Below are positions 1 to 64,000 of a stretch of DNA of 64,000 nt, piece after piece. The position numbers and the translations under genes were made by a program. The notes under the pieces are model-generated. The model made no database searches, was not told the DNA's origin, and was given only the letters and a program-made list of their open reading frames with translations. Numbering within the stretch: position 1 is the first letter of the stretch; every line of letters starts with the position of its first letter. Source of the stretch: Carex sylvatica (Eukaryota; Streptophyta; Magnoliopsida; Poales; Cyperaceae); contig CAXKVR010000256.1 in assembly GCA_964058845.1 (NCBI GenBank), positions 58,371 through 122,370 of the forward strand, written 5' to 3'.

Positions 1-540
1 TCACCTGAGACTTGAAGAATGTCATTTGGAGATACATCTTCATCTTCAATAATTTGTTGTTCTTGACAACTTTCGGGAGTTTCAACTTTGAAAATAATGT
101 ATTGGCCTAGGTTGTTTTTTTTGGTTGTGACCAGGCTGACCATCTACACTAGGTACTAAGTTACCTTCTTTAAAGTATGGTTCATCTTCACGAAATGATG
201 GATACATCTCTATATATATACATTTTTTTTTTATTAAAATCATAACATTTGTATCCCTTCTTTTGAGATGAGTAATCTAAAAAGATCCCTTTAATTGCTC
301 TTTTTTCTAATTTATCTCTTTGATTTTCTTGTACATTTTTAAAACATATACATCCAAAAAATCTTAAATGTTTGAAATTTGATTTTTTGTTGTTCAAAAC
401 TTTTAAGGGAGATTTATTTAAAATATGACTAGTTCTATTAATTAAATATGTAGCTGTGAGAACGGCTCAGACCAAAAAGTTTTAGGTACATTTGTTTGAA
501 GTAATAATGCATAATTGTTGACCTTTCGTATTTTGGCTAC
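1..540 (-). pseudogene. Ty1/copia retrotransposon polyprotein fragment (C-terminal integrase region)
   Basis: The minus strand reads as the end of a copia integrase. Residues seen include SNFKHLRFFGCICFK, then a basic stretch and AIKGIFLDYSSQKKGYKCY, which is the well-known tail after the integrase core in plant copia polyproteins. The frame can be followed upstream to about base 540 (TYLINRTSHILNKSPLKVL) but only across stops, and no reverse transcriptase follows in frame. The element runs off the left edge of the window. This is a decayed relic with no sign of activity. The lineage within copia is not resolved. Confidence 0.8.
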
Positions 541-3320
541 AAAATCGTCATCCAAGCTCCGATTGAGTTGATTCAAGTTGGGTTGGAAACTAGACAATGA
601 GATTTACAACTTTCATGAAGGCTTTGAGTTCAGATTCGGAATGTACAGGTCTCGGTAAGCGATCTAAAGTCAATGTATTATGTGCATCTCTGTGCGGATG
701 GCTTCTTCGATAGCGTGCGGTTGAGCTCATCCATGTGCTAATGAGAATCTTCGAATTCTTGCTTCAATTCCTTGCTTCATTTGCATGCGGTTTGCGTCCA
801 AACTGCACGACAAATATTAGTGTCCAGAATGCTTTGTTTTATCCCTGTTTTAGACTTAAAGTAATAGAAATATGCAATTCTCCAGATTATGATAAAATGA
901 CAAAAGTAATCTGATTCTATAGAAAATGAGTAACTGTAATATGATAAATGATAATATTTTAGGTCAAGTGATATGGAAAATCACTACTTATTTCACTTCT
1001 ATCACACCCCTAAGCTTAAATCTTTGTTCGTTTCAAACAAATAATCTGAGAATTTTGTTCGTCCCCGAATAAAATACGAAAATTTTACTAATGTGATAGA
1101 TTTGATTGTCCACATACAAATCTAAATAATTCATTCTCGGGTCATATACTCATTGGTTCGAACCTTTAAACATTACTTTGTACCGAACTACAAAACTTGT
1201 TAAATTACTTTGAATATTAATTTGCCATAAAATTACTTAAACTCTAATTGTTGTACTTTAACGAAAATCTTTTAGAAATAGAATATTTGCATTCATAACA
1301 TAATTTTAGACTTTAATCGGGATTTTTTAAAAACAAAAATTTAAAACAATTATGATGACAATAACCATAAAGCAAATAAATATCCATTTCACCTTTTCCT
1401 TTACGCGTTGATCTCTTCTTCGACCATATCCTTAGATTTGGAAAAAAGCTAAATGACTAAATGTGTTAGTAAAACATGACTTATGCAAATGCAAATGCAA
1501 ATAAAAATTTAAAATAAAATAAATAGCAAGAATGCAAAAATTCACCATCTCACTTGTTCCGGTTTCACCCTTCTAATGCATAGATACAAACGAGAGGTTA
1601 TGCGTTCCGAATGCACCTAAGAATTTCGTCGGGCCCTAGATCAAGTCGGGTGGAATGACTCATATTTTTATGTCATTTTATTGGGAGATCTTTCGCTCCT
1701 ATTGACAACTATTCTTACGTAGGCGCCCGTACTCATTTTTCTATCTCCATCTTTTCATGCATACTTTTGTATTTTTCTATTTTCTGATTTTTTTTTGTAT
1801 TTTTGTATTTTTTTTTATATTTTTCTTGCATTTTTGAAATAGTAAAGAATTCTAAATAAATATAAAGTACGAGTCATGTTCACTATGAATACACATCTAG
1901 GAATTATCCTTAGACTTTATCAAATTATCGGGGTCAAAACTTAAAGAGAATGTAATTTGAAATATTTTCAACTTTATAGAAATTCTCATGTGTAACAATT
2001 CTAATAAATCCATTTCTGAAATTTTCTTTTCAATCAAAACCATGTTGTTAGCGTTAGTCTTTTTTATTCTAAAATTTCTCATTCAAGTGTCTTGGAGAAT
2101 ATATATTTTAGGTTTGACTTAATGATTTTCATTCAAATCATTTTCTTCCATAATCTAACAAGTATAGACTCCCTAAACCTAAATGTAATTTGATGAAATT
2201 TAAACATGCACGACAAAGACTAGAGAAACACCCTAACAAGTCTAACAAGATACCTTATTCATAGTTAGATAAAATTCTAGTTTTCACAAGCACAAAAAGT
2301 AAACATGCAATGCAAAGATACATGATTCTTACACCTTTTCCCCCAAGCTTAAATCTTTACATCGATAGCGATGTTAATCAATTCAGAAACTTAAAAGGAG
2401 AAGGGTTAGAACCATTGAACTTACAGACTTTAGAAGGGATGAGGTGCGCCATGAAAGGTTGCTCCTTCAATAGCGGTGGTAGTCTGCAAAGAGGCCATAG
2501 CGAGGAAGATTGTATTGCTGTGCTGGGAAGATGAATGAGTGATGAATTTTTAGTTTATAAGGGGAGATGGCATGTGGGGCTTGAAGTAATGGTTTGTTAC
2601 TTCTAGAAATAAGGCTTCATTCTTAGAAGATCTTAAAAATAGAAAGCTTCTAAAATAAACTGTTGTTAGTAATAACATGCCCTACAAATGTATATAGTTG
2701 AGCGTGTGAACTAATAACTTAGAATATTTTCTCCTTAATTTCCTCTTCAATCTGCACAGATACCAGAATCGTGTGTGGTTCAGATGCTAAACCGCATGCT
2801 AATGGATTTACCTTATTTAGAGCCAGTATGCGTTTGTGATTGGTCTGTGTGCGACTGGTTTTACCTTCTTTAGATCCAGCGTACGATTGAGGAGAAATAT
2901 ATGCGAGTTCATGCTTAGTAATTTTTCTTATTATAACAACTAACATAGACATGTTCAGTCACATGCGGTTCTCAGGTGATCTGCAAGGCTGAAGGACATT
3001 GTGTGTTTTTATTAATCATATGGGATTCGCCAAGGCATCATTCGCATGCGAATTGGATCAATCGTGTGCTAGTGGAGACTATTGTTTTGAAGTTGGTAGA
3101 ATACTGATTTGGAGCAGTCTCCTAAACCACAAGGAAGTGCGAGAAAAATTTCAGAGAGCTAGTCTCTGCTTTTATTCTTAGCATAATGATTGTTTGAAAA
3201 TTTTCAGATCAAGAGTGCCTATTAGTTGATGTTCTCTTTGCAGGTTTACGTAATGAAGGCATTTGAACACTCCTCATATTTTATTGATTGAGCATAATAT
3301 TTACAAAGGCTTATTAGTAG
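541..3320. other. intergenic, no recognisable gene; probable decayed retroelement sequence
   Basis: AT-rich sequence with poly-T runs. Short ORFs at 2310-2534 (+) and 2719-2952 (-) have no family I recognise. Phrases built around 'gcatgcggt' recur near 780 and 2790-2960, suggesting old LTR or leader sequence, but no terminal repeats or target duplications were found. Confidence 0.4.
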
Positions 3321-3592
3321 GGGTGAAAACGGATTCGAATTATCCGATCCGTATTAGCTCCAAATCTGCCTGATATCTGTATCTATTTTAAACGGAGAGG
3401 ATAATTCGTAGATTCGGATAATTACTGAGTATTGATAAATCATCCGGATTTGGATAATACTCCTAATACTTAAACGGATTGGATAGCCGTATATATCCAG
3501 ATCCAAAATCCAAAGAGAACTGAATAATGCCTTTTCTCTGACACATTTTCTAACCGGATGGTCCGGACACATTATCTCCCCAATTACCCATG

Positions 3593-3812
3593 AATTTGTA
3601 TCCTCTGCATTAACTCAAAAAGGAATCTTTTGAGTTAATATATTTGAACCGTCTGATTATCTTTAAGATTCATGCAAGTCAGATTCGCACAAATATTAAA
3701 GACCCTCTATGTTATAGGCAGAGGCTAGATGGGCTCTGTTTTTAATCAGACGGTCCATATCCATTAACCGAAAAGATTTTCTTTTGAGTTAATGCAGATG
3801 ATGCGGACTCAT
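3593..3812. mobile_element. small inverted-repeat MITE, family 'TCCTCTGCATTAACTC'
   Basis: Both ends carry the same inverted motif: TCCTCTGCATTAACTCAAAA on the left and its complement, ending TTGAGTTAATGCAGATGATG, on the right. A second copy with the same layout lies at 40484-40700. The interior also matches between the two (a phrase around 'gcacaaatattaaag', then 'cagacggtc'). The element is non-coding, and no clear target duplication was seen. Confidence 0.65.
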
Positions 3813-3877
3813 TCCCCATACTTTCTCCTTGCTTTTTGATCCAGGGTGGTCCCCACACACGTGTCCCTTCAGAGGTG

Positions 3878-4490
3878 TCAATGGGTACGATATGGGTAGG
3901 GTGGAACCATTTTCACACCCATACCCACTAAGAATTGACCTTACCCATACCAATTAAGAATTTACCTTACCCTACTTTACCCATACCCGTTAAGATTAGC
4001 GGGTAACGAAACGGTAGTGGGCGAATAACGAATAATACAAATATAATAATTTTATTAATTTTTTAAATAAACCATCAAAACTTATCATGTCATACATATG
4101 CAATCACAATTACTAATATAAAATTAAAATATAAATATGCAATTAATTCTAAGTAATAGTTTTTTATTAAACAAAAAAAAATTAAAATCACAAATATCTC
4201 TTCTAACAAATTCAATTTCTAAACTAAATAATACATTAAAATAAAAAAGTAAAATATTTAGCATAATATTCTTCTTATGATATAATTTATTTTATATAAT
4301 TACCCGTTATCCAATGGGTACGAAATAACTTTTACCCGTACCCATATCTGTTTATCTAATGAAAACAAATCCTTACCCATACCCATACCCAATAAGTTAA
4401 CGAAAAAAAAATCTTATCCATACCCGTCTTATCGAATACGATATGAGTAGGGTAAACGGGTAAATAGGTGTCATTGACACCCCTATGTCC
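3878..4490 (+). repeat. dispersed non-coding repeat (copy 1), the family that hosts the CACTA insertion at 58.8 kb
   Basis: It begins 'ggtgtcaatgggtacgatat' and ends with a near-inverse phrase around 'gtgtcattgacaccc', giving terminal inverted repeats. The interior is AT-rich with recurring 'taccc' words. The same sequence recurs at 58752-58776 plus 62931-63385 in the same orientation, where a CACTA element splits it. This is probably a non-autonomous hAT-like element, but no 8-bp target duplication was confirmed. Confidence 0.6.
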
Positions 4491-4615
4491 CTCATTGAGG
4501 TCTATTTTTTGTGCTAACAACCCTTAGGCTTTTTCTTTTTTTCAACCTCAATTGAGTCACCAGATCTAAAAATAATATATATATTTTTTAGGACTAAGTT
4601 TTTTTCTTTTTTTAC

Positions 4616-5993
4616 GTTGAGTCCGATAGCCCTTGCCTCTGCGGCTTGGATGGCCGCCACGTCAATCTGCTCCACCGGCTTGTCGTGCAGAGTATTTCCT
4701 GCTGCTTCCAACGCCTCGCCTATTGTAATTTTTATTGGGTCCACATTTCGACTATTGTCAATGCCGCCATCGCCACTCCAACCTTGACTGTCAACGCCAC
4801 CTCGGTAACCTTCTCCTGGACCAGTTGTACCGACTGTTGGGAATCATAAAGGCCAAACAATTATGTCTTATCTAGAGATCAAGCAATTACATCTCATCTA
4901 GGAGTCAAACACTTACACCCCGGAGAAGAAGAAATAATCCCCACGTTAACCTAAGATCGTCCTATGCCAAGGAGACCCAAAACATAATCTTTAGTGTGGA
5001 ATACAATACCTGATTCCATGTCGTTTGCCATGAAATATCAAAGCCAAAGATGGAGCAACAACCGTCTCCGTAAGCGCGAGATAAGACTCTTGATGCCAAG
5101 ATGTCCCTCACGTCTTTTTGGTTGAATCTTAGATTAGGTCTTCCAAAGCAACAAGATCGCCCTTAAGAAATCCTCTCCAAAATTCTAATTGATTTATCCT
5201 TTCAATTCTTTGATGGTGGAAGAAGAGAGAAGGCTCTCAAAATTTTGTCTAAGAATAACCTCTTTCAGAATTTTGAGATGAGTTAGTTAACCTCTTTCAG
5301 AATTCTGAGATGAGTTAGTTTCTTGTGCCTTAGGGATCCATATATATATAGGTTTACACATCTGACAGCGCGAGCGCAGATGCACTGAACCGCACTGGGT
5401 TGTAACGTGTCCAAATAACCACCTTAAATTTTAGCCCCGCATTTTCCCAATTCCTGAGTGCGTTCGCACCGGAGCTCAGTGCGTCCGCATTACGCTCGAA
5501 TTTTTCTGCATTGAACTGAAAATTTGCTTAAGTGCTGAGTGCGTCCGCACTGGACATTTGAACTTCAGAAAAATCGCCTAAGTACCGAGCGCGTCCGTAC
5601 TGGAGCCCAGTGCGTCCGCATTAGGCTTAGACATTTTTCCTGTGTTATCTGAAGTTTCCAGAATTTGGCTAAGTACTGAGTGCGTCCGCACTGGGCTTAG
5701 TGCGTCCACACTCAGGGTCAAAACGGCAGTTTTTCTTAATTACAAATCTCAGAATCAGTCTATCAATAATTTAATTTTTACCTAAATTGTTCTACACATT
5801 TATGGATCACATTCTATTGAATACATAGATTGTCTAATATCTTAATTCCATATTATATCACTTTAATTGTAACAATTATATATGACAGTAAATAATTCAT
5901 AATTATATCACATATATGCTCAACGTTGGATTAAGATCCAACACTGGCATCACCTAGTCCAGGTGCAATGTGCTGACTAATGACTTGATTAAA
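4616..5993 (-). pseudogene. LEA seed-maturation protein (SMP domain, LEA D-34 type) fragment, split by a solo LTR
   Basis: The minus-strand peptide at 4616-4750 contains DPIKITIGEALEAAGNTL, then DKPVEQIDVAAIQAAEARAIG. This is the characteristic SMP repeat of LEA D-34 proteins, desiccation-related proteins of seeds. A plausible splice donor (AAC|GTAAAA) ends the exon at 4616. Upstream the frame runs to 4834, where a solo LTR begins. Beyond the LTR (5944-5993) the frame resumes with NQVISQHIAPGLGD, comparable to the GQVVGQ motif that lies N-terminal to this SMP repeat in the family. The LTR therefore sits inside the exon. Further upstream the frame meets a TGA, and no start or later exons were found, so this is a broken partial copy. 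Confidence 0.75.
4835..5943. mobile_element. solo LTR (about 1.1 kb) inserted in the LEA fragment
   Basis: Starts TGTTGGGAATC and ends GATCCAACA, the TG..CA inverted termini of an LTR. The flanks CCGAC and CTGGC agree at 3 of 5 bases and may be an aged target duplication. Between about 5360 and 5720 are imperfect direct repeats of a 'gtgcgtccgcactgg' phrase. No internal retroelement domains adjoin it, so it is a solo LTR, left by recombination between two LTRs. The LEA reading frame lines up across it once the element and one flank copy are removed. Confidence 0.7.
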
Positions 5994-6438
5994 TCAATGC
6001 ACATCAGTTTAATTAAGTTGAACATGTGATTGTTTCTAATGAGATTGCTCGCTAGATGACATCACCAAAATTAATCTATCTAAAAAAAAAAAAAAACATG
6101 ATTCAAGATTTGTAACATATATTATATTACTTTGTGAAGATATTGTGGGAGAAGTAGTAATAGCAAGTTCAAGAAATCGACGTCGATGTCGGGGACACCG
6201 ACGACACCTGTTACACTGGGAGGTACACCATCAACGCCACAGAAGAACAACGTGTGGCGTAGCGTGTTCCACCCGGGAAGTAACCTTGCGACACGTGGCC
6301 TCAGTGCCAACCTCTTTGACCGGCCTCGGCCAAACACGCCTACTGTCTATGACTGGTACCATTTATTAGATCTCTGCCTTGTAATTTCCTACTTTTAGTT
6401 TAATTATGTTATATATATATTTGAAGATTGTACCAACT

Positions 6439-6510
6439 GGGCATTTGGTCTAGTGGTATGATTCTCGCTTTGGGTGCGAGAGGTCCCGAGTTCGATTCTC
6501 GGAATGCCCC
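6439..6510 (+). tRNA. tRNA-Pro (anticodon UGG)
   Basis: A 72-nt cloverleaf. The acceptor arm GGGCATT pairs with AATGCCC, with discriminator C. The D-arm/A-box reads TGGTCTAGTGG. The anticodon stem CTCGC/GCGAG encloses loop TTTGGGT, giving anticodon TGG. The T-arm is CCGAG-TTCGATT-CTCGG. A CAA motif a few bases upstream and a T6 run immediately downstream (6512-6517) fit plant pol III initiation and termination. The gene has no intron and no encoded CCA. It lies within the intron of the DRM1-like fragment, on the same strand. Confidence 0.95.
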
Positions 6511-6534
6511 ATTTTTTATTTTTTTTGTTCCTTT

Positions 6535-6562
6535 TTGGTCTAGTGGTATGATTCTCGCTTTC
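6535..6562 (+). pseudogene. partial tRNA-Pro duplicate (D-arm to anticodon stem)
   Basis: The phrase TTGGTCTAGTGGTATGATTC, continuing CTCGCTTTCGG, repeats tRNA bases 6445-6473 about 90 bp downstream. It lacks the acceptor and T-arms, so it is a non-functional copy. Confidence 0.75.
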
Positions 6563-6612
6563 GGATTATTTTTAATGGGAATTTTGGAATTACTGGTTTG
6601 TTATCTGATGCA

Positions 6613-7033
6613 GTTAGGGGTGCAAACGGATCAAATATTATCGGTCTGAATCAGATTCGAATTCGTATTCGAAAATTAGATACAGATATTTTGATATCCA
6701 AAAGTCCAAGTAGATACTTACACAAATATGATTTTTTATTTTTATTTTATCTAATTAGTAGATATATACAATATAATTTAATTTATATTGTGAAAAATTA
6801 TTTTATTCACCATTATAGTTATAATTAGATAAAGATTATAAATTATTATTTTTAATAATATTTATTTTTATACTAAATAATAGTATGGAAAAACAGACAT
6901 CTAATCAATATCCATTTAATATATTTGATTTATATTTTTATCTGTCTAAAAATCTGATCTGGATCTATACAATAAAAGTGAATACGGATACAATTTTACA
7001 ACTATTCGATATCTAATCCATTTGCACTCATAG
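6613..7033. mobile_element. MITE-like repeat in the DRM1-like intron
   Basis: Begins GGGGTGCAAACGGAT and ends ATCCATTTGCACTCA, giving inverted termini. The interior is AT-rich and non-coding. It resembles the many plant repeats with 'ggggtg.aaacgg' ends, which are often non-autonomous hAT elements. No target duplication was confirmed. It lies downstream of the tRNA within the same intron. Confidence 0.5.
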
Positions 7034-7148
7034 ATTTAATCCATAGAACTATTTGAGTATTATTAGTACTTAAATTAGATTTTAATGCTGATTATCTTCT
7101 CTAATTCACAGGATGTATAGCCATGAGACAAAATCAAACCACCGTTAA

Positions 7149-8238
7149 TGGAGAGGTCCAGTTCAGTTTTTGATGTGCTAGTAATGGAGGTGTTCGTTGC
7201 TTCTGATGTTTTACTGCTTTGTGTATTCATGTTTGCTTGCTTGCTAGCTTTTGATTATAAGAGAGAATCTTTGGAATAGTTTGAAGTGGCTTTAATTAAT
7301 TATGTGATAATTTGTATATATTTGTCTTGTGTATTTTTCTACGTATGTTTAATGGGGAATATTTTGGTCTCATGTAAGCTAGCGTATGTTGAAAATGTAT
7401 TAATTTTTGTAGAATTTGTTGGATTAATCAAGGATGTTTAATTCATCTAATTGTTTAAAATTCGTCTTATATTTTGCAGAAATTTATCTTCAAGGAAATT
7501 ACAGAGCAATTTTAAATTCATGTATAAACTTTTTTTATAACTATGCTATTAATTTAAAAGCTTGGATGCAAGCTATTGCTATTTTGTATTTTGTGGTCAT
7601 AAAGTATAACATTAATAAGAAAACAATATAAATTGCCCTTGATAATAAATTTGTGAAATGGAACCCTTGATAATAAATTTGTGAAGTAATACTCAAAATA
7701 TTTTTAAGCGGTACTTTCTTAATGTCATATTTGTGAAGTAATACTTTTTAAAGAGGTGGTTTCTTAAGGTCATATTTATTTTTATCATGCATCAGATATA
7801 TGTTCAAAAAAATTCAAAAATTTGAATCTTCTTCGTTTTCATAGGTGCATTATGTCAAATCAATTATTACTGATACAGTGAGAAACTGAAGTTAATTAAT
7901 ATATAAAAGAGGATGCATCATGCTAAAATATATTAAAAGCTATTAAAGATATTCTATCTTAGCTTCAATCTATCACTAAATCAAAAATTAGTTTTTTCAT
8001 TAGACAGTTGTTAATTTAAAATTTTATTTTATAAAAAGTAAGGTCAATTTAGGGCAAAAGGTACCTGAACAACATGCATATATGTTTGAAGATTTAATTA
8101 ACAAATTAATAAAACAAATACAGGCCGAGTCTCTCCCACATGCCCAGCCCCACCACACACTGTATATATATTTTCCAAATGATGCGTGTTAGAATGGTAA
8201 TTTGAATAAATCATGAAAAGCAAGTAAGATGGAGCTGA
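7149..8238. other. 3' flank of the DRM1-like fragment and AT-rich intergenic sequence
   Basis: The first few hundred bases may be 3' UTR. Around 7640-7740 there is a short repeated phrase ('cttgataataaatttgtgaa' twice). No gene was recognised. Confidence 0.4.
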
Positions 8239-8666
8239 GTGGATGTCTATGTCGCTGTAATTAAGCTGATACATGAATCTACCAGGAATCATGTTTCAAT
8301 TAAAATTAGTTACATGACAATATTACATGTCATGAGGTGTGACATCAGCAATGAACAGTGCCACCTCTTCTGTTTACCATCTAATACAAGATGGATGACT
8401 CAGGTCACACCTACTGCTCCTGTCACTTGCTTAACAGGTACGGTTCAAATTCCCTTCCTTTTTTACTCTCTCTCTCTCTCTCGGTTCAATAAAAAAAAAA
8501 AGGCTAAGCATAGTTTTTTTTCTTGAAATTGCTAAATGTGAACTTTCAATTCCTTCCCATGTCTTTTTCTTTCTAATTTCTGGCAGTGAGGCTAAGGCTC
8601 AAGTCCTTCAAAGTGCCTGAGCTTGCAGTTGAGATTGCTGAATCTGCCTCTATTGGTACGCTAAAG
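8239..8666 (+). pseudogene. telomere-repeat-binding protein (TRFL/TBP1 type) fragment
   Basis: The exon at 8587-8666 (acceptor GGCAG, donor AAAG|GTAAAC) encodes VRLRLKSFKVPELAVEIAE, then SASIGTLK. This resembles the start of the ubiquitin-like region of plant TRFL/TBP1 telomere-binding proteins (family form close to LRIKSFRVPELFIEIPETATVGSLK). An upstream ORF ending at 8437 with an ACAG|GTACGG donor would join in frame (G+TG gives V), but its own sequence is not recognised. The following family exon (RTVMEAVTAILGGGLRVGVL) and the C-terminal Myb domain were not found in the next 3 kb. This is best taken as a dispersed gene fragment. Confidence 0.55.
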
Positions 8667-9235
8667 GTAAACATCTCCAAGGCTTATTGTCAGTCAGATT
8701 GATTTGTACCAGTCTCACTTTTGTTCTTGTACCTATTAGGGGAATTTGTATTAATGGTAGTTCACTATGAAGTTCCCTTGGGTTTCAAAATATAGGGTAA
8801 TAAGATGAAAAGAAAAGAAAAAACACTACATCTGGTACAGCAACAAGTAAAGTATACTGTCACAGATACGAAGCATCAATGAACTGCTTGATATCATGAT
8901 TTTATTCTTCTAGTATACATGCATTGAGAGATTGAATAAATAATGGGACTGGTACAAGTATTCCATGGGTTTTTTATTTTCTGCTTTCAACTGGTATAAG
9001 TAGTAATGGGACTGGTACAACTGATTTTCTGAACTACATGTTATGTCCTTAGATAGAGAGAGTGTTAATGATCTAAGTAATATTTTTATTTTACATATAC
9101 AGGCAGAAAATTAAGATCTAAGTAATATTTTTTATTTTAGTTTGTTATTTATTTATTTTACTTGCCTACTCCTATATATATTCTCAGAGAAGAGTGATGG
9201 TGGCTATCTGTACACTTGATGCTTGAAGAGAATAA
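8667..9235. other. AT-rich intergenic or former intron sequence
   Basis: No coding match. The phrase 'gggactggtacaa' occurs twice within 70 bp (8944 and 9008), and 'agatctaagtaatatttt' recurs around 9070-9130. Confidence 0.4.
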
Positions 9236-9602
9236 TGTTAGAGAAAACAGTAGCTGACTAAAGTGTGGTATCCCTAATAGGAAAGCAGTGGACCAAGTCT
9301 AATTGACAAATTATGAAGCAGCATGGATATATAGATTAAGAAGCTATTAGAGAATCGGTTATAGTAGTAAGATGTTAGTGAATTGGTTAGTGCTAAACAA
9401 TAGTTAGCAGGTAGCAGGTTGTTAGGCCTAACCGTAGTTAGCATTGTATAGGAACAAGGATAAACATTCTCTATATAAACAAAGCCTGTACATGTAAAGA
9501 AATCAGATTCATTGAAACTGCATATTACAAAATCTCTGTGTCTACTAGCGATTTACCCTATGTTAGAAATAATGGTTAGCTGCTGCAATGGTGTTCTTAA
9601 CA
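9236..9602. mobile_element. possible short copia-type solo LTR
   Basis: The sequence from TGTTAGAGAAAAC to CTTAACA has TG..CA inverted ends. A TATA-like CTCTATATAAAC at about 9470 is followed by a plausible transcript start, as in short copia LTRs. The flanks AATAA and TTATT are not direct repeats, so the boundaries are not secure. Confidence 0.4.
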
Positions 9603-9714
9603 TTATTCTTCACAGTGTGGTGCACCATGTTTTAATGTGTAGTACAAGGGTTCATATCATGTTTTTCTCTTTATGTTATTTAAATGATCAATGGTGTTAA
9701 GTAGCAAACTGCAA

Positions 9715-9892
9715 ATTAATATACTTCGGTTTGTTTGGTTTAACCGAACAAACCAAAATTTACTTTGGTTCGGTTTTAATCGGTTTATAAGTTTAATTCA
9801 GTTGGTTCGGTTCTATTTTTGAAAACTGAATAAATCTTTAGTTTGTCTATTTTATTTTGATTTTAACCGAACCGAACTGATGAACACCCTAG
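9715..9892. repeat. hAT-like MITE remnant rich in 'ggttcggtt/aaccgaacc'
   Basis: The left part reads 'cttcggtttgtttggttta' and the right part 'ttaaccgaaccgaactgat' followed by 'caccctag', giving imperfect inverted repeats. No target duplication was found. Confidence 0.4.
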
Positions 9893-9967
9893 ATTTCAAG
9901 GTAATGTTGAAGGAAATGGAGTTCTTCAAGCTTGAAGTAAGTTCTTTCTCAACAAAATGTTGCCTTC

Positions 9968-10171
9968 GGTATCTTTAATTTGTATTTCTTATTATTTTTT
10001 CTATTTGGAAAGTTCTTCCAGCGAATCAAATTGAGATATTAATTGTGAATTTAATCTCCAATTAAAATCAAGGTATCTTTAATTTGTATTTCTTATTTTC
10101 CTATTTGGAAAGTTCTTCCAGCAAATCAAATTGAGATATTAATTGTGAATTTAATGTCCAATTAAAATCAA
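9968..10171 (+). repeat. tandem duplication of about 104 bp
   Basis: Unit 1 at 9968-10071 and unit 2 at 10072-10171 both start GGTATCTTTAATTTGTATTT and end CCAATTAAAATCAA. The second copy has a short deletion in the T-rich part and a few substitutions. Non-coding. Confidence 0.85.
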
Positions 10172-12289
10172 ATTTAACCTTGATCAATAGTATTTGACCG
10201 TGCAGTCCAGCTCCAATCTGGTGTCAATTCTCCATGACATAGCACCATTAAGTCCCCTTTTACCTCAATTGAAACTACCAAGTAAGCCCAAAGAAAAATC
10301 AAATTGCTCACTGATATCGATCCAATATTAGAGCAGAAGTTCAATGCATGCAACATTTTTTTCCCATATTGCTAATCTAATATTTTGTATTTCTTTTTCC
10401 AGTATTGCTTTGTACTAAACAAGTCATGTACTTGCACAAATCAGGTACACCATTTCCTACCAACAAGCATGATAACTTAATGATAACAATATTGTCAACC
10501 TGAAAGTGAGCAACGGATGGCATTGACATGAGAATTGTGGTATGGTAAGGTTTTAGTTAGTTCTAATGCTATGTAGGTTTTAGTTAGTTCTAATACTATG
10601 TAGTTTCCCATACCCACTGCTATGGATCGAGTCAGACTCTACTTAATCATGTGCTAATGATGGTGAAATTAATTAAATGTTTTCTTTATTGTTTTCTTTT
10701 TCACTGATGTTTTCTTTTTTTGTCATGTGTATCTTTTTCCTGATGGGGGATATAGGTCAATTTGGTGGATTAGTTAAAGGTGATGGTCGCAAGCTGTAGG
10801 CAGTCTGATGAGGTGGTGGACCCCAGCATAGAGATGGAACCATCTACTATGGCACTTTTTACTACTTTGAGGGGTGTTGGCACAGATGCCGACAAGAAAC
10901 CAAAATGTGTCAGCTGGTATGCATGCTTGATGCTGATGAGCCTATTCGTCGTTCGGTATGTTTTACTTATGCGCATATTAATTTTGTTCTTTTATTTTCC
11001 TGTTAATTAACCGGGCTCAATTCAAAATATTTAATTCATACTTTCCTTGGCTTTTCCATTTTTTCCTGTTTTGTGTATCAGTTAATCGAGATTAGATTTG
11101 ATGTGCTGGCATCGGTTCTTATTATGATATGTTCCTGTACATGGAATTATGCTATCAGTAATTTTTTTATACAATTGGGATTTTCGATACAATTTTGGTA
11201 AGATTTCTAAATTTTATCACTGCATTTTTTTTTAGTAAAAAAAAATGTATGTTCACTTCATAAAAGAAGACCATGTTTTATGTGATGCATACTTGATATT
11301 AGTAGGCATGTGAATTGAAAGTAGTGAAAATAAATTTCAAGGCCAATCAAAGGTTTTCTAGAAAAGATTGGAATGATTTAATTTCTTCTCTTAAATTCGT
11401 ATTAGTTTGACATTCATGCTCTGTGTAGTCTTCATCCTATATATATTCATCATAACTATGACATTGACTCCTTTGGCTTGAGTATGAACCCTCTCTGTAT
11501 CTCTCTCTCTTCTAGTATTAAATTTCTAAAGCTAATTTAGGTTATAAATCGGAAAGGGGCTTGAATTTTATTATTCTGAATACTTGAGAGTTAATATGTG
11601 CGATTTATGAAGCCCGTTGCTCAGCTGAATCAGTTGAGAATGGCCAAAGCTTCGTAGGTATGATATTTAACCTTGATTCAGTTAGAGTATCTTGAGTTGA
11701 CTTTAATGTGGGCTTAGATACTACATTTTAGATTACACCGGGTTGGATTTTCAGAAATTATTTATGTCCTTCTCATAGGTGGATGAGTACGACGGGAGAG
11801 GTTTAAAATAAGAATCGTTCTCCTGTTAAATTGTACATAAAAGGTTTGACCATAAATGTATTTAACTATTTATAGCTCCGGTTAAATAGCCAAATCCACA
11901 TTCAAGAAAGCATACTTTACGGCAAACTACTGCTGATTTTACTGGTGGCCAAGCTATCAACAGGTAAAACTGGTCCTCACTAATATAGGCCAACTTTAAT
12001 AGAAGAAGGATAGTAAGCCAAACAACACAAGTGCTTCTAACATGCCAAGTAGTTAATTGGTTAAGAACATCTAATTACTTTTACCAATGCAATCTGTACT
12101 TGGTTGGTACCAGTCATAACAAGTGGCATATTCTTAATTACAAAATTAAGAGAAATTAATTTGTTATTTATCTTTCTGGCCTTAGCCTATATTGTAATAA
12201 TGTTGACAGATGTATGGTTGGTACTAATCAGAAAATGATTATCTAACAGGAAACATTATCTGGTAGTTGTTTGTGTCATAGGTCTCTTT
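10172..12289. other. intergenic sequence, no gene recognised
   Basis: An ORF at 10780-11010 (+, MVASCRQSDEVVDPSIEMEP) could be an exon remnant after a polypyrimidine tract at 10700-10750, but I cannot assign it. The rest is AT-rich without clear terminal repeats. Confidence 0.35.
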
Positions 12290-14650
12290 TCCATCCTGCT
12301 TATGTTACTAGAATTTCCAGATACTTCTCCTGTTCTAGTGCCAATTTTGCCTCAAACTCTGCCATGATCATTTATCTTGCTTCTGGGTCATAATTTCCAC
12401 TAAACCAAATAGTGGACTTTTGAGGGTTCACCACTAAACCCAAATAGTCCCCAAATAGGTCTAGAATGCCTTTGATTTGTCTTACTTCAGCCACGGTTGC
12501 CTCTCCAAAAATAATTAAGTCGTCTGCATACATCAAGTGTGTTATCTTTGGAGCCGAATGAGCTAGTCTAATGCCTTGTATGTTTGTCTCGTAAGGATTC
12601 ATTAAAGTGTTTAGTTAAGAATTCCATTACGAGAATGAAGAGATATGGTGATAATGGGCAACCTTGCCGAAGCCCCTGGGTCAGTTTTAGGAAGCCATCC
12701 CCTTGCCCATTTACTAGGATTGTGACTTTGCTCATCTACATGCAATTGCAGATAAGGTTGATTAATCGGCTAGGCATTTTAATGGATTTAATGGCACCAA
12801 TAACAAACCTCCAGTTGACAGTGTCAAAGGCTTTCGTAATATCCGCCTTTAAGGCAAAAAAATTCTCCTTGTACCCAAGGTCTTGGAATGAGTGCAGTAC
12901 CTCCTTGATGAGGATTGTGTTGTCGGCTATATTTTACCTTTTAGAAAAGTTGTTTGGCTATTGGAAATAATTTGCATCATGTGTGGCTGGAGCCTGTTTG
13001 CAATTATTTTTATTAGAAGTTGGTACATCATGTTCCCAATGGTGATAGGCCAGTAATCTTTCGGCCTTTGTGCTTCTTCTATCTTAGGAATCAATACTAT
13101 CTGACTTCTTAGCCAATTGTGTGGTGGCCTTCATTCTTGAAAAGTATGAACTATTGCCTTTGTGATCCCCTCTTTGAAGGACGTTTGTAGGAGCCTAGCA
13201 GTTATTCTATCAGGGCCGGGGCTTTGTCGGGCCCCATTTGAAACAAGGCCTCCTTGATTTCAACTTCTGTTGGTGGCCTGGAGAGTACCTCTTGGTCTGC
13301 ACTTGTGATCACAGCCTCCTCTGTCTCATCAGCATGTTCAAAGTATAGGCCAAACTCTTCCTCACTTCTCTGTTGTGGTGGTTGCTTGTACAGTTCTTTA
13401 AAGAATTTAACAAACTCCCCTCTTATCATGGCATCTGTTGTTACTACCAAACCATTTTCTGTTTCAATATGTGTTATCATGTTTCTTCTTCTGCGATTTG
13501 TGGCCATGATGTGAAAAAATATTGTGTTTTGATCTCCTTCCGTGAACTATTGCAGCCTAGACCGCTGTCTCTAATAATCTGACAGGTCATTCTCCGCTTG
13601 GTAATATTCTTCCAATAGGCGACTTCCAACCTCTCTGGACTGTATGATGGGATGTAGTGACTGAAAAGCTAATAATCGGGTTTGAGCCTAATTTAAATGG
13701 GTTTGCAGATTCTCAACTATACGGACCCATTTTGTTATGCATTTTCTTAGTTCAGCTCTAATAGGCCATGATTTGTTTTCTGACTCATTCCACATTGCCT
13801 CACACACTTCTTTAAAACCTTCATGGTTAAAGCACCATTTTTTTATTTTGAATTTGGATTGGTTAAGCGGTTTCCTATGCATTCTTAGAAGTATCGGTGC
13901 ATGATCACTATGCACTCATAGGAAATGGTTGACATAGGCCATCGGGAATTATTGGGTCCATGAAGCTATTGCTACTACTCTATTGAACCTCTCGAAAATC
14001 TCCGTTGTCGAATCTTGGCCGTTAGTCCATGTGTATGACGGTCCTTTGTAACCGAGATCAATCAAACCGGTTTCAAAGAGAAAATTCTTGAAATTCTTGT
14101 TATTTGCATTAAAATTTGGGTTGCTTTCATATTTCTCATGCATTTCCGTTATGGCATTAAAATCACCCATCACACATACCGTTCCTTCTCCTTCCACTAT
14201 CTGCTTAATTGCTTCCAATATGACTCTATTGCCGGTATAAGCTGCATCTCCATATACACACAATAGGGTCCATACCGGCTTATAAAGTTGCTGCACTCTT
14301 ACATGAATTATGTTCCTTGTCTTGTAAATCACTTGCATATTCACACCTTGTCTTGTAAACCATTTCTGTTCCACCCCCTTTACTTTTTCTTTTGTGTTGT
14401 CGAGTTGTGATAGGACTAGGAGACTGTTTAGCTGTTCTGTGTAAGAGAGTTGTGGTGTAATAGTGATTTGTCCAATAGTAATAATAACGGATACCTGATG
14501 AATAATGGAAAATTCTCCAACTGATATTGATACTTTTTCCTCTGCTCCGGCAAATCTCCAGTTTCTGTTTTTATCCCCTGGTTCACTCTTCTTTTCACTT
14601 TGCAATAGAGGCCCTTTTAATTTTTGGTTGTTCCTGGTGTAACTAGGTTT
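12290..14650 (-). pseudogene. L1-type LINE: endonuclease and reverse transcriptase, decayed
   Basis: Reading on the minus strand from 14605, the AP-endonuclease region shows VCVMGDFNAITEMHEKYE and then YKGPSYTWTNGQ, followed at 13900 by the HSDHAPILL catalytic motif. Next come the pre-RT spacer (13202-13507), an RT segment around 13080 (IVLIPKIEEAQRPKDYWPI) and the RT active-site box with LMYADDLIIFGEA at about 12520, then VNPQKSTIWFSGN. Plant LINE ORF2 is normally over 1200 aa in one frame. Here it is spread over several frames with stops and frameshifts, and it lacks the C-terminal RNase H region. This is a dead, 3'-incomplete copy. Confidence 0.9.
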
Positions 14651-15619
14651 GTATGAAATTCCTCTTTCTTTTTCGGTCCACCATGGACCACAAATTTCTC
14701 ATTCATGGCTGAGGAGGAAGAGTCTGAATCTGTTGTTGTTGGAGGTGCCTATAAGTATTGTACAAACATGTCATGTGCTTGGAGTAAAGAATTTCTGACC
14801 CGATTTTCATCTTGGTCTGGTGCCACTTCTCCATTCCTCTCTTACTGATCCCCTCCATCACCCTATCTAGACCCCGGCGATACCCAACCAATGTGGTACC
14901 ATTGCATGATCCGGAAATAACACTCTTCACAGCACCCATCATAGAGAACTGCTGAGGAGAAAGGGATAAGGTATGGGTCTACATATTGGATCCAAAAATG
15001 GATGGCTTCCCTATGTGTTCCCCTCAAATCCGCTTCCTTAATATAGCACATTTCCCCGAATTATGCTACTGCATGTTCTATAAATTTTTTTCTGCCAGAG
15101 ATCTCTTGGAAACTTTGACTTTCAATTGTACCATGTATGGTTTTCGATGCTCATACATCACCTCATACTCCTCCTATGAGCTGAAGTACTAACCATCCCT
15201 TTGGCCCCGTGCCGTTCCTCTCTCTATTACTCTTTTTCTCATCAGAGTGGGAGGGAGTTGTACCATGTATGCATTTCTGGATACACTCCACCAGGGATAG
15301 TCTTCCCTCCTTCATCCATAAGCGTTTATGAGAAAATTTATTACTACTGTCATCGATTCCAAGCCATCCCTAAGCTCGTCCCTGTTGTGGCATCCATCTG
15401 CTTCCAAGCCATCCCTAAGTCCTTATCTGGCTTGAGATAGACACTTGCTGAGTACAGTAAGAGAATATTCTTGTCATTTGGTGATCAATTTTGTGTTTAT
15501 GTTTGGTTGTTGTGTGTTCGGATCAAAAGGTGGTAGATGAGAGTAATATTGGGGAAAAGCACAATTAATGAGTTATAGGTTCAATAGAAAATAGTAAAGA
15601 GTAGGTGGAAATTAGGATC
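14651..15619. other. unassigned sequence upstream of the LINE
   Basis: A 79-codon minus-strand ORF at 14703-14942 may belong to LINE ORF1 or its leader, but shows no motif I recognise. Bases 15200-15440 hold a partly duplicated phrase ('ttccaagccatccctaag' at about 15357 and 15402). No gene is supported. Confidence 0.35.
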
Positions 15620-17639
15620 TCTCAAATGGGTATTAAATGTTGTCTTTCTGGGAATTGTTGTTGGGAGAGAAAGAAGAGAAATGTGGGGGCATTTACAGCT
15701 TACTGTGGATTTGGGTAGTTTCTAGGTTTCCTGGTGCTCAATCACCATGGAAGACTCCTTCAATCGCCATTTCAGAAATTTTGGAAATTTTGGAAATTGT
15801 CCCCCTCAATAAAAGTGAACTCAATGCTCATGTTTTGTGTGACACTATGACAGAGACAGAGAGAATATTCAAACAGAGAGGTACGCTGTGATGTGCTCTG
15901 GTGACTGGTATAGTATGGCATGGGAGAAGACAAGACCTTGCCATGCAAAGTGCCTCATTTCCTCTGGTCACCTTAAATGCTCCTCAAATGGATATTAAAT
16001 GTTGTGTTTCTGGAAATTACTGTTGGGAGAGAAAAAAGAGAAATGTGGTTTCAAATTTACTGCTTACATTTGGGTAGTCTCTAGGTTTCCTGGTGCTTAA
16101 TCTCTATGGAAGACTCCTTCAATCGCCATTTGAGAATTTTGGAAAATTTACCAAATTGTTCCCTCAATAAAAGTGTACTCAATGCTCAATGCTCATGTTT
16201 TGTGCGACACTATGACAGAGACAGAGAGAATATTCAAACAGGGAGGTACGCTCTGCTGTGCTCTGGTGACTAGTATAGTATGGCATGAGGGAAGACAAGA
16301 CCTTGCCATGCAAAGTGCCTCCTCTCCTCTAGTCACCTTAAATACTCCTCAAATGGGTATTAAATGCTGTGTTTCTGGAAATTGTTGTCGGGAGAGAAAG
16401 AAGAGAAATGTGGGGGCCTTTACTGCTTACTATGGATTTGGATAGTCTATAGGTTTTCTAGTGCTTAATCGTCATGGATGACTCATTCAATCACCATTTG
16501 AGAATTTTGGAAAAATTTACAAATTGTCCCCTTAATAAAAGTGTACTCAATGCTCAATGCTCAATGCTCAATGCTCATGTTTTGTGTGAGACTATAACAG
16601 AGATAGAGAGAATATTCAAACAGAGAGATACACTCTATTGTGCTCTGGTGACTGGTATAGTATGGAATGGAGGAAGACAAGACCTTGCCATGCAAAGTGC
16701 CTCATCTCCTCTGGTCACATTAAATGCTCCTCAAATGAGTTTTAAATGTTGTGTTTCTGGGAATTGCAGTTGGGAGAGAAAGAAGAGAAATATGGAGCAT
16801 TTACTGCTTATTGTGGATTTGGGTAGTCTCTAGGTTTCCAGGTGCTCAATCGCCATGGATGACTCCTTCAATCGCCATTTGAGAAATTTGAAAAAATTTC
16901 CAAATTGTCCCCTTAATAAAAGTGTATTCAATGCTCATATTTTGTGTGACACTATGACAGAGACAGAGAGAATATTCCAACAGGGAGGTACGCTTTGCTG
17001 TGCTCTGGTGACTGGTATAGTATGGCATGGGGAAAGACAAAACATTGCCATGCAAAGTGCCTCTTCTCCTCTGGTCACCTTAAATGCTCCTCAAATGGGT
17101 ATTAAATGTTGTGTTTCTGAGAATTGTTGTTGGGAGAGAAAGAAGAGAAATGTGGGGGCATTTACTGCTTACTGTGGATATGGGTAGTCTCTAGGTTTTC
17201 TGGTGCTCAATCGTCATGGAAGACTCCTTCAATCGCCATTTGAGAAATTTGGAAAAGTTTCCAAATTGTCCCCTCAATAAAAGTGTACTCAATGCTCATG
17301 TTTTGTATGACACTATGACAGAGACAGATAGAATATTCAAACAGGGAGGTACGCTCTGCTGTGCTCTGGTGACTGGTATAGTATGGCATGGGGAAATACA
17401 AGACCTTGCCATGCAAAGTGCCTCCTCTTCTCTGGTCACCTTAAATGCTCCTCATATGGGTATTAAATATTGTGTTTCTGAGAATTGATGTTAGGAGAGA
17501 AAGAAGAGAAATGCGGAGGCATTTACTGCTTACATTTGAGTAGTCTCTAGGTTTTCTGGTGCTCAATCACCATGAAAGACTCCTTCAATCTCCATTTGAG
17601 AAATTTGAGAAATTTTCCAAATTGTCCCCTCAATAAAAG
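15620..17639 (+). repeat. tandem array of about 360-bp units (5-6 copies)
   Basis: The marker 'atgg(a/t)(a/t)gactcc..caatc' occurs at 15747, 16106, 16474, 16855, 17216 and 17572, spaced 359, 368, 381, 361 and 356 bp. Each unit contains the same order of phrases: GGGAGAGAAAGAAGAGAAATG, TAGTCTCTAGGTTTTC, CCTCAATAAAAGTG, a (CAATGCT)n tract, GACAGAGACAGAGAGAATATTC and CCTTGCCATGCAAAGTGCCT. The 381-bp spacing reflects expansion of the AATGCTC tract to four copies near 16550. Most units keep a plus-strand ORF of 70-119 codons, but no known domain is visible. It could be a satellite or an amplified leader of a lost element. Confidence 0.9.
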
Positions 17640-17689
17640 ATAGAATTCAAGCCACCTTTTGTCGATCTTCTTTGCAACATTTTTATTTA

Positions 17690-18120
17690 TTTTTATTTTA
17701 AAGAAGCGACCAAGTTAAAACAATACAAAATAATGTCTAAATTAGAATGTGACCATGTTATATATATTAATCTAAGGACTTGGAATTATTAATTGACTTT
17801 TGATATTTAAATTTTATTAATTAGTATTTATATCTTAATGTACATATGCTTTAATTATCTGATAATTATTTATTTCGTATCTATATTTATGAATTATCCA
17901 TTTTATATTTGTATCCGTTTAAGGTGGATTTGATTTTGAATTTTCACATCCGCCTACTATTTGTATCAAGATTCGTGTATTTTCTGTTCCGTGTCGGCCA
18001 TATCTGTATCCGTTTAAGATGAATTTGATTTTCAATTTTAATATCTGTTTACTATCCGTATCTTCATATCCGCGCTCATGAATTTGATATCAGCATTATC
18101 CGCTCCATTAACACCCCTAG
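17690..18120. repeat. dispersed AT-rich repeat remnant ('tatccgtttaag..' type)
   Basis: The phrases 'gtatccgtttaaggtggatt' and 'gtatccgtttaagatgaatt' recur 70 bp apart, and the block ends 'ccattaacacccctag', a terminus typical of non-autonomous hAT-like plant repeats. The region 18121-18715 beyond it holds no recognisable gene. Confidence 0.4.
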
Positions 18121-18723
18121 TCCCTCTTCTTGTATCATGTTTTGCTTTCAATTTCTTCTGTTATTGGCTTGTTGCATGTACGTCATATAATCTTATTCTC
18201 TAATAAAATTGATGAAAACCTGTTTTTAACACATTCGCATGCTTGGTAACTTGGTATACTTTCTAATAAGATTGATAAATATATATATATGTTGTTTTTT
18301 ATTTGCCCAACTAGTACATGAATTTGAGGGAATGCTATTACCAATCTTGTATATGCACAAGGGTGGTATTTCATATTCTGTACATTGTTGTAACCAATTT
18401 TATTTTCTGTTGTAGTTAGAATTATTTATTATTTTTAAGAAGTACACAAATTGTTTTAAGAATATGTTTGACCGTCGTTAAAATGCATGTATTGAAATTC
18501 ATAGACGTAAAATACATTATCATTTATGGAAACTCATAAGTATATATAGAAACACGTGAAAAATATAAGAAAAAATGTTCGGATGTAATACAAAAAATTT
18601 AAGGACAATTTTTTTAAACTATGACTGTTTTTTAGGCAATGCTCTAATAACGAATTACATGTCAGAAAATAAATAATTAGATTTACTAGTTATCATGTTT
18701 CTTCTTCTTTTGCATCTTTATAT

Positions 18724-20614
18724 CAGTGTTATCAGAACCGGACCGGACCAGTCGGTTGAATCGGAAAAAACTGGAACCGGTCACCTGTCCAGTTTGGTTC
18801 TTTTAAATTATCACTTAAGTATTTGAATCAGAAAATACCGATTAAACTGGTTGGTTCTTATTATAATTTCGCTGGGCCGGACCGTGTAAAACCCCGGTTC
18901 AAATCAAAATTGATATATCTTCACTTGCTCTTCTGATTTCACGTATCTTATGTCTTCGCTAAATCTTCCATTTCCTTCCTATTTCTTCACACGCTGAGAG
19001 AGAGAAAGAAACAAGAAATTAGTTCTCATTTCTCCTGAAGTTGGCTTTCTCCTTCAATATTATAATATTTATTGAGGTGTATTTCACAGTGGCTCAACCT
19101 CATTCAAATAAGTCTAGGTTTGAAGCGAAATCACCAAAAAATCTGCATCAAATACTGTAAGTAATTTCATTTAATCATTTAGTTCGAATTTGTAAAACAT
19201 GAACTTGAAAAGCTTGAATTTTTGAGATGATTTTATTGAATAGATGAATGCATTAAAGGTGTTTGATGAAAAGCTCAAATCAGAATAAGATTTTAAATGA
19301 GGATAGTGGAGTTGTCAATAATTGTGGTGAGTGTCTAGTTATAATTCTACATATGTACTTGAAATTTCAATTTACTTGTTGGGTTTAAATTTCAGCTTAT
19401 ACTGCGAGTGTACCTTGCTGAGTTTTAATTTATTACAAAGGTTTGCTTGCATGTGGCTATAAGGTGTAAACAATATATTTTAAGAATATCACGAGGAATG
19501 TTTCTGTTACCATGAGTTCATTAAAAGAAAATAAGTTAATTCATCTACACCTCACTTCATCCAACACATTTACATAGTAAAGCAACTAAGAATTTCATCA
19601 AACCTGGACCATTCAATGATTCAATTAGTAATCAAGTTCTTTCAAAAATGTTTCATCAAAATAATTTTAAAACATTTGAACTTTTACAATGAAATAACAA
19701 TTTGATATCATACATTGCCAAAACGATAGGCAAAAATTATAAAATTAAAGTTTTGGCAAAGGAAATAACCATTCTTTTGTAAAAGGTGTCCTTTGATCTC
19801 TTCTTTGCCCTTGCTATATAATTACTGAGGTCCCTTGAGCGACATGGTTTGCATCTGTGTTCTCACTAAAAGTAGAAGACGTACCCCTTGACCTCACTGT
19901 GATTCTCCTGGAGATGGTAAACTGCCTGTCAGAGGAGCAAATTGCTACCTTTTGTAACATCCTATGGTGCATTTGGAAGGCGAGGGATAAGGTGCTCTTC
20001 TCAACAAAAAGATTGACACCAAATTAGATCCTAGCTGCAGCCCGAATTATGGTAATGGGGCAGGTGGCAGTCGTGGAGCCGAGCTGTACTCACCAACCTA
20101 GCACACCTATACTGGTACCAAGGGGCACAATGACATTTTTGATGGATGCTTCATGGGGACAAGTCAGGAAATGCAGGAAATGCGATGAGAGAACCATGCA
20201 GGAAATGGGAATACAAATCCAACTTAATGATACTGGTTTTTTTATAAGCAATAGGGCATCATGATTGTTTTACTGGTATGAAACAAAGCGGCAAATGTGA
20301 GCTAGCTTATTAGCACCAATGGTCTGATTTAGACTTATGTAGTAATCTTGGAACTTTTAGGCAGTAATTTAGATCCTTTCATTTCATGTTTTATATTTCT
20401 GGTTATGTAGAATTTGTAATTTGAACAATGTTGTATTTAATCAAATATGTCTACTTTTCTCAAACAAAAATATTAATCAGATTGATTTTCAGATGATAAG
20501 TTATATGTGTTTTAGAAAATCAGCAATCGAACCGGTTGAACCACCGGTCTGATCAGTGAACCGTTGAACCGAAGCTTTACCGGTTCGGTGTCCGGTCCGG
20601 TTCTGATAACATTG
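18724..20614. mobile_element. non-autonomous hAT element with perfect 8-bp target duplication
   Basis: The left end is CAGTGTTATCAGAACCGGAC and the right end, reverse-complemented, is CAATGTTATCAGAACCGGAC. The terminal inverted repeat is about 25 bp with one mismatch, and further 'accgg' words follow on both sides. The flanks 18716-18723 and 20615-20622 are both CTTTATAT, the 8-bp duplication typical of hAT. The element is 1891 bp, encodes no hAT transposase, and carries a LINE-like fragment inside (19910-20190). Confidence 0.9.
19910..20190 (+). pseudogene. LINE C-terminal (linker/RNase H-like) fragment inside the hAT element
   Basis: The plus strand reads NCLSEEQIATFCNILWCIWK, then ARDKVLFSTKR, a stop, and after a gap MTFLMDASWGQ. 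The ILWxIWKARN phrase followed by an (N/M)DASW motif is the arrangement found between the zinc-binding domain and the RNase H domain of plant LINE-type polyproteins. One in-frame stop breaks it. It is either a captured piece or a relic inserted before the hAT spread. Confidence 0.55.
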
Positions 20615-20622
20615 CTTTATAT

Positions 20623-21038
20623 TATTTGGGTTCAGTTCAAAAAAGAACGTCAAAGATTTAACATGATCCTAAAATCTATTCAATATTAAACTTGTTTTGC
20701 TCGTAAGGATGATAAAATAACGTCAATTAATGTTTATTTTAACTAATTTAAATATAAGCATTGATGTATATCTTGTACTTATAATTTGATAATTCTCAAG
20801 AAATTATTGTATGTTTTGTTAGTCAAAGTCTTAAACTTTATTCATGAAAACATTTAAATGAACAATATTTGAACTAAAAATAATGAAAATATAATAAAAA
20901 AAATCTAAATATGAGACTTTACATATTTAAATGAACCAAGTCCAAGAAAAAAATATCACATTAGTTACATAATAACATTCTAATTTTAATAAATAAAATA
21001 AAATAAAAAATTATAGATTTGAGACTTTATTTTAGATA
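20623..21038. other. AT-rich spacer between two transposons
   Basis: No gene or repeat structure seen. Confidence 0.5.
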
Positions 21039-21047
21039 GGTACATAC

Positions 21048-21460
21048 GAGTAGAACTAGGGTGTTCTTAAGCTCACCAAATTATTTGGTGAGCTTAACTC
21101 CAAAATCCATCAAATCGGTTTCAAATGACGAATCAGAACCGTTGAAATCCGCCTACCTTACGAGTGATGCATCTACATGTGAAAATTTTAAACATTGGAA
21201 TTAATTTAGTATAAAGTCAAGCGGTCAAAAAACATTCAAAAAATAAATGCACTAAAATTAATTTATTAACCTTCTAATTTTGACTGATTGACTTTATACT
21301 AAATTAATTCCAATGTTTAAAATTTTCACATGTAGACGCATCACTCGTAAGATATGCGGATTCTAACGGTTCGGATTCGTCATTTGAAACCAATTTATTG
21401 AGTTTTGGAGTTAAGCTCAGCAAACACTTTGGTGAGCTTAAGAACACTCTAGTTCTACTC
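21048..21460. mobile_element. foldback (Mutator-type) MITE, 413 bp
   Basis: The two halves are long inverted copies: GAGTAGAACTAGGGTGTTCT at the left and the complement of AGAACACTCTAGTTCTACTC at the right, continuing over most of each arm. The flanks GGTACATAC and GGTACATAA match at 8 of 9 bases, fitting the 9-bp target duplication of Mutator-like elements. Confidence 0.85.
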
Positions 21461-21469
21461 GGTACATAA

Positions 21470-22636
21470 TGTAAAATTAGTTTTTGTTATTTTGGGTACA
21501 CATCTTTTTTCACTCGATCATATGCACAACTTATGTAAAAAAAAAGGAAAAGAAAAGAAAAGAAAGAAGCGTGAATCTTTGCAAGAACATAATTATATAT
21601 ATTGAGCAATTTAATTTTTGAATTGAAACAAATACTATCAAAATAATTTAAATAATTATATATATTGCAAGACGTAATTAAATTTACTTGATACATGGAT
21701 AAACATCTATTAGTACTAATTTAAATAATTTTGAACCATATGAATAAGTTTTACGATAATTAATAATTAATTTATTGATTAAAATTATTAATGGTGTAAC
21801 ATGTCTTACAAATCTTGACCGTTATCAAACATAACAAATTTATAATTAAACAACGATAAATCGGTAGAAAGAGCCTTCTTAGCACACTTACTCTGAAAAT
21901 TAACACAATTAGAAAATATTCCTTTTGTCTATCCCAGTTAACACTGACGTGCGGGTCCGTGGGTCCAGTCCAAGAACTGAAAGAAAGCGCGAAACGAATT
22001 GTTGGATCGCATTTGCATAAGCAAATCCCAGTAGTGAGAATATATTCTATTTTTCATAGGCAATCATGAAATATATTATAGGTTTGTATTTCATCAATTT
22101 ATTTATATGATGACGAAACTGTTATATCCAAATGGTTCTAATATCTATAAATCAGTAGTGAGAAGAGAATACAAGAATAAGTAAATGATTCTGAAGTGGA
22201 ATTTGATATTTACCATATTTTTAGGCATGATTTGCAGGATTTTAATATTTATTCTTGTAATAACAAAATATTATTTTATTACATCGATGCAACTTCAGAT
22301 GGTCTTCAACATTTCCAATTCAATGCTTATGTTTGAAAAATATAATGGATGCCCCTCGAAAACATCATATACACACGCCCTTACCTATTTCACTAGAACT
22401 ATCATCATTGTTGCTATTTTACTAAATAAAAGAGGAACGAAGGGTAGTTTGGGCATTGTACTTGATAAACTAGGCATGGAAGTAAACATAGATGGCATTT
22501 TCCATCTTTTAAATTTATACGCATGACACTATTTCTTTTGCAAGGTATCTGCGTTATTTTTAGCTCTTATTGGGACATACATGACATCTGTCTTTAATTT
22601 TTGAATTCATGATCATTTATTATAAAAATAAAATAG
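21470..22636. other. AT-rich sequence upstream of the RAE1 fragment
   Basis: The expected 5' RAE1 exons (N-terminal WD repeats) were searched for by eye and not found. An ORF at 22185-22526 (+, 113 codons) has no recognised family. Confidence 0.45.
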
Positions 22637-24636
22637 GTACTGGGACTGTAGGCAAGCAAAAGCTGTTCATATTCAACAGCTACCTGACAAGTGCTATGCT
22701 CTGTCAGTAAACTATCCCCTCATGGTTGCCGGAACTGCCGATCGTAACATTATTGTCTTCAACTTGCAAACTCCCCAGGTATTTATTCCTTTACTCTTAT
22801 TAATCGGTATATGTCGGAAGTTACAGTTCAATATTACACAATTGTAACTTGGCTAGAAATTCTGATAAAAGTTACAGCTGCCTTCCCTAATCAGCATGGT
22901 TTTCTGGTAAAGCAAAAAATTCTGATAAAAGCCCACTGGCCACATTTTTTTTTTTTTTGGATCAATTGTCTTCTAAATTTTCTCTTTCTTTCATGTAAGG
23001 TTGGGTCAATAGAGGGAAGGGTCGGTGTGCACCACCTGGATGACTCAAAAGCCAGCAAGAATTACACTTTCAAATGCCATCGAGATGGGCAAAAAGTTTG
23101 CTCTGTCAGCTCAATAAACTTTCATCCGGTATGGTCCTTGTATTTTCTGTTATTTTATTTTATTTTATTTTATTGTGATTATAGGGACTTACTCTGTTAC
23201 AAGTGGAGTTGTATTCTCTTTTTGTGGAAGCTGGTAATTTTGGACCCTTCAAAAACAAAAGGGGAATAAAAAGGTTCTTTTCAAAATAGATTGGCTCGGT
23301 GCTGCATGGTAATTTTGATTATATCATATGTGGTTTATTACAGAGTTTCATTTTTTCTTTCTATCAATTTGATTTGGTGTGCAGGTGCATCACACATTTG
23401 TATCTACTGGAACTGATGGTACAAAAAGTTTTTGGGACAAGGATAGTAAACAAAGATTCAAGGTCTGCTTTTCCTTCATTCCTTTTATTTTATTTTCTTT
23501 TCTTTATTATCTACTGGAAGATAGCCTTTACTAATATCAGTAATACATGTTGAATTTCATTTTATACTGTCCAGTATTTTCTTTATGCCTACTTCCTACA
23601 TAGGATTGCAGTATTTACCATTTACAGAAATGTTTTTTGTTTATTATTTCATATCTGCTCAGTTAACCCTTATCTCCTAGCAATGTATTTACATGATAAT
23701 CATACTTTTGTGCACATTATAGTTTCTTCCCAAGTGTCATGCTCCTATTCCATGCAGTGCATTTAATGCTGATGGTTCAAAGTTCACCTATGCAGTAAGT
23801 CGTACTTTATAACCTTCAAATTTCACATGCTCAAAATTTTATTGATAACATGTATATAACAGTGCAATGAAATATAGAGGTTGGCTACTATGCTTATATA
23901 AGCATATCCCCACATATGCTTATAACTCATTTTTGTGCTTCCAATGTTCAAATGGTCGATCTGAACCGTTCATCTTGTTCTCCATATTAATATGTGCTTG
24001 GAAACTAAATTTTACATTTTTCTGAATTTTTTTACTATTTATTAAGCCACTTTGAAAATCGCTGATCCAACGGTGGCTGCACAAAATAGTAAAATCAGCA
24101 GCCACCGTTGGATTAATAATTTTCAAAGTGGCTTAATAAATAGTAAAAAAATTCAGAAAAATGTAAAATTTGGTCTCCAAGCACATATTAATATGGAGAA
24201 CAAGATGAATGGTTCAGATCGGCCATTTGGACATTGGAAGAACAAAAATGAGTTATAAGCATATGTGGGGATATGCTTATATAAGCATAGTAGCCAACCT
24301 CATGAAATATATATGCAGGTTTGCTATGACTGGAGGAAAGGTGCTGCACATCATGACTCATCTACAGCCACGTCACAAGTCTATATATATGACGTCCAGG
24401 TTGTTATTCTAATTACGCACACATTTTTCTTGATTTTATTTAAAAAATTTAAGAATTACAGTTTTCTGCAATTTCATCTACAAATGAATAGTTCCATTAA
24501 CAGTGACCCTTAAAGAATTACAGTTTGCTTGTATTTTTATTTAACATGCTTTTTCACCGTGTAAAGGCTTGGTACTCAATTTTTGTTCATTTTCTTTGAG
24601 CAGGATATTGATGTGGAACCAAGGCCCAAAAAATAG
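22637..24636 (+). pseudogene. RAE1: RAE1/GLE2 mRNA-export WD40 protein, 3' half
   Basis: Exons: 22637-22778 (YWDCRQAKAVHIQQLPDKCY..GTADRNIIVFNLQTPQ), a partial exon ending at 22906 (VTAAFPNQHGFL), 23000-23128 (VGSIEGRVGVHHLDD..KCHRDG..INFHP), 23385-23462 (VHHTFVSTGTDG..FWDKDSKQRFK), 23723-23794 (PIPCSAFNADGSKFTYA), 24319-24399 (VCYDWRKGA) and 24604-24636 (DIDVEPRPKK, stop). These match the last WD repeats and C-terminus of RAE1, the nuclear-pore mRNA-export and mitotic-checkpoint factor. From 23000 on all introns are GT..AG, phase 0, with no stops. The N-terminal half is missing, and the second exon has lost the EFKRIxSPLKYQTRC part. It is a DNA-level truncated duplicate, not a processed copy. 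Whether any transcript is made is unknown. Confidence 0.9.
23877..24301. mobile_element. foldback Mutator-type MITE, 425 bp, in a RAE1 intron
   Basis: Two arms of about 200 bp, GAGGTTGGCTACTATGCTTA and its complement, meet at a short loop near 24085-24100. The target duplication ATGAAATATA (10 bp) is perfect at 23867-23876 and 24302-24311. The right end lies only 17 bp before the first base of the next RAE1 exon, leaving the acceptor 'tatgcag' intact. The translated ORFs in it are artefacts of the hairpin. Confidence 0.95.
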
Positions 24637-25534
24637 TTGTCATTGAAATCTACTTTGAAGGGGAGAAAATGACTTATAAAAGACAATACTTGGAATTTTT
24701 GGTTTATAACGCACTCTATATTGGTTATTTTAGTTTTTTTTTTTGTTTATACAGTTATACTGCATTGTATATGGTGTCAGGGATGTTAATGTAAACATTA
24801 TTGATTACATTGGAAGCCTTATTCACTGTAGCCTATAGGTAATAAATGAGAATGTTTGGTTCCGTTTTAATGTTGTGTTTTAATTTCATTGTTTGATGTG
24901 TTTTTGTTTGTACTTGCACAAGTGAAATTGGATCGGAAGATCCTGAATTGCTGATTTTTAGATAATTTAGGAAGTTATATTACCAATTTTGCAGTATTAT
25001 TGACATCTACAATCTCATACTTCTATTAAATATATATAGTTTTAGAGAGAGAGAAATGTATCACCGAAGCATTACATATATTGTAATTGTAGTTGGATAA
25101 TTTAAAAGAAATTATTGCTTGTTTTCTTTGTCAAGTCCTAAACTTGATTTTAACAATTGTTTTGTTGAATTTCGCGATACATTGACCGCTTGGCCTTTTT
25201 GAATTAGGCTATGCAATAAGACAAGCAAAAGCATACATTGATCAAGGCCACAATGCAATTTCAAAATATATTAAAAACAATCTAAAACGCATTAAACCAA
25301 GTGCATGCAGTTCTCATACATTTTCTCTCGCTGAGTTGCTGTATCCCAACTATCAGTGTTTTTATCTCATTATAGTCTTTTAAGTCTAAGCAAGCAAGGC
25401 ATGTCCTGAACCAACAAAGGTACTTCAACGATTACAATAGCATTGCAATAACAAAGGTCAATAAAAGAGCACAGCCATCAAAAGTATATATTGCAACTTG
25501 TACTAACACAATAACTATATATATATATATATAT
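24637..25534. other. likely 3' flank of the RAE1 fragment and AT-rich spacer
   Basis: The sequence after the RAE1 stop reads like a 3' UTR, with AATAAATGAG at about 24840. Beyond that no gene is seen. It ends in a (TA)n tract at 25517-25534. Confidence 0.4.
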
Positions 25535-25959
25535 GAGGTTGGCTACTATGCTTATATAAGCATATCCCCACATATGCTTATGACTCATTTTTGTATTTCC
25601 AATGTTCAAATGGTCGATCGGAACCGTTCATATTGTTCTCCATATTAATATGTGCTTGGAAACTAAATTTTATATTTTTCTGAATTTTTTTACTATTTAT
25701 TAAGCTAATTTGAAAATCGCTGATCCAACGGTGGCTTCTGATTTTACTGTTTTGTTAAGCTACCGTTGGATCAGCGATTTTCAAATTAGCTTAATAAATA
25801 GTAAAAAAATTCAGAAAAATGTAAAATTTAGTCTCCAAGAACATATTAATACGGAGAACAAGATGAACGGTTCCGATCGACCATTTGGACATTGAAAATA
25901 CAAAAATGAGTTATAAGCATATGTGGGGATATGCTTATATAAGTATAGTAGCCAACCTC
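25535..25959. mobile_element. second copy of the 425-bp foldback MITE
   Basis: Same ends (GAGGTTGGCTACTATGCTTA and complement), same length of 425 bp and same arm order as 23877-24301. The loop sequence differs. It sits in a (TA)n microsatellite (25517-25534 and 25960-25985), so its target duplication cannot be delimited. It ends 86 bp from the stop codon of the DUF6598-like gene, probably in or next to that gene's 3' UTR. Confidence 0.9.
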
Positions 25960-26045
25960 TATATATATATATATATATATATATAGAAGTCGTTTTTCTT
26001 TAGTTTGGAGGAGAGGTTGACCTTGGAACAACCAATTAACTCTTG

Positions 26046-27557
26046 CTAATACTTGTCTATCCAAGGAACACTAGGTCGTAGGGCCTCGCGTGTTTTTGAA
26101 TGTTTGAGATAGTCCAGCCAATTAACTTTTACTTGAATCTCACCATACGGACTGTTGAGTTTCCCCACAGAGTCACCATAATACTCGGGTGGAAAAAGCA
26201 ATGCGCCACGTGCAAGAGGTTGGTTTGTGTCAGAATTCCACAGATCAACCTTAACAACTAGGGACGATCCGTAACGACAACAAAACAAAGATTTAGACAA
26301 GGGGATGGACTCCATAGACTTGATAGTGAAGCCGTCACCGCTTTTCTTACTGAAAATGAAGCTTCTCACATACGACATATCGTTGATGTAAACAATAATA
26401 TCACCATGAATTTTGAACCCTATTGTTTGTTCAGTTGACTTGATTAGTTTCACATCTATCTCACCAAGCCAAGCAGCCCTCATCCCATTATAGATCACCT
26501 GCACGGAACCATTCTGTCCTTCAACCTTGGTACACAACCACTCGTTGATGGGATTGTAAAGATAATTCCAATACACAACATCTTCACATAGTTTGTCGTC
26601 ATCTATGTTGAGATCCACTAGGATCACGACGGGATCATAACCTAAAGGGGCTACATCAGGACCGTTTAACGGCAAGGAACCCTAAAGAAATAAATGTAGA
26701 GAGAGAGAGAGAGAGAGAGAGTGAGAAAAGGGGTATATATGTAGAGAGAGTGAGAGAAGTGTTATATATATCTGTATGTAACCTTTTTGTGAATCATGAT
26801 TGCACTTTCTTTGTCGTGATCAAAGATGTATGTGCCGTAGGTAGTGCAGTCAAAGAGGATCTTGCCATGGATCTTTCCGTGCTCCTTCCCACATAGGTCC
26901 ACTTTCACGTCAAAAATCTCGACTAATGGATCTGGATACACGAGTCTCTCCCTGCCTTCGCCATTTGTCTCCACACGAATTGGTTTCCAAATGCCATCTT
27001 CTATAGGAATTGGAGGTTTCCATGATGGTTGTGTATCTCCTCCCTCAGAGTCAGAATAATAATCCTACAGGATATGAAAAAGGTTGAAAATTCAGCAAAT
27101 TAAAAATGAATTCATTAATTAATGCAAACTCTTAAGCAAACTAGTCAGTCAATCTAAAGGGAAGTATGACAAATTAAAATCTGTCATGCTTTAGGTTGTT
27201 TTGTGAAACAGATAATGCCAAATAAGAAGCTATTTCGAGGGGGATTGAAGGGCTTAAGAACTGAATCGAACTTTGATATTAATTTACCAAAACAATTAAG
27301 AGTCTGTTTGTGGTATATCAAGATTAATTTGAGGCCATCTAATTAATAATCAATCCCAATCAGCTTAATTAGCAATATATATATATATATATATATATGT
27401 AGAGAAAGAAAGCGACCTCAGGGTGTTTCTGAATTTCGAAGGATAACTCACAAATGACGTCTGCAGATGGGCCGCTTTCTAACTCGGAATACCTGCTTTC
27501 TTCTTCTTTATCTCCTCCTCCTCCTTCGGGAAGATGCGATCCTGTCTCTGTCTTCAT
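26046..27557 (-). CDS. DUF6598-like protein, three exons, about 352 aa
   Basis: Exon 1 is 27557-27417 (47 codons, MKTETGSHLPEGGGG.., acidic and low-complexity), exon 2 27064-26783 (94 codons) and exon 3 26681-26046 (211 codons plus stop). All introns are GT..AG and phase 0, and the joined frame has no stop. Exon 2 carries DPLVEIFDVKVDLCG and GKIHGKILFDCTTYGTYIFD. Exon 3 carries LPLNGPDVAPLGYDPVVILVDL, then AAWLGEIDVKLIKST, SMESIPLSKSLFCCRYGSSL and LARGALLFPP. This order of beta-rich motifs matches the plant DUF6598 domain, whose function is unknown and which also occurs fused to other domains in grasses. No signal peptide or membrane segment is seen. Intron 1 holds a (TA)n tract and intron 2 a (GA)n tract. 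The gene looks intact; the family call is from memory of the motif order. Confidence 0.75.
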
Positions 27558-28688
27558 CTTCTTCCTCCTAGTCCTGGCCGTGGGGATTGGGGAGATGGAT
27601 CGAGGCGGAGATAGATCAAATTTCTTTTTCTCTAATTAGTAATTAGACACGCGATACCTTCAATATAAATATAATTTGATTTTTCTTAAATTAGTCTTTC
27701 GGCCCAACCAAATTAATATTTGTTAATAGAAACGCGTCAAAAAATGCCTGTGATTTCTTCGGATTTGCAAAGGGATAATCATAATAGTTTATGAGATGGG
27801 CTTTATTAGATGTTACATGAAGATATACTGGCCCAAAATTTTCAAATTTTGAAGGAAAATGCATTTTTATTTTATTTTAGGGCCCAGCAGCGATGCTGAA
27901 AAGTTAAAACTCAGCCCAGACACGAAAGAGTCAACTCTCCAGACACGTAGCAGTCAATTCTCCTACGTGTCGTGTCGTGTCGCCGCTCTTCATACATATA
28001 AATCCTTTGCGCCATTCTCTTTCTTTCGTTAGATTTTTACAGACCAATTCTCATTCTAGGTCAGTCCAACAGATTACCATACGTATCAGTTTTGCTAGGA
28101 GGGGGCAGTTTAATGTGCTTTGAGACTCGTACAGAGAGAATATTGAATGGTCCAAATTTTGCACATAATGATCACTCAAAGTTTGAGATATCTCGGGGGG
28201 TCTCGATCTAAGGGAGAGCAGCATGATTTATGTATGATAAGTATCATATCTTCATTAATGTATCGAGTTCGAACTTGCGAGTTGTGAGGTCACAGCTCTT
28301 CGTGCTACTGCTTTGACTCAATACATGCATTGGATCAAATTTAAACAAATAAAGCTTCTTTGCTTTCAACGGAGGTGCATTCTCGCCGCATCTAATTCCC
28401 CGCTTGTTGATTAATGATTAGTATGTTTGCATCTATACCAAAAAGAGGGAGGCAGGGTTTTGATCGGTATCGAATCAAATTCAGTTAAATACTCGGTCAA
28501 AACCGTCTAATCTTCTTCAAAATTGGTATGCACTTGATCAGCATATATTCTAAAGTTATTTGTGCGACTCTTGATGCATATCAATAACTATAACCTGATA
28601 TTTAACCGAATTTAGTTTGATGCTCATTAAACCACTCTCGAACCCAAAATAGAGACCTTTTCAACTTTATTCTTGATCAATCTATAAA

Positions 28689-28724
<36 letters not shown>
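27558..28724. other. upstream region of the DUF6598-like gene; possible promoter
   Basis: Holds the presumed minus-strand promoter. Around 27990-28060 on the plus strand, an ACATATAAATCC TATA-like box is followed by a pyrimidine-rich stretch that looks like a 5' UTR, but no plus-strand coding sequence follows. A CGTGTCGTGTCGTGTCG mini-repeat lies at 27970. It ends in a (TA)n tract at 28690-28722. Confidence 0.35.
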
Positions 28725-29345
28725 ATATAGAGAGCTGATCATAATGATAATCTAAACCTCAATTTGACTTATTTTTATAAAGAGCTGACCAGAATGAAGT
28801 AATTTGGTCTTAATCATTACAACAGTTCCTAAACCGTTGTAACGGTTGGCCAACTTACGATGAATTTGGTCTGCTGTTAATAATAACAGTAGTTAATCGT
28901 TGCCACGGATTCATAACAGTACTTAACCATGGTAACGGGTCCATAACGGTTGGTCTCTAAAAATTATAGAGAGCCAACCAATTTTGTCCATTGCGCCACC
29001 ATTGTCAAAGAATTATTGCGTGACACCATAGATTAATTATCTGTTGCAATGTTTTCTAAACTGTTGCAACGGTTGACCTCACTTAGGTCAATCTCAAGTT
29101 TATTTTACTAATTTTACAGATTAATATTCCTAATCTTAAGATGATGCTTCTATTGTCCAATGCCCAGTGCTTCATGACTGCAACCTTGATAAATATAGCA
29201 ATTGCTCATCCATCATTTGTGTATATTACAATCTCTATAGTCATGAACCTGCATAATATCTCAAGACAAGAAAATTGTAAAATTCAACAAATATATGTTT
29301 TGTAAATCTAGTCAAACAGACAAGTAGGTTATGGCACAATCCAAC
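28725..29345 (-). mobile_element. copia-type LTR fragment (copy A)
   Basis: Similar to the LTR at 32630-33771, sharing 'aacggttggcc..', 'cacttaggtcaatctcaa', 'gaacctgca.aat' and the terminal 'tggcacaatccaaca'. Its left part is truncated next to a (TA)n tract. A 78-bp repeat array begins directly to its right. Confidence 0.6.
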
Positions 29346-29714
29346 AGACACCACTAGTGTGGTGCAAAGAACCTTCAATTAGAGTGTTGTATTAGGGTTG
29401 CAACTACTGTCTCTTGCCATATGGGGACAATACTAGTTTGCTGCAAAGACTTTCAATTGGAGTGTTGTATTAGGGTTACAACTATCCTCTTCTGTTGTCA
29501 TCTAGAGACACTACTAGAGTGCTGCAAAGACCTTCAATTGGAGTGTTGTATTAGAATTGCAACCACCCTCTTCTTTTGCCATCTGGGGACACTAATATTG
29601 TGCTGTGAAAACTTTCAATTCGAGTGTTGTGTTAGGGTAACAACTACCCTCCTCTGTTGACATTTAGAGACACCACTAGAGTACTGCAAATACCTTAAAT
29701 TAGAGTATTGTATT
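29346..29714 (+). repeat. 78-bp tandem repeat, array 1 (about 4-5 copies)
   Basis: Units follow the consensus order GGTTGCAACTACC, CTTCTCTTGCCAT, GGAGACACTACTAG, TGCTGCAAAGACC, TTCAATTGGAGTGTTGTATTA. As 78 is 26 codons, one frame stays open (29421-29660) giving repeats like LECCKDLQLECCIRVATTLF. The array is cut by the solo LTR at 29715. Confidence 0.9.
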
Positions 29715-31689
29715 TGTTAGTTTGTAATAATCTAGAAGTCAATAATACGATAAATTATCATATAAAGCTTTGTTCATGAATTGAGTGATTAAATAAACTG
29801 TCATTTTGTTGTCTTGAGTATTATTGTATTTATGAATCATTTCGAGTCAATGACTAGAATTGTGAAACTTCATAATATATATGATATATATTCTTAAAAG
29901 TTTCTAACCAAGGTAATTAGCAGGAATACTAATTATCGCTACAAAGTTAGTGTGTGGATTAAAAGATGATCAAGTTTCACAGACCACTGACAAGATATGT
30001 CATTTTAATCACATAGATATATATTCTAGGAACATGATATTTGACAGACCCCGAATGAAACATTAAATGAAATTGTATTTGTGTCATTAATGTTTTCATT
30101 CAGTGTTAAGTTCTAAAGTATTAGGTATTCATCTTTCCTACTTAGAGATGTGTATGTGTGATTCTTACCTAACGCTGCCTATAAAAAGCAGCTATAACGG
30201 TAGCTCTTCGGTATACATAGCTTAGCTAATGTAGTGATGGTTTACCAAAAATACTATTGTCCCTCGTATCTCTATTCGAGTTATAGTATCACTGGGCCCC
30301 TTGGTAGAGTAAGATTATCTGCTAGCGGTATAATTACAAGAGTAATTATATTTGATAATCTGCTCAAGATCAAGAAAATATTAAGTTTGCAAGGATGACA
30401 CACACCTACCTTGAAACTGATCTGATAGCTATGAGACAGAAGAACTGACACAAGTAAATACTTTACTGATCGTGATATTATACAGTACATCATCATCTGT
30501 GTAATTGGATAGTCATAGTGCATACGTCAGATGCCTCCTATGATTATAGAACTTAAAACAGTTTTAATTCTATTTACCAACATAACACTAATCATATTGG
30601 GTCACACCATATAGGAGCTAATCGGAGAATCTTATTGATTATAATTAATATTAAGATGGTTATAATTAATTATACGTAATATAATTAAATTATAAATGTC
30701 ATATAAGATGACAAATAGAAACAATGGTTAATTTATAGGTGTACACGGTACGTTGTATAAAAGTTACCGAAACAATAACCGAGAGAAGTATAATTGTACA
30801 TAACAATTATATATATAAATATATATTTGATTTGAATTTTAATTATTAATTATGAATTTGAATTATGGGTTTAAAGTCCATTAACAATTAAAGTCCAAAT
30901 ACAAAAGCCCAAAAGTAATCAAATGGAAGTGACAAAATCGAATTTGATTACCTCCACTCCATGGCATGCATTGTGAATAGGCCAAACTTGAGGGGTATTT
31001 TGGTCATTGACAAACCTCCTCAAATGCCTATAAATAGAGGGCTGAGAGTGAGAGAGAAAATTACTAATTCATGTGTTATTGAATTGTCTGATCAGTTTGT
31101 TAATCTATTTTCTCTCTTTCTCTGTTTATGGTTGTTTAAAGTTCACGAGATCGGTGAATTGTATTCTTTCAGTACCCCCACGTGTTTCAGGCTTATATGC
31201 TTGTGATAACCTTTGACATCTAGCGGCTCGAGACTAATATTATTTTGTCTTTTCTCGATGAATAGTGTTTTTGCAGAATCTCGTGATTTTTGGTATTTCT
31301 GGCAAAAGATATGAACCACTCTCTGGTTAGTCCTGGTGGATAACTGATAGAGGTATCAAACGTCTGATATTCTGAGACGAATCATTTTTTATAGTCACTC
31401 TTCTCGCTCGGCTGCATTCCAATTAGAATTTGGAGACAAGGTATAAATATGTTATATTAATCTATATAATTTGTAAATAGATTCAAGTTTTAGAATTAAA
31501 TTAAGGAGTATATCTGTAAAAGGATTAAATTGTGTTTTGATGCCAAAGAAATACGGAAGGTGGACCGCCTTATAATGTTTCCTGACATACCTCGTTTAAT
31601 CCTTAACTTAAGTTAGAAGTAAAAATTTTGTTTTACAGTCTTTTCGCATCTTAAGCCTAATCCAGTTTTGGTTACCCCGAAACCCAACA
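29715..31689 (+). mobile_element. solo LTR of 1975 bp inserted in the 78-bp array
   Basis: Begins TGTTAGTTTG and ends CCCAACA (TG..CA). The flanks GTATT and TTATT agree at 4 of 5 bases. The 78-bp array resumes immediately after it. A TATA box (CCTATAAATAGAG) at about 31030, followed by a plausible transcript start, sets the plus orientation. No retroelement internal domains adjoin, so it is a solo LTR. Confidence 0.75.
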
Positions 31690-32629
31690 TTATTAGGGTT
31701 GCAACTACCCTATTCTCTTGCCATATGGAGACACTACTAGAGTGCGACAAAGACCATCAATTGGAGTGTTGTATTGGAGTTGGAATTACCATATTCTCTT
31801 TCCATATGGAAACACTACTAGAGTACTACAAAGACGTTCAATTGGAGTATGGTATTAGAGTTCCAACTACTCTATTCTCATGTCATTTGGAGACACTACT
31901 ACTATGCTGCAAATACCTTCAATTGGAGTGTTATATTAGGATTGCAACTAACATCTTCCCTTTCCATTTGAACACATTACTAGAGTGTTGCAAAGACCTT
32001 GAATTGGAGTGTTGTATTGGGGTTGGAACTATCATATTCTCTTGCCATCTGCAGACATTACTTGAGTGCTGAAAAGACCTACAATTGGAGTGTTGTATTA
32101 GGGCTGGAACTATCTTTTTCCCATTCTATTTGGAAACACTACTAGAATGTTGCAAAGACCTTCCATTGGAGTGTTGTATTAGGGTTGCAATTACCATTTC
32201 TCTTGCCATATGAAGACACTAATAGTGTGCTACAAAGACCTTCAATTGGAGTATTGTATTAGGATTGCAAATATCTTATTCTCTTGCCATATATAGTCAC
32301 TTATATTGTGCTACAAAGATCTTCAATTGGAGTGATGTAATAGGGTTGAAACTACCATCTTCTCTTGCATATGAAAATACTACTAGTGTGCTGCAAAGAC
32401 CCTTAATTGTGGTGTTGTATTATGGTTGCAACCACCATCTTCTCGTACCATCTGGGGACACTATTAGCTTGCTGCAAAGGCTTTCAATTGGACTGTTATA
32501 TTAGGGTTACAACTACCATCTTTTGTTGCCATCTGGAGACACTATTAAAGTGTTGCAAATACCTTTAATTATACTGTTGTATTAGGTTTGCAACTACCAT
32601 CTTCTATTTCCATATAAAGACACTATTAT
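31690..32629 (+). repeat. 78-bp tandem repeat, array 2 (about 12 copies)
   Basis: Same unit as array 1, with diverged copies and occasional small deletions. Frames remain open over 31668-32072 and 32265-32504. It is interrupted on the right by the LTR at 32630. Confidence 0.9.
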
Positions 32630-33783
32630 TGGTCCCAGAGGCACTTAGAGGGGGGTGAATAAGGTTTTTTTAAACTTTTAATCTAAGTTATAAGTCCCTA
32701 GTGTGTCTTATAGCTATTCTTGATGGAAACTAGAATAATTTTGTCCTAAACTAAAATATAAAATAAATAAAGTAAATAGTAGAGTTTAGAGACACTTGAC
32801 ACGATAGTTGTTTACAGAGTTCGGCATTAACGCCTATGTCTTTAGGAATCGCGACCTTCGAGATGGGGCACCTTTATTTATCCAGTGAGAAATAAATATA
32901 AGGTGAAACCGGTGAACCCTTACAATCTTCTAGGCAGTCACACAGCTTGAGCACGAGCACTAAAGGCTGAAAGAAAACAATCTGATCAACAAAGGGTTCA
33001 AGGATTGCAAGGTGAGCAACAAGGCTCAAGGTAGTAGTTGATTTGGTCACGCATGATCACTATAGGAGTTGTTGTATTGATTGAATAAACTTGAGATTGA
33101 TATGAGTATTGAAGTTTAAGTACACAAGCAACAACTGCTTTCTCTAGATCTGAAAATACGAAATATTAAAGTTAGGGGCAGTTAGAGGTTGATTTCAAAT
33201 TTTGGTATAACTTCTATTTATAAAGAGCTGAGAAAAATGAATTAAGTGGTGATGACCGTTGCAATGGTACAGGGACCGTTACAACAGTAGGTTAATTTGA
33301 ACAAGTTTGGATTAGGGACCCATAACAGTACATTACGGTGCCCAGTGGTAGGTTTCCATTGACAATGGTAGATGACTGTTGCAACGGTCCTCAAAATGAA
33401 AATTCTCAGGAATGCTGACCATCAGGTGATGGCTATGATCGATTTAAACTGTCACAGACTCAGCTGAGGATTTATTTATTCCGTTGTAACGGTAGGCATC
33501 ACTTAGGTTAGTCTCAAACTTATTTTATAAATTTTACATATTAAATGTCCTTAATCTTGAGATAATGCTTCTGTTATCCAATATCTTATGATTCATGAAT
33601 ACATCATTGATGTTGTATTGTAATTCATTAATTCATCCTTGATGTGTATTTATTGAATCTTCAGTTGTCATGAACCTGCACAATGTTCCAAGAAGAAAAA
33701 CTGTAAAATACAATTTATATATATTTTACAAATCTAGTTAAACAGATAGTAGATTATAGCACAAACCAACAATCTTCCCCTTT
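32630..33783 (-). mobile_element. copia-type LTR (copy B) with adjoining polypurine tract
   Basis: The LTR is 32630-33771: read on the minus strand it starts TGTTGGTTTGTGC and ends GGGACCA. Just upstream on the minus strand is the purine tract AAAAGGGGAAGA (33772-33783), which primes plus-strand synthesis in LTR elements, so this is the 3' LTR of a minus-oriented element. The 'agaggggggtgaataagg' phrase near 32650 is common at this LTR end in plant copia elements. No gag-pol remains beside it. Confidence 0.7.
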
Positions 33784-34902
33784 TGACGATTTGCAAAACA
33801 TACATATTAAGTGAGTGCATAAATTGGTTATTCCCACAAAGTTCAAAAAAATTAAAATTTTTGAAGTTTTTATTTTTTTCCTTGTTCTTGTGTTTGTGTG
33901 TGTGGTGACATGAAATATCAATATAGCATGAACTTATAATATCTATCCTTCTTTTTGGAAATGGTCAAAAGAGTTAGAAATATAACATAGTTATGCTCAA
34001 AAAGAAGAGATGACTCTCCCTCAATTTATGCACTCCCCCTTAATTTGATAAAATTATAAATTAAGGCCTAAAAATAAAAATATCAATAAAATATTGAAAT
34101 TAAAGCACGTAAATTTGCACTAAATTTGAATTTTGAAGTGTATTAGTGCAACATATGAAACATTGACTCTTTTTAGTAATGAAATTGTTGAAGTTAGAAT
34201 TAATATCAAACAAAAATTGACTTGATCATTTTATTCTTCTATAATAGGATAATATTGAGATTATAATATTGATCAAGTGTATTAGTCTCTTATACTAGGC
34301 AAAATATTGAAATTATAGCACGAAATTTATGAATATTGAAATTTAAGATTATAAATTGATCATTTTTTGTGATTCTTCTAATCAATATAATTTTGAAGTT
34401 TAATTAATGATCAATTAATTGTGACTCTAAATTATGCAGAAATATTGAAATTATATTGTTGAGTTCGATCATATAATTTTAGTCTTTTCCATATATGATA
34501 TATTGTATTTTTAGGAATGGTAATATACTTTTGCCTCTAAAATAGGTGGAAGTATTGAGATTCGAATTATTTTTAGAAATAGGTGAAAGTATTTAGTCTT
34601 CTAAAAAGGTAAGATATATTGAATTTTAGAAATGATCAAAGAATTGTGCCTCTCAACATAGGCAAAGTGTTGAAATTATAATAATTAATAATTTAATCAT
34701 TTTGATTCTTTTTAATCACGAATATAATGAAGTTATATTTAATGATCAAATGGAGTGCCTCTAAAATGCAGAATATTAAAATTAAAGCGTAGTTATAATT
34801 CGATTAATTTTCATCTTCTAACATAAGTGAATTTTGAAATATAGAAATTGATCAAATAGATGTGCCTCTAAATTAAGCATAATATTGAAATTAGTGTATT
34901 GT
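33784..34902 (-). other. AT-rich non-coding 3' interior of the copia-type element
   Basis: Contains many diverged repeats of a phrase like 'atattgaaattata..ttgtgcctctaaa'. No retroelement protein domain is seen. The same texture continues at 36671-36985, beyond the solo LTR inserted between them. Confidence 0.5.
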
Positions 34903-36665
34903 TGTTGTGTATTTTAGGGGTCTTTATTTTATGACTAATTCGTACACTTATGCTTTAAATTTATAGACCTAAATACACAAAGTAGATTGAATTGCAAGCA
35001 CACAATCTATCCTTATAGTACTAAGGTATCGATCCAAAAACTAAGGCAATTGTAATTTTTATTTAAACTAAATCAAAATTATATAAATTGCAAGTAAAAA
35101 TGGGGGGTTTGTTGCAAATTAACTAAAATTTGGGTTCAATACCCGAATGAGTTGGTTTGTAACAAGAAACTAAATTAAAACAAATAAAATAGTTTTGAAA
35201 TCAAGATAGCGAAGTCTAAGGACTTTTGGTCTACAATCACTTGGTCAATCTATTTACTTTTGGAGTTCTCTAAATTTATGTCATTGTCTTGATGAGAAAT
35301 TCCAACTAGATTGGTCTATTTCTAGTTCCTACAAATATCTTTCATAATTCATGACTCCATGTTAATGTACCTCTTAATTAGGACTGTCACTACCTAATTT
35401 GGTTATTTAATAGGAGGCATATACTACTACTACTTGGTACCATATTTGGTTCTATAATTTTGGGGATAGATCCGAATCCAATCAACCTTATCTACTCCCT
35501 AAGATTATTTGTGTACAATGAAAATGTTTCTTCTTTATCAAATACCCTTAATGCTAAAGTACCGTCACTATCCTAACAATGTTCGATTACCAAAACACAG
35601 TCATGCATAACTCACAAATATATAAAATAAAATCAAACATCAAGCCAAAAAAATCATCATGAGGAGAACATCCAAGTAAATAGACTAACATAAGTTCATG
35701 CTACAACATAAGCCCTTAGAGAGAAAATTAGTCTCTCATGGGTGCAATCACAAAAACAATAACATTCATGATAGAAAATAAGAAATCTAACATAAGTAAA
35801 ATAAGAAAATAACAAGAGAAATAGAATAAACAAATTCCCAAGTTATACCTCAGTTCTTCCTTGCAAGCTCCTTGAGATCCGCTAAGTCCTTCAATCCTTC
35901 ACGCCTTTGATTTACTTGAGAGATGAGATGGATGTAGAAGGTGATTATGGTTTGATGGTAGAGAATGGTGGTATCCAAAGATGGCTTCCTCAAAGGGGAG
36001 ATAATCTTCCTCTTGCTGCCTCCCTCTCATTTATAGCTATTTTGTGACTTGGGGAGTAAGCAACCAATAATAGAAGGTGAATCAATCAAGATCTCATGAG
36101 ATATGACAATAGATTTCAGCTGATTTCTTTCTAAAAAGATTCTTGTAACTTTAACATTATAAATTCTGATTTCTAACATTCCTAGAATTGTAGATCTCGT
36201 TGTCATATTTTCAACAAGCTTTTATTTACCTAAAACGGAGTTCGTATGGCCCGGATATGGTCAAAATACGAAAGGGTGTCGAAAGCTGGAATTCCTACGA
36301 AAATATGTGCGTCCAGGGGTGCCCGCACCTTAGGCCGCACAGAGCCTCTGTTTCTGCTTCTTTTGCTCTGTTGTGCGGATTGGGTAGGCCGCATCTTAGG
36401 CTGCACGGAGCCTCTGACTCGGCTGTGAACCAAACTTCAAATGGGCATAACTCATTATTCGTAGCTCCGTTTTCAGTATTCTACCACTTTTCGAAAAGCT
36501 TGCGAAAAGATCTATAATTTGCTTCATTTTCTGTAATTTAAATAGACTTGGACAGTAACTTAATTATTGGTGTAATTCTAAACTAAATTAACCTAAATGC
36601 ATGAAAATTTATCAAGTTATCGATATAAAACCCTAGGTAAAAGTGTACATAATTTATGCTCATCA
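34903..36665 (-). mobile_element. solo LTR of 1763 bp with perfect 5-bp target duplication
   Basis: Flanks 34898-34902 and 36666-36670 are both ATTGT. The plus-strand ends are TGTTGTGTATTTTAG and GCTCATCA; on the minus strand it starts TGATGAGCATAAATTATG, the usual beginning of one plant LTR group. It includes an imperfect duplication around 36310 and 36390 ('ggccgca..ttaggc.gcac.gagcctctg'). No internal domains. Confidence 0.85.
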
Positions 36666-36985
36666 ATTGTATTTAAATATTATAAAAATTGTCTAATATG
36701 TGAATATTGAAGAAAATTTGTGCATAACATATAATCATAAGATGATAAAGAGAGCTGAGAATTTTTCTTCGAATTTTAGAAATCTTGTAGTGAATGTCAT
36801 ATGATTAATTATTTGAGACAATTTTAGAAAATATAGACTTTCATTTTTATGCATCTCATTCATATGACGTGTGTGTGATATATATTTGACTTGACATCTC
36901 ATGAAAGTGATTGTATACATACAAATATATCTAAAAGAAAGTTCATTCGAGTTGATATCTCGCACTCTCAACAGTCTTTTATCTA

Positions 36986-37300
36986 TTAGGAGTGTATTAG
37001 GGTTACCACTACTCTCTTTTGTTGTCATCTGGAGACAATATTATAGTGCTGCAAATACCTTCAATTTGAGTGTTGTATTAGATTGTAATTACCCTCTTCT
37101 CTTGTCATATAGAGAAACTACTAGTGTCCAAGAAAGGCTTTTAATTGGAGTGTTGTATTATGCTTGCAACTACCTTATTCTCTTGTTATATGGAGACACT
37201 TGTAATATGTTGCAAAGACCTTCAACTACTCTCTTCTATTGCCATTTGGAGACACTACTAGAGTGCTGAAAATACCTTCGATTAGAGTGTTGTATTAGGT
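36986..37300 (+). repeat. 78-bp tandem repeat, array 3 (about 4 copies)
   Basis: Same unit as the arrays at 29.3 and 31.7 kb, with deletions in the second and last copies. It directly abuts an LTR fragment on the right. Confidence 0.85.
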
Positions 37301-37498
37301 CTTTTTAGTCCATTCCTCGGTTTATCATGACTCATCCTTGATATGTATAGCAATTGCACTTGTATCCTTAATGTGTATAACAATTTATATCATCACGAAC
37401 CTACATAATATCTCAAGATAAGAAACTATCAAATTCAACAAATATATATTTTGTAAATCTTGTCAGGCAGACTAAGTAGATTATTACATAGTCCAACA
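37301..37498 (-). mobile_element. copia-type LTR fragment (copy C)
   Basis: About 200 bp matching the end of LTR copies A and B: 'gaacctacataatatctcaag', 'ttttgtaaatcttgtca' and the terminal 'catagtccaaca'. Confidence 0.6.
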
Positions 37499-39331
37499 GA
37501 TATTTTATTTTTCATTCTATTATTTAGTATAGTTAGTTTGTATTTCTGATTGTTGTTTAAATTTATCTCATTTAGGGAAAAATAGTTATTTAGTGAGATT
37601 TAGAGAGAAATTCAATGTAACTTTTTACTGATAAGCAAGTTATTTTGACCAATTTAATTTACAAGAGCACTTCTAACATTGATGTTGTAATTTTTACAAG
37701 TTCTACGATACCCACAATTAAGGAGTACATGAGCTCATTTTTCAGATCTTTAATTTGTTGTAGGTGAATTATGGATATACTTCTGGAAGAAACTTGTGAA
37801 ATTAGAGGCAAGAATGGTAAGGGTCGAGTTAAGAAAAAAGATGTGAACAACAAAAGTAGAGAGAGATGCAAATGGGTCTGATTGGGAGACAAAAATGTCT
37901 TGAATTTGTTAGATGAGGTTCAAGTAGACGACAAGACCCAAATAGTGATCGCGGGTATGATGATCACGAATGGAGTAACGTGTATAATGAGTTCACTAAG
38001 AATAGCACACAAAATTGTGTTTACCGAGTTTGAAGATGTGTTGGAAAACTTGAAATATGATTTCAGTTTTTTTCTGTACATGGCTAATCATAGTGCCCGA
38101 AGATGCATGCTTGGACAGATCTTGAGGTATTTGAGCATTTCATAGTCTGTTAAGCTTTTAATCAAAGAAAATAGGTTCAGGTTGTACACAGTTTTAGTAT
38201 TATCTTTTTCTAGATTTTTTTTTGTTTAATGCCTCATTAGAATCAAACTGAGTAGGCCTCGAACTTATGGTGGTAAAATGGGATTCCACCAAATAGTGTA
38301 CTAGTACTCAAAGTTAAGAGTATTGGATCTCACTTATTGCTCAATTGAGCCAAGTAGTGTACTAGTGTACAAGATGAAAGAACTAAGTTGATTACTCAAT
38401 TGAGCCAAGCAAATCAGGTACATGATCATGTTTGGAACAAGTTAGAATTATTGGCATTACCAATAGCAATTCACGTGGATATGGAGATGAGTTTGACTAA
38501 TTCTTGGATAAGAGGTTGTTTTATGAAAGAAGTTGATAACGAATGCTTGATGACGATTGTCGATCGTGCAGTTGGATTGTTTCGCTCTGTCAACTATCTC
38601 TTAATTCCTAACCAGTCCAAATAGACTCGATAGATTTGACCTACTTTTGTTAAATAGGTTAATGTTATATTGACTTTTATTCATATGACATAATCTATTA
38701 TAGTTTATGTCATATTTGTGATATAGTAGCTTATATTTTGAATTTGGATCACAATATACTTGGTGATTATTTTTTTCAATTATATATGGTGTACTAAGCG
38801 TTAAATGTTAATTATATGTAATTGTGTTGAACATCTAAAATTAAACCCAATGATTAATTATATTTTTACTTTATTATGTTGTGTGATTAGTATATATTGT
38901 TTTGCATTAAGCTCGTCCAACAATTTGATGCATATTGTAGTATTTTTTGTTATATTTTTTATTTATTCATTAATGTACAGATACATTCTTGTAGTTTGTA
39001 CATATTAATAAGTTGATTGAATTATTGTAGTTTGTACATTTAATTAGTTAATTGAATTATTGCAGTTAAAACGATTGGATGTTCTTTCAAGCCGATAATC
39101 ACTCTACATGTTTTATAATAGAAATGGTAGTATAGTCTTTAACATGATATCTCATGTAACAATATATATTTTATTCAATTTAAGTTTCATCGTCCTAATC
39201 TTATATGTGCCGAACAATTCTTTCTTAGCAAAACTTAAATTCTTAAGTTGCAATCCTCTAAGCTTCCTTGTCGAACACTACCTATGAGCTACGTATAAAT
39301 AATATTATGTTGATGACAATCTTATTTTGAG
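37499..39331. other. intergenic; unrecognised near-continuous reading frames
   Basis: The plus strand at 37770-38143 reads MDILLEETCEIRGKNGKG.., one TGA, then LGDKNVLNLLDEVQVDDKTQ and on to 38143. A second frame at 38388-38624 gives AIHVDMEMSLTNSWIRGCFM. They share no domain I know. They could be a decayed transposon or gene remnant. The rest is AT-rich. Confidence 0.3.
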
Positions 39332-39723
39332 GAGGGTTAAAATAATTCATGATTTTTCAAGCCCTCAACATATCTTACATTCCTTATCTATTTGTTTTTT
39401 CAAAGTCAAAACAGTCGATCTGAACCAATAAACATAATCTTCAAATTAAAATGTGTTTGGAGATCAAATTTTATATATTTTGGAACATCTTTACTATAGT
39501 TTTAGATAGTTACAAAATGAGTGTTTCTTGACCATTCAAAAATATTGATTTTGTACTTATCTAAAAAATAGTAAACAAGTTTCAAAAATATAAAATTTGA
39601 TCCTCTAAAACATTGTCATATGGAGATCATGTTAATCGGTTCGAATCAATTTTGACCTTAAAAACATAGATAAAAGATATGAGACATGATGAAACATGAA
39701 AAACGTGAGATATTTGAACCCTC
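39332..39723. mobile_element. degenerate foldback MITE
   Basis: Ends GAGGGTTAAAATA and, reverse-complemented, GAGGGTTCAAATA. Inside are the inverted phrases seen in the other foldback elements ('gatctgaacc', 'ttggagatcaaattttata'). The target duplication is not recognisable. Confidence 0.55.
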
Positions 39724-40483
39724 ATCTCTTACTTTAAGTTAATGATTTAATAGTTAAAATGGGATAGTGTAGCAACCAAGAACCAAAACTACTATCACAT
39801 ACCTTCTATATACTTGTTTCTTAGTTAATATTTACTGATATGGACTCAAGTGCAACACACTTGGTCACACTGAATTCTCTTCCATCGCAACAATGGTGCA
39901 GTGAACATGAAACTCTATTTTCAGAAAATTTAGGGTTGTATAAATAAAGTATAAAGTATTCTTTTTATGTTTCAAGGCCACAATTTATTTCCCCACCTTC
40001 ATTTTTAGATAACTGTTTTCATTATTTAAAGAAGAGTTATTTATGATTTTGGAAGAGAATGAAAAAGAAAAGGAGACGAGTAGGGAAGGAGAGGAGGGAT
40101 GGGACTTTGAAAATTTTGAAATATATGGTTCACGGAACCAACGGTTCGGTGAAAGTTCTAGATGCGAATCCTCTATTCTGAGTTATTGGGATGAGCAAAA
40201 AAAATAGTCAGTAGACAAAGTGCACTTTTTTTCTCCACCAAATTAATGGTTCGGTGGAGCTGTGTTTTGTAAATTTCTTCCGCTCGATACTTTTTAGTTA
40301 GAACATTTTTGTTTAATTATAATTTTAAAAGAATGACTTTCTGTAAGAGAAATTTAAGTATTTTGTTAATGTTTGGATAAGGAAAATAATAATTCAGAAC
40401 TTTTATGGGTATTTATGTAGTTTTGCACGGGCTCAACTTGCGTCGTCTCGGCTTATAATGGGCCGCCCATGTCCTTTCCAACA
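39724..40483. other. AT-rich intergenic sequence
   Basis: No gene seen. A short inverted theme, 'accaacggttcggtgaa' near 40138 and 'ccaccaaattaatggttcggtggag' near 40238, is present but undefined. Confidence 0.4.
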
Positions 40484-40700
40484 AATTCGTATCCTCTGCA
40501 TTAACTCTAAAGGGAATCTTTTGAGTTAATGAGCATTGACCATCCGATTTGTTTTAAGATTCGTGCAGACTAAATCCGCACAAATATTAAAGGCCCCCTA
40601 TATCATAAACAGGGGCCGGATTGACTCCGTTTAAAATCAGACGGTCAAGATTCATTAACTCAAAAGATTCCTTTTTGAGTTAATGCAGAGGATATGCACT
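40484..40700. mobile_element. MITE, family 'TCCTCTGCATTAACTC' (copy 2)
   Basis: Inverted ends ATCCTCTGCATTAACTC and GAGTTAATGCAGAGGAT, with the same internal order as 3593-3812. Confidence 0.75.
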
Positions 40701-40728
40701 CCTTTCCGACCAGGTCCATTCTTACGGA

Positions 40729-40905
40729 ATTCGTATCCTGTGAGATATCTCATATTTTGCGTGACTTTTTGGAAAATCTGAACTGTTCAAATACGCTCTG
40801 CACGAATCTCGAAGCTCAATAATACTGGGCCCCTGCGCTACCCCCGAATAGGCACCGGACACGTCGGTCACGCAAAAGTTGAGATATCTCAGAGGATACG
40901 CACCC
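40729..40905. mobile_element. MITE, family 'GTATCCTGTGAGATATCTCA' (copy 1)
   Basis: The left end GTATCCTGTGAGATATCTCA, continuing with GCGTGAC, is inverted on the right (GTCACGCAAAAGTTGAGATA, then GAGGATAC). A second copy is at 55131-55309. Confidence 0.75.
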
Positions 40906-41708
40906 TTTCTTACGTACCTCGTTGAACGTAAATTTGTCCTCCACCACTTGATAAGTACAAAAACTCCAGGTAATAATTTGTCCTCTACCACTTGATCAAT
41001 ACAAAACTCCAATCAATTGTTACTAGTTAGAACTTAGACATCGCTTAACGCACAACATTTGGAATTCATATCACCTAAGCTAAAATACCATTCATGTTTA
41101 AATCCGGACCATCCGTTCATAATCCGCACAAATATTAAAGGGATTCTGTGCATCCATCTCGGACCAGATTGGTCCAGATTCTGATCGAACGGACTGATTC
41201 TAAAAGGAAATATTTTGTTGCCTCAGAGGATAATAAGGAATTATTTCAAGATATTGGTTAATATTTAGGACAGGCTAAATAATACAAGCGAATTTACGCC
41301 AATAGTACCATGGTAGTCTAATATATACCTATTACATCCTGTTACTTGGAGCTTCAACGACCACTGAATACACCTTTTAAGGATATTTTAAGGATCTTTT
41401 AAGGATCTTTGAGGATTTGGTAATAAACTAGCAAATCCAAATCAAACAGACCAAATTCTAACACATACAACTAGATTTACTAAGCCTTCTGACACGGATT
41501 AGTAGAATTATTGGCATTAATTCAATGCCTTTTCTAAAGTTGAAAAAAAAAAGCTATATTATCAGGCTTCAAGCATCCTTCGATTTAGGTTTCAATTCAG
41601 CCTCAGAACTTCCTCTTTGCAACCTTATCCGAAAAAAGATGCACCAAAGAAGTCAGTAAAATTAATAAACATGGGCACTTATTAAAATAACATCATCAAT
41701 TTCAAAAC
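40906..41708. other. downstream flank of the bHLH gene
   Basis: Intergenic and probable 3' UTR. The phrase 'ttttaaggatctttt' is locally repeated at 41370-41410. No other gene. Confidence 0.4.
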
Positions 41709-44700
41709 TTACCCGTGCAAATGTTGAACATAAATCTGGCTTCCAGGATTATTTCTTGTAGGCAGATCGTGTGGTTGATTTCTTGCCACCGTGAAGTGAT
41801 CATTGTTCACCATATGAGATGCTGGAGGTAAAAAATTTTGGGATGGGCCCACATCTGACGACTTAATCTCGTTTGCTTCAAAATTAAATACAAATTGTGA
41901 GACTAGAAGAAACAAATTTACATGTTGAATTTGAAAATCCAACTTAGTCCAAAGATTCTTAACTGATTTGATAACGTAAAAATATTGTAAGACTACCAGT
42001 TATTTAAAAATATTTTTGGACTTGTAAGAATAAAAAAAATATAAATGATAGATATTTTTATACCAGGTGCACGTTCTGATGTCTGTCCAGTAGAAAGTTG
42101 CTGAGTTGACAACATCTCGTTTTGAAATATCATCTAAAGAAATATATTTCAGGGAAAATCTGATCAATTGGTATTCAGAAGAAATTAGGCCAGTAATCTT
42201 TTTTAATTAGATTATTTCAACTTGAGAATGCTTGAACAACACAATACAGAACTCAAAAAATGATAAATACTTAAAAGTCTGCAAGAATAATATCATGTAC
42301 TTGGAGGTAATTTGACCCATAATTGAGAAGAATGAAGTACTTAAAGTGTAAAAGGAAAAATACTAAGTTGTCTTTACAAGTACAACCAATAATGTAAGGG
42401 ATCCAAACAATAAAGTACTTTGTGTATGATGTCAGCCAAGTATTACTAGGTGCTCATAGAGTGTTGTACTGGTATGAACTGACTGTGATGAACAGTCAAA
42501 ATTTCAGCTTTTAGTGTCCCCTTTTTGAACTTATGTTGCGTGTAATTGGCCAAATAAAATTAGGAAAGTGGATTTTAAACTGTGAATTAGAAAATCATTT
42601 TTATTGTCCCATAATTTATCTTAACTGATTAACAGTAGACATTGGTATTAAATGATACCAGTACCATTTCAGTAATTTTACCTCAGTACAGACTGGCATC
42701 GGAAAGTGTTGTGAGGTCTCAGAATGAAATAACGGCTCATGGCTGTTGCCATAATTTGGAACACTGGGTCCCACCAGAGGTTGACGAGGGTGCATGGCAT
42801 GATTTAGCGGGTCAAACAGCCGTGGAGTGGCCACATCTGGGTTAACGGGTGGGACATCCAAACCCGCACTTGCATCAGCGCCTTGAGGCACTGAGACACC
42901 TGCAAGCATCTGTGAGGCTTGGAGATGCTGAAGAGCACCCGAAAGATAATTTGGGTCCAAGTACAAACCATTTCTCATTGATAGCATCTGTAAAAGATAA
43001 TATATGTAAATGATATTATTGTTTTGAAATAGCATTTTAGCACTAAACTCCAAAAGGTTATCCAAAGATCAGGCTACTCTTTGTTATACCGTTTAATAAC
43101 ATACAGAATATAAATTTCTCTGTATAGTATATGTGTTTCCAGTTATGTATCAACTGAACATATTATTCTGGTATCTCAAAAAACGGACATGAACATCAAG
43201 ATCATACAATTTCTAAAGGAGTAAAAAATTGATTCATTGCAAAGTCCAATACAAAACAATGCAGTTACTCATGAAGTGTTGACTCATGAAACTCATGCTC
43301 TCAAGGAATAAAATGCCAAGCGAATAACTAAAAATATAATACATTACCTGAACTTGAAGTTGAAGCTGCTTGAGATACTCAATCGCCTCATCAAGCATTG
43401 ATGCCTTGTCCGTCTACATATAAATGTAATTATTATAGAAATGTACATAAATAAATAAATAATGAGAGCAAAATCAAAGGAGGAAAAAAAGTTCCGCATT
43501 AATCACTACCTTGTTGGAGTTTGGTATCAGACTTTGTAACGCCCGCATTTTCTCATTTATTCGACTTCTCCTCCTCTGTATCCAATGAAAATAACACATA
43601 AATAGCAGAGGCGAAACTTAAAAAATTCAGATTTGAGAGGGGGGGTGGGCTGAAAAAAAAAATGCATACTATGAATATATGAATTTGTGGACATTGGAAT
43701 TTGAACCCAAGTCTCCACAACCACATAATGGAATCCTAACCACTAGGGGAGCTGAACTATAAAAAAAAAACTTTACAAAAAAGATTCAATTAAATTTCAA
43801 TATGCATGATTAAAAAATTTAAAAATCATGGGGCTGGCTAAGCACCCGCACCCTCTGGATTGACTTCTGGTCCGTCCCTAATAAACTGTATTGTAGTCTG
43901 CATAGCTGTCAGATTTGGTATCTATATGAATATTTAATTTATAATTGGGACATAATGAGATTGGTTTGGGATTGTAAAGTTCTACGAGTAGCGTGAGACT
44001 GAATACTTAGCAGTCAGACTACTTGAATTTATGTTTATTTCAACAACGTAAAAATGTTGGTGATGATAAATAACATTTCAATTCGAAAAATAAATATATA
44101 TAATAGCAACATGGTGTGCCTCTTTTTATATATTGACAATATGTGATTTTAGAATTACTTGACGACATGAAGCTTTCCTCTAAAATTATATAATATTGCA
44201 AGAGTGAGGCTATGGTAATATGCATATTACGGATCGACCCGTACTATGGATCCATATCTCTATTTTCAAAGTTCAAACAGTTGATCCAAACCGTTAGACA
44301 TAATGTCTCCATGAAAATGTACTTGAAGACAGAAATTTACATTTTTTTTTAGAAGTTTTTTACTTTTTATTAATTAGGTAGAAAACCACTACTTTTGGCT
44401 TTCGGATGGTGCAGAATTTTTACATCAAGTGATTTTCTACTTACTATAAAAATAATAAAAATATTCTAATGTAAAATTTGGTGTCCAAGTACATTTCATA
44501 TGGAGATCATGTTTAACGGTTTGGATCAACTGTTTGAACTTAGAAAATAGAGATATTGGATCCATAGCACGGGTCAATCCGTAATGTGCATATCACCATA
44601 GCCTCACTCAATATTGCAATTCAATCCATAAAATAGAGAATCTATTGTTTATCATCGTAAATTTCACAAATGTTCATTATGGTAATAGTTTAGTGAACAA

Positions 44701-45628
44701 CAAGGATTCTGGAATTGTGTTCATAGATCATCCATATAGTTCTAAGAGGTGATTCAATGAGATTCTACACAATTTATGATGGTATAATGATTTGTTATAA
44801 AATATTCTTTAATAATTTGGAACAGATTTCCAACAGAGTCATATAGTCATAGAACTCTTAAGATCCGATCCAAAGCATGTCTACAAAATAACTTGCAATG
44901 CTACCAATTACTATTGAGGCTGTTAGAAACAGAAAGAAACATCTAGTGATTGTTATGTCTAGTTTATGACAGACATTCCCACCATCTGGTTTTGTAAATC
45001 TAGTGTAAAAAGTAACATTTTTCTTCAATGCCCTTGAGATCCTATCACTGGAGCAGAAATCCTTATTTAAATGTATTACTCAAGAGGACGCAATTCTCGT
45101 GAATAGCATCCGAGGCCCTTTAATAAAAAAAACAAAATTGTATTTCTCATAATAATTTTTTCCCAATCGGTTGATATGACAAGGCTCCACACACAAAGAG
45201 CACAAAGTTCAGTCAATAGCATTTCTCCAAAAAACAAAATATCAACCTGCTATTCTATTAAAACAGTATTTTACTTGAACATTGATGCAAAAATAAAAAG
45301 ATGAAATCACCTTTTCTGACAAATTGTGAACCTCAGCCGCTCGGCTTCTCTTGCTTCCGGAGCTTCTCGGCTTAGATGTCTTCACGGTTTCTTTTGAAAC
45401 ACCAACCCCATCCTACAAACATAAACAAATAACAACTATCATTTTAATTAACAACACAAATACAAGACATGTATTTTTCAAATCAACAAGCAAACTCTCA
45501 CAAAATACCTCGCTGAGGTCAAAATCTTGCTGAATCCTTTCATCCGAGTCCATGGACTCGCCACCAGAGCTCGGATTGAAGGATGATAGAAGCATTTTGA
45601 AATTGGTGATGTTGTTTTGGTGATCCAT
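41709..45628 (-). CDS. bHLH transcription factor, SPATULA/ALCATRAZ-like, seven exons, about 298 aa
   Basis: Exons on the minus strand: 45628-45509, 45412-45311, 43575-43510, 43413-43348, 42987-42682, 42133-42064 and 41875-41709 (stop). All junctions are GT..AG and in frame (phase 0, except phase 1 before the last exon). The basic region is SKRSRAAEVHNLSEK (exon 2) plus RRRSRINEKMRALQ (exon 3); the H-E-R residues for E-box binding are present. The helix-loop-helix continues with SLIPNSNK and TDKASMLDEAIEYLKQLQL, followed by MLSMRNGLYLDPNYLSGALQ, as in the SPT/ALC/PIF subfamily. The C-terminal half (exons 5-7) is not conserved. It is expected to be a nuclear DNA-binding dimer. SPT and ALC relatives act in carpel and fruit development and light/temperature growth control. 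I see no APB phytochrome-binding motif in the short N-terminus, so SPT/ALC-like is favoured over PIF. It appears intact. Confidence 0.92.
44202..44609. mobile_element. foldback Mutator-type MITE, 408 bp, in bHLH intron 2
   Basis: Ends GAGTGAGGCTATGGTAATAT and its near complement. The target duplication AATATTGCAA (10 bp) is perfect at 44192-44201 and 44610-44619. It lies in the 1.7-kb intron between exons 2 and 3, away from both splice sites. Confidence 0.9.
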
Positions 45629-47339
45629 GGAAGGGGCAGAGAGAATGAGAGGAAAAAATATCTCTTTTTTTTTTTTTTCCTTCTGCTCAAATATTCAATT
45701 AAAGTTTCCTCAAAAAGAAAATTTTAATCGGAAGAGAAGTCGTTCGAGTGACTTCAGACAACTTTAAGGCCCATACCTATCATCTCAAATTTGGTTCAAC
45801 TTTTGGGCTAGCTTTTACCTGAGATGGAGAGAAAGGTAGAGAGAGAGAGATGGAGGTATACAGCACGCAGCCACGCACACTAGGACAGCAGGACTAGCAG
45901 AGCACAGCACGGGTTTTAAGTCTCTGCAACGGGTCGCATTTATTGTTGAGATACCTTATTATATACATTTTTTGTGTGGAGTTGGTTTTACCAATTCGTA
46001 TTCTCTGCTTTACCTCAAATTTTGAGTTATGATCTGGACCGTTCGATGTTATAAGAGGGGACGGATTGACCCGAATTCTGATCTCAAAAATTAACTCAAA
46101 CGGTACGTTAATCCAGAGGATACGGATTCTGGTTTTAAAGGCTCTGAATAGTATTTCGATCTTCTCGATTCTCTCTCTTAGTTTACCTCGTAATCCTTGC
46201 TATTTGCTAAGTCCCTGTTCAGCCATTAACTGTTTCCGAGGAAAAAAAAAAAAAAAAATTCACTCAGCACTCTGTTCGACAAACGGAGAAAAAAGAAAAT
46301 GAGAATGAAATTGCAAAATTTTTTAACGGATTTTTATTATTCATATGAAAAAAAAAATTTTACTCTGAGTGAATATTTTTTTTCTCACATAAATAGTAAA
46401 AAATTTACTATAGCTAAATAGGATCTCAAAGTGAATTTTTTTTTTCACGCACAGTGTTTCGATCATTCAAATTGAGTCAGTTTCTTTTCCCATCTGGTAG
46501 CCAAACATGATATAATGCTCGTGGTAAACTGGTAATGCTTCAACTGAATTGATAAAAGAAAATCAGATCAAAACAAGGGTGGAAGTACCATATTACATAC
46601 GGAGTTAAGTGCCCTTTATTTTTTATTTTTAATTAAATATTTATATGTAATTTTTTATATAGTTTTAAATTAAAATATTATAAGTATTATAAAATTTACC
46701 ATTATTTGTAGTATATAAAATATATATAAATGATTTCACTTACGTTTGATTCTTGTAATAATTTGAAAGTATAGTTCCTCTCCTGAATTAAATTAATATA
46801 GTAATCGAAGTTAAATCTACGAGAAAATGATATGATTTCAAATATTAATCTTTTCCGATCATATTACGCTAAAAATTCTTGTTGTGTTCCTGCGTCAAAT
46901 TTTTTTAGTTTTTTGTATTTTTAACGTGTCCTAATATTTTAAATCATTATAATATAAATATAAACTGATTTATTAAAATAAAACTTTATGATATGTATAA
47001 TTTTCTGTAGATGCATGGAAAATATAATTATTTGAAAATAAAATATTTGTATCCGATCCGCTTGCATCTCAAATCTGTACTTGTCATTTAAAGTTAATTC
47101 CAAAAGATTTTAAAATTAAAGTTCAAAGCTTTTAAGTTTTCACAGCAGTTAAATATGAAAGAGGTGATATAAACATTCGTCATAGCTTATCCGGGGCACA
47201 ACTTTTAATGGGTTGGTCCATTCATATTTTTCTGCAAAAGGGTTCCAAGTACAAGACAAATTAATGACGCTCATCTCCGTTTCCGAGATACCCAATTCCC
47301 CATATTTATTACGCGTGGAATTTGTGTTACACGAAATTA
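45629..47339. other. upstream region of the bHLH gene and AT-rich intergenic sequence
   Basis: Holds a poly-T/pyrimidine 5' UTR-like stretch just upstream of the ATG (45660-45680), a (GA)n tract near 45840, and a remnant of the 'TCCTCTGCATTAACTC'-type repeat at about 45995-46125. No other gene. Confidence 0.4.
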
Positions 47340-48115
47340 GAGGTGGCAACGGGTGTTAAAGAACGAACTAGGCCATATTTGTATTCAGCTTGATGGCTTG
47401 TTTGAGCGAGTTTGGATTTTAGGTTCTGAGTTAAAACTATTGTTTAAGATCGACTCGTGGATTGTCCGAGCAAGCTGAGCTAGCTCGTTACTATCTTAGC
47501 AGATTTATAAATTTGTATATTTTATTTCCTGCTATATCTTAAATTTTCATAACACATCTTATCAATTATGACTAAAACAAAACAATATTTATATGACTGA
47601 TTACTAAGGAATACTCTTAATTCAATTATAATTAAGTAAATCAACTACTATAAATTAAGTTTACAGCTAAATTCATACATACAAATATATCAAAATTCTA
47701 AATTCATACAAACATATTCACATAATAAATTCATGCATACGAAATCAAATAAATTCATACAAATTAACTTAATTGCTTATAATTAATTCACACATATTTC
47801 ATACAAAATTACCAATCAATTAAACACAGTACAAAGTGCAATTGCCATAACACTGGCTATAACATCCATAAATCATAATATCCCCAATCTAAAGTGAACG
47901 GATCCGATTAAACTACTAACTATGTATATTAAAAAGCTCGTTAACGACCGAGCTGGCTCGTGCCGAGCCAAGCCAAACTCAAACTCGTTAATTTTGGCTC
48001 GAGTATGTAGCGAGCGAGCTAATTTTAACTCGATCCACTAACGAATGAGCTGTTACCGATCGAGTCACGAGCGAATACCAAGCGGGCCATGAGCCACGAG
48101 CTTTTTTGCCAGTGC
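47340..48115. mobile_element. non-autonomous hAT-like repeat ('aggtggcaa..ctcg' type)
   Basis: The left end is TTAGAGGTGGCAACGGG and the right end TTGCCAGTGCTA (inverted GGCAA core). Subterminal 'gagctcg/cgagct' words are dense at 47940-48110. The middle is AT-rich and non-coding. The 8-bp target duplication was not identified. Confidence 0.5.
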
Positions 48116-48202
48116 TACACGTAGGCGTAATGGCGTATGCATTCTGGGCAAAATTATTTATATTAGAAATATAAAAAATTTACAAAGGAAATAGTTTTTT
48201 TA

Positions 48203-48380
48203 GAGTACGTTTCGGTGACATAGAAATAGCTGCTATTTTTGACAAACTATTCTCAACACAACACGTTTTGGTGAAAAAAATACTATTCTCAACAAAGAAA
48301 TAGCTCGAATTAGTTGTTATTCCGCTATTCCTATGAAATATTGAATTAGCAGTTATTTCTTGATTCATCCAAATGCACTC
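48203..48380. mobile_element. Tourist-like (PIF/Harbinger) MITE, 178 bp
   Basis: Flanked by TTA on both sides (48200-48202 and 48381-48383). Ends GAGTACGTTTCGG and, reverse-complemented, GAGTGCATTTGG. Confidence 0.7.
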
Positions 48381-48544
48381 TTAGAAAAGTTTCAAAAATA
48401 TGCTTTTATTATTACGATTTTTTCTTAAAAACTTTAAAAATATGCATGTTGTTTAATTAAATTCTATTATCCAACTTTATAAAACTAATTCCTTCTAGAG
48501 TAGAGTTGAAATGCATCATTAGTTTTGAGTCCCAACATACTCGC

Positions 48545-49455
48545 CATGCGAAAGTCAGCAAAGTTTGAGTGGACTGATGATGTCGGGGAGCCTTTGACAA
48601 GGTAAAAGAATATTTGGCAAACCCACCCTGTCTCAGCCAACCGATGGCAGGGGATACCCTAATTTTGTACTTAGCGACAACTAACCACGCTGTCAGTACA
48701 GCATTGGTGCGAGAAGAAGAGAAGGAGCAAAAACCAATTTATTTTGTCTCTCATGTGTTGCGAGATGCCGAAACCTGATACACGCAAACAGAAAAAGTGG
48801 CTTATGCCTTAATAGTCGTAGCGAGAAAATTAAAACCGTATTTTCAATCTCATCTTGTTAAAGTTTATACGGGAGTGCCTTTGAAAAAAGCTTTCGAGAA
48901 ATTCGATAGTTTTGGGCGTTTGTTGGCTTGGGCCCTAGAACTAACTGAGTTTGAGATATCATTTCACCCCCAAACGGCCCTGAAGTCTCAGATATTTGCC
49001 GAGTTCAGAGCGGAATATTTAGGCACTCCTATATCAACAAAAGGAAAGTGGACCATATTTGTCGATGGGGCCTTTTCAGCTCAAGGCTCGGGTATAGGAG
49101 TGTCGATGGTGGGCCCCCAAGGAGAAACTTTAAACTATGCACTCCATTTCTAATTTCCAACTACAAACAACATGGTCGAATACGAGGCCATGATAGCGGG
49201 GCTTCTAATGGCACGACAAGTAGGGGCTCATGAAGTGCACCTCTATAGTGACTCCGAGCTTGCCGTAAAACAAACTAATGCAGAATGTCGAATCTTGGAT
49301 GACACGTTGCAAAGGTACAGGGCCCAAATTGATTTTTTGCGAACACAATTTGAGAAAGTGAAGATAGAGCATATGAATAAGAACAAAAACTGTCAAGCCG
49401 ACGCTTTGTCTAAACTCGGATATATTGATAGGGTCATGTGCCCAGGACCCTTATA
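48545..49455 (+). pseudogene. Ty3/gypsy (Tat-lineage-like) RT end, RNase H and second RNase H
   Basis: The plus strand reads KFEWTDD, then (in shifted frames) LILYLATTNHAVSTALVREE and PIYFVSHVLRDAE, then VAYALIVVARKLKPYFQSH: the RT connection and gypsy RNase H. It continues with GKWTIFVDGAFSAQGSGIGV, a stop at 49151, then NNMVEYEAMIAGLLMARQVG, LYSDSELAVKQTN and NCQADALSKLG, a second, plant-acquired RNase H with D, E and D catalytic positions visible. Two RNase H domains in tandem mark the Tat group. Several frameshifts and stops show it is dead. Upstream RT and downstream integrase are missing. Confidence 0.85.
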
Positions 49456-52400
49456 AAACCAATCTTGGACTATAAAGAGGATCTTGGGTTGAAAGCTACT
49501 TGGTAAAATCAACCCAGGGACAAACAAAAGGCCCAAGGTGAAATAAATATAGGAAGCCCAGTTACATGGCCCAGCCCGGGACAAAGGCATCTCGGCATAA
49601 GGCTCAGCCCTCAAATAGCTAAAGATGATCCCCAGTTGTCGCCCATACAAAGCGGATGAAACTTAGTTACCACCCATTATGCGGAGGTAACCGCGTTCTA
49701 CGGAAGCCAAATTGCTCATATGCGATCCCCTCTGACAGTTCTGACAACGGGAGATGTCAGAACTGAACGAGGCTATTTAAGATGAACAGCTCCATTGAAT
49801 AGGGGCTGGCACATTGATTACTCGAGACACGGCATAGGATAGAGTAATAGTGTCTCACAATTACAACCGAGTTATTAATCTTGACTCGATCACTTTAGAC
49901 CGTCTCCTCGAGACGGGATGCCACTCACTCACGTACACATCCAGTCACATAAACCCCATTACGGACTTCGTGTCATTCCTCGACATAGGTTGTATCATAT
50001 ATTAAAAGGAATTGGATTTTGTCCAAAGGGTTTTGAACAAAATCTCATCCAAAATTGGGTCTTATCATTTGATTTGCTTCAAGATTCGTACCAATATATT
50101 TAAAACTAGTAATTTGAATGACTCCATAAATATAAACTACTAGTGTAAATTTTAACACAGATCTAACGATTTACAACGGAGTTTAGATTAGATTTTGTCC
50201 TAAGGTCTTGGACAAAAACTCCACCCATATTAAAATATGCTTAGATACCAAATTTTATTATTTTTTTAGATAGATACAAAAGCACTACCATCCAAACACA
50301 GTTATATAAAAAAAAATTAAAAATCATAAAATTTAATTTCTAAGCATATTTTAATATGAATATCATGTTGAACGGTTAAAATTAATTATTTAAACTTTAA
50401 AAATAAAAATAGAAGTATAAGATATAATTATTTTAACCCTACTTTTCATTCTATCACTCTTTTTGACCTTTTATCTCACGTTGTACATTTTATCGATTGA
50501 TTACAGATACAAATATTTAAAGAAATATAAAGTGTGACATTTTGTGTGTGTTGGATTAAGAGCGAACTTTTAATGGTAAATTTATAATTCCATTCGAATT
50601 AACGAAATAGCTAGAGTTTCAATTCGTATTCAATTCGATCAAAGCAGGATTTTGTAAAAACAGATTAAATTGATTGAGTTGAATGAACTTGAATTAAGCA
50701 TTGTTATCTATCAAATAAGATATATATTCCCGTGAAATGAAAGAGTAATTACTGCGCGCAAGTTTTTTCCATGACAAAGTAAAAAAAAAAAAATGTGTTG
50801 AAATCATAACTTAAAATGAGGCAGACAATCAAAAGTGCTAGATTAGCATAATGCAGTAATCCATATTTTGTAATATTGATGTGATGTTATATGAAGTTAG
50901 CTAGGCACAAGTAATTATTAAAACAAATTTAGAATGTAAATCTGAACCACCGGTATTAGAAGAAATCAATAATCAGAACTAACATTTGATATACTGATAA
51001 AAATAATACTTTTTGTGTGAAAAATCGCATGTTCGAAATTCAGATGAAAGAATTTTTTATGTATATTAAATAATTGAATGGTTTGACAACTAAACTTTAC
51101 TAAAAAAAAAAAAAAAGAGGAGAAACCAATAACAAAATTTATAATTAAGTCATAAATTTAAATTGATTCTTTGGATTAACAAAAAAAATGTGAAGTAATT
51201 AAATTATCTAAATCTATGTGATCTAAACAATACAAAGTAATTCAAATATCAACTTTTGTCTAGTGACAAGGGATAATATACAATGTGTGAAATATCGTGG
51301 GTTTGAAATTTATTCAAGATCTTTTATAGACACTAAAAATTAAAGACTTAGATTTCCATTATTCTATAATAAAAAAAAAATACAGTGTTTCTGTCATAAA
51401 TTATTCTAAGGAAAAAAATAACGATTGTGACATTCTATAATTTGAATGAGTATTTCTGCGAAACAAATTTATATCACTTGTCATTAAATATAATTAAATC
51501 TAATCCGTTCATTACATATTAGGACAAATTTGAAAGGGATCTCGTGCACCATAGGTGTGAGTTTAGACCGGATTGACCTGGATTCTAATTTTTCTGAATT
51601 ATACTCAAATGATGCATTAACGTAGATATATAATACTTGAGATACAATTACTCCAAGTCGAACCAAAATTATTTGGTGTCTATTTGAATCATAGAGAATC
51701 TGCTTCAAGATCAGGTTAAAACGATGATGCATTCATCACCTTAAGGAACCGCTCTCTAATATTGTAAAAGATTCTCGTGATCTCGTCACTTTACGGTTTG
51801 AGATTAATTCTCAGCCGCTTTGAGATTCGGACTAACATAGATCGCGGGCAGTATTATTAAACTCTGTGATTCGTCCCAAGTTAAGAAAAAAAACGGTCCA
51901 AATCCAATAATTCTAAAAGATTCCGTATTACAGTACGGAGGATATGAATTCGAGGTTTAAATGCAGCGGTTTGGGTCCCCTAAAGAAACTCAAATTTTGG
52001 ATTTGAATCCAGACCGTGCAATCTACAGGGGCGCAAATATTAAAAGAGTTCGTTGTCATCAGACGATCCCGAACGAAACTAAAAATTTGAGTTACTTTAT
52101 AGATGAAGCCCCTGGATGATTTCTGGAGCCCGATATTTTACGGTTGGGACTTGGGACTGGAGAGCACCGAGCGTTGTGTAGTTCTGGAGCAGAGTGAGGC
52201 TCTACAGACTGCAGGCTGTATTCTATTGGAATAAGAGCTGCTGAGGTAGATGGATGTCTTTAATGTTTATTTATTCACACGGTCACAACTCACAACTCAC
52301 AAAGAGAAAAAGCTACTCTGTACTGTTACCTTTTTTTTTCTTTTTTTAAAAAGGGATGAACGAGAGAACTGCTCATGGTCTGCCTTACTCTCTGTGGCCA

Positions 52401-52921
52401 TCAGAAGTCGTCACTATGTAGCGAGCAGTGCAGCACTTTAGTGTAATGGTATTTACAGAGCTGTTTTTACTTCATGCAGAACATTAATAAGGTTTTATTT
52501 GTGATGTGCTGTAGAAAGTCAAATTAATTTTGTCGATATCTTTACCTCTAGTTTTCAAACAATAAGGCTTCGGTTACATACTAACATCTTCATCGATAGA
52601 GGAATAATAAATCCACTATTTAATAAGTCTAATCGCAAGCTTCAAGAAAATTTATCTGACAGTTGTCAAACTTTTTTTAATTTTAAAAGGCAGTGGATTT
52701 AAGATCTACCGTTTTCATTAAAAATCAAAAGACTTAGATTTTGATACCTAAAGCAGGTATCTAAAACTCAACCGTAATTTTCGGAGATATTTTTTACCAA
52801 AATATCAACAAATATATCTAAGCAGCATGACCCAATAACAAAAGAAACCAGTAACAACAAAATAGAACTGTTCCAAACAAAGAACATGCACAACACATAC
52901 AAAACCACTGTATAACACTAA
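49456..52921. other. intergenic; gypsy 3' remnant and small-repeat remnants
   Basis: The first 450 bp (to about 49915) are less AT-rich, with 'cggcataaggctcagccc' and 'ctatttaagatgaacagc', and could be LTR or leader of the gypsy relic. Around 50020-50420 are diverged foldback-type phrases ('attttgtccaa', 'ccaaattttatta'). Bases 51900-52100 have a 'gatatgaattcg' small-repeat remnant. No gene recognised. Confidence 0.4.
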
Positions 52922-53065
52922 GGCTCTGTTCAGCAACTCTAACTTTTACTATTTATATGAAAAAAAAAATTCAGTCTTTTTTTTTCCACGTGAACAGTAA
53001 AAATTAGTTCAAAATTTTCACATCCCATTTTTATTTCTATTCCTTTGAGCCCGCCGAACAGAATC
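52922..53065. mobile_element. Tourist-like (PIF/Harbinger) MITE, 144 bp
   Basis: The target duplication TAA is at 52919-52921 and 53066-53068. Terminal repeats are GGCTCTGTTCAGC and, reverse-complemented, GATTCTGTTCGGC. Confidence 0.75.
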
Positions 53066-53362
53066 TAAGTATTAGTAGTCTATAATAGATCCCAGTCAAC
53101 ATCATCATCATCATCCCTACACACGTCAGACATTAGACTGAGAGGGCTGCCAGGACCAAATTTCTCCCTGATAATGGCAAAAAAGAGTCATGAGGCCTTG
53201 GGTGCTCCAGCTCTGTCATGGATGTGACGACCTTTACTGCCTCCTCCCGAGATTAATATGGTATTTTCTCAACATCAGAAGGAATTATGAGGTTTAAATT
53301 TGAAAATGAATCATCATTTCTAGACTGATATCAATAACTAGTTAAAGCAATAATTTTGGTCT

Positions 53363-54110
53363 CTAAAATTTTAGCTGTGGAAGAGGCGAGGCCGTGTTCT
53401 TAAAACATACTTTGTTACGTTCAAGCCAAACTGTCCAAATTACTGCACCTGTAATCATTTCTATTAATAACCTATTTTTAAAAGAAATACATGCATCTGA
53501 TAACCATAAGTCATATATAGTGGAACAATTAAAATGAAATCCATTATAAGATGCTATTATGTCCCATAACATTTTGATATAAGAGCATTCTACAGAAAGA
53601 TAGTCAACACTCTTAGGTTGATCACAAAACAGACAGTAAGAGGAACCATGCCAATCTTTCTTCAATAAATTAATCCTAGTTAAGATCTTATTTTTTCTAA
53701 CTAATCACAAAAAAATATTTGGATTGCCATACTAGTATTGTATTCTTTATTAGATATACCCCCATAATATAACAATTTATAGAAATAATAAGCTGAAAAT
53801 ACATATTTTAGTGGACCATCTCCACAAAAGCTTATCTTCTAAAGTATTATCCATTGTGAAATGTAAAAATTGAAGTTTTAAAACAAGCCATTTTTGCAAA
53901 TATATGCCAGTCAATTGTCTAAAGAAAAATATATTTAAAAAGGGAATGAAAAAGACAGTCGCCACTGAAATAAATCTATCTTGAGTAATAGAAAATAAAT
54001 TTGAATAATAATACTGTAAAGCATGCTTCCCACACCACATATCCAATCAAAAAGCAATATTTTGACTATTTTCAATTTCTTTATTGAGTCTTAAATTAAT
54101 AATATCTCTA
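53363..54110 (-). pseudogene. LINE 3' fragment with zinc-binding reverse-transcriptase (zf-RVT) domain
   Basis: Two minus-strand blocks. The upstream block (54046-53777) has MDMWCGKHALQYYYSNLFSI, then TQDRFISVATVF and LQKWLVL, as between RT and zf-RVT in plant LINEs. The downstream block (53665-53363) has SSYCLFCDQPKSVDYLSVECSYIKMLWDII, with the C-x2-C..H/C arrangement of zf-RVT, then IWTVWLERNKVCF. Gaps and frameshifts between them mark it as dead. Neither RT active site nor endonuclease is present. Confidence 0.8.
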
Positions 54111-55130
54111 TCTTTAAAAAAGATTTTCAAAAAGAAGAACAAGTAGAAAAAGACATTCTATTTTTATATTTACTAGCTAAAATATTTTTCTATCTACCAA
54201 TAATAAAAATGTAATTCACTACCTAACTAACCGACAGTTGTCAAATAAAAATAAACTTTTTAAAAATATGCTACAGAGGCCTCATTGAATATCAGGGACG
54301 TTTTTTCATTGACGAAATTGAATGTCAGAGATCTTGAACTCCACACTGTTTCGTACATATATGGGGCCTGATTGTATGCCTAATGATAAACAAGCCTGTA
54401 CTAAGAGGTACGACGCTTGACGCTTGACAGTTCAAATCAGCATTGATTCTTTAAATTTGGATGATTTGTCGACTGATACCAAACTTAAACCTTCCAACTT
54501 GCTCTCGTAGTCAGAGAGCAAATTAGTCTGGCTATAATAAAAAGATCAAGACTGGTGAGAGAATTGGAATGAGATCCGGTTTTATTCTTCTTATGCTCTT
54601 CTTTTTATTTCTTTTCTCTTACTTTTTCTCTCATGTGATCTTTTTTCTCTCTCTTCTCTTCTTTGATGAGAGAGATAGAGAGAAAATAAATAGCATGATG
54701 CTGCTATTCTCATTAGAATAGCAGCTGATTGGGATCTGAAAGAATCAAGAGTGTTGAGAAATTGAATTAGAATGGGAGAAAGAAACATAGAACTCACTTG
54801 AAACTTGTGCACATCTAGTCGAGTGCTCACAAATATCGATGTAAATTGGATGGTTTTGATCAAGCATTTGTATCGGATAGACCCTGCTCTATTTGGGTCG
54901 CTGGATGAAAGTTGACGCAAATGGAATCAAGGGCGTTCCGATAGAGATCAAACCAATTGCGATCAATGTTCGATCGAAGCCGTCGATCCGTATCACTATT
55001 TGTTGAAGACTTCAACATTTGTGTGAATCAAGTGTACACAAATTTTAATACAGATTGAATATTCCGGAGATAGAATTGAATTTGATTTGATGCTCGTAAG
55101 AAAAAAAATCCCTCCTCCTTCCCCTCGAGT
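54111..55130. other. intergenic sequence, no gene recognised
   Basis: A 109-codon minus ORF at 54591-54920 contains a low-complexity R/E/K-rich tail from a pyrimidine-rich tract and has no known family. Confidence 0.4.
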
Positions 55131-55309
55131 GCGTATCCTGTGAAATATCTTATATTTTTGCGTGACCGACGTGTCTGATACCTCTTCGGAGATAGCGCAT
55201 GGGGCAGTATTATTTGAGCTTTGAGATTCATGCATAATGTATTTGAACGGTTGAAATTATCCAAAAGTCACGCAAAATATGAGATATCTCATCAGAGGAT
55301 GCGAATTCC
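55131..55309. mobile_element. MITE, family 'GTATCCTGTGAGATATCTCA' (copy 2)
   Basis: Inverted ends GCGTATCCTGTGAAATATCT and AGATATCTCATCAGAGGATG, with the same interior words as 40729-40905 ('gaccgacgtgtc', 'gcagtattatt'). A partial third copy follows at about 55350-55475. Confidence 0.7.
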
Positions 55310-55475
55310 GCCCCCCACCCCCACCCAACCCAACCAATCTCATTCTCTAAGATATCTCGAACTTCAAATGTCTTTTGGAAATTCTCAACCGTTAAAATAA
55401 GTTTTGCACGAATCTCTTAGCACAAATAATACTCGCCGCCCCTGCCTATCCCGAATAGGAACCGTACATATCGGT

Positions 55476-56234
55476 GCTTTGGATAATTTGAACCCAACTG
55501 GATCAGGCCCAAATTTAAACTTTGGAGCCCGTGTCTCTATAATGTAATGTTTGGTGCTTTGCTACTCGCTCTGAACCTCTTTATTCATGCACTCATCTTC
55601 TCAATTCTCATCACATTGTTTGTTTGCCAATCGGAAGAAGAAAGAGATATGTCGTACCTTTAGAGGTGACTCTCAAACCTATTTGAAATATTGAGAGATT
55701 TGCTTTAAGATTCGTACAATCTTAGTTAAAAAGTCTGTTGGATCTAACTTGATCTAATTTCACAGAGATTGGCGTGGGTATTTGAAACAAATTGCTAAAT
55801 CAGAGGTGATTTACCACTAACGAGAATATTAAAGCCTGTTAAAGGGAAATGCACGTGAAATTTTTGGGTAAAGACTTATTAATGTCTAATGGAAACACAT
55901 GGGACAATGTAGATTGTAGCTAGAATCAATTCCTTTCCCCTGTCCACAATAATTTAAATTTATTAAATTATACTTTTAATTATTAATTTGCTCTTATCAA
56001 ATTATCAAAATAATTTCTAACAAACAAAGTATTAAATGGATAGTAAATTATTTTTTATACTTGCTCAACAAAGATATATGAATAAATAATTGAATATTCT
56101 TGCAGTTTATGTTTGCACAATATTTGTTATTATTTAGAATTTGCACAATTAAAAGTTTAGGTAAACTAGTTCATTATACTCGGTGGATAGTTATTTGTTT
56201 TGGTGATTACAACTTTTTTTGGTTATAAATTGAT
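55476..56234. other. AT-rich intergenic sequence
   Basis: No gene or bounded repeat seen. Confidence 0.45.
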
Positions 56235-56243
56235 TAAAAGTTA

Positions 56244-56630
56244 GAGGAGGGTTCAAATGTATTCTATCTTTCAAATTATTTTTTTTTGTTTTCAAAGTCC
56301 GAATAGTCAATCCGAACCGTTAGATGCAATCTATATATTAAGATGTGATTGGAGACCAAATTTTATATTTTTTTAAATTTTTTTACTATTTTTTTAGATT
56401 TATTGAAAATCGCTGTTTTTAGCAAATCTGGACCATAAAAAACAGCGATTTTCAATAAATCTAAAAAAATAGTAAACAAATTCCAAAAAATATAAAATTT
56501 TGTCTCCAAGCACATCTTAATATATAGATCGCATCTAACGGTTCGGATTAACTGTTTTAACTTTGAAAAAGAAAATAAAAGATAGGGTACATTTGGATGC
56601 ACCAAAATTTGAATGCATTTGAACCTCCTC
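56244..56630. mobile_element. foldback Mutator-type MITE, 387 bp
   Basis: Ends GAGGAGGGTTCAAATG and its near complement CATTTGAACCTCCTC. The long inverted arms meet near 56430. The perfect 9-bp target duplication TAAAAGTTA is at 56235-56243 and 56631-56639. It shares arm words with the 425-bp copies ('aaaatcgctg', 'ccaagcacat'). Confidence 0.95.
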
Positions 56631-56934
56631 TAAAAGTTATTAATTAATTGAAGCACACAATGTGCTATAAATGTATCCGGTAGCATTCATTTGTATATAA
56701 AGTAATTTAAAGTTTGACAAATATGGTTTTGGCATATAGTTGATAACATTTAGTGAATAATATACTATCGGTGTTGACATTTCATTTTTCTAAATCAGAC
56801 CTTGATTTATATAAATATCTACTTATGAACGCAACGTGTATGAATGCATTCAAGCAACATTAGTTTCATTATTTTAAATTGTTATAACATTTAGAATGAC
56901 ACCAATAAATTTTCTGCAATTAGTTAATAATATT

Positions 56935-57140
56935 TGGACCATTATTGCAAATTCTTATACCATTGGGCGATTGATAGAGATACAACTTCACGCAGGCAGG
57001 AGGTAGTGGCTGTCCATTATTGCAAATTCTAATATCACTGAACGATTGATAGAGATACAACTTCACGTAGGCAGGAGGTAGTGGTTGTCCATTATTGCAA
57101 TTAGTACAGCTTGGTGGTTGAGAGAGATACAACTTTACGG
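56935..57140 (-). repeat. 75-bp tandem repeat (2.7 copies) in a retroelement leader
   Basis: Units starting 'ccattattgcaa' at about 56939 and 57014, with a third partial copy at about 57089, have 75-bp spacing (25 codons). The minus strand reads CNNGQPLPPACVKLYLYQS in each unit. It lies just inside a tRNA-Met-type primer-binding site. Confidence 0.8.
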
Positions 57141-57164
57141 AGGCGTGAAAGTGGTTATCGAACT

Positions 57165-57177
57165 TGCTCTGATACCA
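57165..57177 (-). other. LTR-retrotransposon primer-binding site (initiator tRNA-Met type)
   Basis: The minus strand reads TGGTATCAGAGCA, complementary to the 3' end of plant initiator tRNA-Met. It is preceded two bases upstream by an LTR-like end, ATTGTATCA. This marks a minus-oriented LTR element, probably copia, whose 5' LTR would lie to the right of 57180. Confidence 0.8.
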
Positions 57178-57179
57178 CT

Positions 57180-58751
57180 TGATACAATTTCGATCTCAAC
57201 TCTCAACTCTGCTAGTGACAGATTTTGAATTGATTTAGAAAAATTAAAAATAATTTATCATGCTAAGTAGCAAAGTAAAAAGAAAGAAAGAAGATAAGAA
57301 ACATTCCATATAATATCAAAGTTTAAAGAGAAATATGACATATCATTTCTTTTTATATACATCCATTACATAATAAATAACTTAGAAAAATTAAAAGTTC
57401 AACTTAGAAACTATCAACACATAATAAGTAATTTTTTAAAACTCTAACATAATTAAAGCAATATAAAAAATATAAATAATCAAATCTAAAAAATAATAAT
57501 ATAATTATATTTTACAAAAAATATAACATAATTTAATTATGCAATTAATCATCATAAAAATTAATAAATTAGTGGAATCCCTTTTTGAACCTTGTGCCTA
57601 GCCATTCAGGGAGATTGAAAAATAATTAACCTGTAATGAGTCCGAGTTCGAATTTGAATTCAAGTTCGAGTTTGAGTCCAAACCGAAATTTTAATTTTCG
57701 TCGCAGTCACAAAGTTCCGTACTGCCTCTATTAATAATTGGATAAAAATATTAACAATGCTATTTTAACCTAGTATAGTGCACAAATTATCTATGTTTTT
57801 ATTTGACTTCATTCTCTGAAAGCTGTGCAAGGTCAAAACTATACCGTCAATATATTTACCTCATGGTGCGCCTTCTCCAGTTCCACTGCAGTCGCCTTTT
57901 GTACTTTGCTGACCCACCACCACTCAGCATTGCACTTGGAATCCGTATCACCCTAGGTTCCTGAGGGGCAAGTCATAAATCCGGACCGTTCTTTCAACGT
58001 GGCACAAATCTTAAAGCAGACTCCCACAGTCTCAGTAGGCTCCGAATTGGATTTGGGTTGATTGGGATTAATCTGGGCCGTACGTTTTTTTTTTTCTTCC
58101 AATTTTACCTCAGGTACCTGGGGGTCACGAACTCTTGCATTTGCTCGGGTCCATATGCTGATTTAACTAGTGTTGTAAAATGTGGTCGCATGACTAGTAT
58201 ATATGGTCGCATATACTTATGTAGTAGTTTTCTGCATACAAAATTTCATGTAGTCAAATTTATACATTTTTGAATATATGAATATATATACGGTCCATGC
58301 GAACTTAACAAAAATCTAAAAATTATTTTGCGTGGAGGAGAATAGAATCTATAACCTTTATAATATGGTAAATAGCACAAACTACTAGATTAAACAAGTC
58401 TTTAAATATAAATTTATTTTATTTTATCATATTTCTTTAACAAAACATAGTAAAACTACATATGCACTTCTGCATACAAATCCACATATAAAGCCGCATG
58501 CTGCATATGAGGTATGCAGTGGTATTCTGCATGCATGAACAAAACCACATTTTATAACACTGGTTTTAACGCATCTCGCATACAATATCAGTATCACAAC
58601 TCTTACTGTTGAGATCTAGAGAAGAGAAGGGGAGCGTGATCTAATAATCTACATCTCAACCCATCTACCCGCCTTTGCCCGTGTGTCATTTCCTTTCTCC
58701 GGTACTATGCTTATTGCCAAATATGTCTATCGTATTTGTATTGTTATTTCT
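57180..58751. other. probable LTR relic and intergenic sequence
   Basis: The part adjoining the primer-binding site (57180 to about 57780) is likely the LTR of the minus-oriented element, but its far end could not be fixed. The remainder is AT-rich. 'catatatg/gcatac' words between 58180 and 58540 suggest another small repeat. Confidence 0.4.
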
Positions 58752-59149
58752 AGGGATGTCAATGGGTACGATACATCACTAGTGGAGAAACTAGAATTAG
58801 AATTGGTCTATCTGGATTGGTTAATTTCAAAAATTCAATTCTAAAAACTATCAGAATCGGTTATTATAAAGAACCGATCCTAATATATGCACATTTAAAT
58901 CAGTTTTTTATAATAATCGATCATAATAATATTAGAATTGGTTCTTATAAAGAACTGATCTTAATATATGAACAATTAGAATCAGTTATTAATAATAACC
59001 GATCTTGATACTATTTGAATCAGTTATTATAAACAACTGATTCAAATATGCATACATTAGAATGATTCTTTAAAAATATCCGATCATAATACTATCAGAT
59101 CGGTTTTTTAAGTTAAGTGATTCTAATGGTCAGATTGGTGCTAGGTTTT

Positions 59150-59311
59150 TATTTTTCATTTCGCGCCTCTCTTTCGCCAAAATTTAACTCACTCGTCTCT
59201 CCCTCGCGCTCCGTGTCTCTCTCTCTCTCTCTCTCAGACCCAAAGCCCCACCTCCCCGCCTCCCCCAGCCTCTTCTCTCTGCCTTTCCCTCTTCGCTGTC
59301 TTTAAACGCTC
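59150..59311 (+). promoter_or_regulatory. captured HCF106 5' flank/leader
   Basis: A (CT)n-rich, much less AT-rich stretch (59160-59300), unlike the surrounding AT-rich sequence, precedes the first HCF106 ATG. It looks like the 5' UTR and possibly the core promoter taken along with the gene. No clear TATA box was fixed. Confidence 0.45.
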
Positions 59312-60569
59312 GTGCCACCCCAACCCTCATCCCGTCTGTACGGGCAGCCGAGCACCTCAAATCCTCCATCTTCTTCCTATTCCCCTTTTTATTCCTGTAA
59401 ACTATTCCTCTACCCCACGCTACACTCGAACAAAAGTCTCGTTTTCTCCTGCTCAGCTCTATCTCTGCGAAGTGGGCCCCACTTTCGTTCTGGCTTCTCC
59501 TCTCACCACTACCCGTTCTCTACAGGTGCTCTCCTAGCTCGACTTCTGTTTATTTATTATTTCTATTTATTTATTTTTGGAAAATCAACGGTCCCTTATT
59601 CACAACCTGTTGTAATAACACCCAAGGTTGATATATCTCTTTTTAGGCCCTTTCAATCAATAGGTAGAAGTAGAAAACTAGTAATCTTTGTTGGTTTGTC
59701 GCTTATTTTGCTAAATTAAATGGCATTTTAATTCTGTAGCTAGCAAGAATCTACTGATTTAATACTGAGAATAAACATTTCTGATTGCCCCCTTAAAGAT
59801 TTGGTAATTAAATTCGTTTTTATTTCAAATTTCAGAGAATAAAGGGCAAAACCGCAGAAATGAGGTGATGGCCTCTCTCTTTGGAGTCGGTGCACCAGAG
59901 GTTTTGGTCATAGGTGTGGTTGCTTTGCTTGTTTTTGGTCCAAAAGGTCTAGCTGAGGTACTGTTGAATAAACCAGTATCATTGTTTTTTTATAGTAATC
60001 AGAGAGTATCAGTACTATTGATAATATCTTTTACATGTTCCTTTCTACCTTAATTTGATTTTGGATTTTAAGTGGTTAATGAAAAACACAGGTGGCACGG
60101 AATTTAGGTAAAACCTTAAGAGCTTTCCAACCCACGATCAGGGAACTTCAGGTGAGCGTGATTTTTGTATTTTTGTTTTCTATTTACAAAATGGCCAAAA
60201 ATTAGTCATGAAAACACCGGTAGGCTTGTAGAACTAAGCCTACATTGCACGATTTTGTAACCCGGCAGATCTGTACCGGTTGTATGAGTCTCAAGTTCAT
60301 TTCTTTTTGCAGTTTGTTCTAGACTTGTAGAACATTAAAAATTGATGAACTAAAGTACCTTTATGGCTTGTAACGGAGTTTACTATACCAGGCATTTTCA
60401 TACCCCTGCCCAACCAATCTGTACTGGTAACTAGTTAATTTGTATGAATTAATTACATGCTTGTTATTATGGATAGGAAGTGTCAAAAGAATTTAAGAGC
60501 ACCTTACGATGGCAAAAAGATCGAGATCATTTATTTAGTCTTCTAAATCTTTTCCTAAATTACTATTGA
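59312..60569 (+). CDS. HCF106: truncated HCF106 (thylakoid TatB-like), captured by CACTA, about 162 aa
   Basis: Exons: 59312-59525 (71 codons plus 1 nt), 59836-59957, 60092-60151 and 60477-60569 (stop), all GT..AG and in frame. Exon 1 is Ser-rich (MPPQPSSRLYGQPSTSNPPS..), as expected for a chloroplast transit peptide. Exon 2 gives RRNEVMASLFGVGAPEVLVI, then GVVALLVFGPKGLAE: the TatB membrane helix and hinge. Exon 3 gives VARNLGKTLRAFQPTIRELQ, the amphipathic helix. Exon 4 starts EVSKEFKSTL and then switches to 20 unrelated residues (RWQKDRDHL..) before TGA. Full HCF106 is about 240-260 aa, so the rest of the helix and the acidic tail are lost. HCF106 with cpTatC forms the receptor for twin-arginine proteins on the thylakoid. 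The breakpoint is near 60506. Expression is unknown. Confidence 0.85.
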
Positions 60570-60971
60570 AACTGTTAATGTTTAATTGAATTTACATAAT
60601 TAGTCTTTCATGTCACTCATAATTAGTTTAATTGTTCAAATTGTTGGGCACAACTTTTAACAATTTTAGTATTATTAGTTACCTTTTCACTAGAATATTT
60701 ACTGTTTTCAATATCCTTATAAGCATGATATTATGAAACCAAATTAAATATAAAGAAAACTAGGACTTGTCTCAAATTTATGCATGCTCCAGAAACAAAC
60801 AGAAAAACCTCTTTTAATCACAGAAGAATGAATTTCATTGCTTTGCCAGTATCAACAAAATTACTGGAACTACTCACTTTCTTTTATTGTTATTGTCGGT
60901 TATTGCTTTATTATTACGACTGAAATTTTCCTTCTTTTTCCCATTATTTTTTATTTATTTATTTTACTTAG

Positions 60972-61954
60972 GTACAAAACCCTGCAACCGGTGATGTTAT
61001 TGCAAGTGTTCCATGCATGGGGGCCAAAGAAACTGCCGATGCCATTTCTTCAGCATATACTACCTATACTTGTATGTTATTTCCATTCTTAAACTCTTTT
61101 TTTCCTTGTACAAATGGATCTAAAATTCTAACTAAACAATGAAAAATGACCTCATTAAAAGAACGTGTACCAGCATGCGTGGAGTTCGCTCCAGTTTTAC
61201 AAACAGTAAAAAAAAAGACAAAAACAAACCAACAAACATGCTAAAGTCATTGTTTTGTATTTTTTTTTTTTGTTATATTTAAGCTTGAAGCAAAACTGAC
61301 GGCAGCTGAAAGAAGCAAATCTCTGAGAAACTGGTATTACATTGTCTGGTTTTTTTTAAGAAAAAAGGACTTTGGGGTGGTTTTATTCATCATGTCCTCC
61401 CCTTCATAACCTTTGTAATTATCAATTATATATCTATGAATAGAACTGTGGTAATATAGTTAGTATGAGTATATTTATTAGTGATTTACGATGTACTGTA
61501 ACTCCTAAATTGGGTATATGCAATTAGAAATTATTTTTCTGAAAGAGTTGATGCTTTGACTGTTTCAATGATTGAACACAAGGATGAGCTAGCACAACCA
61601 ATCACACTTGAACAAGGAAAACCTCTAACGGAGGCTCTTGGTGAGGTACAAATTTAATTTTATTAACTCTATGTAATAAGCTTTGCTATCTTAACTCTCT
61701 ACTGCACAATTGCATGGCATTTGAAGGTTTTTCAGGGACATGGAAGTTCTCTGTGTTATCTTTTCCTAATTTGGAAAGTTTTGTATGCCTATGAATGCGC
61801 TTAGTTAACATATGGTTATTAAATTTTTTACTGTCTCCATCTGTAGGTAAACTATGGGGCTAGCTTCATTGAATTTTTTGCTGAGGCAAAACGCATATAT
61901 GGTGACATTATCCCAGCTCCATTATCTGACCGTCGGCTTCTTGTGCTAAAACAG
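60972..61954 (+). pseudogene. succinic-semialdehyde dehydrogenase (ALDH5F) internal exons, captured by CACTA
   Basis: Exons: 60972-61071 (VQNPATGDVIASVPCMGAKE, then TADAISSAY), 61284-61333 (KLTAAERSKSLRNW), one ending at 61645 (MIEHKDELAQPITLEQGKPL, then TEALGE) and 61847-61954 ([20 protein letters not shown], then [16 protein letters not shown]). This is the N-terminal NAD(P)-binding side of plant mitochondrial SSADH, which oxidises succinic semialdehyde in the GABA shunt. The catalytic Cys/Glu half is absent. Joining the first two exons at the visible splice sites makes TGA the first full codon and shifts the frame, and the third exon lacks a clean acceptor, so the copy is non-functional. 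One Glu of the usual AEEAKR is missing. Orientation matches the HCF106 piece. Confidence 0.85.
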
Positions 61955-62073
61955 GTTGGCAAACTGTTTCTAATCTTCTTTTCTCTTTCCAATTTTTTTT
62001 AGAAAATGTCTGTAATGATTAAAGAAATTAGTGTTAAATACATTTTTTTCATTTTCTTGTTGGGACTAAAGCA

Positions 62074-62292
62074 TTTTTTTAAGCCCATTTTTAGAGTCCA
62101 CTTTAAGCAGGCATGATATGTTAGATGCGCTACTCATAACATGCCAGTAGTTCATGCAGACCATTTATTTTTTCTTTCAACTGAGATTACTCGCTTGTCA
62201 GAAAGTTTTTATTACAAGTCTTGCTTTGCTGGTATTTTCTTGTTAGGACTAAAGTATTTTTTTAAGCCCATTTCTAAGTCCACTTTAATTTT
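62074..62292 (+). repeat. local duplication inside the CACTA element
   Basis: 'ggactaaagcatttttttaa' with 'gcccatttttagagtccac' (about 62083) recurs as 'ggactaaagtatttttttaa' with 'gcccatttctaagtccac' (about 62246), about 160 bp apart. Non-coding, in what was SSADH intron or filler. Confidence 0.75.
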
Positions 62293-63385
62293 TCACTGCT
62301 AGATGTGGTACTTGTAAAGATCAGTCGGTACTTGAAACCAGTTGGTGCTTGTTGAAACCGTATCACTGGTACATAAACAAGGACAGTGAATCTGATCAAT
62401 TGCTAGTATGGTGTGAGGAATCCCTCGTTCTAAGATTTCTGATATTTGTTTTTTCTTGTTATAATTTGTAAATCTTTACTTTTTAAATATTTTTTATGGA
62501 TGATTATTTATTGCCTAATATAAATTCTGTTGCTAAGCAATTTTTTATGATTGTGCTATGAAATATTGGTGGTTTCTTTGATAATAAGTATGTGTAATAT
62601 CTTTTTATCCTGATATGTAATATTAATTTTTTTGATTTAAATTTCTTGTCATAATATGTAATGCATTGTATATGGATTTACAAAATGTTGGTTCTAAAAA
62701 AAAAAAAAAAAAAAGAGAATCAAGATCGGTTGTTTTAAACAACTGATCTTAATAATACTAATCTGGATCGATTTTTACAAATAACTGATCCTAATTCAAA
62801 CTTTTAGGATTGGTTGTTTAACCGATTCAGATTAGTTTAGTATTAGTATCGCCTGGATCAAGATCGGTTAAATTCCAATCCTAATGTGCGTAAATAATCG
62901 ATCTTAATTTCAGTTTTTTCACTAGTGCATGTAGGGTGGAATCATTTTCATATCCATATCCTACCCATACTCGTTAATAACTTGCCTTATCCTATCTTAT
63001 CCATACTCGTTAAAATTAGTGGGTAATGAAACGATAGCGAGTGAATAACGAATAATGCAAATATAATAGTTTTATTATTTTTACAAATAAACTATCAAAA
63101 CTTATCATATCATACACATGCAATCACAATTATTAATATAAAATTAAAACAAAAATATGTAATCAGTTCCAACTAATAATTTTTTATAAAGCAAAAATAA
63201 ATCAAAATCACAAATATTTTTTTCTGATAAATTAAATTTGTTAACTAAATAACAAAATATTATTCTTAATATAAAGTACGTATATTTTCTCATGATATAA
63301 TTTATTTTATATAATTACCCATTACCCAACGGGTACAAAATAGTTTTTATTTGTATCCATACCTGTTTATCTAACGAAAATAATC

Positions 63386-64000
63386 TTTGAATACGTTTGG
63401 ATGCACTCTAGAATAGCGAGAATAGCTACTATTTAAGAATAACAAATAAGAATAGCATGGTAAGAGAATAGTGCTAACTCAAGCTATTTGAAATAGTGAA
63501 AAAGTTGTTTGGATTGCATATTTGGAATAGGATTTAGAGGGAATGAATAAAGTAATAATTTATGTGTTATTTTTTTCAACTAACTCTATTCTTTAATAAC
63601 TATTGCTTGAAACATCTTTTTATTCAATTTAATACCTCAACGTCAAGAGCAATTAAAAATATTTGAAGCCTTGGTCGGGCATCTTAATTAACTGATTCCT
63701 TGCAAATTTATCAAATTCATTTCAAACCGCATAACCTAACACATAATTAAAAAAAATGAATGTAAACCAGTAGATTCTAGAAACAGTACAACTGCTTTGA
63801 ATATGCAAATATATTAATATACATATAACAAGTATAGATGAACAATAGAAACTTGTAAACCAGTAGATTCTTGTACAACATAAATTACAGACATACATAA
63901 ATTCAAGCTTAAGCATCCAACTTTGGAGCATAATTAATCAATTCATAATTCTATCTAAAAATGTATCAGCTTATCTCAATATAGTTACTTCTATTTTGAG
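63386..64000. other. intergenic sequence at the right edge
   Basis: Bases 63395-63480 resemble a Tourist-like end ('tttggatgcactct', 'agaatagc'), but no partner end was fixed. No gene seen. Confidence 0.4.

What the first reader, a model, noticed from the sequence alone, without database searches (positions are those of the whole stretch)
58777..62927. Pack-CACTA transposon that captured two unrelated organellar-protein genes
A complete 4151-bp CACTA unit (matched termini, 3-bp CAT duplication, subterminal repeats on both sides) contains 5' exons of HCF106 (thylakoid TatB) and internal exons of succinic-semialdehyde dehydrogenase (mitochondrial), in the same orientation with introns kept. Termini, duplication and exon homologies are read from the sequence. 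That CACTA elements can capture genes is established. The chimeric combination may be undescribed.
Basis: partly seen in the sequence, partly recalled or inferred. Interest (0 to 1): 0.88.

Follow-up and report, generated by a model that had tools for sequence, protein, structure and literature searches.

The report
Jumping gene carrying two gene fragments
A 4.15-kb plant CACTA jumping gene carries, introns included, broken pieces of two unrelated host genes (a chloroplast protein-transport gene and a mitochondrial enzyme gene); it is a real and tidy example of a gene-shuffling process already described in several plants.

Summary
Window 58777-62927 is a complete 4151-bp CACTA element with matched CACTAGTG termini, a 3-bp CAT duplication and repeat-rich arms. 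It sits inside another dispersed repeat: of 45 matches to the joined flanks, 29 cross the empty junction (six aligned). Of 20 fetched loci, 12 hold sibling copies with the same termini and matching 3-bp flanks, at 10 distinct sites. Relatives with the same 5' terminus and an En/Spm-type transposase frame exist in the same genome.

The cargo (59237-62283), which no sibling shares, holds HCF106 (TatB) exons up to a broken exon, then four internal exons of succinic semialdehyde dehydrogenase, same strand, introns kept. The SSADH part is a pseudogene (in-frame stop, frame change, lost codon). Nothing in 59237-59525, where a transit-peptide exon would lie, reads ATG. Neither parent gene was found in the 64 Mb held; a 79-bp SSADH relic was. 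Donor loci are thus untested.

This is a Pack-CACTA. Multi-gene capture by CACTA elements is in print (Tgm-Express1; Gisby and Catoni 2022). Only this pairing was not found in the papers searched. New member of a known kind; low interest.

The parts
58777..62927 (+). complete non-autonomous CACTA element (Pack-CACTA), 4151 bp
   Evidence: matched termini and CAT duplication; arms shared with siblings; empty paralogous sites
58774..58776 (.). left copy of the 3-bp target-site duplication, CAT
   Evidence: a single 3-bp unit lies at this place in six paralogous copies of the flank
62928..62930 (.). right copy of the 3-bp target-site duplication, CAT
58777..58792 (+). 5' terminal inverted repeat CACTAGTGGAGAAACT
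   Evidence: 67 genome matches of CACTAGTGRARAAACT against 0 in the control
62912..62927 (-). 3' terminal inverted repeat
58847..59105 (.). left subterminal array, about 81-bp unit, 3.2 copies, with GATCGGTT-like motifs in both orientations
62719..62916 (.). right subterminal repeats (same motif family)
58777..59236 (.). left arm shared with siblings
   Evidence: the zero-coverage stretch starts at element position 461
62284..62927 (.). right arm: 62502-62927 shared with five or more siblings, 62284-62483 with L049 only, 62484-62501 with L049 and L068
59237..62283 (+). captured cargo; matches none of the 20 loci compared; elsewhere in the held genome only two short matches of 76-79 bp were seen (C610 to 59276-59354, C166 to 61595-61672)
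59306..59525 (+). possible HCF106 exon 1 (open serine-rich frame; no ATG anywhere in 59237-59525); assignment uncertain
   Evidence: splices in frame to the next exon; no protein match; 59276-59354 recurs at C610
59836..59957 (+). HCF106 exon with TatB membrane segment (...MASLFGVGAPEVLVIGVVALLVFGPKGLAE); in-frame ATG at 59868
60092..60151 (+). HCF106 exon VARNLGKTLRAFQPTIRELQ
60477..60506 (+). truncated HCF106 exon EVSKEFKSTL; similarity ends here
   Evidence: compare P0206
60972..61071 (+). SSADH exon VQNPATGDVIASVPCMGAKETADAISSAYTTYT
61284..61333 (+). SSADH exon ...KLTAAERSKSLRNW, with an in-frame stop where the relatives have W, and a frame change beside it
61546..61645 (+). SSADH exon ...MIEHKDELAQPITLEQGKPLTEALGE; 5' end irregular
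61847..61954 (+). SSADH exon [36 protein letters not shown], one codon lost
58750..58776 (+). left part of the older dispersed repeat in which the CACTA is nested
62931..63149 (+). right part of that repeat (matched at least this far)
3876..4129 (+). a copy of the same repeat in this window without the CACTA (paralogous empty site)
   Evidence: (C256:62246-62499)

Best explanation
A non-autonomous CACTA (En/Spm-type) element whose middle is made of pieces of two host genes: 5' exons of HCF106 (thylakoid TatB) and internal exons of mitochondrial SSADH, both with introns and on one strand. It moves by cut and paste when a transposase made elsewhere in the genome binds its terminal and subterminal repeats, and it leaves 3-bp duplications. 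Shown: the termini, the duplication, sibling copies, transposase-bearing relatives with the same 5' end, nesting with empty paralogous sites, and a cargo confined to the interior. Inferred: that transposase from those relatives acts on this copy, and that capture followed the published route (neighbouring insertions read as one element after loss of the inner ends). The cargo looks non-functional as protein. It could at most be transcribed, giving chimeric RNA or small RNAs.
For: Termini and duplication. 12 of 20 fetched loci hold a pair of CACTAGTG ends (up to 1 mismatch) with identical 3-bp flanks, 1534-3517 bp; three of the 12 share their flanks, so these are 10 distinct sites. 67 against 0 matches of the 16-mer. 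Four transposase matches have the same 16-mer 2.2-3.5 kb upstream on the same strand; two were read and hold 878- and 834-aa frames with Transpos_assoc, Transposase_21 and DUF4218. 29 of 45 rows of matches to the joined flanks cross the junction, 24 as one long match and 5 as short pieces; six places aligned. Coverage by the 20 compared loci is zero in element positions 461-3507. HCF106 and SSADH identity.
Against: 8 of the 20 fetched loci gave no matched pair under the same criterion. The donor genes were not found in the held 64 Mb, so capture from two separate loci is inferred from the identity of the genes. Two short cargo stretches have other matches: 59276-59354 at C610 and 61595-61672 at C166, the latter a lone SSADH relic with no further SSADH exon found in 7.5 kb. 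The 3' ends of the two transposase-bearing relatives were not reached in the 9.9 and 9.4 kb read, so full autonomous elements are not delimited. No remnant of inner termini, which would show fusion of two neighbours, is left in the cargo.
Confidence: 0.94

Rival explanations
1. A variant on the origin of the cargo: the fragments already lay side by side in the genome (made by another element or a rearrangement), and the CACTA element took the ready-made block up in one step.
For: Nothing in the cargo shows two separate capture events; the HCF106/SSADH border lies somewhere in 60507-60971 with no element sequence between them. SSADH relics occur outside this element (C166).
Against: No copy of such a block elsewhere in the held genome, though that genome is probably incomplete.
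Confidence: 0.3
2. The element is a live chimeric gene: transcription from the HCF106 5' region and splicing of HCF106 exons to SSADH exons gives a new protein under selection.
For: The HCF106 exon ending at 60151 and the SSADH exon starting at 60972 join in frame (both phase 0). Splicing of captured CACTA exons into chimeric transcripts is published for soybean.
Against: No ATG in 59237-59525; a stop right after the codon that spans into the next SSADH exon, then a frame change; an irregular start of the third SSADH exon. No RNA data.
Confidence: 0.04
3. Chance: two degenerate gene relics happen to lie between unrelated CACTAGTG words.
For: CACTAGTG is short and palindromic.
Against: Subterminal repeats on both sides shared with many siblings, the duplication, and a junction that closes without a gap in paralogous empty sites.
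Confidence: 0.01

Closest known systems
Tgm-Express1 of soybean (CACTA; Zabala and Vodkin 2007, PMC1947982; abstract, Background and Discussion read)
   Same: CACTA element with intron-bearing fragments of several unrelated host genes (five there), flanked by element ends; potential for chimeric splicing
   Different: different genes and host; 5.7 kb; sits in an intron of a flower-colour gene and has proven transcripts, whereas the present one sits in a repeat and has no RNA evidence here
[quoted passage not shown] Catoni et al. 2019, not held, known only through citations)
   Same: non-autonomous CACTA ends around coding DNA, in some cases from more than one locus; cargo internal and less repeated than the ends
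   Different: other hosts and genes; here only one copy of this cargo is seen
Tpn1 family of morning glory (Kawasaki and Nitasaka 2004; seen only as a title in a reference list)
   Same: by its title, En/Spm-related elements that capture host genes
   Different: not compared in sequence

Membership tests
CACTA (En/Spm) superfamily | terminal inverted repeats beginning CACTA | tested here: met
   CACTAGTG at both ends
CACTA (En/Spm) superfamily | 3-bp target-site duplication | tested here: met
   CAT/CAT; empty paralogous sites
CACTA (En/Spm) superfamily | subterminal direct and inverted repeats | tested here: met
CACTA (En/Spm) superfamily | tnp2-type transposase in autonomous relatives with the same ends | tested here: inconclusive
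   two relatives with nearly the same 5' terminus and long open PF02992 frames; their 3' ends were not reached
Pack-CACTA | no transposase of its own | tested here: met
   none of the PF02992 matches listed for the genome lies on C256, the window's contig
Pack-CACTA | interior contains host coding DNA absent from siblings | tested here: met
Pack-CACTA | captured DNA traceable to host parent loci | tested here: inconclusive
   neither parent gene was found in the held 64 Mb; only a 79-bp SSADH relic at C166
Pack-CACTA | origin by fusion of neighbouring insertions | tested here: inconclusive
   no inner end remnants; the left and right arms have different closest siblings, but the arms are repeat-rich

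The most novel reading that the evidence does not exclude
The element gives a spliced RNA joining HCF106 exons to SSADH exons (or small RNAs from them) that interferes with the parental thylakoid-transport or GABA-shunt genes, so that one mobile element touches two organelles at once.
Probability: 0.04. Interest if true: 0.55.

Novelty: new member of a known kind. Interest (0 to 1): 0.25.

Why it matters
It adds one well-delimited case of exon capture by a CACTA element, in a plant that looks like a monocot, with siblings, transposase-bearing relatives and paralogous empty sites in the same assembly. It does not change what is known about such elements. With the complete genome the same family could be used to test how CACTA elements acquire gene pieces.

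Tried and rejected
Looked for parent genes by DNA, Pfam family and protein. The only other TatA_B_E match, C492:12441-12557, reads FFGLGVPELVVIAGVAALVFGPKKLPEIGRNIGKTVKGFQ, which I take for the TatA/Tha4 type (recalled), not HCF106. The protein search found no SSADH outside the window, but the DNA search listed C166:23376-23454, 84% to 61595-61672. I read 7.5 kb around it: it is a degraded piece of the third SSADH cargo exon, and tblastn with three plant SSADHs found no other SSADH exon there, so I reject it as the parent. Since HCF106 is a basic photosynthesis gene (established knowledge), its absence suggests that the 64 Mb held are only part of the genome.

A 79-bp stretch, 59276-59354, matches C610 at 80%. 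That locus has no CACTAGTG word (up to 1 mismatch). I could not tell what it is; it weakens the reading of 59306-59525 as HCF106 exon 1 and leaves room for a third source.

Looked for captured genes in the longest sibling-like locus. Six frames of L050:1240-5700 gave no Pfam match at E up to 0.1. Long frames of L049 and L052 were listed but not searched.

Compared left and right arms with 15 siblings to test for a hybrid origin. The left arm scores best against L053 and L052, the right arm against L050 and L051. Given the repeats in the arms this is not decisive, and I draw no conclusion.

Paper searches for the pairing: HCF106 + transposon + succinic semialdehyde dehydrogenase, 0 papers; HCF106 + CACTA, 6 papers, of which one was opened at its single mention, a reference to maize mutagenesis, the other five seen only as listings; semialdehyde dehydrogenase + CACTA transposon, 1 paper, with unrelated mentions.
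Full report
What is there. Window 58777-62927 begins CACTAGTGGAGAAACT and ends AGTTTTTTCACTAGTG, with CAT immediately outside both ends. Both ends carry arrays of a GATCGGTT-type motif: 8 in the first 370 bp and 8 in the last 221 bp, both strands and up to 1 mismatch, against 2 in the 3047-bp middle. Tandem Repeats Finder reports an 81-bp unit, 3.2 copies, at 58847-59105. The 16-mer CACTAGTGRARAAACT is found 67 times in the held genome (64.0 Mb, 950 contigs) and its reversed control 0 times.

It is one of a family. A DNA search with the whole element returned 255 matches (40 of 315 first-look candidates scored; the printed list is cut); apart from the self match, those I saw lie in query 1-459 or 3508-4151. 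I fetched 20 stretches, 19 chosen for arm matches and one (L064) for a nearby transposase. In 12 of 20 a script found two CACTAGTG words (up to 1 mismatch) with identical 3-bp flanks, 1534 to 3517 bp apart; in the other 8 (L049, L050, L055, L056, L058, L061, L064, L068) it did not. L062, L063 and L065 have the same flanking sequence, so they are copies of one insertion, and the 12 stand for 10 distinct sites. With BLAST hits of 60 bp or more at E up to 1e-5, element positions 461-3507 match none of the 20 loci compared; 1-460 and 3726-4151 match several, 3508-3707 only L049, and 3708-3725 two. So the cargo is 59237-62283. Compared with the 1534-bp sibling L051, it stands where that element has about 410 bp of its own (L051 element positions 610-1023).

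Transposase source. The genome has 114 matches to the CACTA transposase family PF02992, none of those listed on the window's contig. Four (C140, C939, C689, C156) have the family's 16-mer terminus 2.2-3.5 kb upstream on the same strand. Two were read: L069 and L070 start with CACTAGTGGAAAAACTG and similar subterminal repeats, followed by open frames of 878 and 834 aa with Transpos_assoc, Transposase_21 and DUF4218. Their 3' ends were not reached, so I call them transposase-bearing relatives, not proven autonomous elements.

The insertion is real. The flanks belong to a dispersed repeat. A query of the two flanks joined, with one CAT kept, gave 45 rows (40 of 103 first-look candidates scored). 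29 of 45 cross the junction, 24 as one long match and 5 as short pieces; the window's own row starts at the junction and covers the right flank. Five of these places and one in this window (3876-4129) were aligned: the sequence continues without a gap through the point where the 4151 bp plus one CAT stand in our copy, for example ACGATACAGGTAGGGTGG in C820 against ACGATACATGTAGGGTGG; small gaps lie elsewhere in the alignment. These are paralogous, not orthologous, empty sites.

What the cargo is. HCF106: exons 59836-59957 and 60092-60151 and a truncated one at 60477-60506 read MASLFGVGAPEVLVIGVVALLVFGPKGLAE / VARNLGKTLRAFQPTIRELQ / EVSKEFKSTL. Together they match Pfam TatA_B_E at E 4e-22 and plant and algal HCF106-like proteins. 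Upstream, 59306-59525 is an open, serine-rich frame that splices in frame to the first of these. It may be the transit-peptide exon, but no protein match supports that, and 59276-59354 also matches C610, which has no CACTAGTG word. There is no ATG in 59237-59525, so translation of the HCF106 part could start with ATG only at 59868, without a transit peptide. SSADH: four exons between 60972 and 61954. tblastn with the Asparagus SSADH P0001 matches each of them separately, at 72, 60, 81 and 84% identity. Joined as they stand they give a stop right after the codon that spans into the second exon, where the relatives have SW, and a frame change just after. The third exon has an irregular start, and the fourth lacks one E of FFAEEAKR. 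The Pfam and PDB matches for SSADH used a stitched query. All exons are on the + strand; the introns read GT...AG.

Parents. The HCF106 half has no other copy in the held genome apart from the C610 stretch; the only other TatA_B_E match looks like TatA/Tha4. A protein search found no other SSADH, but the DNA search shows a 79-bp relic of the third SSADH exon at C166, 84% alike; 7.5 kb around it hold no other recognisable SSADH exon. The held genome is therefore probably incomplete, and I could not test whether the two fragments came from two loci.

Host. SSADH matches to Asparagus, maize and Curcuma lead the list (short proteins only, by the tool's length rule). The best-scoring transposase matches are unnamed metagenome proteins and then Asteraceae, but the highest identities are from Carex rostrata (64-68% over 36-82% of the query). 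The window has a DUF6598 gene. I infer a monocot, possibly Poales; this is weak.

How it works. A cut-and-paste passenger: transposase from relatives recognises the ends. The capture route in print is that two neighbouring insertions are read as one element and carry off the DNA between them (PMC8903248, section read). The internal cargo fits that route, but no inner ends remain to prove it. The HCF106 exon ending at 60151 and the SSADH exon starting at 60972 are both in phase 0, so a chimeric splice would be in frame for 34 residues before the stop. There is no RNA evidence.

Novelty. Tgm-Express1 of soybean carries pieces of five unrelated genes with introns and gives chimeric transcripts (PMC1947982; abstract, Background and Discussion). 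[quoted passage not shown] The present element is a further case. Only the pair HCF106 + SSADH was not found in my searches.

Noticed in passing
58750-58776 and 62931-63149; also window 3876-4129: The CACTA is nested in an older dispersed repeat starting TAGGGATGTCAATGGGTA; 45 rows of matches, one more copy in this window without the insertion. Its class was not determined.
   Followed up: partly
59276-59354; L011:1501-1576: A 79-bp stretch at the start of the cargo matches C610 at 80%, in a locus without a CACTAGTG word; its nature is unknown and it may point to a third captured source.
   Followed up: partly
L076:3377-3455 (C166:23376-23454): Lone degraded relic of an SSADH exon, 84% to window 61595-61672, without other SSADH exons in the 7.5 kb read.
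   Followed up: yes
L062, L063, L065: Three sibling copies with the same flanking sequence on C623 (two) and C879 (one): the surrounding DNA has itself been duplicated.
   Followed up: partly
15621-17639: Tandem array of a 361-bp unit, 5.5 copies.
   Followed up: no
29346-29714 and 31691-32625: Tandem arrays of an 81-bp unit; a frame at 31668-32072 reads as a repeated CHMETLLEC-type peptide, and similar words recur in a frame at 36901-37269.
   Followed up: no
26046-26675 (-): DUF6598 gene or fragment (Pfam PF20241, E 2e-13).
   Followed up: no
13949-14605 (-): Weak match, below the family's cut-off, to an endonuclease-reverse transcriptase family (PF14529); possibly a LINE remnant.
   Followed up: no
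L050:1240-5700: The interior of the longest sibling-like locus has several long frames without any Pfam match; its content is unexplained.
   Followed up: partly
62051-62093 and 62234-62276: A 43-bp direct repeat, 93% alike, start-to-start spacing 183 bp, in the 3' part of the cargo.
   Followed up: no
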